Positions 1 to 64,000 of a stretch of DNA of 64,000 bases are shown here, piece by piece; positions within the stretch are counted from its first letter, which is position 1; the number at the start of each line of letters is the position of its first letter. Position numbers and translations under genes: made by a program. This DNA is from Planctomycetota bacterium (GTDB taxonomy: Bacteria; Planctomycetota; Phycisphaerae; Phycisphaerales; Phycisphaeraceae), in the NCBI GenBank assembly GCA_024279275.1, contig JAJRRS010000136.1, positions 1-64,000 of the forward strand. Reading direction: 5' to 3'. The notes beneath the pieces were generated by a model. It saw nothing but the letters and a program-made list of their open reading frames with translations, made no database searches and was not told the DNA's origin.

Positions 1-2640
1 CCGCACGGTGGCGTCGATCCGCTGGGCGTTCACATCGAACGAAAGATTCACACCCGGGTCTTCCTTTAAGCGGACCTCACCATCCACCTCGAACAGACCC
101 GAAGCAAACCGCCCGCCCAGCCCGTGCAACACGACACGCTGCGAGGTGAGTTCAGCCTGACCGGTCATGTCATCCAGTTCGATCCGCTGCCCCGCGTAAT
201 CAAGGCTCAAAGACCTGGGTTCCAGGCCGAGCGTGAACCGATCGGGTTGGCCGTTGCCCCCCCTATAATGCAGCTTCACATCCATCTCGCCGTCGGGCTT
301 GTAGTCCGCAAATAATCCGTCAAGCACGGAACGGCCATCGTGATCTGCGGGCAACAGGTCGATCAGCCCCGGCTCGATCCGCAGATCGTCGCCAACGAAT
401 CTCAGATCGGCTCCGAAGCCTTGCTCTGTAAAATCGGTCTGCCCATTGAGTGTGATGGTGCCGTCGCCGTGTCGGCAGATCAGTTTTTCAATCTGGACTC
501 GGCCACGTTCAACCGTGACGTAGCCTTGGATGTCGTCGAACGGATACCCTCCATCATTGGGCTTCGCGGTCCCGTCTTTTAACCGAGTATCGATGGTAAA
601 AGCCACCTGCCCGTCGGCGTCGGCGTAGACCTCGCCTGTGCCGATCAGGGTGCCGGTCAGATGCAGCGACCGGACCCATCGGTCCTTAGGCTCGGGGATG
701 GACGCGATCAACACGTCATCGATCGGCAGCCGGATACTGGATAGCTGAAGCGAAGGCGTGAGCTTGCGCCCGTCGTTTGGGAGTTCAAGCCGCCCGTGAA
801 CCACCCCCCCGCCGCCACTGACCGACCGCAGATGCACGCCGTACACCCGCACGTCCTCCGGCGTAATCACCACCCGGCCCCGCTCCACAAACATCGGGTA
901 GCGCCAGAAACTAAAAACACTGCGCAGGCCCGCGACATTCAGATCGGTCGTCACCCGGGTCTTCTTCCCCGGACCGGCGGGACGTTGGATACGCACGACC
1001 ATCGAAGCGGTGCCCCCGGGGACAAACACGGGCACATCGGGATCACCTTGCGCATCGGTCGATGCAGTATCGTCGGCCCGGACCACGCCGTGGGCGAGCA
1101 GGTCTTCGTAGCCCTCTTTGTTAAAGAAGATGTCCATCACCTTGCGGTGTTTGGGCTTCATCGCATCGAGCAGGTAGTCATCGACGGCGAAACCTTCGCC
1201 TCGGATCGTGATATCGACTTCGCCCTCGCCGCCGGGGGGGATGATCGTACCGCTGACAATACCCCGGCCACCGGACGGCCCGATACCCACCAGGTCATTC
1301 AGCTCGACGCGCTGATGGTTAAACGTCACACGGCCGGTGAGTTGGTCGGCGGGGTAAGGGAATTTGTTGTACTTAAACCGCGTATCCAACAGGTCCAAAT
1401 AGCCACTGAACTGCAACAAGCCCCCGGGTGTCAGCCTGTCGATCGTGACCTGGGCCTGATACGTCCCCTGCGGTGAAAAACGCTCCTGGTACCGGCGGAT
1501 CTGCTGGGGAAGCTTGGGCCATATCCCCCCTTCGGCCGGGATATCAAAGGGCTTGGTGGATACCGTGATCGACAGGGGCGCGTGGGCCTCGAAGCCACCC
1601 ACATGGCCGTTGGCTTTGAACGTGATGCCTTCCAACTCCCCGGTGATGCCCTTGAGTTGAACCACGCCCCCGGTCAGAATCGCCAACCCGGTTACGTTGG
1701 ACAAACGCAACGGATCGCCCGCCTGGATCGGCAGTGACAGACCGATGCCGTCCAACCGCATCTCCGCAGACAGAGCGACCAACTCGGACTCATCCAGCCG
1801 GGCACTGAAGATCACCCTCGGCAAAGCACCCTCCGGCGACAAACGATCCCACCACTGCCGCATCGCCTGGGGCAAAAGATATCGGTGCGGCCCGGTGAAC
1901 GTGAAGTGGTCCACCTGAACCTCCACCCTCGGCTCAGTCAGGTCGATCTCCCCCTGAATCGACGGGCCGGGCGCGGCGTCCTTTTTGCTATCCCCCGCGG
2001 TGTGCTGGTTCAAGCTAAACGTGTACCCACCTGCGCGGCTGGCATCGGCGGTCAGTGTCCCGTCAAAAGTAAAACCCTGCACCGGTTTATACACACCCGA
2101 AGCGACCTGGCCGAAGCGTACTTCACCCCCATTTAGAAACAGCTCGGGCAAGACCTTGGGCAGACCGCCTCGCTCCTGCCCGTCAGGCGGGCCGGCGATC
2201 AGTCTTTCGTAATTGAATCGGCCGTCATCCAGGTCTTCGGTCAGGTACAGGATCGGATGCGTCAGCGCGACCGAGGCGGCGCGTGCCCGACCGATCAGCA
2301 TGGGCAGGAACCGAAGCCGCACCACGACGCGATCCGAGTACAACAGCCTGGCGGCTTCACCCTGCATACCCGGGACCGCCAACTCGATCCCGTCCACGGT
2401 CAATTCGCCGTCCCACGCCAGATGAACCTGCCCGACCTTGGCATCGCACCCGATGGAATCTTCCAGCACCGATTCGATGATGCTCACCAGTCGGGCCGAC
2501 CGGGTCATAAAGGAAACCCCACCAACAACGATCATTAACAAGACAAGCGTGAAAATGACATAGCGCCGCCGCCGCCGACGACGCGGCTTGGCGGGGGGAG
2601 GGGGCGACGAGGGGATCGTATCTGAGGGCGCTTCCATCAT
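1..2640 (-). CDS. AsmA/TamB-like inner-membrane-anchored envelope protein (partial, C-terminus beyond window)
   Basis: This gene runs off the left edge, so the ORF track does not list it; I read it by translating the minus strand, which stays open for all 880 codons. The protein starts MMEAPSDTIPSS, has seven consecutive Arg, then one membrane helix (about residues 27-46, YVIFTLVLLMIVVGGVSF) and a long region of strand-rich repeats. The stretch after the helix (VLEDSIGCDAKVGQVHLAWDG) has the usual pattern of AsmA N-termini. Proteins of this class sit in the inner membrane with a large periplasmic part and are linked to lipid transport and outer-membrane assembly. The plus-strand ORFs drawn here are shadows. 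It is divergent from the tRNA-binding gene. The family-level call is good; the exact function is not known. Confidence 0.8.
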   Translation of the reverse strand, partial: MMEAPSDTIPSSPPPPAKPRRRRRRRYVIFTLVLLMIVVGGVSFMTRSARLVSIIESVLEDSIGCDAKVGQVHLAWDGELTVDGIELAVPGMQGEAARLLYSDRVVVRLRFLPMLIGRARAASVALTHPILYLTEDLDDGRFNYERLIAGPPDGQERGGLPKVLPELFLNGGEVRFGQVASGVYKPVQGFTFDGTLTADASRAGGYTFSLNQHTAGDSKKDAAPGPSIQGEIDLTEPRVEVQVDHFTFTGPHRYLLPQAMRQWWDRLSPEGALPRVIFSARLDESELVALSAEMRLDGIGLSLPIQAGDPLRLSNVTGLAILTGGVVQLKGITGELEGITFKANGHVGGFEAHAPLSITVSTKPFDIPAEGGIWPKLPQQIRRYQERFSPQGTYQAQVTIDRLTPGGLLQFSGYLDLLDTRFKYNKFPYPADQLTGRVTFNHQRVELNDLVGIGPSGGRGIVSGTIIPPGGEGEVDITIRGEGFAVDDYLLDAMKPKHRKVMDIFFNKEGYEDLLAHGVVRADDTASTDAQGDPDVPVFVPGGTASMVVRIQRPAGPGKKTRVTTDLNVAGLRSVFSFWRYPMFVERGRVVITPEDVRVYGVHLRSVSGGGGVVHGRLELPNDGRKLTPSLQLSSIRLPIDDVLIASIPEPKDRWVRSLHLTGTLIGTGEVYADADGQVAFTIDTRLKDGTAKPNDGGYPFDDIQGYVTVERGRVQIEKLICRHGDGTITLNGQTDFTEQGFGADLRFVGDDLRIEPGLIDLLPADHDGRSVLDGLFADYKPDGEMDVKLHYRGGNGQPDRFTLGLEPRSLSLDYAGQRIELDDMTGQAELTSQRVVLHGLGGRFASGLFEVDGEVRLKEDPGVNLSFDVNAQRIDATVR

Positions 2641-2651
2641 AGAATCCGAAC

Positions 2652-2686
2652 TATCCGGGGGCTTATCCGGGGGCATATCCGGGGCG
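2652..2686. repeat. 12-bp tandem repeat in a divergent promoter region
   Basis: Three near-identical 12-bp units (TATCCGGGGGCN) lie between the divergent starts of the AsmA-like gene and the tRNA-binding gene, just upstream of the AsmA-like start codon. A promoter or operator role is possible but not shown. Confidence 0.5.
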
Positions 2687-2785
2687 GGGTCCGTTGCTGC
2701 TGCCACGACACCGATGCGACGGCGTCGAGCATATCCGTTATCTTCTTCGGCCCGACCCGATGCCAACCGACCTATGGAGAATCAT

Positions 2786-3136
2786 ATGGACCCTAAGCCG
2801 ACCATCCAAATCGACGACTTTATCAAGCTGGACCTGCGCGTCGCCACCATCACGACCGCCGAGCCGCACCCCAACGCCGACCGCCTGCTGAAACTACAGG
2901 TCGACTTAGGCGACCATCAGCGCCAAATCTGTGCCGGGATCAAGCAGTTCTACGACCCCGAGAACCTGGTGGGCAAGCAGATCGTCGTCGTCACCAACCT
3001 CAAGCCGCGGAATATCCGTGGCGAAGAGTCCAACGGCATGCTGCTGGCCGCCAGCGTGATGGACGGCGAAGACCTCGCGGACGTGGTCGTGCTGTCCCCC
3101 TCTAAGCCGGTGCCCGCTGGCTCGACGGTGGGGTGA
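2786..3136 (+). CDS. tRNA-binding domain protein (MetG C-terminal/CsaA-like OB fold)
   Basis: A 116-residue protein made of a single tRNA-binding OB-fold domain like the C-terminal part of methionyl-tRNA synthetase (MetG beta-like region) and the stand-alone proteins Arc1p-C/CsaA. Visible family features are IKLDLRVATI near the N-terminus, the PNADRLLKLQVDLG strand-turn, KQIVVVTNLKPRNIRG and the ESNGMLLAA motif. It probably binds tRNA to assist a synthetase, but a CsaA-like chaperone role cannot be excluded. The ORF track starts it at 2588. I prefer the ATG at 2786 because GGAGA lies five bases upstream; an ATG at 2774 would add four residues. It is divergent from the AsmA-like gene and convergent with the SurA-like gene. 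Confidence 0.85.
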   Translation: MDPKPTIQIDDFIKLDLRVATITTAEPHPNADRLLKLQVDLGDHQRQICAGIKQFYDPENLVGKQIVVVTNLKPRNIRGEESNGMLLAASVMDGEDLADVVVLSPSKPVPAGSTVG

Positions 3137-3137
3137 G

Positions 3138-3249
3138 GAAAATTAAGAAAAGCTGAAAATTAAGAAAATAAGACAGTGCTACAGAAGCTGTCCGGTATTC
3201 TGCTTCTTAATTTCCTGCTTTTCTTGATTTCCTGCTTTTCCTAATTTTC
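3138..3249. repeat. A/T-rich inverted repeat between convergent genes, possible bidirectional terminator
   Basis: GAAAATTAAGAAAAGC at the left pairs with GCTTTTCCTAATTTTC at the right with one mismatch. Each arm is partly duplicated (AATTAAGAAAA twice, TTTCCTGCTTTTC twice). The right arm contains the TAG stop of the SurA-like gene. The place, between two converging genes, suggests transcript end formation. Confidence 0.45.
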
Positions 3250-5190
3250 TCCGCCCTCACCGCTGTCGTAATTCAGGCGGTGGGACAGGGACTTGAGCGA
3301 CAGCGGGTTATCTGCCCGGGCCGGCAAGAGGATCGTCGAATCGATCATCGTCGGTAGCATCGGATTATTAGCGTATTGGCTGTATTCCTCGCGGGTCAGC
3401 GGCTTGTAGCTGTCGATCTTGTAGACCGCCAGGGCCAACCTGGAATCAATCCCCACGACGCCGGTGGTCAGCTCATCGGCGGCGTGCTGGACCTCGCCGT
3501 TTTCTCGCGCCACGTTAGCGGTTGTGAAAAACGCCTCGACAAATTCTTCGCTCTGCCCGACCCCGGGGATCAACGGTGCTATCAGCAGGCCGTTGGACAA
3601 TCGCACACGCCGGGGACACGGAGGGATCGGAACGATCGCTGTGTCACCACGGGTCGCGACCGCTTCAAGCCCACCCTCGACTGCCTGACCAAGCCAGGCA
3701 TCCGAGTCCGCGACCAGCTTGTTGTAAGCGTTAAGTAGTCGCGTATCCTGCGTGACCTGGTTCCGCACAGCGTCCAGTGACTCGGGCAGGTGCGTCGATT
3801 GTGCGTCGATCAGGCGGAAGACGTAACGCGAGTAGTCAGGCCCGATCAAGGGCGACCCGGCCAATCCCACCTGGAGACGACGCGGCAGCAGCGGGTTGTC
3901 CCTCTTAGGCTCAAGCTCTTTTGCACTGAGTACAAACGAGGCAAAACCCACACGCGGGTTATCCGCAAGCCGACTCTGGCCGATACCTGCAAGCCCGATC
4001 AAGGCCTCGGCATTAACCCAGTTGCCGTCCGAGGCGTGGACCTTCGGCAGCAACCCGTATTCCGTCTCAAGCTGCTCGGCAACGCGACGCATGGAGGTCA
4101 ACGCCGAAGCATCGGCGATCACCCGGTAGTCGTCCTGTTTGGCCATACCACGCGTGTCTTCGTAGAGATACAAATACGCGGACTTGGTTATCTTCTCGAC
4201 CAGCTCGAACGCATGCTGGTTGGTGAGGTTCTCGATCACGTCATCGCGGACCTCGTTATAAGGCTTGGCCGCAACCGCTTGCTGCTCATCACTGGCGGGC
4301 GTCCCGCCGAACCGCTCGGGGTACTTGCGGTGATGCCCCAATGCGTCGGCCTCGGAGATCTTGACCAGCTGGCGGGCCTCGTCCATCGAGACCGACAGGT
4401 ACTCGATCTTGACACGGTCGGGGACGCGGTAGCCAAACCCGTAGGGCTTGCCCCGCCCGGGAAGCGCATCCTTGAATTGCTCATATAACGCCTGGATTTC
4501 TGCTTCGGAAGGTGTCGGCGTTTCATCCAGAAACTGCTCGGCCTGGATCACGACGACCTGGCCTGAAACCTCGGCTCCCTGGTCCTGAAGGAAGTGCTCG
4601 ACCAGCGGCTGGCTGAGCATGGACGTGCCGTACGCCACAGCTTCATACTGACTGTAGTTCTGCGGGTCTCTGAACGCGCCACGGAACATCAACGCGCGGT
4701 GCAGGCCGGGGAGGTGGGTCTGCCCAGCCATCAGTTCTTTGTACTGCTGAACGATCAGCCAGCGGCGTATCGTCTGGCGGATATAGCCCGGCGTGGCTTT
4801 CATCTGGCTGGCCATCAGTTCCACATCGGCCTCGGATTGGCCAAGCTGCTGTTGAAGCTGCGTGACCTCACTGAGGCTGGCGGACAGGCCCAGGCCTTGT
4901 GCATCCTTGAGGATCAGTGCCCAGCGAAGCGCATTGATATCGGCGTTGGAGTTATGCTCGTTGGGGTCACTATCCAGGATCAGCCCGAACCGTCGCAGCA
5001 CGTTCAGGTCCGACTTGGCCCCCATCACGTCGCCGCGGGTGATCTCACCGCCTTCGATCGTTCCCATGGGTATCTTCATCCGATCCGCTTGGAACATCGA
5101 CATGACCGGCTGGATCAGGAAGACGATCATCAGCAGGCTGCCGCCGACACCAAGGATCCACTTGTTATATTTTCTGAAGAACTTGAGCAA
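3241..5190 (-). CDS. SurA/PpiD-like membrane-anchored periplasmic folding factor
   Basis: A 649-residue protein with an N-terminal anchor (about residues 11-32, WILGVGGSLLMIVFLIQPVM) and a large extracytoplasmic part. Helical segments at about 60-200 (ITRGDVMGAKSDLNVLRRFG, QLQQQLGQSEADVELMASQM, GYIRQTIRRWLIVQQYKEL) look like the SurA/PpiD N-terminal chaperone domain. The region near 210-330 (QVVVIQAEQFLDETPTPSEAEIQALYEQFKD) is also typical of peptidyl-prolyl isomerase-type proteins, but I cannot confirm an active parvulin domain. It would help fold outer-membrane proteins, which suits its neighbour lptD. The start is a TTG with GGAG nine bases upstream. Family membership is likely; isomerase activity is uncertain. 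Confidence 0.65.
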   Translation of the reverse strand: MLKFFRKYNKWILGVGGSLLMIVFLIQPVMSMFQADRMKIPMGTIEGGEITRGDVMGAKSDLNVLRRFGLILDSDPNEHNSNADINALRWALILKDAQGLGLSASLSEVTQLQQQLGQSEADVELMASQMKATPGYIRQTIRRWLIVQQYKELMAGQTHLPGLHRALMFRGAFRDPQNYSQYEAVAYGTSMLSQPLVEHFLQDQGAEVSGQVVVIQAEQFLDETPTPSEAEIQALYEQFKDALPGRGKPYGFGYRVPDRVKIEYLSVSMDEARQLVKISEADALGHHRKYPERFGGTPASDEQQAVAAKPYNEVRDDVIENLTNQHAFELVEKITKSAYLYLYEDTRGMAKQDDYRVIADASALTSMRRVAEQLETEYGLLPKVHASDGNWVNAEALIGLAGIGQSRLADNPRVGFASFVLSAKELEPKRDNPLLPRRLQVGLAGSPLIGPDYSRYVFRLIDAQSTHLPESLDAVRNQVTQDTRLLNAYNKLVADSDAWLGQAVEGGLEAVATRGDTAIVPIPPCPRRVRLSNGLLIAPLIPGVGQSEEFVEAFFTTANVARENGEVQHAADELTTGVVGIDSRLALAVYKIDSYKPLTREEYSQYANNPMLPTMIDSTILLPARADNPLSLKSLSHRLNYDSGEGGEN

Positions 5191-5294
5191 CGTGAGAGTC
5201 TCCGGGGGGATTCCGGGGTATAGCCGGGGATGATTTTGCGAGCCGGTCAGTATAGCGGGGGTGGGGAAAAGCAGGAAACGCAGGATGCCAGCCC

Positions 5295-5368
5295 GTTTAG
5301 CGGCGGATCGCAGATCCGCGTGTCGGTCTCACGAGCCACACCCGGCGATTTGCGATCGCCCGCTAAAC
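5295..5368. repeat. Two-hairpin palindromic element, copy 1
   Basis: A 74-bp element between the SurA-like and lptD genes. Its ends are inverted (GTTTAGCGG and CCGCTAAAC). Each arm is itself a hairpin: GCGGATC-GCA-GATCCGC on the left and CGGCGAT-TTG-CGATCGCC on the right. Related copies lie near 24,759 and, in reverse, near 21,510. Confidence 0.75.
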
Positions 5369-5377
5369 AGTAGAAAT

Positions 5378-8300
5378 TCAGCGGAGCAACGGGCTAGGCC
5401 CGCCGCCGAAGCCCTCGGGGATCAGGACGATGCCGATGCTCTGGTTGTTCTCGATCTCATCGATACGGGTGGTCAGGCGGATACGCCACTTGGGCACCCG
5501 CCTCTCCAGCCACAGATCAACCGCCCGGGACTGATCGCGCTCGAAGTCGATCCGCTGGCGGAAGCCAAACTCGTACTTGAGGGTCAGGACGTAGGTGAAC
5601 CCGTAAGACAGCAGCCGACTGTCGAGGATGTCGATCTCGTCGTAACGGACAAACGAGCTGAACCTGGGCGTGTGCTGCAACGTCCCGCCGAAGCGCCACT
5701 GCACGACCCGGTCGGTCTCCAGGCTGTGTGTCAGCTCGCCGGCCAGGCCCAGGGTGTCCGTCACCATCCACAAAAGCTCGGTGTAAAGATGGTCCCCACC
5801 GGTGCTGTATTCCGGGCGGTAGTCGAAGTACCGGGCGATGTTGGTGTCCACGTCTGAATCGTCGCTGCGCAGGACCAGGTCGGTCTTGAGGACGACCCAA
5901 TCCACCGACCGCATCCGCCCCGGGCCGCCGCGCTTGGTCTGCAGGGTATTAGTCAAGCCAAGCCGAAGCCCCGCGCCGTCCTGGATCCCCTCGACGCCGG
6001 GGTCGTAGATCGGAAGATCGTCGGAATCGATATTCGCGCCCGAGACAAACACATCCACCCGGGGCACCACCACATGCCGGATGCCGTGGATATTCAATAG
6101 ATCGCTGCTCTTGTCGTAGGTCTTGAACCGCGAGGTGCTGGCCCGCACACCCAGCGAACCCCATAGCCTGATTTTCTCATCTTCCCCGGCGAAAGCCGAG
6201 AAGTTTTCATCGTAGGCCGTGACCCGACCCACCGCGTAAGGCACGACCCGGACGTCGCCCAGGTCCATCGGTGCGCTGACCTCCTGCCTGGAGTCGGCCC
6301 GGAAGACCCACTCGTCCGGGACGCCGGTCGTGAACAGCGCGTCCTCAAACGACGTGGTGTTGGGTATCCCAAAAAGCGTCATGGACGAGGCGTTGGAAAA
6401 ACCGCGGTCAAAGGGCGTATCTTCCCCGGCCCGGGCGCGGACAAACCCCGCCCGGTTCTCGCTGAACCAGGTGAACCGATCCCCGCCGAAGCTGGTCCCC
6501 GTGCGGTAGTACGCGACCTCCGGGGCCTTGTCCACCGTGTACCCGGGGGTCTGCAGGGTCGTTATCTGAGGCGTGAAATCAGTCAGATCGTAGCGCGTCA
6601 GGAAGGTCAGTGCCTGATCGCCGTCCTGCTTCTTCCAGTAGATCGACGTCTCATACTGCTTGGCTTCGTTGGCCTCACGGCGGAAAAATTCTTCCAGGAA
6701 CGTCTCATCGGAAACGAAGGCGCTTTCGATCGAAAGCTCCGAGCCGTTGTCCAGATACTGGCGGTGCTGCCACTGGTAGAACCCGCGTGTGCCGCCATCA
6801 TGGTCGACGTCGCGCCGCCCGCCGATCGTGTCGGCCCCGTTGTCGTCAAGCACGAGGTAGGCCTGTGCCCGGCCGAACATGTTGCTCAACCCGTACTCCA
6901 GGTCGGCCCCGGTCGCGGGTCCGTGCTTGCCGATCCAGTCCGCCTTGCCCTGCAATTCTACCCCGTCGGGTGCCTCCCGGCCCGCCAGCGCAAAGACATC
7001 CCACTGGGTCCGCAGTTCCGGGCCGTTATTGCTGTCGTTGCCGATCTTGACTGTCTTGATCGGGATGTCGGTCGGGCTGCCTTCGAGGTAAGGCCAGTAA
7101 AATAGCGGTGCCCCGCGGACCCGAAGCGTGGTGTGGCGAGCAGTGAACTTATTGGTGACGCCCGGGGTGCCGGGGGTGCCGGGGGTGCCGGGGGTGCCGG
7201 GGGTGCCGGGGGGGGAGCCGTTGGCGGAGGCGACCTGCTCCTGGTTGAGGGTGATCCGTGCGGCACCGATCGCGAAGTGCGGCTCAGCAAACTCGCTGGT
7301 GGTGAGTTGGACCTCTTCGGCCTCAAAACTCGTGGCCGAGGTCTGGCGGACGACCTGGGCACGCATATATAAAGGAAGCTGGCGCGTGGCGTCGAAGCTG
7401 TACATGACAGCCTCGAGGAGCGTGGCCTTGTTCTGGCGGACATCGTAATACACCCGAGGGGCGCGGACGGTGAAGCCGGTGTCGGCGACGATGACGTTGT
7501 CTTCGAGATAGACGCCCAGGACACGCCCAGCAGGCACCTTGGTCGAGGTGATCGAGGAACCGGGGGCAGACCCGGGGGCGTCGGATTTGCTCTCATCTAG
7601 AAATACCACGACCCGTTCCGCCTGAAGCGTGACCTCGCGTTGCTTGTCGTAGTCCCCGTAGAACAGCCGGACGTTCCCGATCAACATCACGGTCGATTCA
7701 TCGTCACCCTGGTCAAACACAATCCGATCCGCGTTGAAGCTGACCCAACCCCTGGTCGGCAGAACGCCAGTGTCTGGGGTCGGTGTGTCTGGGGTCGGTG
7801 TGTCGGCGGCGGCGGTGGCGACTGTGTCGGCGGGGACAGGTGCTTCGCCGGGGGCGACTCCGGGGGTGACTCCGGGGGTGACTCCGGGGGTGCCGGGGGT
7901 TGGGACCTGTGCGGTTTGATCCGGCTTAGGTTCAACGGTGTCAGCCGGTGCGTTTGGGATCGGCTGAGGTGTGGGAGTCGTGCCGTGTACAACGGTCTGT
8001 TGCGCGGTGGTATCGGTCGGTTCTGGCGATGATGTATCCGGGTGTGGTTGTGGGGCGCGGCGCGGTGTCGGGTCTGACTCGCGTTGCTTAGCCAGGCGCG
8101 TCTCGAATAGTGCGGGGTCGAAAAGTGGATCGATCGGTGCCGGGATGGTGACACGGGCAAGCGCCGCCTGTCTGCGTTGGAAGCGTGCGTTGGCGTCGGC
8201 GATCAGATCTGACTTAGGCAACCCCGCATTGATGAAGAGGTCGTTGTGGACCTGAATCTCGCCGAGTGTCGAGGCGGTGACCAGCAGGCGTTTGGCCTCG

Positions 8301-8761
8301 GCACTGACCGGGCCCTTGCCGCGGAGGTGTCTTGCGTTATCCAGATAGATCGAGAGGTGCTTGACTGATTTGCCGGGGACCAACTCGGTGTCGATCCTGA
8401 CGACAGCCGAATCGGCGCGGAAGCCGTAGACACCGATTGAAAAACCTGCATCACCTTCGAGCAACAGGTAGGACGCGCCATCGTCGGCCCATGCGGTGAC
8501 TGTATTTGCGAAGAACACCGCGTCGCTGTGAACGACCGGATCAGCCAACGGGCTTGAGACGCTGGGTGAATACTCCCCCCCCGCCGCACCGGCCGGGACC
8601 GCCGACATCAACAGCACACCAAACACCACGAGCAGCACGACTTTGCCTGCCTCGAGCCATGTGCGCTTGTGACGGCACGGGGCCGATTGTGTGTTATTCC
8701 GGGGAAACCGGGGGTGTTGGGGGAGCCGGGGGAGCCGGGGGTGGTCGTTGCGTGTCATCAT
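5378..8761 (-). CDS. lptD: LptD/OstA-family outer-membrane LPS-assembly protein
   Basis: About 1127 residues. After a hydrophobic secretion segment (VVLLVVFGVLLMSAVPAGA) come an OstA/LptA-like region with a Pro/Thr-rich linker and a domain reading WVSFNADRIVFDQGDD, then ITLNQEQV and RGAPLFYWPYLEG, a phrase typical of LptD, then a long C-terminal barrel with alternating strands up to the last 60 residues. LptD places lipopolysaccharide in the outer leaflet, so this argues for a real outer membrane. The ORF track starts it at 8923, but that would overlap the next gene; I use the MM pair at 8761. No strong Shine-Dalgarno is visible, so the start is tentative. Proline-rich low-complexity linkers (PGT and PGV repeats) come from G-rich nonamer repeats in the DNA. 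Confidence 0.8.
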   Translation of the reverse strand: MMTRNDHPRLPRLPQHPRFPRNNTQSAPCRHKRTWLEAGKVVLLVVFGVLLMSAVPAGAAGGEYSPSVSSPLADPVVHSDAVFFANTVTAWADDGASYLLLEGDAGFSIGVYGFRADSAVVRIDTELVPGKSVKHLSIYLDNARHLRGKGPVSAEAKRLLVTASTLGEIQVHNDLFINAGLPKSDLIADANARFQRRQAALARVTIPAPIDPLFDPALFETRLAKQRESDPTPRRAPQPHPDTSSPEPTDTTAQQTVVHGTTPTPQPIPNAPADTVEPKPDQTAQVPTPGTPGVTPGVTPGVAPGEAPVPADTVATAAADTPTPDTPTPDTGVLPTRGWVSFNADRIVFDQGDDESTVMLIGNVRLFYGDYDKQREVTLQAERVVVFLDESKSDAPGSAPGSSITSTKVPAGRVLGVYLEDNVIVADTGFTVRAPRVYYDVRQNKATLLEAVMYSFDATRQLPLYMRAQVVRQTSATSFEAEEVQLTTSEFAEPHFAIGAARITLNQEQVASANGSPPGTPGTPGTPGTPGTPGVTNKFTARHTTLRVRGAPLFYWPYLEGSPTDIPIKTVKIGNDSNNGPELRTQWDVFALAGREAPDGVELQGKADWIGKHGPATGADLEYGLSNMFGRAQAYLVLDDNGADTIGGRRDVDHDGGTRGFYQWQHRQYLDNGSELSIESAFVSDETFLEEFFRREANEAKQYETSIYWKKQDGDQALTFLTRYDLTDFTPQITTLQTPGYTVDKAPEVAYYRTGTSFGGDRFTWFSENRAGFVRARAGEDTPFDRGFSNASSMTLFGIPNTTSFEDALFTTGVPDEWVFRADSRQEVSAPMDLGDVRVVPYAVGRVTAYDENFSAFAGEDEKIRLWGSLGVRASTSRFKTYDKSSDLLNIHGIRHVVVPRVDVFVSGANIDSDDLPIYDPGVEGIQDGAGLRLGLTNTLQTKRGGPGRMRSVDWVVLKTDLVLRSDDSDVDTNIARYFDYRPEYSTGGDHLYTELLWMVTDTLGLAGELTHSLETDRVVQWRFGGTLQHTPRFSSFVRYDEIDILDSRLLSYGFTYVLTLKYEFGFRQRIDFERDQSRAVDLWLERRVPKWRIRLTTRIDEIENNQSIGIVLIPEGFGGGPSPLLR
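7165..7217. repeat. G-rich nonamer tandem repeat inside lptD
   Basis: Tandem copies of CCGGGGGTG encode PGTPGTPGT in the LptD linker. A second array at about 7845-7895 alternates with ACTCCGGGGGTG units and encodes PGVTPGV, and a third, related stretch lies at about 8702-8744 in the N-terminal region. Confidence 0.7.
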
Positions 8762-8804
8762 AAACGGGCGTCCCCAAGCGTTAGCGGAGATGAAAAGCCG
8801 GGCA

Positions 8805-9536
8805 TCAGTCCATCGCCAGTGCCGCATGAGACTTGCCTGCGGGTCCGTCGCCTGAGACCCCGGAGGCCGTGGTGGCGGGCTTGACCTGCCGGGGGAGTTG
8901 GGGGGCCTGTTCGGCGGACTCATCGCCCAGGACGACGATCTGCCAGAGGTCGAAGTAGCTCATCTTAAAGTTGTATTGAACGGTCAGGTCCGTGCCCTTG
9001 AGGCAGTCTTCGAGCGCCAGGTCGCTGTGCCAGCCGATCTTCACGAAGATGGGGTTGAGGATTTTTTCCCACCAGGCGATAAACGCGTTGGTGCTCAGGA
9101 AGTGGTTGAGTACGACGATGCGCCCGCCGGGCTTGACGATGCGCTGTGCCCAGAGCATGAGTTTTTGTGGGTCGCTGACGACGGTGACGACGTGGGTGAT
9201 CATCACATGGTCGAAGCTGTGTTCTGCGAAGGGTGGAGTCATCGCGTCGCCCTGCACAAGTACGCAGTGGTGCATGCCATCGCGATTGATTTTCTTTTGC
9301 GCCTTGGCGAGCATGCCAGCGGAGAGGTCCATGCCGACGACGGTGATGTCTTTGCGGTAGTGCTTGAGGGTCATCCCGGTGCCGACGCCGATGTCCAGGA
9401 CCTTGTCGCCGGCGGATGGACGCAGTTGTTCCAGCGCGCGGGTCTGGCGATTGCGGACCAAGGCCCCAAACGTGTAGTCGTAGAACTTGGCCCACAAGTC
9501 GTAGAGAGGACTGGTCGCCTCTTCGGTCATTCTCAT
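8805..9536 (-). CDS. Class I SAM-dependent methyltransferase, phosphatidylethanolamine N-methyltransferase-like
   Basis: A 243-residue methyltransferase. The SAM-binding motif I is VLDIGVGTGMTL, followed by motif-II-type VVGMDLSAGMLAKA, VQGDAMTPPF and the post-motif VKPGGRIVVLNHF. The order and the YDLWAKFYDYTFG N-terminus resemble the PmtA/UbiE type that methylates phosphatidylethanolamine or quinones; substrate choice is an inference. The ORF track begins at 9890, but the ATG at 9536 overlaps the TGA of the thioredoxin gene (ATGA) and has AGGAAGG six bases upstream, so translational coupling is likely. It lies immediately upstream of lptD in the same direction. Confidence 0.8.
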   Translation of the reverse strand: MRMTEEATSPLYDLWAKFYDYTFGALVRNRQTRALEQLRPSAGDKVLDIGVGTGMTLKHYRKDITVVGMDLSAGMLAKAQKKINRDGMHHCVLVQGDAMTPPFAEHSFDHVMITHVVTVVSDPQKLMLWAQRIVKPGGRIVVLNHFLSTNAFIAWWEKILNPIFVKIGWHSDLALEDCLKGTDLTVQYNFKMSYFDLWQIVVLGDESAEQAPQLPRQVKPATTASGVSGDGPAGKSHAALAMD

Positions 9537-10120
9537 GGCTGGCCTTCCTGGTCTGATGTCAAAAGCGTTTTTACCAACTCGATGATCTGCGGCGCGGTCC
9601 CGCCTTCCAGGAACTCGCCGACCAGACCTCTTTGGGGATCGTAAACTAAAATAGCCGGGACAGCGAGATTGCTCCACCGCTCGCCCAACCCATCGACCAG
9701 GGCCTGCTGGGCGGCGGAGTCGGACTTGAAGATATAGGCGTCTGTGAGGGCGTGGTGATCGCTTAGAAACGCGATCGCAGCGGCCTCCCGGCTGGGGTCG
9801 TCCAGCGTCACCGTCACCGCCCGAACCCGGTCGCCCTGGGCTAGAAGTCCTTCGTGTAGTTCGGGGAACATATCCACGCAAGGCACGCACCAGGTCGCCC
9901 AGAAGTCGATGACCAGCACCCGGTCGCTGGCGGCTGTCTCGACGATGATCGCTTTAATGTCCTCAAGCATCACGATTTGGAGGTGGTACACCGCACCCTC
10001 GGCACCGGATGCCGCGTCGGGCTGCTCGCGATCGCCCATAAACTCAAAGACCAGGCCCAGCGAGCATACAATCAACAGTAGAAATAGCCCCGTCGCTTTG
10101 ATAACAGATCGCTTGCTCAT
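9533..10120 (-). CDS. TlpA-like membrane-anchored thioredoxin-fold protein
   Basis: A 195-residue protein with an N-terminal signal anchor ([17 protein letters not shown]) and a thioredoxin domain whose active site reads WATWCVPC. The cis-Pro region is [10 protein letters not shown]. This is the TlpA/ResA layout of an extracytoplasmic disulfide reductase or oxidase. The start ATG is preceded by AGGAGG seven bases away. Its stop overlaps the methyltransferase start by four bases. The partner protein is not evident from the sequence. Confidence 0.85.
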
Positions 10121-10183
10121 GGAGCGGCCTCCTGGATCAACTTACTTATTATAACGACGACGATCCGATACACTAAGGCCAAC

Positions 10184-10387
10184 ATGACCCAAGAACTGAT
10201 TATCAACGGCAAACCCCAGCGTGTCGAGGCGGGCAACGTCCGCGAGCTGGTCGTGGCGCTGGGCCTGGGCGAACAGGCGGTGGCGGTCGAGGTCAACCGG
10301 GAGGTTGTGCCCAAACGGCTGCACGAAGAAACCCTGCTGAAAGACGGCGATGCGGTCGAACTGGTCACGCTGGTGGGGGGAGGGTAG
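10184..10387 (+). CDS. thiS: Sulfur carrier protein ThiS
   Basis: A 67-residue ubiquitin-like protein. It begins [19 protein letters not shown] and ends LVTLVGGG. The C-terminal Gly-Gly is the site that is adenylated and then carries the sulfur for thiazole synthesis. It is divergent from the thioredoxin gene and lies 209 bases upstream of thiG. The cognate adenylating enzyme ThiF is not in the window. Confidence 0.92.
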
Positions 10388-10483
10388 GAGAAGCCGTTAG
10401 CGGTTAGCCTTTAGCTATGAAGGGGTCGCGGTGTTTGTTTGATAGTTGGTCGTGTTATGATAAACGGGATGGCTACGGGGGGA

Positions 10484-10507
10484 GCCTCCCGGACGTAGTC
10501 CGGGGGC
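10484..10507 (+). terminator. Hairpin in the thiS-thiG gap
   Basis: GCCTCCCGGAC-GTA-GTCCGGGGGC forms a strong stem with one mismatch, followed by TAATAAAAAA rather than a T run. It could attenuate transcription between thiS and thiG or be a dispersed repeat. Confidence 0.4.
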
Positions 10508-10596
10508 TAATAAAAAATACGTTTTCTGCCACCCCCCGGTATCCTAATCCCCGACGCACCGAGTTTTATTCTTACTTCAGCATTCAGAAATCCGCC

Positions 10597-11451
10597 ATGC
10601 CCACCCTCCCCCCCCCTACCGCTGAAACACTTGACACTCCCTTTAATGTTGCTGGGCGGACGCTCACATCTCGGCTGATCGTTGGCACGGGGAAGTATGC
10701 TGATTACCCGACGATGCAGAAGGCGCTGGACGCCAGCGGTGCGCAGGTCGTCACGGTGGCGGTTCGACGCGAGCGGCTGGTGAATGAAAAAGGCGAGTCG
10801 CTGCTGGATTTTATTGATACGTCCCGTTACACGATCCTCCCAAACACCGCTGGGTGCTTCACGGCCCAGGATGCGGTGCGTGTGGCTCGGCTTGGGCGTG
10901 AATTGCTGGATCAACTGGATAATCCCGGGAAAGAGTGGGTGAAGCTGGAAGTTCTGGCGGATAAGAAGACGCTGCTGCCGGACCCGGTGGGGACGCTGGA
11001 GGCGTGTGCGGAGTTGGTGAAGGACGGGTTCAAGGTGCTGTGCTACACGTCGGACGATCCGGTGATGGCGGTGAAGATCAAGGAGGCGGGCGCGTCGAGC
11101 GTGATGCCTGCGGGGTCGCCGATCGGGTCGGGGCAAGGGGTTCTAAATCCCAATGCGATCCGGATTATTTTGGAATTGCTCAAGGACGGCGACCCGGACT
11201 ACCCGGTGATACTCGATGCGGGAGTGGGGGCGGCCAGCGACATCACCATCGCGATGGAACTGGGGGCTGATGCAGTATTACTGAATACCGGGATCGCTCA
11301 TGCGAAGGATGCGGTGCGGATGGCCCACGCGATGCGGCATGCCTTGGAGGCTGGGCGGTTGTCTTATCTTGCGGGGCGCATACCTAAGAAGCTCTACGCG
11401 ACAGCGAGCAGCCCGTGGAGCGGGGTGATTAGCTATATTCCCGGGGAATAA
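10597..11451 (+). CDS. thiG: Thiazole synthase ThiG
   Basis: A 284-residue (beta/alpha)8 enzyme that forms the thiazole phosphate ring of thiamine from deoxyxylulose 5-phosphate, a glycine-derived imine and ThiS thiocarboxylate. Family stretches are [46 protein letters not shown] (the Lys in VKLEV is the Schiff-base lysine), [14 protein letters not shown] and [11 protein letters not shown]. The ORF track begins at 10417; the first 60 codons read as non-coding, and the ATG at 10597 ([12 protein letters not shown]) gives the normal family length. Confidence 0.95.
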
Positions 11452-12345
11452 CGGGGGTTTTCACCGCAGAGAACGCGGAGGGCAGAGAAAACGGGGGAGG
11501 GGGAGTATCCGCAGATTGCGCAGATGACACAGATTTGGAAGGGGACGCGACAAGTCGCGGCGCTTCGTGTGAGCCATTTTTGATTTTCTCCGTGTCTTCG
11601 TGTCCCCGCGCCCTTCGTGATTTTCTTTCTGTTCTTCACATCATCCATCATCAATCCTAGATCAGAAATCTAAGGCCTCACGGTGTTCCGGCGGTAACGG
11701 CAGCCATCGGATCGTCGGGACCGGGTCGGGCCGGTGTGCTGTGATCCGTCATCTGGCCGGGGCGATCCGCTACCAAGTCCCCCCCCCGCCCCCGGAAGCT
11801 TTCGAACTTTCATTCGTAAGTGTTCCGAGTGACGGATTCCCGGTTGTGTAGCAGATGAAATCTGACACACATCCGTGGGTGGGGGCAGCCCGCGAGTCCC
11901 GGTCCTTTTAATCTTTGGATACTCAGGGCAGCTGTCGATCGTCGTCGTGAGGTTGTCGGCAGACGCCCCCCCCGGTCACCCGGCCCCCGGAGTAGTTCCA
12001 AGGATAAGTTGCGTCTCCACTCTTGGTGGAAACGTCGGGTTTGTGCGCATGGATGTGGTTTGGGCGTGAGTCAGGCAAGAATAAGTCGTGCTGACAGGGT
12101 TGGTAATGAATTGTGTGTCGTGGTGGATTTTTGATTGGAAACTTGGCGCGCGTGTGCGCACGGCGTTGGCTTGTGGGATATGCAGAGAAGACGGGGGGGA
12201 GGTGTCCGCAGATTGCGCAGATGACGGAGATTAAGAAGATGGACGGTCAAGAGGCGGAGGATGCCGAGGAGGATGAGCAAGAGAAGGCGGTGTCACGGAG
12301 GGCACGGAGACACGGAGACACGGAGGAAGAATCGGGGGAAGAGTT
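11452..12345. other. 894-bp non-coding block of dispersed repeats
   Basis: No convincing gene is visible. It holds CACGGAG/CACAGAG-type repeats: plus-oriented at about 11,461-11,495 and 12,289-12,330, minus-oriented at about 11,586-11,630. There is also a duplicated stretch TCCGCAGATTGCGCAGATGAC at about 11,508 and 12,205, and one GCGACAAGTCGC element at 11,547. The middle part (11,660-12,070) is unique sequence with no function I can name. Confidence 0.6.
11547..11568 (+). repeat. GCGACAAGTCGC element, copy 1
   Basis: GCGACAAGTCGCGGCGCTTCGT, a perfect 5-bp stem with an AA loop followed by a conserved GGCGCTTCGT tail. Four copies occur in this window, all on the plus strand and all intergenic. 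Confidence 0.7.
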
Positions 12346-13050
12346 TCAGGCTGGGGATGAGGTGGATAGGTGGCTTTGCTTGTAGCGTTTGATGCGTCGG
12401 GCGGAGAGGTGGAGGATTGTTTTGTATAGGAGGACGGCGATGAGGAATGAAGTGAGGAGGCCTACGATGCCCCACGGTTCTTTGGGGACGCTTGTGTAGC
12501 CGGATTCTTTGGGGACCAGTTGTTCGGCCAATGTGGACAGGTCTACCCAGATAAAGAAACAGAACATGGCAACCAAACTCGGTGAAGCTGGTGAGGGTGG
12601 TTTATGACTGAAGGATGAACGGGCGATCAGCCAACGTGAAACGTAGGTGTAGAAAAGAACCGCCAGAACCAGCAAGATTGAGCCGGTGATTGCGAAATAA
12701 ACAGGCTCGGACAACGTCTGCTCATGGGGCGGGAGGTATTGAAGGGAGTTGGCTAGCACACCCCAGACGACGACCGCGCCGATGGCGGCGAGGCGGTGGA
12801 TCAGGGATGCGGTGAGGCGGGTCCATGCCTTGATGGCGGTGTGGATGGCAAACAGGCCAAGGGCGAGAAAGGGTGTGATGAAAAACAGGGTGAAGAGTCC
12901 GTCGAAGGTGGCAGGCGGGTTTTCGGAAGCGAAGAAAGAAAATACCTGGCGGTAGATCTCCAGCGATAAGGCCGCGACGATGGCGATGCCGATCACGCCT
13001 ACAAGGAGCGACAGGATTCGGATGAGGCGGTCGGTGGTTTTGACAGTCAT
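12346..13050 (-). CDS. Polytopic membrane protein of unknown function
   Basis: A 234-residue protein I do not recognise. About six hydrophobic segments are visible: residues 14-34 (LSLLVGVIGIAIVAALSLEIY), 50-70, 86-104, 116-137, 155-176 and 194-216. The C-terminus is basic (ARRIKRYKQS). The start has AGGAA before the ATG. It is a single minus-strand gene with non-coding DNA on both sides, so context says little. The membrane periodicity and normal start make it a credible gene. Confidence 0.65.
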   Translation of the reverse strand: MTVKTTDRLIRILSLLVGVIGIAIVAALSLEIYRQVFSFFASENPPATFDGLFTLFFITPFLALGLFAIHTAIKAWTRLTASLIHRLAAIGAVVVWGVLANSLQYLPPHEQTLSEPVYFAITGSILLVLAVLFYTYVSRWLIARSSFSHKPPSPASPSLVAMFCFFIWVDLSTLAEQLVPKESGYTSVPKEPWGIVGLLTSFLIAVLLYKTILHLSARRIKRYKQSHLSTSSPA

Positions 13051-13226
13051 ATCCCAGGTTCCTGCGGGGCTTGGGGACGGTGGTTAGATGAGCCATCGGC
13101 CAGTCGCGCCGATCCATTATACCTTCTGCGTCTGGCGGAACTGTCATATAGGGATAGGCTGGACTGTCAGGATGACAGCGGGCGGGTGTTGAGCGAGGAG
13201 AGGGGGGAAACGTTGAAGCGATGTAA

Positions 13227-13261
13227 AACGCTTTGAGAAGTGAACTTACGTCATAAGCGTT
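13227..13261. promoter_or_regulatory. Candidate operator upstream of groEL1
   Basis: AACGCTT and AAGCGTT form an inverted repeat separated by 21 bases, about 180 bases upstream of groEL1. It is not the CIRCE consensus. A regulator-binding role is only inferred from symmetry and position. Confidence 0.3.
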
Positions 13262-13321
13262 GGTGTTGAGGCGTAATTTTTGATGGGTATGGGGGTTGCG
13301 ACATGTTTAGGGAGCGGGGAG

Positions 13322-13358
13322 ACCCGCACCTTCGCTGCGCTTAGGTACGGCGTTGGGG
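13322..13358 (+). repeat. Fixed-loop hairpin repeat, copy A
   Basis: CCGCACCT-TCGCTGCGCT-TAGGTACGG, followed by CGTTGGGG. The loop TCGCTGCGCT is shared with copies at 31,678 and 37,599, while stem bases differ and mostly keep pairing. Confidence 0.75.
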
Positions 13359-13439
13359 GGGCGTGTGTTTTGAGATGTTGGAATGAATGAGACTGTTAAA
13401 CGAATCAACCCGAACCTTATTTCGTGGAGATGAACTGAT

Positions 13440-15128
13440 ATGGCTGTGAAAGACCTTGCATTTGAGGCGGATGCTCGCAAGAGCTTGTTGTTGGGCGTTG
13501 AGAAGCTGGCGGCGGCGGTGAAGAGCACGCTTGGGCCGAGGGGTCGTAATGCGATCCTGGATAAGTCCTGGGGTGGGCCGACGGTGACCAAGGATGGTGT
13601 GACGGTCGCTGAGGAGATCGAGCTTGCGGACAAGAGCGAGAACATGGGCGCTCAGCTCGTGAAGGAAGCGGCGAGCAAGACGTCTGACAAGGCTGGGGAC
13701 GGGACGACGACGTCGACCGTGCTGGCGGAGGCACTCTTTAAGGAGGGGCTGCGTCAGATTACCGCGGGTGCTGAGGCGAATGCTTTGGTACGCGGGATGC
13801 GTAAGGCAGTAGACGTGGTGGTCGATGAGATCGCCAAGCTGAGTAAACCTGTTAAGGGCAAGAAGGATATCGCGAGCGTTGCGGCGATCAGTGCGAATAA
13901 TGATGGGACGATCGGGAAGATCATGGCGGATGCGTTTGATCGTGTGGGCAAGGACGGGGTGATCACGGTCGAGGAAGGCAAGAGCCTGGAGACGTACTTC
14001 GATGTCGTTGAGGGGATGCAGTTTGATCGCGGATACCTTTCGCCGAACTTTATTACCGATGCGGATGAGATGCAGACGGTGATGGATAAGGCTCTTGTTC
14101 TTGTTTACGAAGACAAGATCGATTCGATCCAGAAGCTTGTGCCATTATTGGAAAAAGTGCAGCAGGCGAAGAAGCCGTTGTTGATTATTGCTGAGGATGT
14201 CGAGGGGGAAGCCCTGGCGACGCTGGTGATGAACAAGCTGCGAGGCGTGTTGAACATCTGTGCGGTGAAGGCTCCCGGATACGGCGATCGTCGCAAGGCG
14301 ATGCTGGGGGATATCGCGGTGCTGACGGGTGCGACGGCGATCATGAAGGATCTTGGGATTGACCTTGATAAGGTCGAGCTGGATCAGTTGGGTCTTGCCA
14401 AGAAGATCACGATTGATGCGGATAACACGACGATTATTGAGGGAGCAGGTGCGAGCAAGGATATCCAGGGTCGTATCGCACAGATCCGCCGAGAGATCGA
14501 GACGACGACCAGCGATTACGATCGTGAGAAGCTGCAGGAACGGCTGGCGAAGCTGGCTGGTGGCGTGGCTCAGATCAATGTCGGCGCGGCGAGCGAAGTT
14601 GAACTCAAAGAGAAGAAGGCCCGCGTTGAAGATGCGTTGCACGCGACGCGTGCGGCGTTGGAAGAGGGCATCGTGCCCGGCGGCGGGGTGAGTTTCATCC
14701 GTGCAATCGCCAAACTCAAGAATATCAAGACAAACAATCAGGACGAGGCGGCTGGCGTGGCGGTGGTGGCGAAGGCGTTGGAAGTGCCGACGCAGACGAT
14801 CGCTGATAACGCTGGCGAACGCGGCACGGTTGTCGTGCGAAAGGTTGAGGCGGGCAAGGGCGCGTTTGGCTTTGATGCGTTGAAGCTTGAATATGTGGAC
14901 CTGGTTGAGCGTGGCGTGATTACGCCGGCGAAGGTGGACCGGACTGCGTTGCAGAACGCGGCGAGTGTGGCGGCGTTGCTGCTGACCACGGACTGCATCA
15001 TTACCGATGCACCCAAGGATGAAGAGCCAGCGGGTATGCCGGGCGGCGGCGATCCGATGGGTGGCATGGGCGGTATGGGAGGCATGGGCGGGATGCCTGG
15101 GATGGGTGGCATGGGCGGGATGATGTAA
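13440..15128 (+). CDS. groEL: Chaperonin GroEL, paralog 1 (with GGM tail)
   Basis: A 562-residue 60-kDa chaperonin subunit. It has the nucleotide-binding GDGTTTST motif, [15 protein letters not shown] at the N-terminus, the ATPase Asp region [17 protein letters not shown] and VPGGGV. It ends in a flexible Gly-Gly-Met tail ([20 protein letters not shown]), as in classical GroEL. It folds proteins in the cytoplasm together with the GroES lid encoded next door. Two groEL genes surround groES, so the rings may be specialised or mixed; this copy has the canonical tail and is the better candidate for the housekeeping form. Confidence 0.96.
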
Positions 15129-15214
15129 ACCCGGCGTGACCGACTGCCCGTTGATTTAAGTTCTATTAACTAAAAACGAACACAAACCTAAACATAAACG
15201 TGGAGATTAAAACG

Positions 15215-15541
15215 ATGGCAACTGCAACCAAGAGCAAGCCCAAGACCAAGACGACTGTTCGACCGATGGAAGATCGCGTGTTGGTGAAGCCGACGGAGGC
15301 TGAGACGAAGACCAAGAGCGGGATCTTTTTGCCGGAGAGTGCGACGGAGAAGCCGATGACCGGGAAGATCATCGCGGTTGGGCCTGGGGCATTGAATGAT
15401 GATGGCAAGCGAATCTCGTTGTCGGTGAAGAAGGGCGACACCGTGATCTACGGGAAGTACGCTGGGACCGAGGTTGATATTGATGGCGTTGAGCACATGA
15501 TCGTGAAAGAGAGCGAGTTGCTGGGCGTGATAGAGAAGTAA
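15215..15541 (+). CDS. groES: Co-chaperonin GroES
   Basis: A 108-residue lid subunit. Family stretches are RPMEDRVLVKPTEAETKTKSGIFLPESATEKPMTGKI (containing the mobile loop), IAVGPGALNDDGKRI and VIYGKYAGTEVDIDG. The N-terminus has an extra Lys/Thr-rich segment (MATATKSKPKTKTTV) compared with E. coli GroES. The ORF track uses a GTG at 15200; I prefer the ATG at 15215 because GGAG lies nine bases upstream. Position between the two groEL genes suggests one co-chaperonin for both. Confidence 0.95.
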   Translation: MATATKSKPKTKTTVRPMEDRVLVKPTEAETKTKSGIFLPESATEKPMTGKIIAVGPGALNDDGKRISLSVKKGDTVIYGKYAGTEVDIDGVEHMIVKESELLGVIEK

Positions 15542-15681
15542 AAACGCTTTACCCCGGATTTTCCCCGGAAGTTACCAGGATTCATCCTGTGAGTTTCCCG
15601 AACGTTTCCCGTATTACTGAACACACATACTGACATCGCCAAACTGACCGGCGTGTCTAAGCAAACAACGGAGCCAAGATA

Positions 15682-17295
15682 ATGGCAAGTAAGCAGATGA
15701 TTTTCGGAGCTGAGGCGGCGGTCGAGCTTAAGAAGGGCTTGGAGAAGCTGTCGGCGGCGGTGAAGGTAACACTTGGGCCGACGGGTCGGAACGTGGTGTT
15801 GCAGAAGTCTTTTGGTGGGCCGACGGTGACGAAGGATGGTGTGTCGGTCGCCAAGGAGATCGAGATCAGTGAGCCGTTCCAGAATATGGGCGCGAAGATG
15901 GTGGTCGAGGTCGCCAAGAAGACATCGGATACGTCCGGCGACGGGACGACGACGGCGACAATCCTGACGGAAGCTATTTTTAACGCGGGGCTGCGTCATG
16001 TGACCGCGGGTGCGAACCCGATGGCGGTACAGCGTGGGATTCTTGCTGCGGCGGATGCGGCGATTGCGGCAATTAAGGCGTCGGCGATCCCTTGCAAGGG
16101 CAAGGCGGACTACCAGAAGGTGGCGACGGTGTCGGCGAACCATGATGTCGAGATCGGCGAGCTGATTGCTGAGGCGATTGCGAAGGTCGGGGCCGATGGT
16201 GTGGTTGAGGTTGAGGAGGGCCAGGCTGCGGAGACGAGTCTGGATTATGTCGAGGGTATGCAGTTCGACAAGGGGTATTTGTCGCCTTACTTCATGACGG
16301 ACCCTGCGAGCCAGGAGTGTGTGCTGGAGGACTGTTTGATCCTGGTGCATGAGAAGAAGATCGCCAGCCTGCCTGACCTGCTGCCGTTGTTGAACAAGGT
16401 GGCGATGGCGCAGAAGCCGTTGCTGATTATTGCGGAAGATGTTGAGAACGAAGCACTGGCTGCGTTGGTGGTGAACCGTTTGCGTGGCGTATTGAAGATC
16501 GCGGCGGTGAAGGCCCCCGGATTTGGGGATCGACGTAAGGCGTTATTAGGCGATATCGCGACGCTGACCGGTGCGACGTTTATCAGCGAAGACCTGGGCG
16601 TGCAGCTTGAAACACTCGAGTTGGATGCGCTGGGCAAGGCCAAGAAGATCGTTGTCGACAAGGACAACACGACTGTTATCCAGGGTGCTGGCAAGAAGAA
16701 AGATATCGAGGCACGGGTCGAGCAGATCAAGGTGCAGATCGAGAAGACGACCAGCGACTATGACCGCGAGAAGCTCAAGGAACGGCTGGCGAAGCTGACC
16801 GGCGGGGTGGCGATCATCCAAGTCGGTGCGGCGACTGAAACCGCTATGAAAGAACGCAAGGATCGTGTGGATGATGCGCTGCATGCGACGAAGGCGGCGG
16901 CGCTGGAGGGCTACGTCCCCGGCGGCGGGGTTGCGCTGATCCGTGCGATTGGTGCGGTCGAGAAGGCGCGTGACAAGGCCCGTGGCGATGAGAAGCTGGG
17001 GCTTGATGCGGTGGCTGCTGCGTGTGAAGCTCCGTTGCAACAGATCGTTGAGAACTCAGGCGAAGATGGTTTCATCGTGGCTGAGGAGGTCAAGGCCTCG
17101 AAGGGCAACCGTGGTTATGATGCGGCAAAATCGCAGTATGTTGACATGGTGAAGGCTGGGATTATTGACCCGGCGTTGGTGCCTTGCACGGCGCTGCTGC
17201 ACAGTGCGTCGGTCGCGGGGCTGATGCTGACGACGAACGTGCTGATCTCTGATCTTAAGGAAGATGAGCAGGCGGTGGCGGGGGCGGTGTCGTAA
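15682..17295 (+). CDS. groEL: Chaperonin GroEL, paralog 2 (no GGM tail)
   Basis: A 537-residue second chaperonin subunit. It keeps [23 protein letters not shown], the ATPase Asp in [17 protein letters not shown] and VPGGGV, so ATP hydrolysis should be intact. It ends [10 protein letters not shown] with no Gly-Met repeat, which differs from paralog 1; tail loss is common in divergent GroEL copies and can change how substrate sits in the cavity. Residue identity to paralog 1 is clearly partial in the apical region, which suggests altered clients. The same-direction order groEL1-groES-groEL2-GxxExxY-dnaJ-grpE implies a folding operon or regulon. Confidence 0.95.
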
Positions 17296-17308
17296 AGAAG
17301 GAGCAGGA

Positions 17309-17701
17309 TTGAAACACAGAGGCACAGAGACACAGAGGGATCCTTTGACAGAGCGGGTCATTGGGTTGGCGATTGAGGTTCATCGCCAATTGGGGCCGGG
17401 CCTACTGGAATCGGTGTATGAAGCATGCCTCTGCTACGAATTGAGCCAAGTTGGGATACATCACGACCGTCAAAGCCATCTGCCCGTCAGCTATAAAGGG
17501 CAAAACCTTGATGAAGGGTTTCGGGTAGACATCCTGGTTGAAGACCGATTGGTCTTGGAGTTAAAAACTGTCGAGCGGCTGTTACCTGTACATGAAGCTC
17601 AGTTGCTTACCTACCTAAGACTTAGTGAGTGCCGTGTAGGCTTACTAATGAATTTCAATACGGCGGTATTGAAAGATGGGATCAAACGCCTTGTATTCTG
17701 A
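17309..17701 (+). CDS. GxxExxY protein (PD-(D/E)XK nuclease superfamily)
   Basis: A 130-residue protein. The family signature is visible as GPGLLESVYE (Gly, Glu, Tyr in GxxExxY spacing). VDILVEDRLVLELK shows the Asp and Glu-x-Lys of a PD-(D/E)XK nuclease core; the Pfam family is assigned to that superfamily, but no activity is established for it. The ORF track starts at 17264. I prefer TTG at 17309 because AAGAAGGAG sits just upstream. The N-terminus KHRGTETQR is encoded by a CACAGAGG repeat, and an inverted copy of that repeat follows the gene just before dnaJ. It lies only 13 bases after groEL2, in a place where no nuclease is expected, so it looks inserted. Confidence 0.85.
   Translation: MKHRGTETQRDPLTERVIGLAIEVHRQLGPGLLESVYEACLCYELSQVGIHHDRQSHLPVSYKGQNLDEGFRVDILVEDRLVLELKTVERLLPVHEAQLLTYLRLSECRVGLLMNFNTAVLKDGIKRLVF
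17311..17343 (+). repeat. CACAGAG-type repeat, left flank of GxxExxY gene
   Basis: GAAACACAGAGGCACAGAGACACAGAGGG. It overlaps the first codons of the GxxExxY gene. The reverse complement of the same motif lies at about 17,726-17,751, giving terminal inverted repeats around the gene. Confidence 0.7.
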
Positions 17702-17725
17702 TTGCTAACCGTATCGCCCTGTCCG

Positions 17726-17751
17726 TTTCTTCTCTGTGTCTCTGTGGTTAA
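17726..17751 (-). repeat. CACAGAG-type repeat, right flank of GxxExxY gene
   Basis: TTCTTCTCTGTGTCTCTGTGGTTAAT, which is ATTAACCACAGAGACACAGAGAAGAA on the minus strand. It ends about ten bases before the dnaJ start, so the dnaJ leader contains the element. Confidence 0.7.
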
Positions 17752-17760
17752 TTAATACTC

Positions 17761-18888
17761 ATGCCAACTCAGCTTGACTACTACGAGGCACTGGGGATCG
17801 AACGCGGTGCGAGCGAGGCGGATGTTAAGCGTGCGTATCGCAAGCTGGCGATGAAGCACCATCCTGATCGGAACCCGGGTGATGCGGCGGCTGAGGCGAA
17901 GTTCAAGGAGTCGGCGGAGGCGTATGAGGTCTTGAGCGATGCGGAGAAGCGGCAGCGTTATGACCAGTACGGTCACGCGGGACTGAAGGGGACCAGCGGG
18001 CACGATTTCAGTCATATGGATGCTGGGGACATCTTCTCGATGTTCGAGGACATCTTCAGCGGCGGACCGTTTGGTGGGCAGCGGAGGCGACGGGGCGGGC
18101 AGGGGCCGCAGCGCGGTTACGATTTGCAGACCCAGGCCGAGATCACGCTCGAAGATGTGGCGAACGGGGTTGATCGAGAGATCGAATTTACGCGTCAGGA
18201 CCTTTGCGAGAGTTGTAAGGGGAGCGGCGCTGCGCCGGGTGCTAAGCCGGTGGCTTGTGTGAGTTGCGGGGGCGCGGGGCAGGTGGCACAGAGCGGTCTG
18301 GGTGGGATGTTCCGGATGGTTACAACATGTCCGGCCTGCGCGGGCGCGGGGAAGGTGATTAAAGATAAATGCAAGACCTGCGCGGGTGATGGAAGGCGGC
18401 CTAAGAAGCGTGTGTTGAGTGTGAAGATCCCTGCGGGTATTCACGACGGGCAGGCGATCCGTGTCGGCGGGGAAGGCGAGCCTGGCGCGATGGGTGGGCC
18501 TCACGGGGATTTGCATGTGGTTGTGCGGGTTGAGGAACACGATCTATTCACACGCGAGGACGATCATCTGATATTGAAGATGCCGATCAGTTTTACGCAG
18601 GCGGCGTTGGGTGCGACGCTTAACGTGCCTGTGATTAATGGGCAGCATGAAATTACGATCAAGCCTGGCTCGCAGCACGGGGATCTGATCCGTGCATCGG
18701 GCAAGGGGTTGGCGAATCTGCGTGGTGGACGGTCTGGTGATTTGGTGATCGTGTTGTTGATTGAGGTGCCGACGAAACTGACGGGGAAGCAGGAGGAGTT
18801 GCTTCGTGAGTTTGCGGACACGGAGGATCGGGATGTGATGCCACACAGCCAGGGGTTCTGGGACAAGATTAAATCGTATATCAGTTGA
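17761..18888 (+). CDS. dnaJ: Chaperone DnaJ (Hsp40)
   Basis: A 375-residue class A DnaJ. The J domain (about residues 4-70) has the HPD motif in KHHPDRNPGD. A G/F-type linker follows (GGPFGGQRRRRGGQG), then four CxxCxGxG-type zinc repeats: CESCKGSG, CVSCGGAG, CPACAGAG and CKTCAGDG. The C-terminal substrate domains start at about 215. It stimulates DnaK ATPase and hands over unfolded clients; DnaK itself is not in the window. There is no clear Shine-Dalgarno because the start follows the CACAGAG-type repeat directly. Confidence 0.96.
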   Translation: MPTQLDYYEALGIERGASEADVKRAYRKLAMKHHPDRNPGDAAAEAKFKESAEAYEVLSDAEKRQRYDQYGHAGLKGTSGHDFSHMDAGDIFSMFEDIFSGGPFGGQRRRRGGQGPQRGYDLQTQAEITLEDVANGVDREIEFTRQDLCESCKGSGAAPGAKPVACVSCGGAGQVAQSGLGGMFRMVTTCPACAGAGKVIKDKCKTCAGDGRRPKKRVLSVKIPAGIHDGQAIRVGGEGEPGAMGGPHGDLHVVVRVEEHDLFTREDDHLILKMPISFTQAALGATLNVPVINGQHEITIKPGSQHGDLIRASGKGLANLRGGRSGDLVIVLLIEVPTKLTGKQEELLREFADTEDRDVMPHSQGFWDKIKSYIS

Positions 18889-18895
18889 GACAATA

Positions 18896-18940
18896 AGAAG
18901 AAGAAGAAACACAGAGGCACAGAGACACAGAGAAGACGGG
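18896..18940 (+). repeat. CACAGAG-type repeat without cargo, dnaJ-grpE gap
   Basis: GAAACACAGAGGCACAGAGACACAGAGAAGACGGGG, nearly identical to the left flank of the GxxExxY gene but with no gene attached. ATCTGCGTTTATCTGCGTTTG downstream is a further repeat-type stretch. Confidence 0.65.
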
Positions 18941-19096
18941 GAGAGTTGGAACAGGCATGAACGCGGATAAGAATGTTTGGTTTGTGAGTTCGCGGAGCGG
19001 TGAGCATCTGCGTTTATCTGCGTTTGTCTCTGTTTCAAGAGTTTTGCCTGTGCTTCTGCGATTCAACCCGTTACACCCGAGCCGACGAGGGCTGAC

Positions 19097-19681
19097 ATGA
19101 ATGAGCATGATGAGAAGATCGACGATGTGAATGAGCCAAGCGAGTCCGAGTTGGATGAGGCTGCTGATGCGTTGGCGTTTCCCGGGATGGATGAGTCTGA
19201 TGAAGATGGGGGGCTGGCTGCCGAAGATGTCGATCCGTTGACGGCGATGCGGGGTGAGCGTGATGCGTTGGAGGACAAGCTCAAGCGGATGATGGCGGAT
19301 TACCAGAACCTTGCCCGGCGGGCGAAGCAGAACGAGGTTGCGGCGCGGCAGTATCAGTTGATCGAGGTTGCCAAGCAACTGGTCCCGGTGCTGGACCACT
19401 TCGACAGCGCGTTGGGTGTGGATGCTGAGACGTCTTCGGTTGAAGATTTGCTTAAGGGCGTGAACATCGTGCGTGATGAGTTGATGCGGTCGCTGGCGTC
19501 GTTTGGTGTGCAGCGGCTGGACGTGGCGGTGGGTGAGGTGTTTGATCCGAATCGTCACGAGGCGTTGATGCGTCAGGCGGATACGGACATTGAGCCGAAC
19601 CATGTGACGGCACAGTTGCAGCCGGGGTATTTGTTGAATGATGTGACAATTCGGGCGGCGAAGGTGAGTATTGCGGAGTGA
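19097..19681 (+). CDS. grpE: Nucleotide exchange factor GrpE
   Basis: A 194-residue DnaK nucleotide exchange factor. An acidic, disordered N-terminus (about 1-55, rich in Asp and Glu) leads to a long helix (RGERDALEDKLKRMMADYQNLARRAKQNE). The core has VPVLDHFDSAL and the C-terminal strands PNHVTAQLQPGYLLNDVTIRAAKV. It releases ADP from DnaK and resets the DnaK/DnaJ cycle. It lies 208 bases after dnaJ, with a CACAGAG-type repeat between them. Confidence 0.95.
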   Translation: MNEHDEKIDDVNEPSESELDEAADALAFPGMDESDEDGGLAAEDVDPLTAMRGERDALEDKLKRMMADYQNLARRAKQNEVAARQYQLIEVAKQLVPVLDHFDSALGVDAETSSVEDLLKGVNIVRDELMRSLASFGVQRLDVAVGEVFDPNRHEALMRQADTDIEPNHVTAQLQPGYLLNDVTIRAAKVSIAE

Positions 19682-19778
19682 GGGGGAGTTGTTGGCGGTT
19701 CGCTGCTCGCGTGTGGCTGTTGGCTGGCAGTGGTTAGTGATTTGTTTTGTGTTTTTTGTCCGTGTGGTAGATTGAGCG

Positions 19779-19808
19779 AAACCCCGGGCTTCCGCCCGGG
19801 GCTATGTG
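19779..19808 (+). repeat. CCCCG hairpin with CTAT tail, copy 1
   Basis: AACCCCGGGC-TTCC-GCCCGGGG-CTATG between grpE and the fmdB-type gene. Related hairpins are at 30,548 and 60,371. Each reads AACCCCG...CGGGGCT(A/T)TA, with a different stem interior. Confidence 0.6.
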
Positions 19809-19881
19809 TAAATTGTGATACGGGGGGGGCTTAATCTTTAGACCCTGAACCCTAGACCCTGAACCCTAGACCCACCAGCCT

Positions 19882-20250
19882 ATGCCTACTTACGAATACA
19901 TCTGCGATGCGTGTGGCCACAAGCTCGAAGAGTTCCAGTCGATGACCGCCAAGGCGTTGAAGAAGTGCCCGGCTTGCGGGAAGAACAAACTGGTCCGGCA
20001 GATCGGGATCGGTGCGGGGATCATTTTCAAGGGTTCGGGGTTCTACGAGACGGACTACCGATCTGAGGGGTATAAGAAGGACGCCAAGGCGGAGAAGGAC
20101 GCGGCGAAGCCGAAGAAGGATAGTAAGAGTGACGCCAAGGGCGGCGGCAGTGATGCAAAATCCTCGTCGTCTGATAGTGATTCCAAGAAGGCTTCCTCTG
20201 CCGGAAAATCCGACCCGAAAAAAGCCTCCAAGAAGCCGAAGAAGGATTGA
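19882..20250 (+). CDS. FmdB-family zinc ribbon protein with Lys/Ser-rich tail
   Basis: A 122-residue protein. The first 45 residues are a zinc ribbon of the FmdB type (MPTYEYICDACGHKLEEFQS, then KKCPACGKNKLVRQIG), with paired Cys-x-x-Cys. After a short conserved part (GIIFKGSGFYETDYR) the rest is a low-complexity Lys/Ser/Asp tail (KKDSKSDAKGGG, KKASKKPKKD) that is probably disordered. FmdB proteins are small putative regulators; the target is unknown. It follows grpE in the same direction after a hairpin, with a telomere-like CCCTAGACCC stretch just before its start. Confidence 0.88.
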   Translation: MPTYEYICDACGHKLEEFQSMTAKALKKCPACGKNKLVRQIGIGAGIIFKGSGFYETDYRSEGYKKDAKAEKDAAKPKKDSKSDAKGGGSDAKSSSSDSDSKKASSAGKSDPKKASKKPKKD

Positions 20251-20698
20251 TCCGGCTGAGTTCTGCGGGGTCGTTATGGATGAGAACAGAGCAACCCGGT
20301 CCGCCTGGGCAGACATCCCGACCTATCCATGCGACCTCTGAATAACCCCGGCGGAGGCCGGTTTACCCGCCATGACAAACCCGAATCACGCGCAACGACA
20401 GGTTATCCAGAGGCTCCCCATGTGAACCGACCTAAGGCGAATGGCCTGATTATTCGAAAATGTTAAACCGGGCAACCTGGGTAAAGAACCTGTCGGTTAA
20501 TCTGTTAGCCCATATATATACACTGATTACGAAAAAACGCCTCCTGTCTTCTCCATGATAATTTCGGGAATCTATTAAAACGTTTCACCTGAACCCTGTT
20601 TTGTCTTGTAATCGGCTGGTCCGGTGATACCTTTGGGGGACAGGAGGGCTTTTATAGAGCCTTGGTAGACCCTATTTACTGGAGAGGAAGGAAGACCT
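20251..20698. other. Intergenic region upstream of the PEP-CTERM gene
   Basis: About 450 bases with no credible ORF. It must contain the PEP-CTERM gene promoter; GGAGAGGAAGGAAG before the start serves as the ribosome binding site. I see no known riboswitch. Confidence 0.4.
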
Positions 20699-21391
20699 AT
20701 GAGATTGCGAAATGTGATTGCGAGTTTTGCGGTGGCTATGACGGCCTCGGCGGCGATGGCTCAGGCGCCGTACTACGTCCGTGGCGACTTCAACGGCTGG
20801 GCGGGGACGGCTGACCTGATGGTCGATCAGGGCGGCGGGCTGTTCACCTACACGGTGACCGGGCTGACCCCTGGCACGTCCTACGAGATGAAGGCCACGA
20901 CTGATGACTGGTCCTTCACCGGTCCCGGCAGCAACGCCAGGATCCCTGCGGATGCCAACGGCGAGATCAACCTGAACTTCTTCGAGAACACGACTTGGGC
21001 TGACGGCTGGTTGCCTGATTCCAAGCAGCGTCTGGGCTGGGATGATCCCGGCACGTTTGACTGGGAAGTCGCTGGTGCGATGAACGGCTGGCCTGCGGCT
21101 GGCACTTTGCTGATGACTGATATGGGTAATGGGTATCATGTGGGCGACTTCGCGTTGCTCGCGGGTAACTACGACTTCAAGTTCCATCAGCAGGGTTCCT
21201 GGGATCACTCGATGGGTGACGACTCGGGCAACGCTGCGGCCAACAACAACATCACGGTCGCCAACGACGGCGATATCTGGCGGTTCGAGATCGACCTGCC
21301 CAACGGCCGATGGAACGCCAGCCTCGTCCCCGAACCTGCCAGCCTGGCGCTGATGGGCCTGGGTGGTCTGGCGATGCTTCGTCGTCGATAA
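20699..21391 (+). CDS. PEP-CTERM exported protein with two FNGW/MNGW modules
   Basis: A 230-residue exported protein. The signal peptide (MRLRNVIASFAVAMTASAAMAQ) is followed by two similar modules, starting YYVRGDFNGW (about 22) and WEVAGAMNGW (about 122), each with a later strand pair. This pattern resembles the E-set/CBM48-type beta-sandwich that binds starch-like glucans, but that is an inference. The C-terminus (VPEPASLALMGLGGLAMLRRR) is a PEP-CTERM sorting signal: a PEP motif, a hydrophobic helix and an Arg tail, recognised by exosortase. It is a single gene with its own strong terminator. Confidence 0.88.
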   Translation: MRLRNVIASFAVAMTASAAMAQAPYYVRGDFNGWAGTADLMVDQGGGLFTYTVTGLTPGTSYEMKATTDDWSFTGPGSNARIPADANGEINLNFFENTTWADGWLPDSKQRLGWDDPGTFDWEVAGAMNGWPAAGTLLMTDMGNGYHVGDFALLAGNYDFKFHQQGSWDHSMGDDSGNAAANNNITVANDGDIWRFEIDLPNGRWNASLVPEPASLALMGLGGLAMLRRR

Positions 21392-21428
21392 TCTGTATCG
21401 ACGTTGGTTAGGAAAACCTTTCATACCA

Positions 21429-21464
21429 CGACTGCCCGCATGAACCATGCGGGCAGTCGTTTTT
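21429..21464 (+). terminator. Rho-independent terminator of the PEP-CTERM gene
   Basis: CGACTGCCCGCAT-GAAC-ATGCGGGCAGTCG followed by TTTTTATTT, about 40 bases after the stop codon. The stem is perfect and the T run is typical. Confidence 0.93.
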
Positions 21465-21509
21465 ATTTGGAGGGGGTGTTGCGTCTGGCGGATGACTGCT
21501 TCACATGTT

Positions 21510-21568
21510 TGGGGGGCTTGGCCTGTTGGGCCAACGCGCGGATCTATGATCCGCCGCTAAACGGCAAG
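21510..21568 (-). repeat. Two-hairpin palindromic element, copy 3 (reverse, variant)
   Basis: On the minus strand it reads GTTTAGCGGCGGATC-ATA-GATCCGCGCG followed by a different second hairpin (TTGGCCCAACAGGCCAA). The first hairpin matches copies at 5,295 and 24,759; the second half is unlike them. Confidence 0.6.
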
Positions 21569-21676
21569 CCTACACAGAGCGCGTCATGACACCGTTGAAT
21601 ATTATTTTGTGAGTTCATCCACCGCATTCAAGGAACATCGACCTCACAGACGCACGGGAGGCAATCTGAAAGTGCC

Positions 21677-22906
21677 TTACTCCCCCCCACTTCCCAATAG
21701 CGCTTCGATCTCTGCTTTTATCTGTGCGCCCATGCCGGGGGCGAAGCCTTCGTGGACGTGTTGGACCTTGCCGTTGGCGATGATGACGGTTTGGGGGATG
21801 CCTGTGATATGGAAGGGCTTGGCGGCGGTGAAGTTTTCATCCATGAGGACGGGGATGGTGAGTCCATTTTCCTGCCAGAATTGCTTGATTTCCTCGGCGG
21901 TTTCGCCTTGGTTGACGGCGTAGATGGCGACGGGTTTGTTGTTGTCGATGACCCAGTCGTGGACCTCTTGGAGTTCGGGGAGTGCGGCGATACAGGGGGG
22001 GCACCAGGTGGCCCAGAAGTCCAGGACGATGACCTTGGCGTTGGGATCGTCGGTGGCGATGTCGTGGTCGTTGCCGTCGATGTCGGGGAGTTTCAGTTCG
22101 GGTGTGGGTTGGCCGAGCAGTGGGTGGGGCGCGTTGGAGCCGCTGGCCATCATGTGTTGCATGGAGGGGGAGGCGATTGAGCCGGCGGTGTCGAAGGCGA
22201 AGCGGTCTGCGTCGAGGGGCTGATCGATGGAATTAATGTGTGTCTCAAACTCGTAGGCCATCTGCGTGCCAGCGGGTGCACCCATCGCGGAGACGTCCAT
22301 TTGGATGACGGCCTTGTCGATGAGGAAGGTGGTTGGGTTGATGGTCAGGGTCATCATGCCGTCCATAAGTGCGCTCTGGATGCGTGGGCGTTTTTGGGGA
22401 TCGTCGGCGTCTGGAGGAAGCCGGACGGGTGCGCCTGCGGCGTCCTTGCTGACGAATGCGAGCGGGTCATCCGAGAGGAGGAAGGCGAAGTCGATGGGTG
22501 CCATGGGATAAACCAGGGTCGGGACCTGCTGGGCGATCCAGGCGCAGTTAAGTGGGGTGGCGTCGAGAGGGGTGGCGAGGTGCTTGCCGGGCATTTGTGG
22601 TGTTTTGTAGAAGAGTGTTTGGCCGTCGGCGACGAGGAGTTGGTCGGGGGTGTCGATGGTCAGGCGGTTGTTGGGGCGATCCAGGGCGATGAAGTAGTCA
22701 CAGCTTCGAGTCATGGTCCAGCGGCCTTGGGTCTGGCGCATCTGGAATCGCAGGGTGGCGTCGTATTGCTGGATGTCCTGGTAGGCCTGGGTGACTTTAT
22801 CGATCAACTGATCGCCGGGCGGGTCGGCGGAGGCGGGCTGGGGAGGCGATGCAAATGCCCCAAGGCAAAGGGCTAACATCCAGACGGTTGAGCGGTGGTG
22901 CATCAT
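21677..22906 (-). CDS. LolA-like/DUF2092-type domain fused to a TlpA-type thioredoxin
   Basis: A 409-residue exported protein. The signal peptide (STVWMLALCLGAFASPPQPASA) leads to a region of about 230 residues (LIDKVTQAYQDIQQYDATLRFQMRQ, then FYKTPQMPGKHL) that looks like an outer-membrane lipoprotein-sorting, LolA-like beta fold. From about 265 there is a thioredoxin domain with active site WATWCPPC and the cis-Pro region ITGIPQTVII. This is a redox protein joined to a lipid- or ligand-binding domain. The ORF track starts at 22969; the ATG at 22906 has AGGAG upstream and gives a proper signal peptide. It is a lone gene, divergent from sat. Confidence 0.8.
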   Translation of the reverse strand: MMHHRSTVWMLALCLGAFASPPQPASADPPGDQLIDKVTQAYQDIQQYDATLRFQMRQTQGRWTMTRSCDYFIALDRPNNRLTIDTPDQLLVADGQTLFYKTPQMPGKHLATPLDATPLNCAWIAQQVPTLVYPMAPIDFAFLLSDDPLAFVSKDAAGAPVRLPPDADDPQKRPRIQSALMDGMMTLTINPTTFLIDKAVIQMDVSAMGAPAGTQMAYEFETHINSIDQPLDADRFAFDTAGSIASPSMQHMMASGSNAPHPLLGQPTPELKLPDIDGNDHDIATDDPNAKVIVLDFWATWCPPCIAALPELQEVHDWVIDNNKPVAIYAVNQGETAEEIKQFWQENGLTIPVLMDENFTAAKPFHITGIPQTVIIANGKVQHVHEGFAPGMGAQIKAEIEALLGSGGE

Positions 22907-23073
22907 CGGTTTACTCCTGCTGATAAAGGCCAATTTGCCTAGATTACGCCACTTGGGATAAACACACAATGGGAGATTTGCCCCCGGATTCTCCCGGGTT
23001 TGCAGCTAAGGGCTTGGGGCACTACTATCCTTGGTCCTCACTAACCCCCGTTTCGACAAGGATTCACAAAACA

Positions 23074-24264
23074 ATGTCCAGTCACCTGATTCAGCCGCAC
23101 GGCGGCAAGCTTGTTAACCGAATAGTAGATGCCGACCAGGCCAGCAAGCTCAAGGCGGCTGCGGCTGATCTGCCGAAGATCACGCTCAGCGCCAAGCAGG
23201 CGTGCGACCTGGAGATGATCGCGATTGGTGCGTTCAGCCCACTGACCGGGTTTGTTAAGAAGGCGGACTTCGAAGGCATCTGTAAGGACATGCACCTTGC
23301 TAACGGCACGGCCTGGCCTATCCCGATCACGCTGTCGGTCGATGATGCGGTCAAGGGCACGCTCAAAGAAGGCGGGCAGGCGGCTCTCTATCACAACGAC
23401 GGCACGCTGCTGGCGGTGATCGATTGTGAAGAGATTTACGCACACGATAAGAAGATGGAAGTTCCCAATGTGTTTGGGACTGAGGATGAGGCGCATCCGG
23501 GCGTGAAGGCCGTACTCGATGAGGGCGATTGGTGCGTGGGTGGCGATCTTCATGTGATTACTGTGACGCCTGAGAAAGAACCCGGCGAGCAGTTCACCGA
23601 GCATCGTCTGGCCCCGGCGCAGACACGCGAGGCGTTTGAGAAGAAGGGTTGGAAGACGGTCAGCGCGTTCCAGACGCGTAACCCGATCCACCGTGCTCAC
23701 GAGTATCTTTGCAAGTGTGCTCAGGAAATCACCGACGGCCTGCTGATCCACCCGCTGGTGGGCGAGACCAAGCCCGGCGACATCCCTGCTGACGTGCGGA
23801 TGGAATGCTACCAAACGATCATCAAAAACTACTTCGTTGAAGACACCACGATGCTGACCGTCATGCCTGGTGCCATGCGTTATGCAGGGCCACGCGAAGC
23901 GGTGCAGCACGCACTGACCCGGCAGAACTACGGGATCAGCCACTTTATTGTTGGCCGAGACCATGCCGGGGTGGGTGACTACTACGGCACATACGATGCA
24001 CAGAACATCTTCGACAAGTTCGCGGATGGCGAGATCGAGATCAACCTGCTGAAGTTCGAGCACGCCGCCTGGTCTAACAAGGCTCAGGGCATGGTGTCCG
24101 GCAAGACGTTCCCGAAGATCAAGGGCGACCAGGTCTTCCTCTCCGGCACGAAGGTTCGCGAGATGCTGGGTAACGGCGAACGGCCACCGGCGGAGTTTAG
24201 TCGGCCGGAGGTTGCGGATGTGCTGATTAAGTGGGCTACGAGTGAGGCGACGGTCGGGGCCTGA
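23074..24264 (+). CDS. sat: Sulfate adenylyltransferase (ATP sulfurylase)
   Basis: A 396-residue single-domain ATP sulfurylase. It makes adenosine 5'-phosphosulfate from ATP and sulfate. Active-site motifs are FQTRNPIHRAHEYL (HxxH-type nucleotidyl-transfer motif), VGRDHAGVGDYYG and LSGTKVREML. The ORF track starts at 22969; the ATG at 23074 (MSSHLIQPHGGKL) is the better start because the PHGGKLVNR opening is the normal family start. A terminator follows. No APS reductase or kinase is adjacent, so whether it serves assimilation or another route is not shown. Confidence 0.95.
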   Translation: MSSHLIQPHGGKLVNRIVDADQASKLKAAAADLPKITLSAKQACDLEMIAIGAFSPLTGFVKKADFEGICKDMHLANGTAWPIPITLSVDDAVKGTLKEGGQAALYHNDGTLLAVIDCEEIYAHDKKMEVPNVFGTEDEAHPGVKAVLDEGDWCVGGDLHVITVTPEKEPGEQFTEHRLAPAQTREAFEKKGWKTVSAFQTRNPIHRAHEYLCKCAQEITDGLLIHPLVGETKPGDIPADVRMECYQTIIKNYFVEDTTMLTVMPGAMRYAGPREAVQHALTRQNYGISHFIVGRDHAGVGDYYGTYDAQNIFDKFADGEIEINLLKFEHAAWSNKAQGMVSGKTFPKIKGDQVFLSGTKVREMLGNGERPPAEFSRPEVADVLIKWATSEATVGA

Positions 24265-24294
24265 TCGGTAAGTCGATAATCTAAATAACTATGA

Positions 24295-24325
24295 ACCGCC
24301 GATCTGTGAAGGTCGGCGGTTTTTG
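24295..24325 (+). terminator. Rho-independent terminator of sat
   Basis: CCGCCGATCT-GTGA-AGGTCGGCGG followed by TTTTTG, about 30 bases after the sat stop. Confidence 0.9.
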
Positions 24326-24353
24326 TTATGCCCCACTCACCAACGCACGCCTC

Positions 24354-24710
24354 TTATTTGCCGGCAACGCTAGCGAGATTTTTGGCATAACGCTTTTCGG
24401 ACAACTTCCACACCCAAACACCCCAAAAATACCCAACGGTAGGAAGTATAATGAATCCGAATCCCACTTGAAGAAAATCGATATCAGTTGTCCATCCAAT
24501 GAGGCCCGTGATGAAGGGGGTGATCACTGCGACACTCACGCCCCATATAAAGGCGCCGTAAAACCAGATGAAATGCTTCCGGCCTCGGCTTCGAGTGTTA
24601 CGCCAACGTTCGATTTGCTTAGTGGTCACGTCCGCATCTTTCACAGAGAATAAACGACCAGCCAAAACCTCTACCCGTGTAGTGTAAGCCCACATAACGA
24701 TGCGGATCAA
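24354..24710 (-). CDS. Small membrane protein of unknown function
   Basis: A protein of up to 118 residues that I do not recognise. It has two strong hydrophobic segments, about residues 47-68 (FIWFYGAFIWGVSVAVITPFIT) and 78-98 (FLQVGFGFIILPTVGYFWGVW), joined by a short loop, and a charged N-terminal part (VKDADVTTKQIERWRNTRSRGRKH). The upstream boundary is uncertain: the TTG at 24710 or ATG at 24695 could be the start, and neither has a good Shine-Dalgarno. It converges with sat, and the sat terminator lies between the two. Confidence 0.6.
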   Translation of the reverse strand: MIRIVMWAYTTRVEVLAGRLFSVKDADVTTKQIERWRNTRSRGRKHFIWFYGAFIWGVSVAVITPFITGLIGWTTDIDFLQVGFGFIILPTVGYFWGVWVWKLSEKRYAKNLASVAGK

Positions 24711-24758
24711 GCATAAACTGGATGCGAACCATCGAATAGCTATAAAAAACGTGGCGTT

Positions 24759-24849
24759 CCCTTTTAGCAGCGGATCGCAGATCCGCGTGTTGTGGTGATG
24801 TGTGGTCGGAAGGCCGACACGGCGATCTTCGATCGCCCGCTAAACGGGG
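24759..24849. repeat. Two-hairpin palindromic element, copy 2
   Basis: CCCTTTTAGCAGCGGATC-GCA-GATCCGCGTG at the left, and CGGCGAT-CTTCG-ATCGCCCGCTAAACGGG at the right, with about 27 bases between the two hairpins. The outer ends are inverted with mismatches. Confidence 0.75.
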
Positions 24850-24867
24850 AGGGGGGGGGAGATTTGT

Positions 24868-24893
24868 GATCTGTGATTTATGATTGCTGATGT
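24868..24893 (+). repeat. ATTTATGATT-type simple repeat
   Basis: GTGATCTGTGATTTATGATTGCTGATG before gcvH. Related stretches occur at about 25,357-25,390 after gcvH and at about 47,211-47,247. Confidence 0.45.
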
Positions 24894-24976
24894 GGGGAGA
24901 GGTCGTATTTTGTATGCGGGTGGGCAAGTTTCTATGATGCGGGCGTTGACCAATACCCCCTACTCGGAGACCTGCC

Positions 24977-25354
24977 ATGCCTGCCCCTGATGATCGACGA
25001 TACCTGGAGAGCCACGAGTGGCATAAGCCCGAGGGGGACCTGGTGGTGATCGGGATCAGCCGGTTTGCGGTGGAGGAGTTGACGGACATTACTTATCTGG
25101 AAGTCACGGCCCAGGGGGCGATTGGTAAGGGCGATCCGTTGGGGGAGATCGAGTCGGTGAAGGCGACCAGTGAGCTGTACTGCGGGATATCGGGGGAGGT
25201 GGTTGAGGTGAATCAGGCGGTGGTGGATGATCCGTCGCTGATTAACCGGGACTGCTATGGGGAGGCGTGGATTATTAAGATTCGGCCAAGCGTCGCGGGG
25301 GAGTTGGAGGGGCTGATGTCGGCTGAGGATTATGTGAAGCAGGCGGGGCGTTAG
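24977..25354 (+). CDS. gcvH: Glycine cleavage system H protein
   Basis: A 125-residue lipoyl carrier. The lipoyl-lysine sits in GEIESVKATSELY, the usual ESVKA-type motif. YLESHEWHKPEGDLVVIGIS at the N-terminus and GEAWIIKIRP near the C-terminus are standard. It carries the aminomethyl group between the P and T proteins of the glycine cleavage system. No gcvT or gcvP is beside it. It is flanked by ATTTATGATT-type repeats, so it seems to be transcribed alone. Confidence 0.95.
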   Translation: MPAPDDRRYLESHEWHKPEGDLVVIGISRFAVEELTDITYLEVTAQGAIGKGDPLGEIESVKATSELYCGISGEVVEVNQAVVDDPSLINRDCYGEAWIIKIRPSVAGELEGLMSAEDYVKQAGR

Positions 25355-25473
25355 GCATTTATGATGTGTGATTGCTGATTTATGATTTCAAGAGGGGATG
25401 GGTATCGGGGGTCGGGAAGAAGATTGAAACTCGGATTGATCGGATTGATCGGATAAGGCGGGGGTTGTAGGGG

Positions 25474-25500
25474 GACGCAGCCTTACGGCAGCGGCTCGTT
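25474..25500 (+). repeat. CCTTACGG hairpin repeat, copy 1
   Basis: GACGCAGCC-TTAC-GGCAGCGGCTCGTT. A related hairpin (CCCCGGCC-TTAC-GGCCGAGGCTCGT) lies at 45,363, with changed stem bases and the same loop and tail. Confidence 0.5.
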
Positions 25501-25566
25501 GGGTTGGGTGGTTGGGTTTGGGTGGCGGGTTTGGCTCTGGGGTGCTGAGGTGGTTAGACTATTTAC

Positions 25567-26499
25567 ATGATTACGGACGTGCATACGCGGGTATGGGATA
25601 ATGCGGATCAGTTGGGTCGTGCGGAGGAGACGCTTCGGCGTCGGCCGAGCAAGCCTTGGCAGCGGCCGGACGCCTGCCCGGATGCGCATCATGAGGCGAT
25701 GGTGCCGGTGCGCAGCGCGCTGATCCTGGGTTTTGATAGCGACTATCTTGGGGCTTGCATTTCGCACGAGCAGGTGGCGAGCTATGTGTGCAAAGACCCG
25801 GCGAAGTATCTGGGGGTGGCGGGGATCGACCCGACACGTGGGGATGCGGTGAAGAGCCTGGAGCGTGCGCGTGAGCTTGGGCTGGTCGCGGTGACGGTAA
25901 GCCCGGCGGCGCAGGCGTGCCATCCTTGTGATACGCGGGCGATGGAGTTGTATGAGGCTTGCCAGGCGATGCATGTGCCGGTGATGTTTGAGTCGGCGAC
26001 GTTGCTTGCGCGGGACGCGAAGCTGGAGTTTGCGCAGCCGTACTTGTTGGACGAGGTGGCGCGGACGTTTCCTGAACTGAAGATTGTGATTTCATCGCTG
26101 GGTGATCCGTGGGTGCATCAGTGCCTGGCGTTGATCGACAAGCACCCGACGGTGTATGCGGATTTGTCTGATTTATCGACGCGGCCTTGGCAGTTGTATA
26201 ATGCCTTGATCCTGGCGCATCAGCAGAACGCGACGGGGCGGATATTATTTGGGAGCAACTACCCGTTCTGCGATCCGGAGAAGGCGATCGTTTCGATTTA
26301 TTCGATTAATACGTTTACTCAGGGGACGCCTTTGCCGAGCATTCCGCGGGAGCAGTTGCGTTCGATCATAGAGCGGGACACGCTGGCGTGTTTGGGGCTG
26401 CGTGAACCGCGGGGGGAGGACACGTCGGGCGATACGTCCGAGCACGAGACGATGAAGATTCCCTCGGCCCACTCGTTCAAGGACGCGGACTCGGCATGA
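25567..26499 (+). CDS. Amidohydrolase-2-like protein with altered active-site positions
   Basis: A 310-residue TIM-barrel protein of the amidohydrolase-2 (PF04909) type. The layout is normal (start MITDVHTRVWD, PVMFESA, ELKIVISSLGDPW, RILFGSNYPF), but key positions differ. The usual DxHxH opening is DVHTR, so the second His is Arg. The His usual in PVxxHxG is Glu (VMFESA). The usual AHLGG reads SSLGD. The usual GSDYP Asp is Asn (GSNYP). These positions bind metal or catalyse in known members, so it may be non-catalytic or have changed chemistry. Its stop overlaps the next gene by four bases, implying coupling to a lipoprotein. Confidence 0.75.
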   Translation: MITDVHTRVWDNADQLGRAEETLRRRPSKPWQRPDACPDAHHEAMVPVRSALILGFDSDYLGACISHEQVASYVCKDPAKYLGVAGIDPTRGDAVKSLERARELGLVAVTVSPAAQACHPCDTRAMELYEACQAMHVPVMFESATLLARDAKLEFAQPYLLDEVARTFPELKIVISSLGDPWVHQCLALIDKHPTVYADLSDLSTRPWQLYNALILAHQQNATGRILFGSNYPFCDPEKAIVSIYSINTFTQGTPLPSIPREQLRSIIERDTLACLGLREPRGEDTSGDTSEHETMKIPSAHSFKDADSA

Positions 26500-27131
26500 C
26501 GCCAAATTTAATTGCACATCGGGCATGGAAGCTGTGGACCCTGGCTGTATTTTCGGTCGTGGTGTTTGGGTGCGCGGCGGGGAGCGATCCGAACGACGGG
26601 AACCTGACCATTCAACGCCGGGCTGATCCTGATGATATTTCGGCTGGGGGATTTGATCGTGGGATATATAGTTTTGATGGTCCGAGCGTGTTGACGGTGT
26701 TGCTGACGGAGGGGCCAGCGGATCATCCGAATCGTGCGTTGATCGTACGGATGTTCTGGAAGCCTAAGGCCGCATCGACCCCGCTGGATGAGACGGCGAC
26801 CAACGCGACGGTGCAGTACATCGTGTTTAGTGATGGTGATGATGCGGGCGTGTCCAACACACCGCAGAGGCAAGTAGGTATCTATTCAGGTGGCGGGTTT
26901 TTATTCCCCGAGACCGAGCCGGGGGGCGCGGTGCTGACGGCGAATCTGTGGCAGGCGACGCTGAGCCTGGCGGATAAGAGCGAGGGTTTTGAGGATGTGC
27001 TTGGGCCATCGATATTGCGGGGGCGATTTAATGCGCAGCGGGATGATGAGGGGATGATCGATGCGGTACGTCGTGTGAATATTGCGGTGAGCGAGGCGTT
27101 GGGGGTGCCGAGGTTTGTGCGGGGGGATTAG
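26496..27131 (+). CDS. Putative lipoprotein of unknown function
   Basis: A 211-residue protein with an N-terminal lipobox (LWTLAVFSVVVFGCAAG), so it is probably a lipoprotein. The mature part has strands (ALIVRMFWKP, ATVQYIVFSDGDD, QVGIYSGGGFLFP) and a C-terminal helix. I do not recognise the family. The ATG overlaps the TGA of the amidohydrolase-like gene (ATGA), so the two are co-translated and may act together. It is followed by the AGCS symporter after about 90 bases. Confidence 0.7.
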   Translation: MTPNLIAHRAWKLWTLAVFSVVVFGCAAGSDPNDGNLTIQRRADPDDISAGGFDRGIYSFDGPSVLTVLLTEGPADHPNRALIVRMFWKPKAASTPLDETATNATVQYIVFSDGDDAGVSNTPQRQVGIYSGGGFLFPETEPGGAVLTANLWQATLSLADKSEGFEDVLGPSILRGRFNAQRDDEGMIDAVRRVNIAVSEALGVPRFVRGD

Positions 27132-27218
27132 GGGCGGGGCCGGGGAAAGATATAGGGGGGACCGGGGGCGGGGATGGGCGTCAGAATCAATTTCATTTCA
27201 TCAACCAGGAGACGGACC

Positions 27219-29021
27219 TTGATCGCTACACGCTTTCGCCCGTTGCCGACCAACTTTTTCACACTGCTGGCCTGCCTGATCATCTCGATGATGTCGTTGC
27301 CAGACATGGCAAATGCGCAGGATGGGCTGGTGGGCGGCTCCGATGCGGGTGCGCAGGTACAAGAGGCAGCAGGCGAAACATTGCCTGAGACGTCAGCGGA
27401 GATCGAGGCTGCGGCAGAGGATTCGGTTAAAGAAAAGTCGATCGAACAGAAACTGGACGATGCGTTCAAGAAGGTGAATGAGGCGCTGGAGCCGATCCTG
27501 TTTTTTGACATCGCTTGGGGTTCCATTCAGCAGACGCTGGTCGATACTGATGGGGTAGCGGTGTTGGATGATGCGGGGCAGCCCGTCACAGAGGTTGTGG
27601 TGGTGCCGTTGCTTATTATATTGCTGCTTGCAGGGGGCATATTTTTTACGTTCCGGTTTGGGTTCATCAACGTCCGGCTGTTTTTCCACAGTATCGCGGT
27701 GCTCCGAGGGAAGTACGACAACCCGGATGACCACGGTGAGATCACGCACTTTCAGGCGTTGACGTCTGCGTTGTCGGCGACGGTGGGGTTGGGGAATATC
27801 GCGGGGGTTGCGATCGCGATCAACCAGGGCGGTGCCGGTGCGGTGTTCTGGATGTGGGTGGTGGCGGTGTTTGGGATGTGCTCGAAGTTTTCGTCTTGCA
27901 CGCTGGCGCAGGTGTATCGACGGATTGAGCCGGGGGGCAAGAAGACGGAGCATATTCTGGGTGGGCCGATGCTTTACCTGGATAAGGGGATGCGCGACAT
28001 GCTGGGGAACGTGATCGGTTGGCCGGTGGGGAAAGTGCTGGCGATCTCGTTCGCGGTGTTTGCGATACTAGGCTCACTTGGCGGCGGCAATCTGTTTCAA
28101 GTCAACCAGACCGCCGAGATCGTTTCCTACGTCGCGCTGGATGGGAACACGGACTACGCGTTGCTGATGGGTATCACGATGGCGTTTCTAGTCGCGCTGG
28201 TGATTGTCGGGGGGATCAAGCGGATCGGCGAGGTGACGTGTCGGATCGTGCCTGCGATGTGTGTGTTTTACTGCGTGGCGTGCGGTCTGATTATTGCATC
28301 CAACTACCAGGCGATACCACAGTTGATCGGATCGATATTCACCGAGGCGTTTACGATCAAGGCCGCGGGCTGGGGTGGGTTGATGGCGATCTTTGTCACG
28401 GGCTTGAAGCGTGGCGCGTTCTCGAACGAGGCGGGCCTGGGTTCGGCGGCGATCGCACACTCGGCGGCGAAGACGGACGAGCCTGTGCGTGAAGGTGTGG
28501 TCGCGATGATCGGGCCGTTCATTGATACGATCGTGGTCTGTACGATGACGGCGTTAACGATCCTGATTACACGGGGGCAATTCGATGAATCCGCGTTGGG
28601 CCAGACCGAGGGCTGGACACGTGGTGCTGCCATGACGGCGGAGGCATTCGGCACACTGCACGGCTACCTGCCGTTTATGTTATGTATCGCGGTGTTTGTG
28701 TTTGCGTATTCGACGATGATCTCGTGGAGCTATTACGGGGAGCGTGCGACCGAGTATTTGTTTGGGAAGGCGGGGATATGGCCGTTTCGGCTGGTGTTCC
28801 TGCTGTTTATCTGTATCGCGCCGCTGATCAGCCTGAAGAACGTGATCGGGTTCACGGACTTGTTGATATTGTCGATGGCGTACCCGAATATAGTTGGGAT
28901 GATGATCCTGTCGCCGAAGGTTGCGAAGCTGACGAAGGATTATGTGCGTCGGTTGAAGTCGGGGGAGATGAAGCCTTATAAGGCGAAGAAGGAAGAGATC
29001 GATGGGGAGCCTTCGATTTAG
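27219..29021 (+). CDS. Sodium:alanine symporter (AGCS family)
   Basis: About 600 residues. A secretion-type N-terminus (FFTLLACLIISMMSLPDMANAQ) and an acidic extracytoplasmic part (ETLPETSAEIEAAAEDS, about 35-95) come before the transporter. The AGCS core starts at about 130 with FRFGFINVRLFFHSIAVLRG. Standard blocks follow: QALTSALSATVGLGNIAGVAIAI, FWMWVVAVFGMCSKFSSC, LGGPMLYLDKGM, GLKRGAFSNEAGLGSAAIAHSAA. It imports alanine or glycine with sodium. I prefer the TTG at 27219 because AGGAG precedes it by seven bases; the track uses the ATG at 27174. A long extracytoplasmic N-terminus is less usual for the family. Confidence 0.88.
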   Translation: MIATRFRPLPTNFFTLLACLIISMMSLPDMANAQDGLVGGSDAGAQVQEAAGETLPETSAEIEAAAEDSVKEKSIEQKLDDAFKKVNEALEPILFFDIAWGSIQQTLVDTDGVAVLDDAGQPVTEVVVVPLLIILLLAGGIFFTFRFGFINVRLFFHSIAVLRGKYDNPDDHGEITHFQALTSALSATVGLGNIAGVAIAINQGGAGAVFWMWVVAVFGMCSKFSSCTLAQVYRRIEPGGKKTEHILGGPMLYLDKGMRDMLGNVIGWPVGKVLAISFAVFAILGSLGGGNLFQVNQTAEIVSYVALDGNTDYALLMGITMAFLVALVIVGGIKRIGEVTCRIVPAMCVFYCVACGLIIASNYQAIPQLIGSIFTEAFTIKAAGWGGLMAIFVTGLKRGAFSNEAGLGSAAIAHSAAKTDEPVREGVVAMIGPFIDTIVVCTMTALTILITRGQFDESALGQTEGWTRGAAMTAEAFGTLHGYLPFMLCIAVFVFAYSTMISWSYYGERATEYLFGKAGIWPFRLVFLLFICIAPLISLKNVIGFTDLLILSMAYPNIVGMMILSPKVAKLTKDYVRRLKSGEMKPYKAKKEEIDGEPSI

Positions 29022-29043
29022 CGTTCACCGGGAGTTAGCCGGC

Positions 29044-29065
29044 GCGACAAGTCGCGGCGCTTCGT
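29044..29065 (+). repeat. GCGACAAGTCGC element, copy 2
   Basis: GCGACAAGTCGCGGCGCTTCGT, identical to copy 1, between the AGCS gene and the DUF368 gene. Confidence 0.7.
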
Positions 29066-29109
29066 AAGAGTAAGACACGGTTGATCACGACCCATGACCA
29101 TGCCGTTAG

Positions 29110-30318
29110 ATGATTTTTGATATGCAAGAACCGCAACGAAGCCGTGTCGAGTCTGAAACCGATACCCCCCCACTGCCGTTGTTGGCGGTGCGTGGCGCGA
29201 TTGGGGGAGTGTTGATGGGGTTGGCGAATTTGGTGCCGGGGATCAGCGGGGGGACGATGCTGCTGGCGGCGGGGGTTTATCCGAGGTTTATCAATGCGAT
29301 CGGTGAAGTGACGACGTTGAAGTTCCGCAAGGCTTCGTTGTTGTTGCTTGGGTCGGTGGTGTTGTCGGCGTTGGTGGCGATCGTGCTGCTGGCTGGGCCG
29401 GTGAAGGATTTGGTGGTGGATCATCGTTGGGTGATGTACAGCTTGTTTATTGGATTGACGCTTGGGGGTGTGCCGGTGGTTTGGCGGTTGATCGCCGCGC
29501 CTGGGAATATGGAGACTTCGTTAAAGACTCGTGGCGATGGCCAGGCTGATCCCCCGGCAGAGCCGGGGGCTGAGGGGGAGACAGTTGCCGTTGAATCTGA
29601 TGGGACGCGGGTTGGTGTCGATTGCGGGGGCGCTGGGACTCCGGGGGCGGGGGCGGGGGTGGATGTGTGGGTGTCTGCGGTGTGTGGGTTTATTGCGATG
29701 AGCGCGTTGGCGTATTTTCAGATGCGTGGGGGTGGTGGTGCTGAGCGTGCGGGGTTTATGATGATGTTGTTTGCGGGGGTTGCGGGGGCGAGTGCGATGA
29801 TATTGCCTGGGGTCAGTGGTGGGTATTTGTTGTTGGTGTTGGGTGTGTATGTGCCGATCTTAAACGGGATATCATTGGCGAAGGATGCGGCGAAGGCGGG
29901 GGATGTTGGCGCGTTGATGGAGCCGTTGCTGGGGGTGGTTTTGCCGGTGGGGATTGGTGTGGTGATCGGTGTGGTGGTGGTGAGTAATGTGTTACGGCTG
30001 TTGTTGAGGCGGTACGAGAAGCCCACGCTTGGTGTGTTGTTGGGGCTGTTGCTGGGAGCGGTGGTTGGGCTTTGGCCTTTCCAGCAGGGAGTTGAGCCGG
30101 AGGTCGGGACGATACTCAAGGGGCAGATGGTCGCGGTCGATGATGCAGGGGGGTTGGTGTTTGAGAGTTCAGGTAAGCCGGTGGAGGCGGACGATTACGA
30201 GGCCAGGGTTTTTTATCCGGCTACGGTGCAGGTGATGGCGTCGGCGGGGTTGGTGGTTGTTGGTTTTTTGATTACGTTGGGGGTGGATCGTGTGGGTGGG
30301 GGCAAGGGTGCTGGGTGA
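29110..30318 (+). CDS. DUF368-family membrane protein (putative undecaprenyl-phosphate translocase)
   Basis: A 402-residue polytopic protein. The family signature GLANLVPGISGGTMLLAAGVY is at about 37-57, and a second, related motif ILPGVSGGYLLLVLGVY is at about 235-251, as expected for the internal duplication. Around 140-180 there is a Pro/Gly-rich insertion (ADPPAEPGAEGE) encoded by a G-rich palindrome. DUF368 proteins are implicated in moving undecaprenyl phosphate back across the membrane for envelope polymer synthesis. It stands between an AGCS transporter and galE, and nearby lnt and mreBCD make an envelope role sensible. The start ATG at 29110 or 29122 is unclear. Confidence 0.85.
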   Translation: MIFDMQEPQRSRVESETDTPPLPLLAVRGAIGGVLMGLANLVPGISGGTMLLAAGVYPRFINAIGEVTTLKFRKASLLLLGSVVLSALVAIVLLAGPVKDLVVDHRWVMYSLFIGLTLGGVPVVWRLIAAPGNMETSLKTRGDGQADPPAEPGAEGETVAVESDGTRVGVDCGGAGTPGAGAGVDVWVSAVCGFIAMSALAYFQMRGGGGAERAGFMMMLFAGVAGASAMILPGVSGGYLLLVLGVYVPILNGISLAKDAAKAGDVGALMEPLLGVVLPVGIGVVIGVVVVSNVLRLLLRRYEKPTLGVLLGLLLGAVVGLWPFQQGVEPEVGTILKGQMVAVDDAGGLVFESSGKPVEADDYEARVFYPATVQVMASAGLVVVGFLITLGVDRVGGGKGAG

Positions 30319-30547
30319 GCGGTGGGGAGACGGCGGGCGGAGGTGGTTGATTGTAAAGATAAGCTTGTAGGCTGATTGATACCCAAAGCGTAAAGAAATC
30401 GTGCGTTAACCTGTGACATCGTGCCCACGTTCTGCTGAACATGGGCTTCGCAGAAGCACGAGAATAAAACTGGATTGGTATAATTGTGAAGATGCCCCGC
30501 CTGGATGGTGATTGTAAAGATGCGCGGGCAGGATGGTTGATTGTTCA

Positions 30548-30577
30548 GAACCCCGCCGGGATGGCGGGGCTATATAG
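30548..30577 (+). repeat. CCCCG hairpin with CTAT tail, copy 2
   Basis: GAACCCCGCC-GGGAT-GGCGGGG-CTATATA in the leader of galE. Just upstream, TGATTGTAAAGATG-type stretches are repeated. Confidence 0.6.
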
Positions 30578-30605
30578 GTGCGGTGTTTTGCTACACATGG
30601 AGTGA

Positions 30606-31604
30606 ATGATGAATGTATTGGTGACAGGTGGAGCTGGGTATATTGGTTCGCACGCGGTACGGCATCTGCTGGGGGGCGGGCATGGTGTGGTGGTGTTGGA
30701 CAATCTTATCCGTGGGCATCGTGCGGCGGTGCCTGAGGGTGTGGCGTTGGTTGAGGCGGATTTGCGTCAGACCGATGTGGTTAAGCGGGCGTTGGCGGAT
30801 CATAAGATTGAATGTGTGATGCACTTCGCGGCGTTGTCGTATGTCGGGGAATCGGTGGATGAGCCGTTGATGTATTACGACAACAACACGGCGGGGACGA
30901 TCAGCCTGCTGCGTGCGATGGATGCGCAGGGGGTGAAGCGGCTGGTATTTAGTTCGACGTGCGCGACTTATGGTGAGCCGGAGTCGATGCCGATCGTTGA
31001 GACGATGCCACAGAGGCCGATCAATCCTTACGGGTGGTCGAAGCTGTTTATTGAGCGTGTGCTTGCGGATTACGCGGCGGCGAACGAGGATTTTGCGTAT
31101 GCGGCGTTGCGTTACTTCAACGTGGCGGGGAGTGCGAGCGACGGGTCGATCGGCGAGGATCATACTCCGGAGACGCATATTATTCCGGTGTTGTTGAATG
31201 TGGCGTTGGGGAAGGTGGCGAAGGTGACGGTGTTTGGGGATGACTATGACACGCCTGACGGGACGTGTGTGCGGGACTATATTCATGTGGAGGATCTGGT
31301 GGATGCGCACGCGGTGGTGATGGATGCGTTGAGGCCTGGGGATCAGAGGCATTACAACCTTGGGATCGGGCAGGGGCGGAGCGTGAAGGAGTTGATCGAT
31401 GCGGCGCGTGAGGTGACGGGGCATGCGATCCCTGCGGACCAGGGGCCGAGGCGGGCGGGCGATCCGCCGATGCTTTATGCGAATGCGGATAAGATTAAGA
31501 ATGAGCTAGGGTGGTCAGCGAAGATAACGGATATCAAGCAGACTATTGAGACGGCATGGGGGTGGTTTAGGGAACATCCGGATGGGTATGGGGATGGGGT
31601 CTAG
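30606..31604 (+). CDS. galE: UDP-glucose 4-epimerase
   Basis: A 332-residue short-chain dehydrogenase-fold epimerase. The NAD-binding motif VTGGAGYIGSHAVRHL is at the N-terminus; the catalytic Ser/Tyr/Lys region is FSSTCATYG then NPYGWSKL (YxxxK in YGWSK). Sugar-binding parts are RYFNVAGS and VRDYIHVEDL. It interconverts UDP-glucose and UDP-galactose and feeds glycan synthesis. The start has GGAG upstream; the MM pair leaves a one-codon doubt. The stop codon lies in the first unit of a GGGTCTGG-type tandem repeat. Confidence 0.93.
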   Translation: MMNVLVTGGAGYIGSHAVRHLLGGGHGVVVLDNLIRGHRAAVPEGVALVEADLRQTDVVKRALADHKIECVMHFAALSYVGESVDEPLMYYDNNTAGTISLLRAMDAQGVKRLVFSSTCATYGEPESMPIVETMPQRPINPYGWSKLFIERVLADYAAANEDFAYAALRYFNVAGSASDGSIGEDHTPETHIIPVLLNVALGKVAKVTVFGDDYDTPDGTCVRDYIHVEDLVDAHAVVMDALRPGDQRHYNLGIGQGRSVKELIDAAREVTGHAIPADQGPRRAGDPPMLYANADKIKNELGWSAKITDIKQTIETAWGWFREHPDGYGDGV

Positions 31605-31640
31605 GGTCTGGGGTCTGGGGTCTGGGGTCTGGGGTCTGGG
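31598..31640 (+). repeat. GGGTCTG tandem repeat
   Basis: GGTCTAGGGTCTGGGGTCTGG and further 7-bp units follow galE and include its stop codon; a GGGGGAT array follows directly. Similar stretches occur at about 19,838 (reverse), 38,988 and 59,357. Confidence 0.65.
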
Positions 31641-31677
31641 GATGCGCATGGGGGATGGGGGATGGGGGATGGGGGAT

Positions 31678-31714
31678 ACCCGCCTCTTCGCTGCGCTTAG
31701 GGGCGGCGTTGGGG
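31678..31714 (+). repeat. Fixed-loop hairpin repeat, copy B
   Basis: CCGCCTCT-TCGCTGCGCT-TAGGGGCGG, then CGTTGGGG. The loop is the same as in copies A and C; the stem differs and keeps pairing with one G-U. Confidence 0.75.
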
Positions 31715-31741
31715 GTTGAGGGGAGTTTTAATTTTTATTTT

Positions 31742-32317
31742 TTAGTAGGCGCGTTCGCCGCGGGGGCCGGCGGTGAAGTTGAAGGCGTGGCGTAGGCGGA
31801 TGAGGATGAGGCCCAGGGGGATGGCTATGAGGGCGGAGTAGAGCAGTTCCAGGAAGCGGTGGACGAGTTGGTCGGAGGCGCTCCAGTTGGGGATGGGGTC
31901 ATTTAGGAAAATCGGCAGGCCTCGGGCGCTGTAGAGGAAGACGGTGACGAGTTGGATGAAGATGCCGACGACAAAGACCATGATGACCAGGGAGAAGACG
32001 GACTCACGGAAGACGAGTGTGCGTAGTTGTAGGATGGCGAAAGCGCCGGCGAGGTAGCCCAGTGTTTCTGGACCGAGGATCGGGCCGGTGTGTGCGGGGT
32101 CGCCGGGGAGAAGGATCAGGAGGTTGGCGAGGAGGCCGAGGGCGAGCATGCCCCAAGCGACTGTTTTGGCGGGGGCGAGCAACCCGATGTAGACGGCGAG
32201 GATTAGGAGGAAGTCTGGTGAGACGCCTTGTGCGTCGGGGATGCCCATCAACGACGTCAACCCGACCTGCATAAGCAGGAAGATGTAAGACGTGATGGCG
32301 AAGACGAGCCAGTTCAT
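31742..32317 (-). CDS. mreD: Rod shape-determining protein MreD-like
   Basis: A 191-residue membrane protein in the mreD place, 16 bases after mreC. It has five to six hydrophobic segments: residues 1-22 (WLVFAITSYIFLLMQVGL), 33-52 (PDFLLILAVYIGLLAPAKTV), 56-72 (LALGLLANLLILL), 84-98, 108-127 (LVIMVFVVGIFIQLVTVFLY) and 160-178 (ALIAIPLGLILIRL). MreD belongs to the Rod complex that guides cell wall synthesis. The sequence is weakly conserved in general, so the name rests on position and topology. Confidence 0.8.
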   Translation of the reverse strand: MNWLVFAITSYIFLLMQVGLTSLMGIPDAQGVSPDFLLILAVYIGLLAPAKTVAWGMLALGLLANLLILLPGDPAHTGPILGPETLGYLAGAFAILQLRTLVFRESVFSLVIMVFVVGIFIQLVTVFLYSARGLPIFLNDPIPNWSASDQLVHRFLELLYSALIAIPLGLILIRLRHAFNFTAGPRGERAY

Positions 32318-32333
32318 AGAATTGCTCTGGTTG

Positions 32334-33176
32334 CTAATCCACGGGAACGAGTACGGCGACGCGGGTGAGGGATGGTAGGGATAGTGTGGGTCGGATGACG
32401 ACCTTGCTATTTAGCAGGGGTCTGTCGGATTTGCCGACTTCGGTGACGATGCCGACGAGGAAGCCGCGTGAACGTGACTGCCAGCTATCGTCTGCGAGGT
32501 GTACGAGGTCGCCGACGGCGACGGGGGCATCGACTGAGAATTCTTCGGTAGTGAAGGATCGGCCGTCGTCTGCGACTTCGATGAATGCGGGGAGGGAGGC
32601 GGCGATGCCGTCGGTGGTTGGTTTGGCGATGCGGACTTGCAGCTTGGTGCCAGCGGTGGTGACGAGTTGGATGTCGGCGGTTTTATCCGAGGTACTGATA
32701 ACTTTGCCGACGAGTCCCGCGCCCCAGACGACGGCGAGGCCATCGCGGATGCCGGCATCTTCGCCGGCGCCGATGGTGAGGATGGGATTTTTCAGGTCGC
32801 CGTTGAATCCCAGGACGTTAGCGCCGATCAGCCGGATGCCGCCGAGGTCTAAGAGCGCATCGATTTGAGCGAGGCTCTGGCTGACGTCGCGGAGTTCGAG
32901 TATTTCTTGCTCGAGCGTGTTGATGTAGACCCTTGCTTGGGCTAGTTGATCGGCGAGGTCGCCGCCGCCGGCGAAGTTGGGGAGATTGGTACGAGCCGGG
33001 CGCAGTGTTGCGGACATGCGGTGGAGCATGGCGGAGGGTTTGCTGATGAACCTGACGAACGATCGTGGGATGCTGGAGATGGTGGTGGCGGCGCGAGTGG
33101 GTAGTTGGCTGGAGATCAGCAGGAGGACCGCGGCGGCGATCAGGATTTTTTTGGGTGTGATGGGCGGCCTGTTCAT
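32334..33176 (-). CDS. mreC: Rod shape-determining protein MreC
   Basis: A 280-residue protein with an N-terminal anchor (KKILIAAAVLLLISSQLP), a short coiled coil (ADQLAQARVYINTLEQEILELRD, about 74-97) and two beta-barrel domains (IGANVLGFNGDLKNPILTIGAGEDAGIRDGLAVVWGAGLVGKV, then a C-terminal part with RGFLVGIVTEVGKS). This is the MreC layout. MreC is periplasmic and connects cell wall enzymes to MreB. It lies between mreB and mreD on the same strand. Confidence 0.92.
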   Translation of the reverse strand: MNRPPITPKKILIAAAVLLLISSQLPTRAATTISSIPRSFVRFISKPSAMLHRMSATLRPARTNLPNFAGGGDLADQLAQARVYINTLEQEILELRDVSQSLAQIDALLDLGGIRLIGANVLGFNGDLKNPILTIGAGEDAGIRDGLAVVWGAGLVGKVISTSDKTADIQLVTTAGTKLQVRIAKPTTDGIAASLPAFIEVADDGRSFTTEEFSVDAPVAVGDLVHLADDSWQSRSRGFLVGIVTEVGKSDRPLLNSKVVIRPTLSLPSLTRVAVLVPVD

Positions 33177-33242
33177 GCCCGCGTCGCCTTGGCTGGTGGA
33201 TTGCTTGTGGTCACGGGATACTCAGGGTTGCTGTGGTCAGAC

Positions 33243-33264
33243 GCGACAAGTCGCGGCGTTTCAT
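33243..33264 (+). repeat. GCGACAAGTCGC element, copy 3
   Basis: GCGACAAGTCGCGGCGTTTCAT between mreB and mreC, with two to three changes in the tail. Confidence 0.65.
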
Positions 33265-33319
33265 GGGGAGTTTCCGCAGCATGTTGATCGTGTGAAGCGA
33301 GTACTCGCCGGCCCGGGTG

Positions 33320-34372
33320 TCATGCGTCGTCCATGTCGCTTTCCATGGTGGCTTTCCATTCCTCGAGGTGTTCGAGGTAGATGGCGGTGCCGCGAGCGAC
33401 GCAGGTGAGGGGGTCTTCGGTGACTCGGCAGTCCAGGCCGGTGGCGTTGCTGATGACGGTGTCGATGCCGCGAAGTAAAGCACCGCCGCCTGCGAGGACG
33501 ACGCCGTTGTCGACGAGGTCCGCGGCGAGTTCAGGCTCGGTGCGTTCGAGCGTGCGTATGACGGTTTCGATGATGGCGGAAAGCGGTTCTTGTAGAGCTT
33601 CGCGTATTTCTTCGCTGGTGATGACGGTTTTGCGTGGTAGGCCTGAGATCATGTCTCGGCCTCGTACTTCCATGGAGCGGTCTTCGCCGTCGGGCGCGGC
33701 GGAACCGATTTCGATCTTGATGCGTTCGGCGGTCTGTTCGCCGATCATGAGGTTGTATGCTTTTTGCATGTGGACGATGATGGCTTCGTCCATGTCGTCG
33801 CCTGCGACGCGTACGGATTCGCAGTGTGCGATGTCTGCGAGTGACATGATGGCGACCTCGGTGGTGCCGCCGCCGATGTCGACGATCATGCTGGCGGTGG
33901 CTTCGACGATGGGGAGGTTGGCACCGATGCCAGCGGCCATGGGTTCTTCAACGAGGAAGACGCGGCGAGCGCCTGCGCGTTCGGCGGAGTCGAGTACGGC
34001 ACGTTTTTCGACGGCGGTGATGCCTGAGGGAACGGCGATGACGACGCGGGGTTTGACGAAAGGGCGTTTGCCGTTGACCTTGCGGATGAAGTAGCCGAGC
34101 ATGGCTTCGGTGATCTGGAAGTCGGAGATAACGCCGTCTTTGAGGGGACGGATGGCGGTGATGGAGCCGGGGGTTTTGCCGAGCATTTCCTTGGCGACCC
34201 AGCCGACGGCGTTGCCGTTTTGGAGTACCTGGTTGGTGCCTTTCTTCACGGCGACGACGCTGGGTTCGTTTAGAACGATACCTTCGCCGCGCACACACAC
34301 AAGAGTGTTGCACGTGCCCAGATCGATCCCCATGTCGACGGAAAACCAGCTTAGTATGCTGTCAAGATTCAA
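33320..34372 (-). CDS. mreB: Rod shape-determining protein MreB (actin homolog)
   Basis: A 350-residue bacterial actin. Phosphate-binding motifs are MGIDLGTCNTLVCVRG (phosphate 1) and MIVDIGGGTTEVAIMS (phosphate 2); the adenosine-binding loop is GVVLAGGGALLRGID. The connecting stretch VFLVEEPMAAGIGANLPI is standard for MreB. It forms membrane-bound filaments that direct wall synthesis. The start is not certain; MNLDSILSWFSVDMGIDLG includes a short amphipathic helix that could bind the membrane. mreB leads mreC and mreD on the minus strand. Confidence 0.96.
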   Translation of the reverse strand: MNLDSILSWFSVDMGIDLGTCNTLVCVRGEGIVLNEPSVVAVKKGTNQVLQNGNAVGWVAKEMLGKTPGSITAIRPLKDGVISDFQITEAMLGYFIRKVNGKRPFVKPRVVIAVPSGITAVEKRAVLDSAERAGARRVFLVEEPMAAGIGANLPIVEATASMIVDIGGGTTEVAIMSLADIAHCESVRVAGDDMDEAIIVHMQKAYNLMIGEQTAERIKIEIGSAAPDGEDRSMEVRGRDMISGLPRKTVITSEEIREALQEPLSAIIETVIRTLERTEPELAADLVDNGVVLAGGGALLRGIDTVISNATGLDCRVTEDPLTCVARGTAIYLEHLEEWKATMESDMDDA

Positions 34373-34675
34373 GCGACAAAGCCCCTGTTGCCCGGTGAGT
34401 CGGATGTTGATCCGGGTCGGGCACGATTGTATCTAATCGCCGTGAACGTGCGCGGCGGACGCGCAACGGGGGTAACGATGCCCCGTGATATAGGGAGTTT
34501 ATCGGTGATTAGAGGCGGCGGGATTGAGTTTTATCGGAATCCGAGCGTGTAAAACGTACGGGATGGGGGATTGAGCATTTTCCCGGTGTTTGTGGGGGTT
34601 TTCTTGTTGCCTGGCGCGACAAGTCGCGACGTTTTGTATGGCGTAGCGGGGTTGATGAATGGCGTGGTGGCTGGC
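34373..34675. other. Leader region of mreB
   Basis: About 300 bases upstream of mreB and downstream of a 47-residue gene. It includes one GCGACAAGTCGC element at 34,616. No credible ORF is present. Confidence 0.45.
34616..34637 (+). repeat. GCGACAAGTCGC element, copy 4
   Basis: GCGACAAGTCGCGACGTTTTGT, the most diverged copy; the hairpin itself is unchanged. Confidence 0.6.
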
Positions 34676-34819
34676 TTAGGGGAGGAACCAAGTGGCTTTG
34701 CCGAAGACCTGGAATCCGCGGTACCAGACGTAGCCTACGCCGGCGAGGAGGGATATCAAGGCGATGAAGACTAAGCCGGTGTAGATGCTTTCGCTGGAAC
34801 CTGAGCCGGTATCTGCCAT
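34676..34819 (-). CDS. 47-residue single-span membrane protein (missed by the ORF track)
   Basis: A small ORF I found by translating the minus strand. It begins MADTGSGSSESIYTG and has one membrane helix (about 14-32, TGLVFIALISLLAGVGYVWY), then ends RGFQVFGKATWFLP. Its length is below the ORF-track limit. It lies 76 bases after the stop of the 291-residue coiled-coil membrane protein and about 300 bases upstream of mreB, on the same strand. It could be a small partner of the coiled-coil protein or of the Rod complex, but no family is recognised. The hydrophobic pattern and proper start and stop codons support a real gene. Confidence 0.6.
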   Translation of the reverse strand: MADTGSGSSESIYTGLVFIALISLLAGVGYVWYRGFQVFGKATWFLP

Positions 34820-34895
34820 GACTGAATACTCCGAGGCGTGTGCTGTGTGAGAGCGGTGTGTGTAACGGTTTCGTTAGCCGGTCGAGGTTCGCGGA

Positions 34896-35771
34896 TCAAT
34901 ACGGGCCGGTGTAGATCTGATCGCCTGCGACGACCTGGCCGCGGGAGAGAGTCATGCGGCCTGCAGCGATGGCGGATTCGACACGATCGACGACAAAGGT
35001 GCCGACGTATTGGTCGTCACGGTGGACGAGGAACTTCATGTTTGCTTCAACGCCGTCCTTAGAGCCGACATCGACCTGAATGAGTTGACCGCTGGCGGAG
35101 TTGTCGACGATGGTGACGGTGCCAGCGATGGAGACACTAGACTCGATTGGAGTCTGAGCTTCGGTGCCGGTGCTGAGGTCTGTGCGGAATTTCTTGGGTA
35201 CGCGGGCGAGTGAGCCACGCAGTGCGATGTTGTCCTGCTCGAGGCTGACCATCTGTTCGCCGATGCGTCGGACCTGACGGTTGAGGCTGTCGCGTTGGCT
35301 TTCCAGTTCGTTGTTGCGGTCGCCGAGCTGGACGAGCTTGGTCTGAGAATCGACCAGCGACGTGCGAGTTTCCTTGAGGTCGCCGGTGGTGAGGGTCAGG
35401 AGGTTGGCGTCCTGAACCGCTGCGGCGGAGAGTCGTGACAACTCGGCTTTAAGCTGGTTGAGTTCGCGTTGGCCTAAGAGAACTTCGCCGCTTTTCTGAT
35501 CGGCCTGCTCGCGGAGCTGGTTCATCTCGCTGGTGAGCGCGGTGATGCGCTGGCTGTGGAGTGCAGACTTTTCGGAGTCGCCTGCGAGAACCGCTGATTT
35601 TTCCTGCTCGGCGAGGCTGGCGCTTAACCTGGCGGCGGTGGCTTCGGATTTAAGGTTGGTGATCTGGCTGGCGTAGTCCTCGGTCTGTGCGACGTAGGGC
35701 ACGACCAGAGCGACCAGCAGGACGGACATGACGGTGACAAATACCACGAGGAGTTTGGTCAACGGACTCAA
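34896..35771 (-). CDS. Coiled-coil membrane protein, MreC-like layout
   Basis: A 291-residue protein I cannot assign. One N-terminal helix (LLVVFVTVMSVLLVALVVPYV, about 7-27) is followed by a long coiled coil (about 34-195, ITNLKSEATAARLSASLAEQ, then ALTSEMNQLREQADQK and RDSLNRQVRRIGEQM). The last 75 residues are strand-rich (AGTVTIVDNSASGQLIQVDVG, SKDGVEANMKFLVHR), like a small beta barrel. A membrane anchor plus coiled coil plus beta domain is the same general layout as MreC. It lies upstream of the 47-residue gene and mreBCD in the same direction, so a cell-shape role is reasonable but inferred. Confidence 0.7.
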   Translation of the reverse strand: MSPLTKLLVVFVTVMSVLLVALVVPYVAQTEDYASQITNLKSEATAARLSASLAEQEKSAVLAGDSEKSALHSQRITALTSEMNQLREQADQKSGEVLLGQRELNQLKAELSRLSAAAVQDANLLTLTTGDLKETRTSLVDSQTKLVQLGDRNNELESQRDSLNRQVRRIGEQMVSLEQDNIALRGSLARVPKKFRTDLSTGTEAQTPIESSVSIAGTVTIVDNSASGQLIQVDVGSKDGVEANMKFLVHRDDQYVGTFVVDRVESAIAAGRMTLSRGQVVAGDQIYTGPY

Positions 35772-35929
35772 TGGAACATCCTCTCAAAGCGAGATAAGGA
35801 ACAACTTGATTTACACGGGTGCGAGGCGGCAAGTGGCCCCACGCTGAAGTCCATTATCTACTTGCAGGGCTGGGTTTGTCAACCGTCGCGAGTTGGGTCG
35901 AGGGCGTGGGGCTGTGAGGGCAGATTTTA

Positions 35930-37063
35930 TCAGGGTTGTGCCCGTAGCACGGCGGCGGCGGCGGAGAGTCGGACCTGAGGGTCAGGGTCCTGCATGAGCT
36001 TGGCCATGGTGGCGATCAGGTCGGTATTCTCGAATAGACGCCAGATATAAGGCGGGTCGGAGGGCAGAAGCTGTGTATAGATCCGGGTTCGTGCGGAATC
36101 CAAGGCTCCGGCGGTGATGACGGCCTGGGCACGGAGGACGGGGTTTTTGGAATGGCAGGCTTGAGTGACGAAGCCGGTCTGCTCAAGGATTTGCTTGATG
36201 GCGGCACGTCCGCCGATGTGTGAGACGGCTTCGGCGGCGGCGAGCCGAAGTTCGATAGGCTGGGGCTGGTCGCGGCGTTCGATCATGGCCATGAGTGCGG
36301 TTTCGGCTGAGGCGTCGCGGAGTCGGCCGAGCATGGTGACGGCCAGGACGCGGACCTCATCAAACTCGGAGAACGCGGCGGCACGCAGCGGGCTGATGGC
36401 TTCCTGATCGCCCAAGAGGAACTGAGCTTCGGCGACCTGGACCCGGACGATGGTGCGGTGGAGATTATCGACGCGCTGGGTGGGCATGGGGACTTTTGCC
36501 TGGGCTTCGATCATGGGTAGTGCGCTGGGTTCGCCCATCAAACCCAGGAGCATGACGACGTTGCTGCGGACGGAGGGGTTGGGGGAGGCGAGCATCTGTG
36601 CCATCTCGCTGATGTCTACTTCCTGGTCACAGCGTCGGGCGGCGTACATGGCGGCGGCGCGGACGGAAGGGTCGGGGTCATTGATGCAGCGAGCGGCGGC
36701 GGGGCCGAGTTCGCGCAGGCGCATCTTGCCGATGGTGACTAAAGAGGTGAATCGCACGACGGGGTGTACGTCATCCAGACCGATCTGCGCCAGAGGGAGC
36801 GCTCGGCTGGGAACGCATTGCATGGCTTCGATGGCGTTGGCACGGAGGAAGGGGTCTTTATCGCTGGAGGTGATCTGCAGGATTTGGATCGCGCTTTCGC
36901 GTAGTTCGGTCAGGGTTTTGGTGGCGTCTGCATCTTTTTTATTACCGCCTGCGTTGACTGGGGCGGGCGAAGCCATAGTCCAGAAAACAGTCACTATCAA
37001 AAGGGTCAAGAGGCTGAGTGTCAGGGGTCTGGATACCGGGGGTTGGCTAGTCGGTCGGGTCAC
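35930..37063 (-). CDS. Exported HEAT-repeat protein
   Basis: A 377-residue protein. After an N-terminal export signal (LTLSLLTLLIVTVFWTMASPAPVNAGG) it is built from about seven helical HEAT-like repeats, for example DKDPFLRANAIEAM, HPVVRFTSLVTIGKM, DPSVRAAAMYAARR, NPSVRSNVVMLLG and DPQVRLSAAAAVL. Such solenoids are protein-binding scaffolds. The ORF track starts at 37132 from a TTG; I prefer the GTG at 37063, because AAGGAG lies seven bases upstream. Its lnt neighbour upstream ends just before it, so the two are probably co-transcribed. Confidence 0.8.
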   Translation of the reverse strand: MTRPTSQPPVSRPLTLSLLTLLIVTVFWTMASPAPVNAGGNKKDADATKTLTELRESAIQILQITSSDKDPFLRANAIEAMQCVPSRALPLAQIGLDDVHPVVRFTSLVTIGKMRLRELGPAAARCINDPDPSVRAAAMYAARRCDQEVDISEMAQMLASPNPSVRSNVVMLLGLMGEPSALPMIEAQAKVPMPTQRVDNLHRTIVRVQVAEAQFLLGDQEAISPLRAAAFSEFDEVRVLAVTMLGRLRDASAETALMAMIERRDQPQPIELRLAAAEAVSHIGGRAAIKQILEQTGFVTQACHSKNPVLRAQAVITAGALDSARTRIYTQLLPSDPPYIWRLFENTDLIATMAKLMQDPDPQVRLSAAAAVLRAQP

Positions 37064-37134
37064 GTCGTCGCTCCTTGGTTCGGTCGAGTGTGAAGCAGGT
37101 CTTGTGCGTGGGTGAGCCGGCGTGGTAGGCAAGG

Positions 37135-38967
37135 CTAATCCCGGATCTTACGGGGGACTATCTTACCCCATACGAGCAAGAGTGCGGTGAGGGTCGCGAG
37201 GCAGGCTACGGGTAAATCGCCGAGTGTGCCGTAGAGGGTCAATCGGGAATCCAGTCTTGGTTGAGCGGTGGCGAAGCCGTCGACCCATTGGTGCTGCCCC
37301 CCCACTTCCACGAGTGTGCCGACACGCCCGAGTGAGTCGATGAAACCGCTGATGCCGCCGTTGACGCTGCGGGCCATGGGTATGCGGTTTTCGATACAGC
37401 GGAGGGTGGCGATCTGGAAGTGCTGGGGCTGTTGGACGTAGTTTGGATACCAGGCGCTGTTGGTGAGGTTGACGAGCAGATCGGCACGTTTCTGGCCGTC
37501 GGGTTGGTAGACCAATCTGCGGACGACCCGGCCGACGGCGTCTTCGTAGCAGATGGGGGTGACGACGCGAACGATGTTGATGCTGGGAGGTGTTGGGGAA
37601 CCCCGAGTCTTCGCTGCGCTCAGACTCGGGGTTGAGTTGTCTTGGGGTTGTTGTGGGTCGGGTTGAGGTTGAAAGGGAATATCGAAGACGGTGAGTGCGG
37701 TGCCTTGGGCTAGTGAGTAATCGCGGTCGTAGGGGGTGAACCATTTGAGGAAGAGGTTTTTGATTGGTGGGATGGCGCCGACCCAGGGGATGAACTCGCC
37801 GAAGGGTACGCGGTGGATCTTGTCGTAGCGGTCAAGAGATTGTTCACCGTCGGCGTAGTAAAGGAAGGCGGAGTTGTAGCGTGGGCTGGGGATGTAGCCG
37901 GGGGAGCCGTCGGGGAATGGTTCTTCTACAAAGCCTTCGTAGGCATGTGAGCCGACCATGAGGTGGGTGCCGATGGATTGAACGGTTTTGCGGATCAGTT
38001 CGTGGTAGATCTCGCTGCCGCCGCCCATCTCGCGGTAGAAGGCGAGTGCTTTGGGGTTGATGGCTTTGGGGACCATGGTTTCGGGCCAGACGATCAGGTC
38101 GGGTGTAGGCGAAGTGCTGGCGGCGAGGCGTGTCAGCTCGATCATGCGTCGCCAGTTTTCGGCGTCCTGCGTGGGCGTGCTGTGGTTCTTGTTGTCTTGG
38201 GGGACGTTGGTCTGGATGACGGCGATTTGTGGGCCGGGTTGTGTTGCTTGTTCCCACTGGCCGATGCGGTATCCGCCGTAGAACCAGGACGTTGACATGA
38301 CCAGGAGCCAGAGGATCAGCGAGCCTCGGATGGTGCGGTGCATGCGGTATTTATTCTGTCCGATGGGCGTGAATAGCGGGTGGATCATCAGATCGACGAG
38401 CAGGCCGGAGGTCATGACGACGATGAGGCTGACGCCGAGTTCACCAAAGAGGTCCGCGGTCTGGATGATCCGCCCCGCCGCCTGGCCGGGTATGTAAGAG
38501 GCTTGGGTGTGGCCGAACATGAACCAACTGAAACCGCCGGCAAACAATCGGCCTCGGACGTATTCGCTGGCGACCCATACGACAGGCAGGAGGAGGATCA
38601 TCGCGGTGCGGAAGCGTTTGTGCAGCGCGTGGGTGATGACCAGTGCCAGTGACCAGTAGCTGGCCATGAGCGCAGCAAGCACGACGTAGCCGCCGCCGGT
38701 GACGGGGATGAGCCAGGAGATCAAGAAGAGCCAGACCGCCCAGAAGATGACAAAGGAGGTCCAAGCCAACTGTTTAGCCGAGGCTGCGCGTGCGGCCAGT
38801 AAGCCTGCGGGCCAGAGCGCGATGTATGCCAACCATGCGAAGCCGAAGGGCGGGAAGGACAGCACGATCAAGACGGCTGAGATACTCAGGAGGATCAGGT
38901 ACACCGGGACGGAACGGATGCCGGTCCGGGGTAAGGCGATGTGTGATGGGCGGTGGGGAGAGGGCAT
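37135..38967 (-). CDS. lnt: Apolipoprotein N-acyltransferase
   Basis: A 610-residue polytopic enzyme that adds the third acyl chain to lipoproteins. N-terminal membrane segments (LILLSISAVLIVLSFPPFG and others) lead to a nitrilase-type domain with catalytic Glu in VWPETM, Lys in YDKIHRVPFGEFIP and Cys in PICYEDA. A last helix is near the C-terminus. Longer than most Lnt proteins (about 510-540), partly because of an extra stretch just before the catalytic Cys region (QPQDNSTPSLSAAKTRGSPTPPS). That extra stretch is encoded by a palindromic repeat (see repeat at 37,599). Its presence fits the many lipoproteins nearby and implies an outer membrane. Confidence 0.92.
   Translation of the reverse strand: MPSPHRPSHIALPRTGIRSVPVYLILLSISAVLIVLSFPPFGFAWLAYIALWPAGLLAARAASAKQLAWTSFVIFWAVWLFLISWLIPVTGGGYVVLAALMASYWSLALVITHALHKRFRTAMILLLPVVWVASEYVRGRLFAGGFSWFMFGHTQASYIPGQAAGRIIQTADLFGELGVSLIVVMTSGLLVDLMIHPLFTPIGQNKYRMHRTIRGSLILWLLVMSTSWFYGGYRIGQWEQATQPGPQIAVIQTNVPQDNKNHSTPTQDAENWRRMIELTRLAASTSPTPDLIVWPETMVPKAINPKALAFYREMGGGSEIYHELIRKTVQSIGTHLMVGSHAYEGFVEEPFPDGSPGYIPSPRYNSAFLYYADGEQSLDRYDKIHRVPFGEFIPWVGAIPPIKNLFLKWFTPYDRDYSLAQGTALTVFDIPFQPQPDPQQPQDNSTPSLSAAKTRGSPTPPSINIVRVVTPICYEDAVGRVVRRLVYQPDGQKRADLLVNLTNSAWYPNYVQQPQHFQIATLRCIENRIPMARSVNGGISGFIDSLGRVGTLVEVGGQHQWVDGFATAQPRLDSRLTLYGTLGDLPVACLATLTALLLVWGKIVPRKIRD
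37599..37636. repeat. Fixed-loop hairpin repeat, copy C, inside lnt
   Basis: CCCCGAGTCT-TCGCTGCGCTC-AGACTCGGGG is a perfect stem. It sits in frame in lnt and encodes STPSLSAAKTRGS on the minus strand. Copies A (13,322) and B (31,678) share the loop but differ in stem bases. Confidence 0.8.
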
Positions 38968-39077
38968 GGGGGGGATGGGGTTTGGGGTCTAGGGTCTGGG
39001 GTCGGTCTGGGGAGTCGAAATTGTTTATGAAACGCCGTAAGTTGTTGGGTCAGGTGACGAACTACATCCTCGTCCAT

Positions 39078-39116
39078 TATAAAAACAACACCCACACATG
39101 CGATGTGTGGGTGTTG
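39078..39116 (-). terminator. Rho-independent terminator of the xerC operon
   Basis: On the minus strand CAACACCCACACAT-CGC-ATGTGTGGGTGTTG, followed by TTTTTAT. A perfect 14-bp stem, placed 30 bases after the xerC stop. Confidence 0.93.
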
Positions 39117-39146
39117 AGGGTTATTTTGGTTAAGCACCCATGAGGG

Positions 39147-40145
39147 TCAGATCGCCCGGGGATGGGCCTCGTCGTAGGCGGTGCGTAGCCGCATGGACGA
39201 GAGGTGGGTGTAGATCTGAGTGGTGGACAGGGACTGATGGCCCAGTAGTTCCTGGACGCTGCGGAGGTCTGCGCCGTTGTCCAGGAGGTGGGTTGCGAAG
39301 CTGTGACGGAGTGTGTGCGGGCTGATGGTTGAGTCCAGGTCGCAGATTTTCAGGTACTTATCGAGCTTGCGGCGTACGGAGCGGGTCGAGAGTCGGCCAC
39401 CATTTTTGTTGACGAAAAGCGGGATGGCGGGGTCGGTCATCGACTGCTGACGTAGCGCGGTGAAGCGTTGGTCAGGCTCGAGGAGTGTGATGTAGTGGCG
39501 GATGGCGGCGATGGCGTGTGAGCCGAGGGGGACGATGCGTTCTTTCCTGCCCTTGCCTCGGATGTTGACCGTCTGGCCGACCTGGTCGAGGTCGTTGCGG
39601 TTGAGTTCGACCAACTCGCTGACGCGGACGCCTGTGGAGTAGAGTGTTTCGAGGATAGCGCGGTCACGGGAGCCGAGGGTGTCTCGGTTGTCCGGGGCGC
39701 TAAGGAGTTTTTCAACCTGCTCGACGGTGATGGCCTTGGGCAGTCGTTTGGTCTGCTTGGGCGTGCGGATCAGGAGCATGGGGTTGGTGTGGCAGGTGCC
39801 GCACTTGAGCATCCATTTATAGAAGCTGCGAAGGGTGGCTATTTTTCGAGCGGTGGTGGCGGGTGAGTAGCCAAAGCCGTCGAGGTGCGTGAGGAAGCCG
39901 CGGATGACCATGGCGTCGGCGGACTTGAGGCGTGCGTCGAGCTTGGTCAGGCCGTCGCCGATGTCCTGGGACTGAGGCTGGTCGGCGGCATCTTGCGTCT
40001 GCTGCTGGCCCGGGGCGTCGCCGTTGAGGAATTCACTGTACTGGCGGAGGTCCGCGCCGTAGCAGCGTGCGGTGTAGGGGCTGAAGTGCCTCTCGTAGCG
40101 CAGGTAGTTGACGAACTGTTCGAGCGTTTTATTTTTAGCAACCAT
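39147..40145 (-). CDS. xerC: Tyrosine recombinase XerC/XerD
   Basis: A 332-residue tyrosine recombinase. The N-terminal SAM-like domain starts LEQFVNYLRYERHFSPYTARCYGADL. The catalytic domain has Arg in STGVRVSELVEL, Lys in RGKGRKERIVP, HxxR in SPHTLRHSFATHLL and His/Tyr in LGHQSLSTTQIYTH. The order and absence of neighbours of phage type fit a Xer recombinase that resolves chromosome dimers. The track starts at 40190 from GTG; I prefer ATG at 40145, because GAGGA lies upstream and the family start fits. It is the last gene of an operon with a small protein and two lipoproteins. XerC versus XerD cannot be decided here. Confidence 0.93.
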   Translation of the reverse strand: MVAKNKTLEQFVNYLRYERHFSPYTARCYGADLRQYSEFLNGDAPGQQQTQDAADQPQSQDIGDGLTKLDARLKSADAMVIRGFLTHLDGFGYSPATTARKIATLRSFYKWMLKCGTCHTNPMLLIRTPKQTKRLPKAITVEQVEKLLSAPDNRDTLGSRDRAILETLYSTGVRVSELVELNRNDLDQVGQTVNIRGKGRKERIVPLGSHAIAAIRHYITLLEPDQRFTALRQQSMTDPAIPLFVNKNGGRLSTRSVRRKLDKYLKICDLDSTISPHTLRHSFATHLLDNGADLRSVQELLGHQSLSTTQIYTHLSSMRLRTAYDEAHPRAI

Positions 40146-40241
40146 GGCTGTTTCCTCTTCTGTCATCGGCGTAAGTGGCTGATCGGCCACACGAAATTGT
40201 TGGACACTGGATCGGGCGAAGCCCGTGTGGGTATTGGCGGG

Positions 40242-40517
40242 TTACGTCCCCGGGTTTTCTTTGACCTGTTGGAGTTGATCGACCATTTTGGTGCCCAGTT
40301 GGTGGCTGAGCATGGCGGCATCGAACCATTCGATGTCGGAGTCGGTGTCGCGTGCCATCTCGATAAGCTGATCCAGGAGTTGAGGCTCCTGGCCTGGGGC
40401 ACAGCGGAAGACGTAGCGTTGGCCTTGTTTGACGAGGACCAGCTCGCGTGTGCCGTCGGGGTCCGTCTGCTCGTGCAGGGTCGGGCCGGGGGTTGGGTTC
40501 TGGATGGGTTCGGTCAT
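40242..40517 (-). CDS. Small conserved-looking protein of unknown function
   Basis: A 91-residue protein I do not recognise. It has an acidic/polar N-terminus, a strand pair (RELVLVKQGQRYVFRCAPGQEP) and a C-terminal helix (PQLLDQLIEMARDTDSDIEWFDAAMLSHQL). No signal peptide or membrane segment. The track starts at 40523 from GTG; I use the ATG at 40517, with AGGA seven bases upstream. It sits between a lipoprotein gene and xerC in a tight minus-strand series ending at a terminator, so it is co-transcribed with xerC. Confidence 0.7.
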   Translation of the reverse strand: MTEPIQNPTPGPTLHEQTDPDGTRELVLVKQGQRYVFRCAPGQEPQLLDQLIEMARDTDSDIEWFDAAMLSHQLGTKMVDQLQQVKENPGT

Positions 40518-40562
40518 AGGCACGTCCTGGATCCCGCGAAGGATCGGCGGCGTGCCGACCCG

Positions 40563-41318
40563 TTAGGTAGCGGGTTCTGCGGCGAGCAAGGGCGGTGCGA
40601 GTCGGTTCTGTTCGACGCGCAAAAGTTGCTTGCTCACCAAGTAAGTCACAAACTCGGTGTACAGGTCCATGTCGATCTGATAGAGGCGCCAGCTTCTGTC
40701 GGGGTCGTATCCGTCTTGTCTGCTTCGCGAGTTGGCGTACTTAACTAACTGCTGATGCACCGCCGGGTCGGATGCGTCGTAGAAACCGGATACGACGCTG
40801 ACGGGTCGGCGGGAACGGGTCGGCTGATCGTCGGGCGGGGTGATGTCATCGGTCCCTGCTCGAACCAAGTCGCGGAGGTCGGTGGCGTGAGCACTTTCCC
40901 GTTGAGGATTGAAATACAACTCAATGGTAATCCCCAGCTTGGGTGGGTCGTAGGGGTCGTACGCGGTGAGCGTCCCGACGACCAGGGCATCGACACCCAA
41001 AACGTCTCGCAAATCAGCCACGTCCTTGGCGTCGGAAACAGCCGACATTTCCAGGGACTGCATCGCTGCGAGCACGCGGTTGACGGGGATTGTGTCCAGC
41101 CCCATGACGGTTTCGAGCCGTTGTGCGAGCTGGTCTGCTGCTTTGAGTCCGTCGGCGTGTAGGCTGCCGGACTCGTTGCGTAGAGGTACGACGGCCCAGA
41201 CCTGACGATCCCCGTAGGGGGCCGAGAGGCGTTGGGGCTTTTGGGCACCTCGGTAGGTACAGCCGGCGGTTACAACCACCATTAGCACTACCATCCACAT
41301 GGCCTGTTCACTTTTCAT
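40563..41318 (-). CDS. Putative lipoprotein, LpoB/GNA1162-like
   Basis: A 251-residue probable lipoprotein. It has a signal sequence with a lipobox (MWMVVLMVVVTAGCTYRG), then a domain like the LpoB/GNA1162/CsgG-type fold: VWAVVPLRNESG, a helix (LKAADQLAQRLETVMG), IPVNRVLAAMQSLEM and ADLRDVLGVDALVVGTLTAYD. In LpoB relatives this fold works in outer-membrane lipoproteins that stimulate cell wall enzymes, but the exact role here is not shown. A last region holds acidic and polar residues. It is the second gene of the tolB-like/lipoprotein/small protein/xerC operon. Confidence 0.7.
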   Translation of the reverse strand: MKSEQAMWMVVLMVVVTAGCTYRGAQKPQRLSAPYGDRQVWAVVPLRNESGSLHADGLKAADQLAQRLETVMGLDTIPVNRVLAAMQSLEMSAVSDAKDVADLRDVLGVDALVVGTLTAYDPYDPPKLGITIELYFNPQRESAHATDLRDLVRAGTDDITPPDDQPTRSRRPVSVVSGFYDASDPAVHQQLVKYANSRSRQDGYDPDRSWRLYQIDMDLYTEFVTYLVSKQLLRVEQNRLAPPLLAAEPAT

Positions 41319-41431
41319 GGCATCCTGCCAAAAGTTTTCCGGTCAGCCTCCGCTGCCGGCATGGGTCTTGTCGCTGCGGTCCGTGGCGCTGGACAGTCCA
41401 GGCTCAGGCCGGTGCCGACGTGTGTCGGTCT

Positions 41432-42766
41432 TTATTCGGTCGGCACCATGGCCTCGGTTCCTTCACTCTGAGCGGGGGGCATGGGTTGGGCACCCTGCGC
41501 CAGGACGGGTTCAACCGGCCGGGCGGCGAGCCGTTGGGCACGGTCGGGGGTGATCGACCAGATGTTTTCCATGCCCAGGCCTGAGCGGTCTGAGGTAAAG
41601 AAGATCGTGCCGTTGCTGGCCCAGTTGGGCTGGATATTGGCGAATCGGCCCATGGTCAGGCGGACGCGGTTGCTTCCATTGGTGTTGACCAGCCAGAGGT
41701 CTGCCTGCAGTGGGCCGTCCGAGCCGTCGGCGTCGGGGTCGATGACGGTGCAGAAAACAATCTGCTTGCCGTCGGGAGACCAGTCGGGGGTGATGGCGGC
41801 GGCGTTGGAGCTGGCGGTGATTTCGGTGGGGTACATCGGCTCGCCGTTGACCAGGTCGATGGTCCAGATGCTGAACCAGCGTGTGCCGCGTTGGCGTGAA
41901 CGCTGGAAAAGGATCTTGTCCTGTGTGGGGGACCATGAGGGGAACAGGCCGTGGCCGATGTATCGTTTGGTGGCGGGGTTGTTCAGATCGACGATGACCA
42001 TTTCCCATTGGCCTGACTGTGTGCCGAAGGTGCTGTAGATGAGTTTTTGGCCGTCACGGGAGAAGCTTGGGTAGAAGTCGTCGGTGGCGGCGCGTGTAAT
42101 CTGAACGGATCGGCCGCCCGCGGTATCCATGACGTAGATGTCCCAGTTGCCCGCTCGGTCGGAGGCGTAGGCTACGCGGGACCCATCGGGGCTGAAGACG
42201 GGCATGACCTCGTTGGCGGGGTCGTCGGTGAGTTGGCGCAGAGCCGAGCCGGTGATGGCCTTGATGTAGAGGTCTGATTTTTCGCGGTGGCGTGTGGAGG
42301 CGTAGACCAGCATCGTGCCTGAAGGGTCGATGTCGGGATCGAAGTCGGCACCCTCACTGGTGAAGGTGATCTGCCGGAGGTTATTGATGCCGTCCAGGGG
42401 GCTGGTTCGTTGGTTGTTGGTGGTTCGGATCTGGCCGTAGAGTCCCATGGTCCCGATGGAGCGTTTGGCGACGTTCTGAGTGTATTGGGGGCGTGTGGCG
42501 TTATTGGGAAAGCCGGGACGGGGGACGGGGCCTGTCTCGATGGTCTGTCCGCCGGCCTGGAAATCGACGGGTCCGGAACGTTTGGTGGCGAGTTTTGTGG
42601 CCTTGACGCTATCGGCACGCTTCTGCTTGGCTTGCTCGTAGGCGAGGACGGCCTCGCGGTCCTGACTCTTCAGGCCGTAGCCCCCGTTGTAATACTGGCT
42701 GCAACCCGGGCTTGTGAATAAAAACAAGGTCAAGGTGGTTAGCGTTAGTATGCCTCGAAGCGTCAT
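41432..42766 (-). CDS. TolB-like beta-propeller lipoprotein
   Basis: A 444-residue protein. The signal peptide ends with a lipobox-type LFLFTSPGCSQ. From about 130 on there are at least five PD40-type propeller blades, such as DFDPDIDPSGTMLVYASTR, EVMPVFSPDGSRVAYASDR, DFYPSFSRDGQKLIYST and ITPDWSPDGKQIVFCT. It resembles TolB in blade sequence but lacks the usual TolB N-terminal domain and has a lipid anchor, so it is probably an outer-membrane-linked protein rather than classical TolB. It leads an operon with an LpoB-like lipoprotein. Confidence 0.82.
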   Translation of the reverse strand: MTLRGILTLTTLTLFLFTSPGCSQYYNGGYGLKSQDREAVLAYEQAKQKRADSVKATKLATKRSGPVDFQAGGQTIETGPVPRPGFPNNATRPQYTQNVAKRSIGTMGLYGQIRTTNNQRTSPLDGINNLRQITFTSEGADFDPDIDPSGTMLVYASTRHREKSDLYIKAITGSALRQLTDDPANEVMPVFSPDGSRVAYASDRAGNWDIYVMDTAGGRSVQITRAATDDFYPSFSRDGQKLIYSTFGTQSGQWEMVIVDLNNPATKRYIGHGLFPSWSPTQDKILFQRSRQRGTRWFSIWTIDLVNGEPMYPTEITASSNAAAITPDWSPDGKQIVFCTVIDPDADGSDGPLQADLWLVNTNGSNRVRLTMGRFANIQPNWASNGTIFFTSDRSGLGMENIWSITPDRAQRLAARPVEPVLAQGAQPMPPAQSEGTEAMVPTE

Positions 42767-43043
42767 GACCCACCTTTGTTACAGACTCCAAACCGTGTCC
42801 CGCCGTATGCCGTTATCGGGTCGGCGGGGGCTGCTGGCTTAAGCGCAGTGCGACTGTAGGTTTATCGGACGGGTGGGCCGATCGGCTTGAAGTGGTGTTT
42901 GAGGTGGTTTGATGGCTGATGGCGTGGTCAATCAACAGGCTTACAGGTAGGATGGGACGGATCAACTGGGGCTTGGGTGTGCGGCAAGGCAAGAACCCGG
43001 CACCTGAACCAGGTCCGGTAACCAAAAAGAAAAATACGACCCG

Positions 43044-44666
43044 ATGACCGAATTGCTATCAATGCTCAGTTTGCCCACCTGGATGGACCCTCAGATATTA
43101 CGTTGGCCGGTCACGGGGCTGTACCTCGCGCTGATGATGGTCATCAGTGTGTACGGGCTGCATCGGTACTGGCTGGTGTATCTATATGGAAAGCACCGTC
43201 GGGTGAGGCCCCGGCCGCAGCGGCGGTATGAGCAGTTGCCCCGGGTCACGGTGCAGTTGCCGATCTATAATGAAGGTGCGGTGATACATCGGATCATCGA
43301 CGCGGCTTGTGCGATCGAATACCCCGCAGATCGTTTTCAGGTACAGGTGGTGGACGACTCGACCGATAGCTCAGCCAAGCTGGCCAAGCAGCGTGTGGCG
43401 TATTGGGCAAAACGGGGGGTTGATATCCAGTACCTGCACCGCAAGGATCGCACCGGGTACAAGGCCGGGGCACTCCAGGATGCCACCTCATCGGCGACCG
43501 GCGAATTGATCGCGATCTTCGACGCGGACTTCATCCCCCCACCGTCCTTCCTTAAGCGCACGGTCCATTACTTCACCGACCCAAGCCTGGGGATGGTGCA
43601 GACACGCTGGTCGCACATCAATAGAAACGACTCGATCCTCACCCGAGGCCAGGCGATCTTCCTGGACGGGCACTTCGTGATTGAACACACCGCGCGGAAC
43701 CGCTCGGGCGCATGGATCAACTTCAACGGCACGGCTGGGCTGTGGCGGCGCGAGGCGATCCAGTCCGCGGGCGGCTGGCAGCACGACACACTCACAGAAG
43801 ATGTCGATCTATCGTACAGGGCGCAGTTGGCGGGCTGGCAGTTTTTGTTTTTGCCTTGGGTGCAGTGTCCCGCGGAGTTGCCGCCTGAGATTAACTCTTT
43901 TAAGAGCCAGCAACACCGGTGGACCAAGGGGTCGATACAGACGGCGATCAAGCTGCTGCCGACGGTGATGCGTGCGAACGTGCCTTGGAAGGTGAAGATC
44001 GAGGCGTTCTTCCACCTGACCAGCCCGATGGTGTATCTATATATCACACTCTTCGCGGCGTTGTTCTACCCGGCGATCTCGATGAACATCAAGCCGTTCG
44101 GGCAAGGCTCATGGTTCGCGGTCGCGGCGGGGATGAGTCTGTTTGGCTTGGGCACGATCTCGGCGACGATCTTTTATGTCACAAGCCAACGGGCGCAGAA
44201 ACGCAGCGGGCTATTAACGATAGCGCAGGTCCCGGTGCTGATGGCGATCGGTATCGGGATCGCGTTGAACAATGCGATCGCGTGCATCGAGGCGTTGCTC
44301 GGGCACGAAAGCCCGTTTATCCGTACACCGAAGTACAATACGACTTTGGATCGTGCTGAGTTGCCGGGCGTGACGGGGGAGGTTTCGGATCAGGTTGAAG
44401 CGGACAAGCCGGGTAAAACTAAAAATAGAATCGCGCGGGTGATCCCGATCCCTTCGATGAAGCGGTCGATTTGTCTGCTTGAGTTGGGGATGGGTCTCTA
44501 CATGCTGGTATGTGTGTGGCTGTCGCTGACTTCGCATCACCGGGCGATCAGCGTGCCTTTCCTGCTGCTGTTCGCGTCGGGTTATCTGTATGTCGGCGGG
44601 TCGAGTTTGTGGGTGTATGTGCGGGCATACCTGGAAAGCCGACGGCCACTGCCGCAGACGGCGTAG
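43044..44666 (+). CDS. Family 2 processive-type glycosyltransferase
   Basis: A 540-residue membrane glycosyltransferase. A first helix (TGLYLALMMVISVYGLHRYWLVYLY, about 24-48) leads to a GT-A domain: LPRVTVQLPIYNE, the nucleotide-binding QVVDDSTD, the metal-binding DAD in LIAIFDADFIPP, the catalytic TED in DTLTEDVDLSYRAQLAGW, and QQHRWTKGSIQ (the Q/RxxRW motif of cellulose-synthase-like enzymes). At least four further helices follow. It probably makes a beta-linked glucan or mannan at the membrane. There is no PilZ domain and no obvious partner. It is divergent from the TolB-like gene. Confidence 0.88.
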   Translation: MTELLSMLSLPTWMDPQILRWPVTGLYLALMMVISVYGLHRYWLVYLYGKHRRVRPRPQRRYEQLPRVTVQLPIYNEGAVIHRIIDAACAIEYPADRFQVQVVDDSTDSSAKLAKQRVAYWAKRGVDIQYLHRKDRTGYKAGALQDATSSATGELIAIFDADFIPPPSFLKRTVHYFTDPSLGMVQTRWSHINRNDSILTRGQAIFLDGHFVIEHTARNRSGAWINFNGTAGLWRREAIQSAGGWQHDTLTEDVDLSYRAQLAGWQFLFLPWVQCPAELPPEINSFKSQQHRWTKGSIQTAIKLLPTVMRANVPWKVKIEAFFHLTSPMVYLYITLFAALFYPAISMNIKPFGQGSWFAVAAGMSLFGLGTISATIFYVTSQRAQKRSGLLTIAQVPVLMAIGIGIALNNAIACIEALLGHESPFIRTPKYNTTLDRAELPGVTGEVSDQVEADKPGKTKNRIARVIPIPSMKRSICLLELGMGLYMLVCVWLSLTSHHRAISVPFLLLFASGYLYVGGSSLWVYVRAYLESRRPLPQTA

Positions 44667-44735
44667 ACGCCATTTTGCGGTGATCCGGCAGCAACTACCC
44701 AGCTATGGGAGTCGATCTGCCGATACGATACAGCG

Positions 44736-45302
44736 TTAGGCCTGAAATGCTTGCTCGATCCGAACGATGAGCTGGTCAAAATGGTGGCCGTCGATCACGG
44801 GCGTCGCGTCGGTGTCATCAACCGCATCACCGGGTCGTAAGGCCACCCAACTACGGCAGCCGGAGTACTCGGCATGGTTCTTGACGGTGTGCGGGTTTGG
44901 CAATCGGTAGGCGCGGACGGCGACGAGGTAGAGTGGGCGGTCGGGCTTGTAATTGAAACGCATGTCGATCTGTGCGGGCGACCAGCAGTGCAGGTCGTCG
45001 AGTTGATCGAAGGCTTTGCGGGATGGGACGTGCCAAATCTTTTCAGCCATACCCAGGCCTTGGAATGTGATCTCGGCGGGTTCCTGGTCCAGGACGTTGA
45101 CCCTGTCGCGCAGCGCGGGCTTAATCATCTGGGGTTTCTGATGCACATAGGAGGGGTAGAGAAGGAAGCGCGGGTGTTCCAGCTCGAAGACGCCGGGGCC
45201 GGCGGGTTCGTGGATGCCGCCTTTGCGCAGGAGCAGAGACAACTCGCCGGACAACAGCAGATCACAGACGATGGACCATTCTTTTAGGGCGGTGTCGAGC
45301 AT
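44736..45302 (-). CDS. DUF1802 family protein
   Basis: A 188-residue cytoplasmic protein of the DUF1802 type, with the pattern LKEWSIVCDLLLSGELSLLLRKGGIHE at the N-terminus, HPRFLLYPSYVHQ and HVPSRKAFDQLDDLHCWSPAQIDMRFNYKP. The function of the family is unknown. It is downstream of argS on the same strand, after about 90 bases that contain a GCTGGGTT tandem array and a CCTTACGG hairpin. Co-transcription with argS is possible. Confidence 0.85.
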   Translation of the reverse strand: MLDTALKEWSIVCDLLLSGELSLLLRKGGIHEPAGPGVFELEHPRFLLYPSYVHQKPQMIKPALRDRVNVLDQEPAEITFQGLGMAEKIWHVPSRKAFDQLDDLHCWSPAQIDMRFNYKPDRPLYLVAVRAYRLPNPHTVKNHAEYSGCRSWVALRPGDAVDDTDATPVIDGHHFDQLIVRIEQAFQA

Positions 45303-45362
45303 GGGGGTCTGGGGGTTGGGGCTGGGGGTTGCTGGGTTGCTGGGTTGCTGGGTTGCATTCTT

Positions 45363-45387
45363 CCCCGGCCTTACGGCCGAGGCTCGT
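45363..45387 (+). repeat. CCTTACGG hairpin repeat, copy 2
   Basis: CCCCGGCC-TTAC-GGCCGAGGCTCGT, next to a run of GCTGGGTT units between argS and the DUF1802 gene. Compare copy 1 at 25,474. Confidence 0.5.
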
Positions 45388-45393
45388 ATGTGT

Positions 45394-47163
45394 TTACATG
45401 CGTTCGACGGTGTTGATGCCTAGTAGTTCCAGGCCTTGCTTGAGTGTGCGGGCGACGAGGTCGCACAGTGTGAGGCGGCTGTCACGTCGGGCGTCGGTAT
45501 CGGCGGCGAGGACAGGGCACTTCTCGTAGAACTTGTGGAATGATGAAGCAAGTTCGTAGAGGTAGGTGCACAGGCGATGGGGTTCGAGGCTGTCGGCGAC
45601 GGATTGGATGATGCGCGGGAGTTGCAGGAGTTGCAAGGCCAAGGCCCGTTCCGCTTCGTGCTCCAACTTGATCGCGTCGGCACCCCCGCCCCCGTCCCCG
45701 CCCCCGGTAAGGGTCGAAGGATCGACTTCACCTTTTCGGAAGATTGAGCGGATGCGGACGTAGGCGTTTTGCAGGTAAGGGGCGGTGTTGCCTTCGAGTG
45801 CGAGCATGCGGTCCCAGTCGAAGACGTAGTCTTTGATGCGGTAGTTAGAAAGGTCGAAGTATTTGACTGCGCCGATGCCGACCACACGGGCGATCTCTTC
45901 ACGCTCTTGAGCATTCAGATCGGGTGCTTTGTCTGCGATGACCTTGCTGGCCCGATCGACAGCCTCGTTCAAGACGTCTGCGAGGCGGACGGTGTCGCCT
46001 TCTCTTGTCTTGAACGGTTTGCCGTCCAAACCCATGATGGTGCCGAAGCCTACATGTACAAGTTCAGCGCCACTGGTCAACCAACCGACATCTGCTGCGA
46101 TCTTAAAAAACTGCCTGAAGTGATCTTTCTGTCTGGAGTCGACGACATAAACAACACGATCGGCCTGCAGGTCTTTGACGCGGTACTGTACCGCTGCGAG
46201 GTCTGTCGCGGGATAACCGAATCCGCCGTCTGCTTTTTTAACCGCCATCGGCAGCGGTTCGCCCTCTTTGTTGAAGAAGCCTTCGACGTAGACAACTTTC
46301 GCCCCTTCACAATCACGGATCAGGCCCGCGTTTTCAATCGCTTCGATAACGCCCGGCAGCCTGTCGTTGTAGAAACTCTCGGGCTTAAGATCGTCGTCGG
46401 TAAGCTTAACGCCCAGGCAGCTAAACACCTGATTCATGTGGCGTATCGACTCGACAATTAATTGTTCCCATATCTTGCGTGCTTGCGGGTCGCCGGACTG
46501 TAGATCAACGACCCGCTTGCGGGCGCGTTCTGCGAAAGCGGGATCGGTGTCGTCCCTGACCTTGGCTTCTTTATAGAGCACGTTTAGGTCACTGATACTT
46601 GTGTCGGTCGAATTGGCCCAGCCGGTTTCGATCAGGTGTTCAAGAAGCAGGCCGAACTGCGTACCCCAATCACCGATATGGTTGTGCCGGGTGACGTGCT
46701 GGCCTTGGAACTCCAGGATACGTGCGATGGCGTCGCCGATGATGGTGGAGCGCAGGTGGCCGATGTGCATTTCTTTGGCGAGGTTGGGGCTGGCGTAGTC
46801 GACCACGACCTTCATCGGCGGATCGGCCACGGCCACACCGAGCCGGTCGGACTTAAACATGGCCGCGAGTTGCGAGGCCAGGAGGTCGGGGTTGAGTGTG
46901 AGGTTGATAAAGCCTGGGCCAGCGACCTGGGCGTCGGTGAGAACGTCGCCGATCGGGAGTTTTTCCTTGATGGCTTCGGCGATATCGCGGGGCTTTTGAT
47001 TCAGGCGTTTGGCGAGGCCCATAGCGAGGTTGGCCTGGTAATCCCCGAACTTGGGGTTGGTGGCCTGGCGCAGGATAGGGTCGGCGTCGGCGAACTCGTT
47101 GCCGAAGGCTTTGGCGACCGCTTCGCTGAGCAGCCTTTCAAGGGTGGTCTGGATATCAGGCAT
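45394..47163 (-). CDS. argS: Arginyl-tRNA synthetase
   Basis: A 589-residue class I tRNA synthetase. The N-terminal ArgS domain precedes the HIGH region YASPNLAKEMHIGHLRST. Family stretches follow: KADGGFGYPATDLAAVQYR, VDSRQKDHFRQFF and MGLDGKPFKTREGDTV (this last replaces a KMSKS-type motif, as is normal for many ArgS). The C-terminal anticodon-binding domain ends LELLGINTVERM, the usual family end. It attaches arginine to its tRNA. It is likely essential. A single-gene unit, or with the DUF1802 gene. Confidence 0.97.
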   Translation of the reverse strand: MPDIQTTLERLLSEAVAKAFGNEFADADPILRQATNPKFGDYQANLAMGLAKRLNQKPRDIAEAIKEKLPIGDVLTDAQVAGPGFINLTLNPDLLASQLAAMFKSDRLGVAVADPPMKVVVDYASPNLAKEMHIGHLRSTIIGDAIARILEFQGQHVTRHNHIGDWGTQFGLLLEHLIETGWANSTDTSISDLNVLYKEAKVRDDTDPAFAERARKRVVDLQSGDPQARKIWEQLIVESIRHMNQVFSCLGVKLTDDDLKPESFYNDRLPGVIEAIENAGLIRDCEGAKVVYVEGFFNKEGEPLPMAVKKADGGFGYPATDLAAVQYRVKDLQADRVVYVVDSRQKDHFRQFFKIAADVGWLTSGAELVHVGFGTIMGLDGKPFKTREGDTVRLADVLNEAVDRASKVIADKAPDLNAQEREEIARVVGIGAVKYFDLSNYRIKDYVFDWDRMLALEGNTAPYLQNAYVRIRSIFRKGEVDPSTLTGGGDGGGGADAIKLEHEAERALALQLLQLPRIIQSVADSLEPHRLCTYLYELASSFHKFYEKCPVLAADTDARRDSRLTLCDLVARTLKQGLELLGINTVERM

Positions 47164-47656
47164 GGGGGCGATAGGGTCAGCGACCTTGGGTCTGGAGTCA
47201 AATATGGGGCGGTGGATTGATGATTTGGGATTGATGATTGGTGATTTCCGGAGGGCATGCCCGGGCGGAACTATCGGCGGCCACCGATCGGGGATGTGTC
47301 ACGGATCATAGTGGTCATTGAAAAACCTATCGGATACCCCACCGAAGCGCCGGGGCGGTGCATCAGTGGGCTTTGTTGGGCAGTGTCAGGGCGAGTGTGG
47401 GAATGATACGGATTCCAGTTAATCCCAGCGCGCTTACGAAGCGCACGGTTCACCTGTGTTTAGCCCGGTCGCTTGCGACCGGTACTGGCCGCAAGTGGCC
47501 AGGCTAAGCGAACAATGTTCCTAGAAACCCGGCCCGATCAGCGGTTGAACGCGAGGGGATTAACCTGAATCCGTATGACACGGTAAAAAAATCCCACGGG
47601 AGGTCGCGGGTGCGGCCTAGCGTGGGCATTTGTGGGTTGAATTTATTGCGAGGTTG
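47164..47656. other. Intergenic region with a 171-bp element
   Basis: About 490 bases between argS and the sigma-factor gene. It includes an ATTGATGATT-type simple repeat at 47,211-47,247 and a 171-bp element at 47,406-47,576 (next entry). No ORF is credible. Confidence 0.5.
47406..47576. repeat. MITE-like 171-bp element with terminal inverted repeats
   Basis: The left end ATACGGATTCCAGTTAATCCC pairs with the right end GGGGATTAACCTGAATCCGTAT, about 21 bp with a few mismatches. Inside are nested palindromes: GCGC-TTACGAA-GCGC, then TTTAGCCCGGTCGC-TTGCGACCGG and CTGGCC-GCAAGT-GGCCAGGCTAAG. There is no coding capacity. It looks like a non-autonomous mobile element. Confidence 0.6.
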
Positions 47657-48469
47657 TTAGAGCGCTTCTTGTTGAAGGTCTGCGCCGCGGTGCTGGAGTT
47701 GTGCTTTGAGTCTTGCGAGGATGGAGCTGTGCATCTGGCTGACGCGGGACTCGGAGAGGTCCAGTGTGACGCCGATCTCTTTCATGGTCATCTCTTCGTA
47801 GTAGTAGAGTATGACGATGAGGCGCTCGGCGCGGCTGAGACCTTTGGTGATGAGTTCTTTGAGGTCGCGTTTCTGAACGACCTTGAAGGGGTTGACCTGC
47901 TTGGCGTCTTTGAGGACGTCGATTTCGCGGACGTCTTTGTTGGAGTCTGTCTCGAACCACTTGCGTGAGAGGGAGACGACGCCGACGGCACCGGCGTCTT
48001 TACGAATCTTGGCGTACTCGTCATCATCGACGCCCATCTTTTCGCAAAGTTCGTCGTCGGTGGGTTTGCGTCCCAGTTGCATCTGCAGCGAGCGGCGTGC
48101 TTTTTCGACGATGCTGGATCGGCTGCGGACGAGCCGTGGGACCCAGTCCATGGAGCGAAGCTCATCGAGGATCGCGCCACGGATGCGTGGTGCGCAGTAG
48201 GTCTCGAACTTAACGCCACGATCCAGGTCGAAGGCATCAATGGCATCCATGAGGCCGAAGATGCCGGCGCTCATGAGGTCATCTACATCGACTTCGTCGG
48301 GGAGCTTGGAGTAGATGCGCTCGGCGTTGTACTTGACCAGATGGAGGTAGTTCTCCATAAGCTGGTTGCGTAGCTGCTCCGAGCCGGTTTTTTTGTATTC
48401 GCTCCAGACCTCGAGGATCGGGTTGGGGCCTGGGGGTGCTGTCTTGACTGCTTGCCTGGTTTTCGCCAT
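47657..48469 (-). CDS. fliA: RNA polymerase sigma factor, FliA/WhiG family (sigma-28)
   Basis: A 270-residue sigma-70-type factor. Region 2 has RNQLMENYLHLVKYNAERIY, VDVDDLMSAGIFGLMDAIDAFD and KFETYCAPRIRGAILDELRSMDW; region 3 is PTDDELCEKMGVDDDEY; region 4 is LSRAERLIVILYYYEEMTMKEIGVTLDLSESRVSQMHSS. This is the FliA/WhiG type that transcribes late flagellar genes. It ends the flagellar locus, after flhG and a small membrane protein. An anti-sigma factor FlgM is not in the window. The start has GGAGTAGGCC before ATG. Confidence 0.94.
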   Translation of the reverse strand: MAKTRQAVKTAPPGPNPILEVWSEYKKTGSEQLRNQLMENYLHLVKYNAERIYSKLPDEVDVDDLMSAGIFGLMDAIDAFDLDRGVKFETYCAPRIRGAILDELRSMDWVPRLVRSRSSIVEKARRSLQMQLGRKPTDDELCEKMGVDDDEYAKIRKDAGAVGVVSLSRKWFETDSNKDVREIDVLKDAKQVNPFKVVQKRDLKELITKGLSRAERLIVILYYYEEMTMKEIGVTLDLSESRVSQMHSSILARLKAQLQHRGADLQQEAL

Positions 48470-48544
48470 GGCCTACTCCTTGACCGGCTGAACGCCTGGT
48501 GCGAATCCGTTCGCGGCGTTGAGGATGAATCGAAACGGGTGAGG

Positions 48545-48592
48545 TAATAAAAAACCGTCGTCGCCCCGGGTTACGGGGTTCGTGATGACGAC
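48545..48592 (-). terminator. Terminator after the 89-residue gene
   Basis: On the minus strand GTCGTC...GACGAC, with an inner CCCCG-TAACC-CGGGG, then GGTTTTTTATTA. It separates the 89-residue gene from fliA, so fliA may have its own promoter or be read through. Confidence 0.75.
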
Positions 48593-48609
48593 CGCGCCTC
48601 TGCGCGGGG

Positions 48610-48879
48610 TTAAGAATCAGGTACGGTGTCGTCGGGTATCGGATGCTGTTGTTTGTAACGGTTGATGTGATCCATGATCGCCCACTGCGCGACGGCGCCG
48701 ACCAGTCGGCCGATGAACCAGCAGATAATCATGACGCAGATGGATCTAAAGAGGATGGTGGTTGTGCTGTTCCCGGCAGCGATACCGACGACGATAGCGG
48801 CGACGAAGCTCAGTAGCGCGAAACAGGTTGCGATGACACGTGCTGGGATAGTTGAGCACTCCTTGCTCGTTGGGGTCAT
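48610..48879 (-). CDS. Small two-span membrane protein in the flagellar locus
   Basis: An 89-residue protein I do not recognise. Two hydrophobic segments, about residues 14-35 (ARVIATCFALLSFVAAIVVGIA) and 42-68 (TILFRSICVMIICWFIGRLVGAVAQWAI), are followed by a short polar tail. It lies after flhG (104 bases) and before the fliA gene, on the same strand, and ends at a terminator. A flagella-linked role is inferred only from position. Confidence 0.65.
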   Translation of the reverse strand: MTPTSKECSTIPARVIATCFALLSFVAAIVVGIAAGNSTTTILFRSICVMIICWFIGRLVGAVAQWAIMDHINRYKQQHPIPDDTVPDS

Positions 48880-48983
48880 TCCGTTGAGTGAATAATATAA
48901 CGTATCGCGCGCGCCTGTGAAGGGGTAAAAGGGTGAGACGTGAAAAAAATAAAAAACAGTTGATCGGCAAGAACTGCGCGGTG

Positions 48984-49877
48984 CTACCCGACGAGCCAGG
49001 CGGCCATGCGTCTGAGTAGTCCGTGGTCGCGCGGAGTCGAGGCGTGTCGGTCAATACGGTGGGCCAGCCGATGTATGCAGACGCTCGCCGGGCTGGTGGG
49101 GTGTTCGAGGACGAAGGGCTGTCGGCGGCGCACGGCGTATGGGACGCGCGGGTCGGAAAGGATGTGCCCGGCGTAGCGTGGTGAGACGTTCAGGAAACGG
49201 CGACAGACCCCAGTGATGCGGTCGTATACGGCGCGGGCTTCACGCTCGTCGCGAACCATGTTCACTAAGAGTCGGATATCCAGCTCATTGTCGTGGCGAG
49301 AGACGGTTTTGATGACGGCGTAGGCGTCGGTGATGGCGGTGGGTTCGGGTGTGGTGACCACAAGGATTTGATCGGCGGCGACGAGGAACCCCAAGACATT
49401 GGGGCCGACGCCTGCACCGGTGTCGATGAGGATAAGGTCGGCCTGCTCTTCGAGAGAGCGCATTTGGTCCATGAGGCGGGCACGCTCGAACTCACTGAGG
49501 GCGGCCATCTGGGACAGGCCGGAGGCGCCTGCGATCATGCGGAAACCACCTGGCGCATCGACCAGGGCGTCCTCGAGTGAACATCGTCCAGCGACGACGT
49601 GGGAGAGGTTTTTCTGGGGGTTGATATTGCAGATAACGTCTGCATTGGCGGTGCCCAGGTCGGCATCCAGGAGGATGACATCCCGGCCCATCTGGGAGAG
49701 TTGGACGGCGAGATTGACGGAGATGGAGGTCTTCCCGACGCCGCCTTTGCCGCTGGTCACGGCGAGGGTGGTCGCGCGCGGCGAGGTTGGGGCCGACCTG
49801 TCGGCGTGTGTAGGGGCCTGTTGGGCACGGTCTTCGGCGACCAGTTCCCGCAATGCTTCGGCTTGATCAGCTATCAC
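48984..49877 (-). CDS. flhG: Flagellar number regulator FlhG (MinD-type ATPase)
   Basis: A 297-residue MinD/ParA-type ATPase. The deviant Walker A is TSGKGGVGKTSISVNLA; the second motif is VILLDADLGTANADVIC; Walker B is ADLILIDTGAGVGPNVLGF. It acts with FlhF to set number and place of flagella. It begins with a GTG that overlaps the flhF stop by about ten bases, with GGTGGGAGAG upstream. The last 40 residues (RLAHRIDRHASTPRDHGLLRRMAAWL) form the usual amphipathic membrane-targeting region. Confidence 0.93.
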   Translation of the reverse strand: MIADQAEALRELVAEDRAQQAPTHADRSAPTSPRATTLAVTSGKGGVGKTSISVNLAVQLSQMGRDVILLDADLGTANADVICNINPQKNLSHVVAGRCSLEDALVDAPGGFRMIAGASGLSQMAALSEFERARLMDQMRSLEEQADLILIDTGAGVGPNVLGFLVAADQILVVTTPEPTAITDAYAVIKTVSRHDNELDIRLLVNMVRDEREARAVYDRITGVCRRFLNVSPRYAGHILSDPRVPYAVRRRQPFVLEHPTSPASVCIHRLAHRIDRHASTPRDHGLLRRMAAWLVG

Positions 49878-51180
49878 GTCTCTCTCCCACCTCTAATCCG
49901 AGCACGAGTCCGGCCAGGCGGTTTGGGCAGCCTGGTTCGATCTGGTGCGGCACTTCCTGTCCCGTAGTCACATAGCTAAGACGCATGTCGGCCTTGCCAA
50001 GGACGTTCAACAACACCCCAAAGGTAACGGCTTCGTCGAGTTTGGTAAAGATGATCCTGTCGGTACGCACTTGGCTGAACCGCTGAACGGCTTCCATGAG
50101 GACTTTCTGGGAGCAGGTCGAGGAGAGAACCAAGTGGACTTCGTGGGGCTTGGCGGCGTCCAAGAAGGTGGAAAGCTGGGTAAGACGTTGGTCGTCGCGC
50201 TGGCTTCGGCCGGCGGTATCGATGAGGACGACGTCGCAGGCTTTGCAGTTGTCCAAGGCTTTTTGGATCTCGTCGGGGTGGGAGACGACGTGCAGGGGGA
50301 CGCCGATGATGCCGGCGTAGGTGCGAAGTTGATCGACGGCGGCGATGCGGTAGGTGTCGAGTGTGATGAGCGCGACTTTTTTCTTGTGCTTGAGCTTGAA
50401 GGTGGCGGCGAGCTTGGCGATGGTGGTGGTTTTGCCGACGCCGGTGGGGCCGATCAGCGCGATGGTGCGGGGTCGACCGTCTTTGGTGGGTTTGTGTTCG
50501 GAAGCGTCGGCGTCGATGGGCATGTAGCTGGCGAGTTCTTTGCGGACGGCCTTGAAGCAGGCGTCTTCGTCGTGAAGGTCTTCTTCGCTAAGCTGACGGC
50601 GGACCTTATTCACCACTTCGTCGGCCAACTCGCAGGCGACCTCCTGCTGGATCAGCGTGGCGTACTGCTGGCTGAGGGCTTTGGGGAGAGATGAAGGCGC
50701 GGCGTCGGATTTTTGTTGGTGCATCATCTGCGAGACGAGGTGCTTGACGGCACTCATCTCTTCGGCGAGTTGTCTTGCGTCGGGGGCGATCGGTGTGGTG
50801 ACGTAGGCCGGGACCGGCATGATGGCTGTGGCGGCGGCCTGGGTTTGCTGAGTTTTTTCGATCTCGGCTTTGGCGGCGGCGTAGGTTTTGCGGATCAGGT
50901 CGCCGGCGGCGATGTGTTCTTTGGGGTCGGCGTGGGTGATGGTGGGCCGACGTTTGGGCAGTGCGGCGGCTCTTACCGAGGGATTGGCAAGGCGGCGTGC
51001 GCGTCCGACGTCGGCACCTCGACCTGCGGTGACTTCGACAACGGTTTTTGCGCCGATGCCGAGCAATCCCCCTTTTTTATAGCTTCGTGTATGCAACACA
51101 ACCGCGTCAGTACCCAGCTCGCGCTTGACCAATGCCAGCGCCTGGGCCATGGATGGTGCGGTGAAAGTCTTCAGATTCAA
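49867..51180 (-). CDS. flhF: Flagellar SRP-type GTPase FlhF
   Basis: A 437-residue SRP-family GTPase. The N-terminal B domain starts MNLKTFTAPSMAQALALVKRELGTDAVVLHTRSYKKGG. A Gln/Ala/Pro-rich middle part comes before the NG domain, with G1 ALIGPTGVGKTTTIAKLAA, G2/G3 region KKVALITLDTYRIAAVDQLRTYA, DVVLIDTAGRSQRDD and the G4 TKLDE. FlhF sets the place of the flagellum. The TTG start overlaps the flhA stop (TTGA), with AAGGGG upstream. The order flhA-flhF-flhG is the common one. Confidence 0.95.
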   Translation of the reverse strand: MNLKTFTAPSMAQALALVKRELGTDAVVLHTRSYKKGGLLGIGAKTVVEVTAGRGADVGRARRLANPSVRAAALPKRRPTITHADPKEHIAAGDLIRKTYAAAKAEIEKTQQTQAAATAIMPVPAYVTTPIAPDARQLAEEMSAVKHLVSQMMHQQKSDAAPSSLPKALSQQYATLIQQEVACELADEVVNKVRRQLSEEDLHDEDACFKAVRKELASYMPIDADASEHKPTKDGRPRTIALIGPTGVGKTTTIAKLAATFKLKHKKKVALITLDTYRIAAVDQLRTYAGIIGVPLHVVSHPDEIQKALDNCKACDVVLIDTAGRSQRDDQRLTQLSTFLDAAKPHEVHLVLSSTCSQKVLMEAVQRFSQVRTDRIIFTKLDEAVTFGVLLNVLGKADMRLSYVTTGQEVPHQIEPGCPNRLAGLVLGLEVGERRDS

Positions 51181-53381
51181 TTCGCGGCCCCTTGTAGCGT
51201 TTGCTCAATCTTATCACTGGTTTCATTGACCTGCACAAGCCCGACGGCCTCGACTTCGACGCCCTTACTGACTTCGTTGTATCCAAGCACAGCGGCGTTG
51301 GGGAGATGTGGTTCGATCAGTTGCCGGACCTGGCCGCGGACCTGCGGGGACGCGAGGACGACGGGGTGGTGGCCGGCCTGGGTGAGGCGTTGAAGTTCCT
51401 GCAGCAGTGCCGTGGTGATGCGGTTGGCTACCGCTGGGGGCATGGTCATGCTGGTGCCTTCGTTGGAGCGCTCGATGTATCCACTAATCTGATCTTCCAA
51501 CGCCGGGTCGAGGCTGACGCAGTAGAGTTTGTTCACGTTCTGCCCGCTTGGCATCACGCCGTCACCCACGGGTTCTGACACAGTGTACTGGTTACAGATT
51601 GTTCGGCACAGGGCGTTGCGTACATATTCCGTCAACACGTCCATGTCACGCGTGCGTGTGGCCCAGTCGCCGAGTGTTTCGACGATGACTTCGAGATCGC
51701 GGATGGAGACGCGCTCGGTCAGGAGGTTCTGCAAGACGCGTTGAAGTTCGCCGGGCTTGACCAGTGGTGGCTTGTCGCCGATGGGTTGCAGGACCTCTTC
51801 GCAGAGTTTGGGCGCGCGTTCCTTGAGCTGGATGATGAGGTTGTTGGTTTCTTCGCGGGTGAGTAGTTCGCGGGCGTGGTTGCGGACGACTTCGGTGATG
51901 TGGGTCGCCAGGACGTCGGTTGCGCCGACAACGGTGTAGTTCAGTGCTTCGGCGCGTTCTTTCTGTCCTGGGTTGATCCAGACGGCTTCGAGTCCGAATG
52001 CCGGTTCGGTGGTTTTCACGCCTTGTATAGGTTCTGAGGCGAGGCCGCTGTCCATAGCGAGGAACTGGCCGGGGTGGAGTTGGCCCTCGGCCATCGAGTT
52101 GCCACGGATCTTGATGCGGTAATCGTTTGGCTGGAGCTGCATATTGTCGCGGATACGCACCGGCGGCATGACAAGGCCCATCTCCGCAGCGAGTTGGCGA
52201 CGGATCATGGTGATGCGGTTGAGAAGATCGCCGCCCTGGGTCTGATCGACGAGCCTGACCAGGCCGTACCCGACTTCCAGCTCAAGGGTATCAACCTTCA
52301 TGACCTCTTCGACCGGGCTTTCCTCGGGGCGGGCTGCTTTGGTCTGTTCGGCCTGGGTCTGAGCCTTATCCTGGGTCTCCGATCGCTGCCTGACTAATAG
52401 GAACAGCCCCATGCCGCCACCCAGCAGGAGCATCGGCATGGTGGGCAGTGGTGTGAGTACACCCATCAGCACGAGGAACGCTGCGGTGATCCCGACGGCT
52501 GCGGCGCGGCTGGTGAGTTGGCTGGTGAGTTCGGTGCCTAGGTCCTGGCGGCTGCTGGAGCGTGTAACGATCAGGCCGGCGGCGATGGAGATGACGAACG
52601 CGGGGAGTTGAGATACTAGGCCGTCGCCGACGGTCAGGCGGGTGAAGACATCGATGGATTCCCCGACGGTCCAGCCGTTCATGAATACGCCGATGGCGAA
52701 GCCGCCGAGGATGTTGACAGCGGTGATGATGATGCCCGCGATGGCGTCGCCGCGGACGAACTTGGCGGCACCGTCCATGGCCCCGTAGAAGTCTGCTTCC
52801 TGTGCGATCTCCTCACGACGATGCTTGGCCTGCTGTTCGTCGATCAGGCCGGCGTTGAGGTCGGCGTCGATCGCCATCTGTTTGCCGGGCATGCCGTCCA
52901 ACGTAAAACGCGCGGCGACCTCGGAGATGCGTGTGGCACCTTTGGTGATGACAACGAATTGGATGATGATCAGGATGCTGAACATCACGACCCCGACCAC
53001 GACGGACGAGCCGGTGACGAACTCGGAAAAGGCTTGGATCACCTTCCCCGCCGAGGCGGTGGCCTGCGTGGGTGAACTGGCGTCGGCAGAGAGGATCATC
53101 TTGGTCGTGGCGATGTTCAGGACCAGCCGAAACAGGGTTGTACCCAGCAGCAGCGACGGGAAGACAGAGAAGTCCAGCGGGCTTTCAACGAAGATCGTCG
53201 TCAGGAGGATGATCGTCGCCAGCGCGATGTTGGCGGCGATCATCAGGTCCATGAGCATCGGCGGCATGGGCACGACGATCATCGAAAGCATCCCGATGAA
53301 GGCGATAGGGACGAGCAGATGCCGGTACTGGCGGAACAGGTTGACCAGGGACTGCGAGTTATGTGGGAGACTATTAGCCAT
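51177..53381 (-). CDS. flhA: Flagellar export apparatus protein FlhA
   Basis: A 734-residue export gate protein. Eight N-terminal membrane segments start with YRHLLVPIAFIGMLSMIVVPMPPMLMDLMIAANIAL; the FHIPEP-type region is in SEVAARFTLDGMPGKQMAIDADLNAGL. The C-terminal cytoplasmic domain binds chaperone-substrate complexes. The start codon lies inside a heptamer repeat (ATTAGCCATTAGCTGTTAG on the plus strand), so the first residues MANS come from the repeat. flhA is downstream of flhB and upstream of flhF. Confidence 0.96.
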   Translation of the reverse strand: MANSLPHNSQSLVNLFRQYRHLLVPIAFIGMLSMIVVPMPPMLMDLMIAANIALATIILLTTIFVESPLDFSVFPSLLLGTTLFRLVLNIATTKMILSADASSPTQATASAGKVIQAFSEFVTGSSVVVGVVMFSILIIIQFVVITKGATRISEVAARFTLDGMPGKQMAIDADLNAGLIDEQQAKHRREEIAQEADFYGAMDGAAKFVRGDAIAGIIITAVNILGGFAIGVFMNGWTVGESIDVFTRLTVGDGLVSQLPAFVISIAAGLIVTRSSSRQDLGTELTSQLTSRAAAVGITAAFLVLMGVLTPLPTMPMLLLGGGMGLFLLVRQRSETQDKAQTQAEQTKAARPEESPVEEVMKVDTLELEVGYGLVRLVDQTQGGDLLNRITMIRRQLAAEMGLVMPPVRIRDNMQLQPNDYRIKIRGNSMAEGQLHPGQFLAMDSGLASEPIQGVKTTEPAFGLEAVWINPGQKERAEALNYTVVGATDVLATHITEVVRNHARELLTREETNNLIIQLKERAPKLCEEVLQPIGDKPPLVKPGELQRVLQNLLTERVSIRDLEVIVETLGDWATRTRDMDVLTEYVRNALCRTICNQYTVSEPVGDGVMPSGQNVNKLYCVSLDPALEDQISGYIERSNEGTSMTMPPAVANRITTALLQELQRLTQAGHHPVVLASPQVRGQVRQLIEPHLPNAAVLGYNEVSKGVEVEAVGLVQVNETSDKIEQTLQGAAN

Positions 53382-53404
53382 TAGCTGTTAGTAGCGGTCA
53401 CTTT

Positions 53405-54475
53405 CTAAGCTGTTTTCTTTCCACTAAGACGGTAAACATATGCCAGTATTTCCGCGATGGCGGCGTAGTGTTCGGGGGGGACTTCTTCACCGATCTCGAC
53501 GGTTTTGTAGAGGGCTTGCGCGAGGGGTTTACGTTCGACCAGGGGGATGCCGTGGGCGATGGCGATCTGTCGGATGCGCAGGGCCATGAAGTCGGCACCC
53601 TTGGCGATGACCTTGGGAGCGTGCATCGAGCCGGACTCGTATTTCAGTGCGATCGAGAAGTGGGTGGGGTTGGTAACGATGACGTCGGCCTGGGGGACGG
53701 CCTGTGCGACGCGCTGCATCGCCAGTTGCCTTGCGACGCGGGTACGGCGTTGCTTGATCTGCGGGTCGCCTTCCATGCGTTTCATTTCTTCCTTGACGTC
53801 CTGCTTGCTCATTTTCAGGTCCTGCGCGTGCTGCCAGCGTTGGAAGGCGTAGTCGATCAGGGCCATAATCAGCAGGAGGATCGCCAGCTTCAGCGCGAGG
53901 TAATAGACCAGTGAGCCAGCGGCACCGAAAGCCTGGAGCGCGCCCATCTCAGCGATGTGGATGATCTTGGGCATGTCCCGGATGATAAACCAGACCGAGA
54001 CAGCAGCGATCAAAATAACTTTTTGCACACTCATCACCAGTCGCATGACGGCGCGCATGTTGAACAGGTTGGCGATGCCTTTGAGCGGTGAGAGCTTGCC
54101 GAAGTTCGGCTCCAGGGGTTTGGTAGTCAGGAGGAAGCCTACCTGTCCAAGCGAAGCGAGCAGGCCGACGGCGGCGACCGCCAGGATGACCGGGCCTAGC
54201 GAGGTGGCAAACATGTAGGCGCTGTAGTAGACGGTTTCGCCCAGGCCGTCGATCCGGGTCGGGTTGGCGGCGTGTTCGGTCATCAGCAGGACGCGTGTCG
54301 CTGCGCCGAGGCCCTCGAACATGTGTGTGCCGAGCATCTGCAGCGCGACGATACCACCCAGGAGCATCAGCGCGGCGGTCAGGTCGGTGCTGCGGGCGAC
54401 GTTGCCGTCGTCCCGTGCTTCCTGCAGACGCCTGGGTGTCGGCGCTTCGGTTTTTTCGAAATTATTCTCTGCCAT
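53405..54475 (-). CDS. flhB: Flagellar export switch protein FlhB
   Basis: A 356-residue protein. The N-terminal membrane domain begins KTEAPTPRRLQEARDDGNVARS, the standard FlhB start. The cytoplasmic domain has the autocleavage site NPTHFSIALKYE, where cleavage between Asn and Pro changes export from hook to filament proteins. The C-terminus (EVPPEHYAAIAEILAYVYRL) is usual. It lies 9 bases after fliR and 23 before flhA. Confidence 0.96.
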   Translation of the reverse strand: MAENNFEKTEAPTPRRLQEARDDGNVARSTDLTAALMLLGGIVALQMLGTHMFEGLGAATRVLLMTEHAANPTRIDGLGETVYYSAYMFATSLGPVILAVAAVGLLASLGQVGFLLTTKPLEPNFGKLSPLKGIANLFNMRAVMRLVMSVQKVILIAAVSVWFIIRDMPKIIHIAEMGALQAFGAAGSLVYYLALKLAILLLIMALIDYAFQRWQHAQDLKMSKQDVKEEMKRMEGDPQIKQRRTRVARQLAMQRVAQAVPQADVIVTNPTHFSIALKYESGSMHAPKVIAKGADFMALRIRQIAIAHGIPLVERKPLAQALYKTVEIGEEVPPEHYAAIAEILAYVYRLSGKKTA

Positions 54476-54484
54476 AGGAAACCA

Positions 54485-55291
54485 CTACACACCAAAGAAG
54501 CCAGCGACCAACTCCAGTAATTTGTACATCTCGTCTATATAGACCCAAGCGGCGATGGAGATGAATGCAATGAGGAAAGTCACGCCGTTGAGTATGCGGA
54601 TGGTGAAGCCGACGCTCATGATGTTCAACTGGGGGACGGTGCGGGCGATAAAGCCCAGCGCGACGGTCTGCAGGAAGATCAGGCAGAGCAATGGCGCGGC
54701 GATGCGGAAGGCCATCTGGAAGATCAGAGTGAGCATGCCCTGGACCATGGTGAAAAGCCCGGCAAAGTTGTTGAACCCGCCGATGGGGACGGTATTGAAA
54801 CTGCCGACGAGGATATCGAACATGATGCGGTGTCCACCGAGGATCGCGAAAATGGCGAGGCCCATCATGAACAGCGAGTTGGCGATGACGCCCGACTGTT
54901 CGCCGGACTCGGGGTTGACGATATTGGCGAACCCAATGCCGATCTGTTTATCGATGATGTCTCCGCCAAACTGCATACCGATCAGCGGTAGGCTGGCGCA
55001 GTAGCCGATGATCAGGCCGACCAGAAGTTCCATGGCGATGTGCGGAAGGAGCGTCCAGAACGACAGGCCGTGATCGATCACGACACCGAGCATCGCGGCG
55101 GACGGTTGGCTTGGTGAAAGGAGTATGGGGTAGACACAGAAGGTCATCGAGAAGACGAGCATGACCTTGACGATGCGTGGGATGGTTGCGCTGCCGAGGA
55201 TCGGTGCGAGTATGAAGATGCCGGACAGCCTGAACATGACCATGAGCCATGCGGGCATGTGATCCAGTAATGGTCCAAGGTCTCCGGGCAA
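54485..55291 (-). CDS. fliR: Flagellar export protein FliR
   Basis: A 268-residue membrane protein with five to six hydrophobic segments, starting LLDHMPAWLMVMFRLSGIFILAPILGS. It belongs to the FliPQR export gate. The stretch GGDIIDKQIGIGFANIVNPESGEQSGVIANSLFMMGL is standard for FliR (the usual xGxxID...G...). The start is a TTG with GGAGG nine bases upstream; an in-frame ATG at 55258 is the alternative. It is between fliQ and flhB. Confidence 0.95.
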   Translation of the reverse strand: MPGDLGPLLDHMPAWLMVMFRLSGIFILAPILGSATIPRIVKVMLVFSMTFCVYPILLSPSQPSAAMLGVVIDHGLSFWTLLPHIAMELLVGLIIGYCASLPLIGMQFGGDIIDKQIGIGFANIVNPESGEQSGVIANSLFMMGLAIFAILGGHRIMFDILVGSFNTVPIGGFNNFAGLFTMVQGMLTLIFQMAFRIAAPLLCLIFLQTVALGFIARTVPQLNIMSVGFTIRILNGVTFLIAFISIAAWVYIDEMYKLLELVAGFFGV

Positions 55292-55366
55292 CGTGTCGGG
55301 CCTCCATACCCTTTAACAAATACAAGCAGGCTCCGCCCGCCGAATAACAAACTGACTGATACCGCC

Positions 55367-55633
55367 CTACCCGTTCATCCCGCCGAACATGCGGGTGGCG
55401 AAGTCCATGATTTGTGTGATGATCCAGGGGAGCACGAGAATGGCGGCGACACCCATGCCGACGATTTTGGGAACGAAGCTGAGCGTCTGTTCCTGTACCT
55501 GGGTGACGGCCTGGAGCAGGCTGACGATCAGCCCGATGATCAACGCCGCGGCGAGGATCGGCATCGAGAGCATCAACATGAGCGTGAGCGTCTCACGCAC
55601 CACGTCGATCGCCTGTTCTACGGTCATGGCCAT
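55367..55633 (-). CDS. fliQ: Flagellar export protein FliQ
   Basis: An 88-residue protein with two membrane segments (about 14-38, TLTLMLMLSMPILAAALIIGLIVSL, and 54-74, FVPKIVGMGVAAILVLPWIITQI), the normal size and layout for FliQ. The track starts at 55711, which would overlap fliP; ATG at 55633 has GGAAGG upstream and gives MAMTVEQAIDVVRE, the family start. It is part of the FliPQR export gate. Confidence 0.95.
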   Translation of the reverse strand: MAMTVEQAIDVVRETLTLMLMLSMPILAAALIIGLIVSLLQAVTQVQEQTLSFVPKIVGMGVAAILVLPWIITQIMDFATRMFGGMNG

Positions 55634-55685
55634 ATCATTTCCTTCCAACTTCGGTCGGCGCGCAACATCACTACGCCGACGATAC

Positions 55686-56564
55686 CTATGTCGTAACTCC
55701 CGGCACAGCAAAACTCGTCAGCAGGTTCCCCGCGATCAGCATCCAACCATCAACCAACACAAACAACAGCAGCTTAAACGGCAACGAGATCAGCACCGGC
55801 GGCAGCATCATCATCCCCATTGAGATCAAGATGCTCGATATCACCATGTCGATAATCAAGAAAGGCAGGTAGAGTTGGAAGCCCATCAGGAACGCGACCT
55901 TCAGCTCGCTTAAAATAAACGCGGGGACAAGCGTGATGATGTCTACGTCTTTTTCGAGTGTGAGCAGCTCAGGCCGGCTGGTGTCCACGCCGCGGTATTC
56001 GAGGATCATGAAGATGTCGGCCTCGTTGCCAGCGTACTGGATCTGGTCAAACATGAATGACTTGATCGGGGCCTTGGCGAGGTTCCAGGCTTCCATTTCG
56101 TTGATCTTGTTTTCGGTCAGCGGGATGATCGCGTCTTCGTTGATTTGTTGGAAAGTCGGCGCCATCACAAGCAGGGTCATAAACAGCGACAGGCCGACCA
56201 GGATTTGCGAGGGCGGGAGCGATTGCGTGCCCAACGCCTGCCGGAGCAACGCCAGGACGATGATGATTCGTGTGAAGCTGGTACACATGACCAGGATCGA
56301 AGGCGCCAATGACAAAACGGTCATCAGCAGGACGATGGATATGGTGGCGTGGAAGTTGCCGGTGGTGTCGCCTTCTTTGGCACCGGGGAGTACGCGGCCG
56401 GCCTCTTTGATGATCGAGCCGACGTTGGTCATGTCGAACGCGGCCTGGTCAGCCTGATCGCTTTGAGCGGACTGGCCATGCGCGGACGGCGTAGCGACCA
56501 GCAGCATGGCGAGCGCCGCCAGGCCGATCACCCACCACATGATGATTGGGCGGTGGCGTATCAC
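55686..56564 (-). CDS. fliP: Flagellar export protein FliP
   Basis: A 292-residue export gate protein. A signal peptide (IIMWWVIGLAALAMLLVATPSAHG) leads to the membrane part: LAPSILVMCTSFTRIIIVLALLRQALG, then DVDIITLVPAFILSELKVAFLMGFQLYLPFLIIDMVISSIL. These are typical FliP blocks. The GTG start overlaps the fliO stop (GTGA), so they are coupled. Confidence 0.96.
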   Translation of the reverse strand: MIRHRPIIMWWVIGLAALAMLLVATPSAHGQSAQSDQADQAAFDMTNVGSIIKEAGRVLPGAKEGDTTGNFHATISIVLLMTVLSLAPSILVMCTSFTRIIIVLALLRQALGTQSLPPSQILVGLSLFMTLLVMAPTFQQINEDAIIPLTENKINEMEAWNLAKAPIKSFMFDQIQYAGNEADIFMILEYRGVDTSRPELLTLEKDVDIITLVPAFILSELKVAFLMGFQLYLPFLIIDMVISSILISMGMMMLPPVLISLPFKLLLFVLVDGWMLIAGNLLTSFAVPGVTT

Positions 56565-57367
56565 GATGAACCCCCCTGCCGCCCCAGCGAGCGGACTCTT
56601 GCGAGCAGGCCCGAGACGCTGTCGCGTGTCCCTGTTTCGGTATGCGGGTCGTTGCCTGCGGGATCCTGGTCGTTGGGCTGTTGATCGTGGTCTTCATTGA
56701 AGCGGTTGAGGAGTTGGCCGAAACCGCGTGTGATGCTGTTGGGTTTGGCTGCGCTGACGGCACCGAGGATGTCGGCGACTTCCTGGGCGTCTTCCAGGCT
56801 CGCCAGGGTGCGCATGCCAGCGGAAGAATCACTGACGACAAGGACGCGTCCGCCGACACGCAGGAGCATGACGTGGCTGCGGGGCGCGACAGTTGTTCGG
56901 CTGAGGACTTCAACCACCGGGCTGCTGCTGGCGGCAATCTTCCCGCCCAGACGGACGTAGCCCCAACGCACGAGCAACGCCAACCCGATTACAAGACCAA
57001 GCGAGGTCAGTGTTTTCAGACCCCAAGACGATGGGCCGGGGCGTTCGGAGTCATCGACGGCATCGGTGCGGGTCGAGCCGGGACGGATCAGAGGCGTGCT
57101 GCTGATTAACGGGGTGGTGCCTGAACTTGCCGAGTCGGAGTCGGGGCCTGAAGCATCCTCATCTATATAGCTTGGCTGCGCATCGGATTCGGTGTCGGCT
57201 AACCGCTGGGCAAGCCGGGCGAGCCTGGATGGGTCGGCGTCGCTCGTCTGGATTTGTGCGTTGGCGTTCGCGGATGAAGTGAGATCGGTGTCGGTCGGTG
57301 CGGCGTCAACCGAAGCGCTAAACAGCAACGCCCACGCGATCAACGCTATGAATACCGTCCTTGTCAC
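56561..57367 (-). CDS. fliO: Flagellar biosynthesis protein FliO
   Basis: A 268-residue protein. A signal peptide (VFIALIAWALLFSASVDAA) and a Ser/Asp-rich extracytoplasmic part come before one membrane helix (about 124-142, TSLGLVIGLALLVRWGYVRL) and a small cytoplasmic domain with VVEVLSRTTVAPRSHVMLLRVGGRVLVVSDS, the FliO-type core. It helps FliP assembly. The track starts at 57418 from ATG; I prefer GTG at 57367 because AAGGAGG lies six bases upstream and the signal peptide then starts properly. It overlaps fliP by four bases. Confidence 0.88.
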   Translation of the reverse strand: MTRTVFIALIAWALLFSASVDAAPTDTDLTSSANANAQIQTSDADPSRLARLAQRLADTESDAQPSYIDEDASGPDSDSASSGTTPLISSTPLIRPGSTRTDAVDDSERPGPSSWGLKTLTSLGLVIGLALLVRWGYVRLGGKIAASSSPVVEVLSRTTVAPRSHVMLLRVGGRVLVVSDSSAGMRTLASLEDAQEVADILGAVSAAKPNSITRGFGQLLNRFNEDHDQQPNDQDPAGNDPHTETGTRDSVSGLLARVRSLGRQGGSS

Positions 57368-57523
57368 CTTGGCCCTCCTTGGCCTGTTGTCATGCGAACG
57401 TGTCGCTGCCGACCGCATCCTGCTGTCAGCATCCCCCGGCCCCCGGGATTTCCCCTCTGTGTTATTCGACGTTACCGAAAAAACTTCCTGGATTTTCCAT
57501 AACCGCCCATCAAGGGTCGGTCA

Positions 57524-57985
57524 TCATACTGCCTGAGTCTGCTCTTGAGTTGCCTGTTTCGCCTCTTCTTGAAGATTGGCGACAATTTCACTGATCCGGA
57601 TGCAGAAGTTGTCGTTGAGGACGAGGACTTCGCCGCGTGCGACGAGTCTTTGGTTGACATAAATGTCGACGGGGTCGCCGGCGAGTTTGTCGAGTTCGAC
57701 AACGCTGCCGGAGGAGAGCTTGAGTACGTCTTCGACGAGCATCTCGGTGCGGCCCAGTTCGACCATGACGTGCAGATCGACGTCGCCGAGCATCTCCAGG
57801 CCGGGGGGCAAGGGGGCTTCACCCGTTGCTCCGAAGTCGGGGAGGTCGGGCGTAGCGGCGGTATCGGCCGATTCCTTGATCTCGTTGAGCGAGGACTGGG
57901 CTTCACTGAGCGCGGCGAGCATTTGCGCCTCGGCTTCGGCCTCAGTAGCGTTCTTGGTCTGGTCGTTAGTTCCGTCTTCTGCCAT
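57524..57985 (-). CDS. fliN: Flagellar motor switch protein FliN
   Basis: A 153-residue protein. After an acidic N-terminal extension it has a SpoA/FliN domain: [70 protein letters not shown]. FliN is part of the C ring of the motor and binds CheY. There is no fliM gene between fliL and fliN, where it often is. FliL stop is 24 bases from its start. Whether fliM is elsewhere is unknown from this window. Confidence 0.94.
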
Positions 57986-58009
57986 GGCTGCTTCCCTGCT
58001 TGCCTTGGG

Positions 58010-58546
58010 TCACATATCCGCGCGGATGCGGATGCATTTCCTGATCAATGTGCCCAGTACGAAAGGCTCTGAATCGGAATCCGTTCCGATTTTATCAACT
58101 AACACGGACTCAACCTGTCGGGTGAGTGTCGCGAGATTGGGTTCCATGAGGTAGGAAGGCTCGGCCCGTCGGAAGATGGTGGCGATCTCGGTGGTGAGCT
58201 GGGCCTGCATCCCCTGGATATTCATATCGACAACTTCGACGTGCTTTTGCCTGATCATGACGTAGATCTCGGTGTCGTAGAGGTAGCTGCGTCCGGTGCG
58301 GGTGTTCTGGAATTTTTCCTTGATGACCAGAACCTCGACCTGTTTTTCTTCGTCGGCCAATTCTTCTGCCAGGCCGGCGTCGGCCTTGATGGTCTCGGGG
58401 CCTTTGGCCATGATGAACACCGCCGAGATCGCCACCCCTTCGATCAATAGCGCCATCGCCAGGATCAGGATGGTCTTGATCGGCAGCTTCTTCTTGCCGT
58501 CCGCCTCGGGGGCGTTGGTTGCGTCGTTGTTGTTCTCATCAGCCAT
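58010..58546 (-). CDS. fliL: Flagellar basal-body-associated protein FliL
   Basis: A 178-residue protein with one helix (about 22-46, IKTILILAMALLIEGVAISAVFIM) and a periplasmic domain (VEVLVIKEKFQNTRTGRSYLYDTEIYVMIRQ, ending SVLVDKIGTDSDSEPFVLGTLIRK). FliL is linked to the stator and supports torque. It comes after motB and before fliN on the same strand. Confidence 0.88.
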   Translation of the reverse strand: MADENNNDATNAPEADGKKKLPIKTILILAMALLIEGVAISAVFIMAKGPETIKADAGLAEELADEEKQVEVLVIKEKFQNTRTGRSYLYDTEIYVMIRQKHVEVVDMNIQGMQAQLTTEIATIFRRAEPSYLMEPNLATLTRQVESVLVDKIGTDSDSEPFVLGTLIRKCIRIRADM

Positions 58547-58570
58547 GGTCGGTCCGTCCGTCGTCTTGGG

Positions 58571-59332
58571 TTACCAGGAAGTCTTTGCCCGGGTCACGGA
58601 ATAATCATTGATCACGTTCTCGCTGACGAACACCTCAACCCGGCGGTTGATCTGTCGTTGCGAGGCGGTATAGGCCTGTTTCTTGAGCGGTTCGCGGTCA
58701 GCGGCCCCGATCAGCCGAACCTGCTCCTGCTTCAGTCCGATCTCGTCACTGACCAGATACTCCATTACGGACTTAGCGCGGTCGTAGCTAAGGTCCCATA
58801 AGTCTTTGCCTGAATCGCCTATCAAGGCGGTTTCGGCGGTTGCGGCGTGTCCCCGCAGCTCGACTATGTAGTTGGTGCCACGGATGTCGAACTCCTCCTG
58901 CTCGATGAAGGCGCGTATTTTGCGCCTGGTCACGTCATTAAGATCGGCCGATCCAGGCTCGAACGTGATCCGCCCGCCCACCGGAATGTATTCTCCCGGG
59001 CGGACAGTGGTAACCCGTTGATCGCGGCCTGACATGCCTGGGTCGTCGGCATTGGAGGTATTCTGCTCCTTGCGTTGCTGGTTCTGAACGGTCTCAAGTA
59101 TCTTCACGAGGGTCAGGGCCGGGTCATTATCGGTCGGTAGACGCCCGCCGCCGCCCTTCATCCCGAAGGATTTCTTAACTTCCTCGACCACGGCCTTCCA
59201 TTCGTCTTCTTTCTTGATCTCGGACAGGGACAGCAGAAGGATAAAGAAAGTCAGCAGCAGCGACATCATATCGCCGTAGGTCATAACCCATTCAGGGGCA
59301 CCGGGGGGTGGACATTTACACTTGCTGGCCAT
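58571..59332 (-). CDS. motB: Flagellar motor protein MotB
   Basis: A 253-residue stator subunit. The proton-channel helix is PEWVMTYGDMMSLLLTFFILLLS (about 14-36), with the essential Asp in TYGDMM. The C-terminal OmpA-like peptidoglycan-binding domain is RGHAATAETALIGDSGKDLWDLSYDRAKSVMEYLVS. It anchors the stator to the wall. It is downstream of motA; a GGGTCTGG-type and a CTAACGG-type repeat lie between the two. Confidence 0.94.
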   Translation of the reverse strand: MASKCKCPPPGAPEWVMTYGDMMSLLLTFFILLLSLSEIKKEDEWKAVVEEVKKSFGMKGGGGRLPTDNDPALTLVKILETVQNQQRKEQNTSNADDPGMSGRDQRVTTVRPGEYIPVGGRITFEPGSADLNDVTRRKIRAFIEQEEFDIRGTNYIVELRGHAATAETALIGDSGKDLWDLSYDRAKSVMEYLVSDEIGLKQEQVRLIGAADREPLKKQAYTASQRQINRRVEVFVSENVINDYSVTRAKTSW

Positions 59333-59354
59333 GGGTTAGGTTAGGGGCTGGGGT

Positions 59355-59415
59355 TCGGGGTCTGGGTCTGGGTCTGGGTCTGGGCTAAAGGCTAATAGCT
59401 AACGGCTAACAGCTT
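59355..59415 (+). repeat. GGGTCTG array followed by CTAAxxG heptamers
   Basis: GGGTCTGGGTCTGGGTCTGG is followed directly by GGCTAATAGCTAACGGCTAAC in the motA-motB gap. Similar CTAAxxG units occur at about 10,390, 53,371 (overlapping the flhA start) and 60,649. Confidence 0.6.
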
Positions 59416-59417
59416 TC

Positions 59418-60197
59418 CTACGCGGCGTCTTTATCTTCTTCCTCTTCGGAGCGTTCGCTTGGTGGGAGGTAGGTGCGGAGTTTTTGTTCAACGATGCGGG
59501 GGTTGTCGCCGCTTTGGATCGACATGACGCCCTTGATGATGATCGTGCGGTAGAGGATTTCCTCGGCGGAGCGTCGGCCGAGGCGGTCTGCCAAGGGGAG
59601 CGACACGGCGTTGGCGATGATCGCGCCGTACATGGTGGTGAGCAGCGCAACCGCCATACCGGGGCCGATGGCTGCGGGGTCGTCCATGTTGCTGAGCATG
59701 ATGACCAGGCCGACCAGGGTTCCGATCATGCCGAACGCCGGTGCGTACTTGCCGATGGTTTCCAATAGAGCTTTGCCGACGTCGTGGCGGTCGGCGAGGT
59801 TTTCCAGGTCATTGGTCAGGACCTGCTCAATGAGTTCAGGGTCCGTGCCATCGACCGCCATCTGGATGCCCAGGACGATAAAGGGGTCTTCGATGTCTTT
59901 GGTCGTGCTTTCCAGGCTCAGGATGCCGTCGCGGCGGGCGATCTCGGCGTACGAAACCATGTCCTCGATCAGCTTGGAGGTCGAGGGCGAGCTGAAGAAC
60001 ACCGCCCGCTTGATGATCTTAATCAACGACTTGACGTTGCCCGCCGGGAAGGCGAAGAAGATAACCGTCGAGGTCATCCCGATGACCAGGATGAGGCTGT
60101 TTTGATCGATGAACATCGTGATGTCACCACTGCCGAACAGCGCCCACATCAACAACACCCACGTGCCGAGAAAACCGTACAGGATACCTAAGTCCAT
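59418..60197 (-). CDS. motA: Flagellar motor protein MotA
   Basis: A 259-residue stator subunit with four membrane segments. It begins MDLGILYGFLGTWVLLMWALFGSGD. The cytoplasmic loop and conserved parts KYAPAFGMIGTLVGLVIMLSNMDDPAAIGPGMAVALLTTMYGAIIANAVSLPLADRL are standard for MotA/TolQ/ExbB. The C-terminus is acidic. It has GAGGTG upstream. A sigma-28-like -10 box and an inverted repeat lie in its leader. Confidence 0.95.
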   Translation of the reverse strand: MDLGILYGFLGTWVLLMWALFGSGDITMFIDQNSLILVIGMTSTVIFFAFPAGNVKSLIKIIKRAVFFSSPSTSKLIEDMVSYAEIARRDGILSLESTTKDIEDPFIVLGIQMAVDGTDPELIEQVLTNDLENLADRHDVGKALLETIGKYAPAFGMIGTLVGLVIMLSNMDDPAAIGPGMAVALLTTMYGAIIANAVSLPLADRLGRRSAEEILYRTIIIKGVMSIQSGDNPRIVEQKLRTYLPPSERSEEEEDKDAA

Positions 60198-60211
60198 AAG
60201 CGCACCTCAAC

Positions 60212-60260
60212 CCGGACCCGAAAGGGGTCCATTGTTTTCTTATCGGTCTATCGGGTCCGG
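60212..60260 (-). promoter_or_regulatory. Candidate motAB promoter with 10-bp inverted repeat
   Basis: CCGGACCCGA and TCGGGTCCGG flank 29 bases; on the minus strand the spacer contains ACCGATAA, close to the sigma-28 -10 box GCCGATAA, about 43 bases before motA. A -35 element is weak and its spacing is not exact. Confidence 0.4.
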
Positions 60261-60370
60261 AATAATTAAGAACGGATGGTGTGTGGTGTCGGCGGTGAAA
60301 GAGCTTGTGGCTTGAGCGGTTTTTTGATTCGGTGGATCGTTAGTGTGGCGATGCTGTGGATGAAATCTTA

Positions 60371-60400
60371 AGAACCCCGCATGACATACGGGGCTTTATA
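60371..60400 (+). repeat. CCCCG hairpin with CTTTATA tail, copy 3
   Basis: GAACCCCG-CATGACATA-CGGGG-CTTTATA between flbD and motA. Compare 19,779 and 30,548. Confidence 0.55.
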
Positions 60401-60412
60401 CATAGGGTTGTG

Positions 60413-60610
60413 TCAGCTTGGCGGTAACAGACTTCGGAGGCTTCGGCCGTAGTCCACGGCGAGTTCAACGACGCGCTGCATATCTTCCTTGACGATAATG
60501 TGATCGCCGTTCATCAGGATGATCGTGGTGTCGGGGTTGGACTCCACGGTGCGGATGATCTCGGCGTTGATGACGAATTGTTTGCCGTTGAGGCGGGTGA
60601 CGGTGATCAA
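60413..60610 (-). CDS. flbD: Flagellar protein FlbD family
   Basis: A 65-residue protein of the FlbD type (PF06289): ITVTRLNGKQFVINAEIIRTVESNPDTTIILMNGDHIIVKEDMQRVVELAVDYGR. These small proteins lie next to flgE and mot genes in many bacteria; the role is unclear (distinct from the Caulobacter regulator FlbD). The start is TTG with no strong Shine-Dalgarno, but the MITVTRLNG opening is typical. Confidence 0.9.
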   Translation of the reverse strand: MITVTRLNGKQFVINAEIIRTVESNPDTTIILMNGDHIIVKEDMQRVVELAVDYGRSLRSLLPPS

Positions 60611-60686
60611 GGTTGAGGGTCGGGGTACAGGGTTTAGAGATCGGGCTGACTAACAGCTAATGGCTAACGGCTAATGGCTTCCTTTA

Positions 60687-62411
60687 TTATCGGACCGCTG
60701 CGAGAAGTTCCTGGATAAGTTCGTCGCTGGTGGTGAGGACTCTGGAGTTGGCGCTGAAGCCGGTGCTGGCGCTGATGAGGTTGATGAACTCCTCTGCGAG
60801 TTCGACATTGGAGAGTTCAAGTGCCCTGCCGATGACCCGGCCCGAGCCGCCCTGGCCTGCGGAGACGACGGTGGCGATGCCTGAGTTGATGGTGGGTCGG
60901 TAGAGGCTACCGCCGAATTCTTCCAGGCCGTTGTTATTAGCGAAGACGGCGATGGGAACGCGGCCGAGGTTTCGCAGCAGGCCGTTGGAGAAGACGCCGG
61001 AGATCGTGCCGTCCTCACCGACGCTGAAGTCTTCCAGTGTGCCGATCTGTGAGCCGTCCTGGTTGCGGGCGGCGATCTGGCTGGAGGTGTCTGTCAGGGA
61101 GGTAACGGTGTTAAACGGGTCAGCGAACTTGAGGGTGATATTCATCGGGGTGACGGCACCGGTATTCAGTCGGTCGATCGAGATGCTGGGGTTGCTGACG
61201 GTCAGGAGGTTGCCCTCGGTATCGAAGCTCAGGACGCCGGTACCCAGGAAGAGATCCAGGTCGGTGTCGTCGGTGGAGTCGGCGTAGTAGCGCCAGGTCG
61301 CGCCGGTGGTGGTCTTGCTTTCCAGTACGAAGCGAAGATCGATCACGACCTCGGAGCCGAGGCTGTCGAAGGTGATGAAGGTGGTGCGTGTGGAGCCGCC
61401 GTTGGCATCCTGTGTGCCGGTGAACCCGTAGGAGACGGCGTTATTGTTCTTGATGCTGGAGGCGCTAAAGAGGATCCCGTTATCTTCGCCGATGTTGCTC
61501 TCGACGAGTATCTGGCCGGCAACGATGGTGACGCCGGGTGTGGACGTCGCGGTCGTGGGTCGGGAGGTGTCGATACCCAGAATTTCGTCGAGGAACGCGG
61601 TGAAGTCGTCCAGGGTTGTGCCGAAGTCGTGGCTGTTGGTGGTATTGGCTGGCCCGATCTCGAAGGTTCGGTCGGCGATGGCGGCTCCACCCTTGGCCAC
61701 GCCGGCGATGGTGATGACATCACCGAGTGCGTACAGCGCGGTCCCGGTACCGGTGCCGTCGTCCTTGAAGAGGCTGGTCAAAGCGTCGGTTCCAAGGGCC
61801 TGAGTCGTCACGAGCGCATCAGAATAGAGCACGGCACTGGTGCTGATGCTGCCGACCGTGGCGACGTCGCCGCCGGCGTTGAGGTTGCCGGCGAAAGTGA
61901 CGTTCTCGGTCGCCTCGGCGATGGTCAGGACGCCGGTGGGAATGGTCAGGTTAACGAGCAGGCCCTCGACGACGTCGAAGTTTTCATCGATGCCGAAACC
62001 CTGAACGAGTCCGCCGTCGGCGTTGACGAGGTTGAAGCTGCGGTCCAGAACGAAGTTGCCCGTGCGTGTGTAACGCGTGTTGCCCTCGGTGTTGACGATG
62101 AAGAAGCCGTTGCCCTCGATAGCCATGTCGGTGTTGACGCCGGTGGGCTGGAGCGATCCGGTGGAGAAGTCGCGGGTGATAGTGCTGGTGCGTACGCCCA
62201 GGCCCATCTGTGTGGGGTTGGTGCCGCCGAGTGTGCCGGTGGGTGCCGAGCCGCTGGTGATGCGTTGTGATATCTGCGTCTCGAAAGTGATCCGGCTTTT
62301 CTTATACGCGGTCGTATTGACGTTGGCGATGTTATTGCCAGCAACCGCCAGAAGTTTGGCGTTGGAGGTGATGCCGGTGAGGCTGCTGAAGAGTGCGGTC
62401 TGTAACGCCAT
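60687..62411 (-). CDS. flgE: Flagellar hook protein FlgE
   Basis: A 574-residue hook protein. The N-terminal rod/hook motif is LFSSLTGITSNAKLLAVAGNNIANVNTTAYKKSRITFE; FlgE/F/G core parts include VNTDMAIEGNGFFIVNT and GNTRYTRTGNFVLDR. The C-terminus ENTRY is NVELAEEFINLISASTGFSANSRVLTTSDELIQELLAAVR, the standard hook end. It is long because of two variable surface domains in the middle. It lies after flgD and a small gene. Confidence 0.95.
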   Translation of the reverse strand: MALQTALFSSLTGITSNAKLLAVAGNNIANVNTTAYKKSRITFETQISQRITSGSAPTGTLGGTNPTQMGLGVRTSTITRDFSTGSLQPTGVNTDMAIEGNGFFIVNTEGNTRYTRTGNFVLDRSFNLVNADGGLVQGFGIDENFDVVEGLLVNLTIPTGVLTIAEATENVTFAGNLNAGGDVATVGSISTSAVLYSDALVTTQALGTDALTSLFKDDGTGTGTALYALGDVITIAGVAKGGAAIADRTFEIGPANTTNSHDFGTTLDDFTAFLDEILGIDTSRPTTATSTPGVTIVAGQILVESNIGEDNGILFSASSIKNNNAVSYGFTGTQDANGGSTRTTFITFDSLGSEVVIDLRFVLESKTTTGATWRYYADSTDDTDLDLFLGTGVLSFDTEGNLLTVSNPSISIDRLNTGAVTPMNITLKFADPFNTVTSLTDTSSQIAARNQDGSQIGTLEDFSVGEDGTISGVFSNGLLRNLGRVPIAVFANNNGLEEFGGSLYRPTINSGIATVVSAGQGGSGRVIGRALELSNVELAEEFINLISASTGFSANSRVLTTSDELIQELLAAVR

Positions 62412-62479
62412 GATAAACTCCTGCGTGTTCCACCCGTGCGAGACGGGCGGGTGGGTGCTTGCTTGAAATACCTAACTAA

Positions 62480-62794
62480 CTACTTGCCGGTCGCTTCCGC
62501 GACGATGCGCCTAAGTGACGCGTTCTGGATTGATTCGATGCCGGTCAGTGGGGCGAGTGCGTCGATCTTCGCCGTTTGTTCGGGTGGTTTGACGTTGTCT
62601 GTCGGGGTGGTGGGGTCTACACCTGTCAGTGGATCTAGCTTTGTATTGATCTGACTTCCGGGCTGCCTTGCGTCTGCCAAAAGAGAATCGAAGCTGAGCG
62701 ATTCGATCGGCGGCTTGCCGGGGCGTACACCTGTGGTCGGCACGGGGCTGACCGCTGGCATGAGCATCCGTAATAAGTCGCCGCCGTTAGACAC
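62480..62794 (-). CDS. Small flagellar-locus protein between flgD and flgE
   Basis: A 104-residue protein I do not recognise. It is Pro/Thr-rich and has no membrane segment. A short helix near the start (LLRMLMPAVSPV), then SFDSLLADARQ and a last helix (NASLRRIVAEATGK) are visible. In many bacteria a small unassigned gene sits between flgD and flgE, so position suggests a hook-assembly role. The start is GTG with AAGGA before it. Confidence 0.65.
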   Translation of the reverse strand: MSNGGDLLRMLMPAVSPVPTTGVRPGKPPIESLSFDSLLADARQPGSQINTKLDPLTGVDPTTPTDNVKPPEQTAKIDALAPLTGIESIQNASLRRIVAEATGK

Positions 62795-62821
62795 GTTGAA
62801 TCCTTCTATAAGTCCGGTTAA

Positions 62822-63460
62822 TTATTTCTGCACATCCGAGAACCGCGTCACGGCCCCGGCTGAAAGTTTTTGGCCTGTGTCCAGTTCGAGGATCAGGTCG
62901 TCCTCCTCGGTCACGACACTGGTGACGACGCCCTCTACCAGTGCGTTGTTCTTATCGAATCCGCTGACCATCTTGCCGACCAGCGCGCTGGAGTTGAGGA
63001 TGATGAGGTTGCGCAGCAGTTGCTGGACGATCTGTGTGTCCAGGTCGCCGAGGTTCCCGACGTCGGTGATGCGTGAGGCATCGATACGGCTGCCGTCGGT
63101 GAATTTGAGGATGGGGTTGCCGTTCTCGATAACAAGGGATTGCACGACACCTTCGACAACCTGGTTGTTGGCATCCAGCCCCTTGACGGATTGCCCGATC
63201 AGGCCGCTGGCGGAGGAGATGGCGTTCTGGTCAACCATGGTTTGGAGCTGTTCCTGCAGCGAGACCTGGCTTTCGATGTTACGCAGGCTGGACAATTGAT
63301 CGAGGATGGCCGAAGAGTCGCTGGGCGCGAAGGGGTCCTGGTTGCTCAGTTCTGCGACGAGGATATTGACAAACTCTTCGCTGGAGAGGTCCGCAAACGC
63401 GGTGCTGTTGCGTTGGGTTGGTTGTGCGGTGGTGATCCCGCCGATGGCGCCTGCTGACAT
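62822..63460 (-). CDS. flgD: Flagellar hook capping protein FlgD
   Basis: A 212-residue hook cap. The N-terminal conserved part is FVNILVAELSNQDPFAPSDSSAILDQLSSLRNIESQ, the standard FlgD signature. Then QTMVDQNAISSASGLIGQSVKGLD and two similar strand-rich halves (VEGVVQSLVIENGNPILKFTDG and VEGVVTSVVTEEDDLILELDTG). It caps the growing hook. It is downstream of fliK. Confidence 0.93.
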   Translation of the reverse strand: MSAGAIGGITTAQPTQRNSTAFADLSSEEFVNILVAELSNQDPFAPSDSSAILDQLSSLRNIESQVSLQEQLQTMVDQNAISSASGLIGQSVKGLDANNQVVEGVVQSLVIENGNPILKFTDGSRIDASRITDVGNLGDLDTQIVQQLLRNLIILNSSALVGKMVSGFDKNNALVEGVVTSVVTEEDDLILELDTGQKLSAGAVTRFSDVQK

Positions 63461-63518
63461 AGTCTGGTACTCCGAAGTTCACAAAGCCGGTGTTACGGCC
63501 CTGATGTATCTGTGTTAA

Positions 63519-64000
63519 TTACGCGGCGTGGTTGAGTTCTTGCTCGAAGCCGGTCTGTTCTTCTGATGCCTGTTGGCCTTGCTGGTTGTCACCTTGGCGT
63601 GTGAAACTGCCGCGGCTTCGTCCGTCATTGGGTTGGCCGTCACGGTCGGACTGTGATTCGTTGTGGAGGTTTGATCCGGAGGTTTGATTCAGGGTTTGTA
63701 CGCTGAGGCGTTCGACTGACAAACCCTGCTGCTCAAGCGAAGTGCGGAGATGGGACATCTGCTGGTTCAACAGTGTGCGTGTCGATTCGTTTTGGGCGTG
63801 GAACTGTGCGTTGACCGTGCCGTTTTGCATCTGCAGTTGTATCCGAACCGTGCCCATATCCGGGGGGGTGAGTCGGAGTGTGACCGCACCGCCCTTTTGC
63901 AAGACGGCGTTTTGCAATCCGCGAGCGATCCGTGCGGTGTTGAGCTGGGTGTTGCTTGCGTCCTGTGCCTGTGTGGTGGGGGCGGCTTGTTGTGCGGAAC
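63519..64000 (-). CDS. fliK: Flagellar hook-length control protein FliK, C-terminal part (partial)
   Basis: The track lists only the part from an internal TTG; the frame stays open to the right edge, so the start is beyond the window. The C-terminal hook-length domain is GAVTLRLTPPDMGTVRIQLQMQNGTVNAQFHAQNESTRTLLNQQMSHLRTSLEQQGLSVERLSVQ, typical for FliK. A Gln/Asp-rich tail follows (GDNQQGQQASEEQTGFEQELN). It controls hook length and the substrate switch with FlhB. Confidence 0.9.
   Translation of the reverse strand, partial: SAQQAAPTTQAQDASNTQLNTARIARGLQNAVLQKGGAVTLRLTPPDMGTVRIQLQMQNGTVNAQFHAQNESTRTLLNQQMSHLRTSLEQQGLSVERLSVQTLNQTSGSNLHNESQSDRDGQPNDGRSRGSFTRQGDNQQGQQASEEQTGFEQELNHAA

Follow-up and report, generated by a model that had tools for sequence, protein, structure and literature searches.

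The barrel gene at this locus raises the question of whether an amidohydrolase-like protein with an altered metal site is a pseudoenzyme or an enzyme with a changed mechanism, and how it is related to the lipoprotein gene to which it is coupled. In the window, which is the whole 64,000-nucleotide stretch of DNA that was analysed, the gene occupies positions 25567–26499 on the + strand and encodes a 310-residue PF04909-type TIM-barrel protein without most of the metal site (P0001, a putative pseudo-amidohydrolase, referred to here as AH). Based on the comparisons below, AH is probably a maintained pseudoenzyme, that is, a cytosolic Amidohydro_2 barrel that descended from metal-dependent enzymes and lost both metal binding and the catalytic Asp. 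The original prediction of a pseudoenzyme or a changed mechanism, with coupling to a lipoprotein, survived the tests, and the pseudoenzyme is clearly its better half.

Barrel fold and altered metal site of AH

AH matches PF04909 (Amidohydro_2) over nearly its full length (8.2e-24; 85.3 bits against a curated cut-off of 26.4). AlphaFold, given 75 orthologs, predicts a TIM barrel for AH with high confidence (pLDDT 92.7), and PF04909 barrels are the best solved matches of this model, with 3irs as the top PDB match (E 5e-14). This agrees with the barrel scaffold that had seemed normal from the sequence. Additionally, the protein opens right at strand β1, and therefore no signal peptide is apparent.

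Metal-dependent enzymes of the amidohydrolase superfamily are recognized by HxH or ExH at β1, His at β5, His at β6, and Asp at β8, and AH lacks this signature. Its metal site consists of H6, R8, E142, S177, and N231, compared with the canonical H, H, H, H, and D. After β1, the metal-binding HxH is replaced by H6-T7-R8 (25582–25590), in which H6 is retained and Arg takes the place of the second His. In the alignments, E142 (25990–25992) lies at the β5 His position, S177 (26095–26097) at the β6 His position, and N231 (26257–26259) at the position of the β8 catalytic and metal-binding Asp, all encoded on the + strand. These residues account for every altered motif originally claimed, namely DVHTR (H6 kept, R8), VMFES (E142), SSLGD (S177), and GSNYP (N231). 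Moreover, positions 142, 177, and 231 align with the β5 His, β6 His, and β8 Asp of both 3ij6 and LigW (4icm), and the alignment to these solved PF04909 members gives no sign of ligands elsewhere.

Five congeneric copies carry HRESN or HREAN as their metal site, and the dN/dS within the genus is 0.05–0.18; the altered site is therefore no sequencing artefact. The sole other PF04909 gene of the same genome, located on another contig, has the intact motifs DIHTH, THIGD, AHMGG, and GTD, which shows that this genome does contain a recognizable normal site.

Recurrent loss of the metal site in Phycisphaerae

Of 61 relatives, 50 carry an ortholog or close homolog of AH, as do 254 of the 297 Phycisphaerae genomes sampled, while the gene is missing from most of family f2 and from a few other genomes. 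In the public genome collection, the named AH records come from Phycisphaeraceae and Phycisphaerae; most of these genomes are metagenome-assembled, and some, including ZRK32, ZRK34, and syqfu, are complete. A contig labelled Gammaproteobacteria bacterium J025 (L170; RFGN01000559.1) also encodes a copy with 78% identity to AH, but this contig is probably mis-binned.

The ligand positions of these proteins are highly varied. Among 124 aligned AH proteins, position 231 is Gly in 59, Asp in 45, Asn in 14, and another residue in the others, and fourteen different residues occur at position 142. In the 65 AH proteins paired with the lipoprotein, none of the five ligands is kept in 20, one in 16, two in eight, three in three, four in 14, and all five in four; position 231 is not Asp in 44 of them, and Gly, Asn, Ser, Ala, His, Arg, or Val stands there in most. 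The expectation that relatives would share the changes of AH was partly borne out: HRES followed by N or G recurs in the genus and in neighbouring genera, but the paired orthologs just mentioned with four or five ligands do not conform. Because relatives vary between this pattern and intact sites, the change is lineage-specific and recurrent and is no fixed property of the locus. The outgroup paralogs (L051–L057, L047, L048, and L155) are all HHHHD.

A separate change is common to a large group of AH relatives in families f18, f20, f23, f24, and f26 (L139–L161), which retain HxH and the β5 His and have Gly for the β8 Asp in nearly all sampled members. The relatives without the lipoprotein, in f18, f20, f23, and f24, show this same combination of HxH, β5 His, and, in nearly all, β8 Gly.

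The tree was built from 105 AH proteins with the five ligand columns left out. Losses were counted as irreversible (Dollo) after branches below 95 bootstrap had been collapsed, with each polytomy counted once, and the resulting numbers are minima within the ingroup: six for H6, 14 for H8, 13 for H142, eight for H177, and 11 for D231. Regain of ligands, which the Dollo counts assume away, is possible in principle; undirected parsimony gave 6, 13, 16, 10, and 15 changes at the same positions. Intact and degenerate members stand side by side in the tree. For example, L088 (HHHHD) and L031 (HHYHS) are sisters with 100% support, and L106 (HHHHG) falls inside a clade with L099 and L125 (both HHHHD; support 99–100%). 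Collectively, these results indicate that the metal site of AH has eroded many separate times across Phycisphaerae.

Coupling to an unnamed lipoprotein

The stop codon of the barrel gene overlaps the start codon of the next gene in an ATGA (26496–26499, + strand). This gene (26496–27131, + strand) encodes a lipoprotein with the lipobox VFGC, whose Cys codon is at 26571–26573, so that both the overlap and the lipobox are real, as predicted. All 58 homologs have the lipobox Cys. The family has no Pfam or NCBIfam model, and no match was found for the lipoprotein in Pfam, NCBIfam, or the PDB sequences. Its model is confident (pLDDT 90.1) and shows a β-rich domain with a C-terminal helix. A Foldseek search of this model against the PDB returned nothing credible, as the best E value was 0.13 and the TM-scores of at most about 0.26 are noise. 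The lipoprotein is a candidate for a new fold and a new Pfam family. It occurs in 182 of the 297 class genomes, nearly always as a single copy, and no homolog was found outside Phycisphaerae in the phylum sample.

Of 124 sampled loci, 65 have the lipoprotein gene as the immediate downstream neighbour of AH, in the same orientation. An overlap between the two genes is seen in 39 of the 55 paired loci that could be measured, and in 19 it is exactly ATGA; start codons were picked by a simple rule that may be off in single cases. Thus, the proposal that orthologs share this neighbour holds as a conserved coupling but not as an obligatory one. An obligate pairing was ruled out: most f2 genomes have the lipoprotein but lack AH, and the two genes are unlinked in f9 and f19. 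In a set of loci from family f2 and from genus g21 of family f1 (L247–L258), the lipoprotein has no recognizable adjoining barrel gene, and it therefore has a role of its own. AH is predicted to be cytosolic and the lipoprotein to be exported; what links them is therefore more likely a common process or joint expression than a complex, and direct contact is unlikely.

Upstream of AH lies gcvH, which encodes the glycine cleavage H protein (24977–25354, + strand); it is the immediate upstream neighbour of AH in 20 of 29 loci of the same family (f1) and in no other family sampled. Downstream of the lipoprotein is a Na+:alanine/glycine symporter (PF01235; 27174–29021, + strand), which is the next gene after the lipoprotein in 14 of the 43 wide loci, all belonging to families f1 and f6. 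These two neighbours weakly hint at glycine/alanine metabolism and Na+-driven glycine/alanine uptake. Of the neighbours suggested by synteny grouping, the lipoprotein, gcvH, and the symporter alone withstood scrutiny; the large clusters from a first grouping were artefacts of antisense ORFs in GC-rich DNA. A few genes upstream, positions 20699–21391 encode a PEP-CTERM protein that carries a pullulanase X25/CBM-like domain.

Selection, alternative explanations, and known systems

To set the metal site against the rest of the protein, 28 near-intact orthologs (at least four ligands) were compared with 40 degenerate ones (at most one ligand). Only H6, H8, D231, and position 226 are at least 85% conserved in the former and below 55% in the latter, and the change at 226 is a trivial Leu to Ile/Val. 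As the groups were split on the ligand columns, the ligand difference arises by construction; what is informative is the lack of any further difference. About fifty positions are conserved in both groups, and the mean pairwise identity is 0.43 in the near-intact and 0.41 in the degenerate group. The ligand columns have entropy ranks of 135–244 of 280, in or near the variable half, and the adjacent D4, S230, and P233 are invariant. Degenerate members also keep open frames. AH is not decaying, since the dN/dS is low and non-ligand positions are conserved as in near-intact members; it is under purifying selection, and the metal site is no longer needed. Therefore, as in pseudoenzymes, canonical catalytic residues are lost relative to active homologs and selection persists despite the loss.

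The alternative that fares best, though we consider it unlikely, is a changed mechanism in which AH is a metal-free enzyme that works through conserved non-ligand residues such as D88, H119, Y211, and R261. D88 is fully conserved (1.0 in near-intact and 1.0 in degenerate ingroup members), and H119 is conserved at 0.93 and 0.80, respectively. As H119 is conserved in the ingroup but not in the outgroup, an ingroup-specific pocket may exist. The conserved polar residues D88, H119, W208, Y211, and S230 may line the pocket and might serve metal-free chemistry or form an unusual metal site, and a review of pseudoenzymes warns of catalytic residues that migrate (PMC10211241). However, a retained reaction should fix new residues at the ligand positions, whereas these vary freely between lineages. 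We rate metal-free catalysis below the pseudoenzyme because most lineages no longer have the β8 Asp and no new constellation has become established at the ligand positions.

A relocated or altered metal site is far less probable. Here, Arg–acid pairs or neighbouring residues would hold a different metal, or a salt bridge would replace the metal, as in HRES, EQRG, or RRAD. Of 29 clade-level degenerate patterns, nine pair Arg with Asp or Glu at former ligand positions, charge-swapped versions included, but degenerate members show no newly conserved cluster of His, Cys, or Asp. The excess of Arg–acid pairs, at p 0.0005 on all distinct patterns, fell to 0.08 (four positions) and 0.28 (five positions) once clades were collapsed, and a salt bridge in place of the metal was rejected. 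Finally, a functionless gene that is decaying towards loss is hardly credible: the absence of AH from most of f2 and a few other genomes shows that it can be lost, but the open frames and the occurrence of AH in 254 of the 297 genomes of the class argue against decay, and for this genus the dN/dS of 0.05–0.18 and the conserved fold and non-ligand residues refute it.

We therefore return to the maintained pseudoenzyme. In the proposed explanation, the ancestor would have combined metal-dependent turnover with a second, non-catalytic task, such as metabolite binding or scaffolding. This second task would serve a process shared with the co-translated lipoprotein of the envelope and would be what selection keeps. 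Once freed from catalysis, the metal-site residues might drift independently in each lineage, while the fold, the rest of the pocket, and the surface would stay fixed. AH would then have no catalysis left, and its retained task would be ligand binding or scaffolding. A second function of this kind, probably ligand binding or scaffolding, was probably already present in the active ancestor. More tentatively, the two genes might form a Phycisphaerae module in which the non-catalytic barrel function predates and survives the site losses and is coupled to a lipoprotein fold absent from the PDB, as a new sensing or envelope-maintenance pair.

Among known systems, the PF04909 enzymes ACMSD, gamma-resorcylate decarboxylase, LigW, and 2-pyrone-4,6-dicarboxylate lactonase share a homologous barrel and the motif positions with AH. 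Unlike in these enzymes, the second β1 His, the β5 ligand, the β6 His, and the β8 ligand are replaced in AH. LigI is a metal-independent lactonase of the amidohydrolase superfamily that keeps the β8 Asp as general base along with specific Arg and His residues. It resembles AH as a superfamily barrel without divalent metal; in contrast, AH has Asn and many orthologs have Gly at the β8 position, so AH does not share the LigI-type arrangement. LigI-type chemistry uses the very Asp that is replaced in most paired AH orthologs, which also argues against metal-free catalysis in AH.

The nearest solved relative by both sequence and fold is 3irs/3k4w (BB4693 of Bordetella bronchiseptica, uncharacterised), at about 20% identity; a literature search for a paper on it found none. 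Similar to AH, it lacks the β5 His, with Met/Thr around the position, and has Ala for the β8 Asp; the difference lies in the β6 His, which 3irs retains.

Pseudoenzymes are a known kind of protein, usually studied singly, and other cases of repeated inactivation are on record. Our search for literature on a class-wide, repeatedly inactivated bacterial amidohydrolase coupled to an unnamed lipoprotein found none, with thin coverage of subscription journals. For many Phycisphaerae copies, the label "amidohydrolase" probably misleads, and the AH locus exposes a widespread unnamed lipoprotein family. The evolutionary pattern of AH is the same as that of the Ssd1/Dis3L2 pseudonucleases, in which at least four independent losses of the active site left a second function in place (PMC8097288). 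Ssd1/Dis3L2 belong to the eukaryotic RNase II family, whereas AH is a bacterial TIM barrel of a metal-dependent kind, for which more losses are inferred and whose operon partner is conserved. In AH, inactivation has been repeated naturally about a dozen times within a single, vertically kept bacterial gene; both intact and dead sisters are extant, and the partner is conserved. As intact, dead, and closely related copies can be swapped, what a pseudoenzyme retains after catalysis is directly testable in this system.
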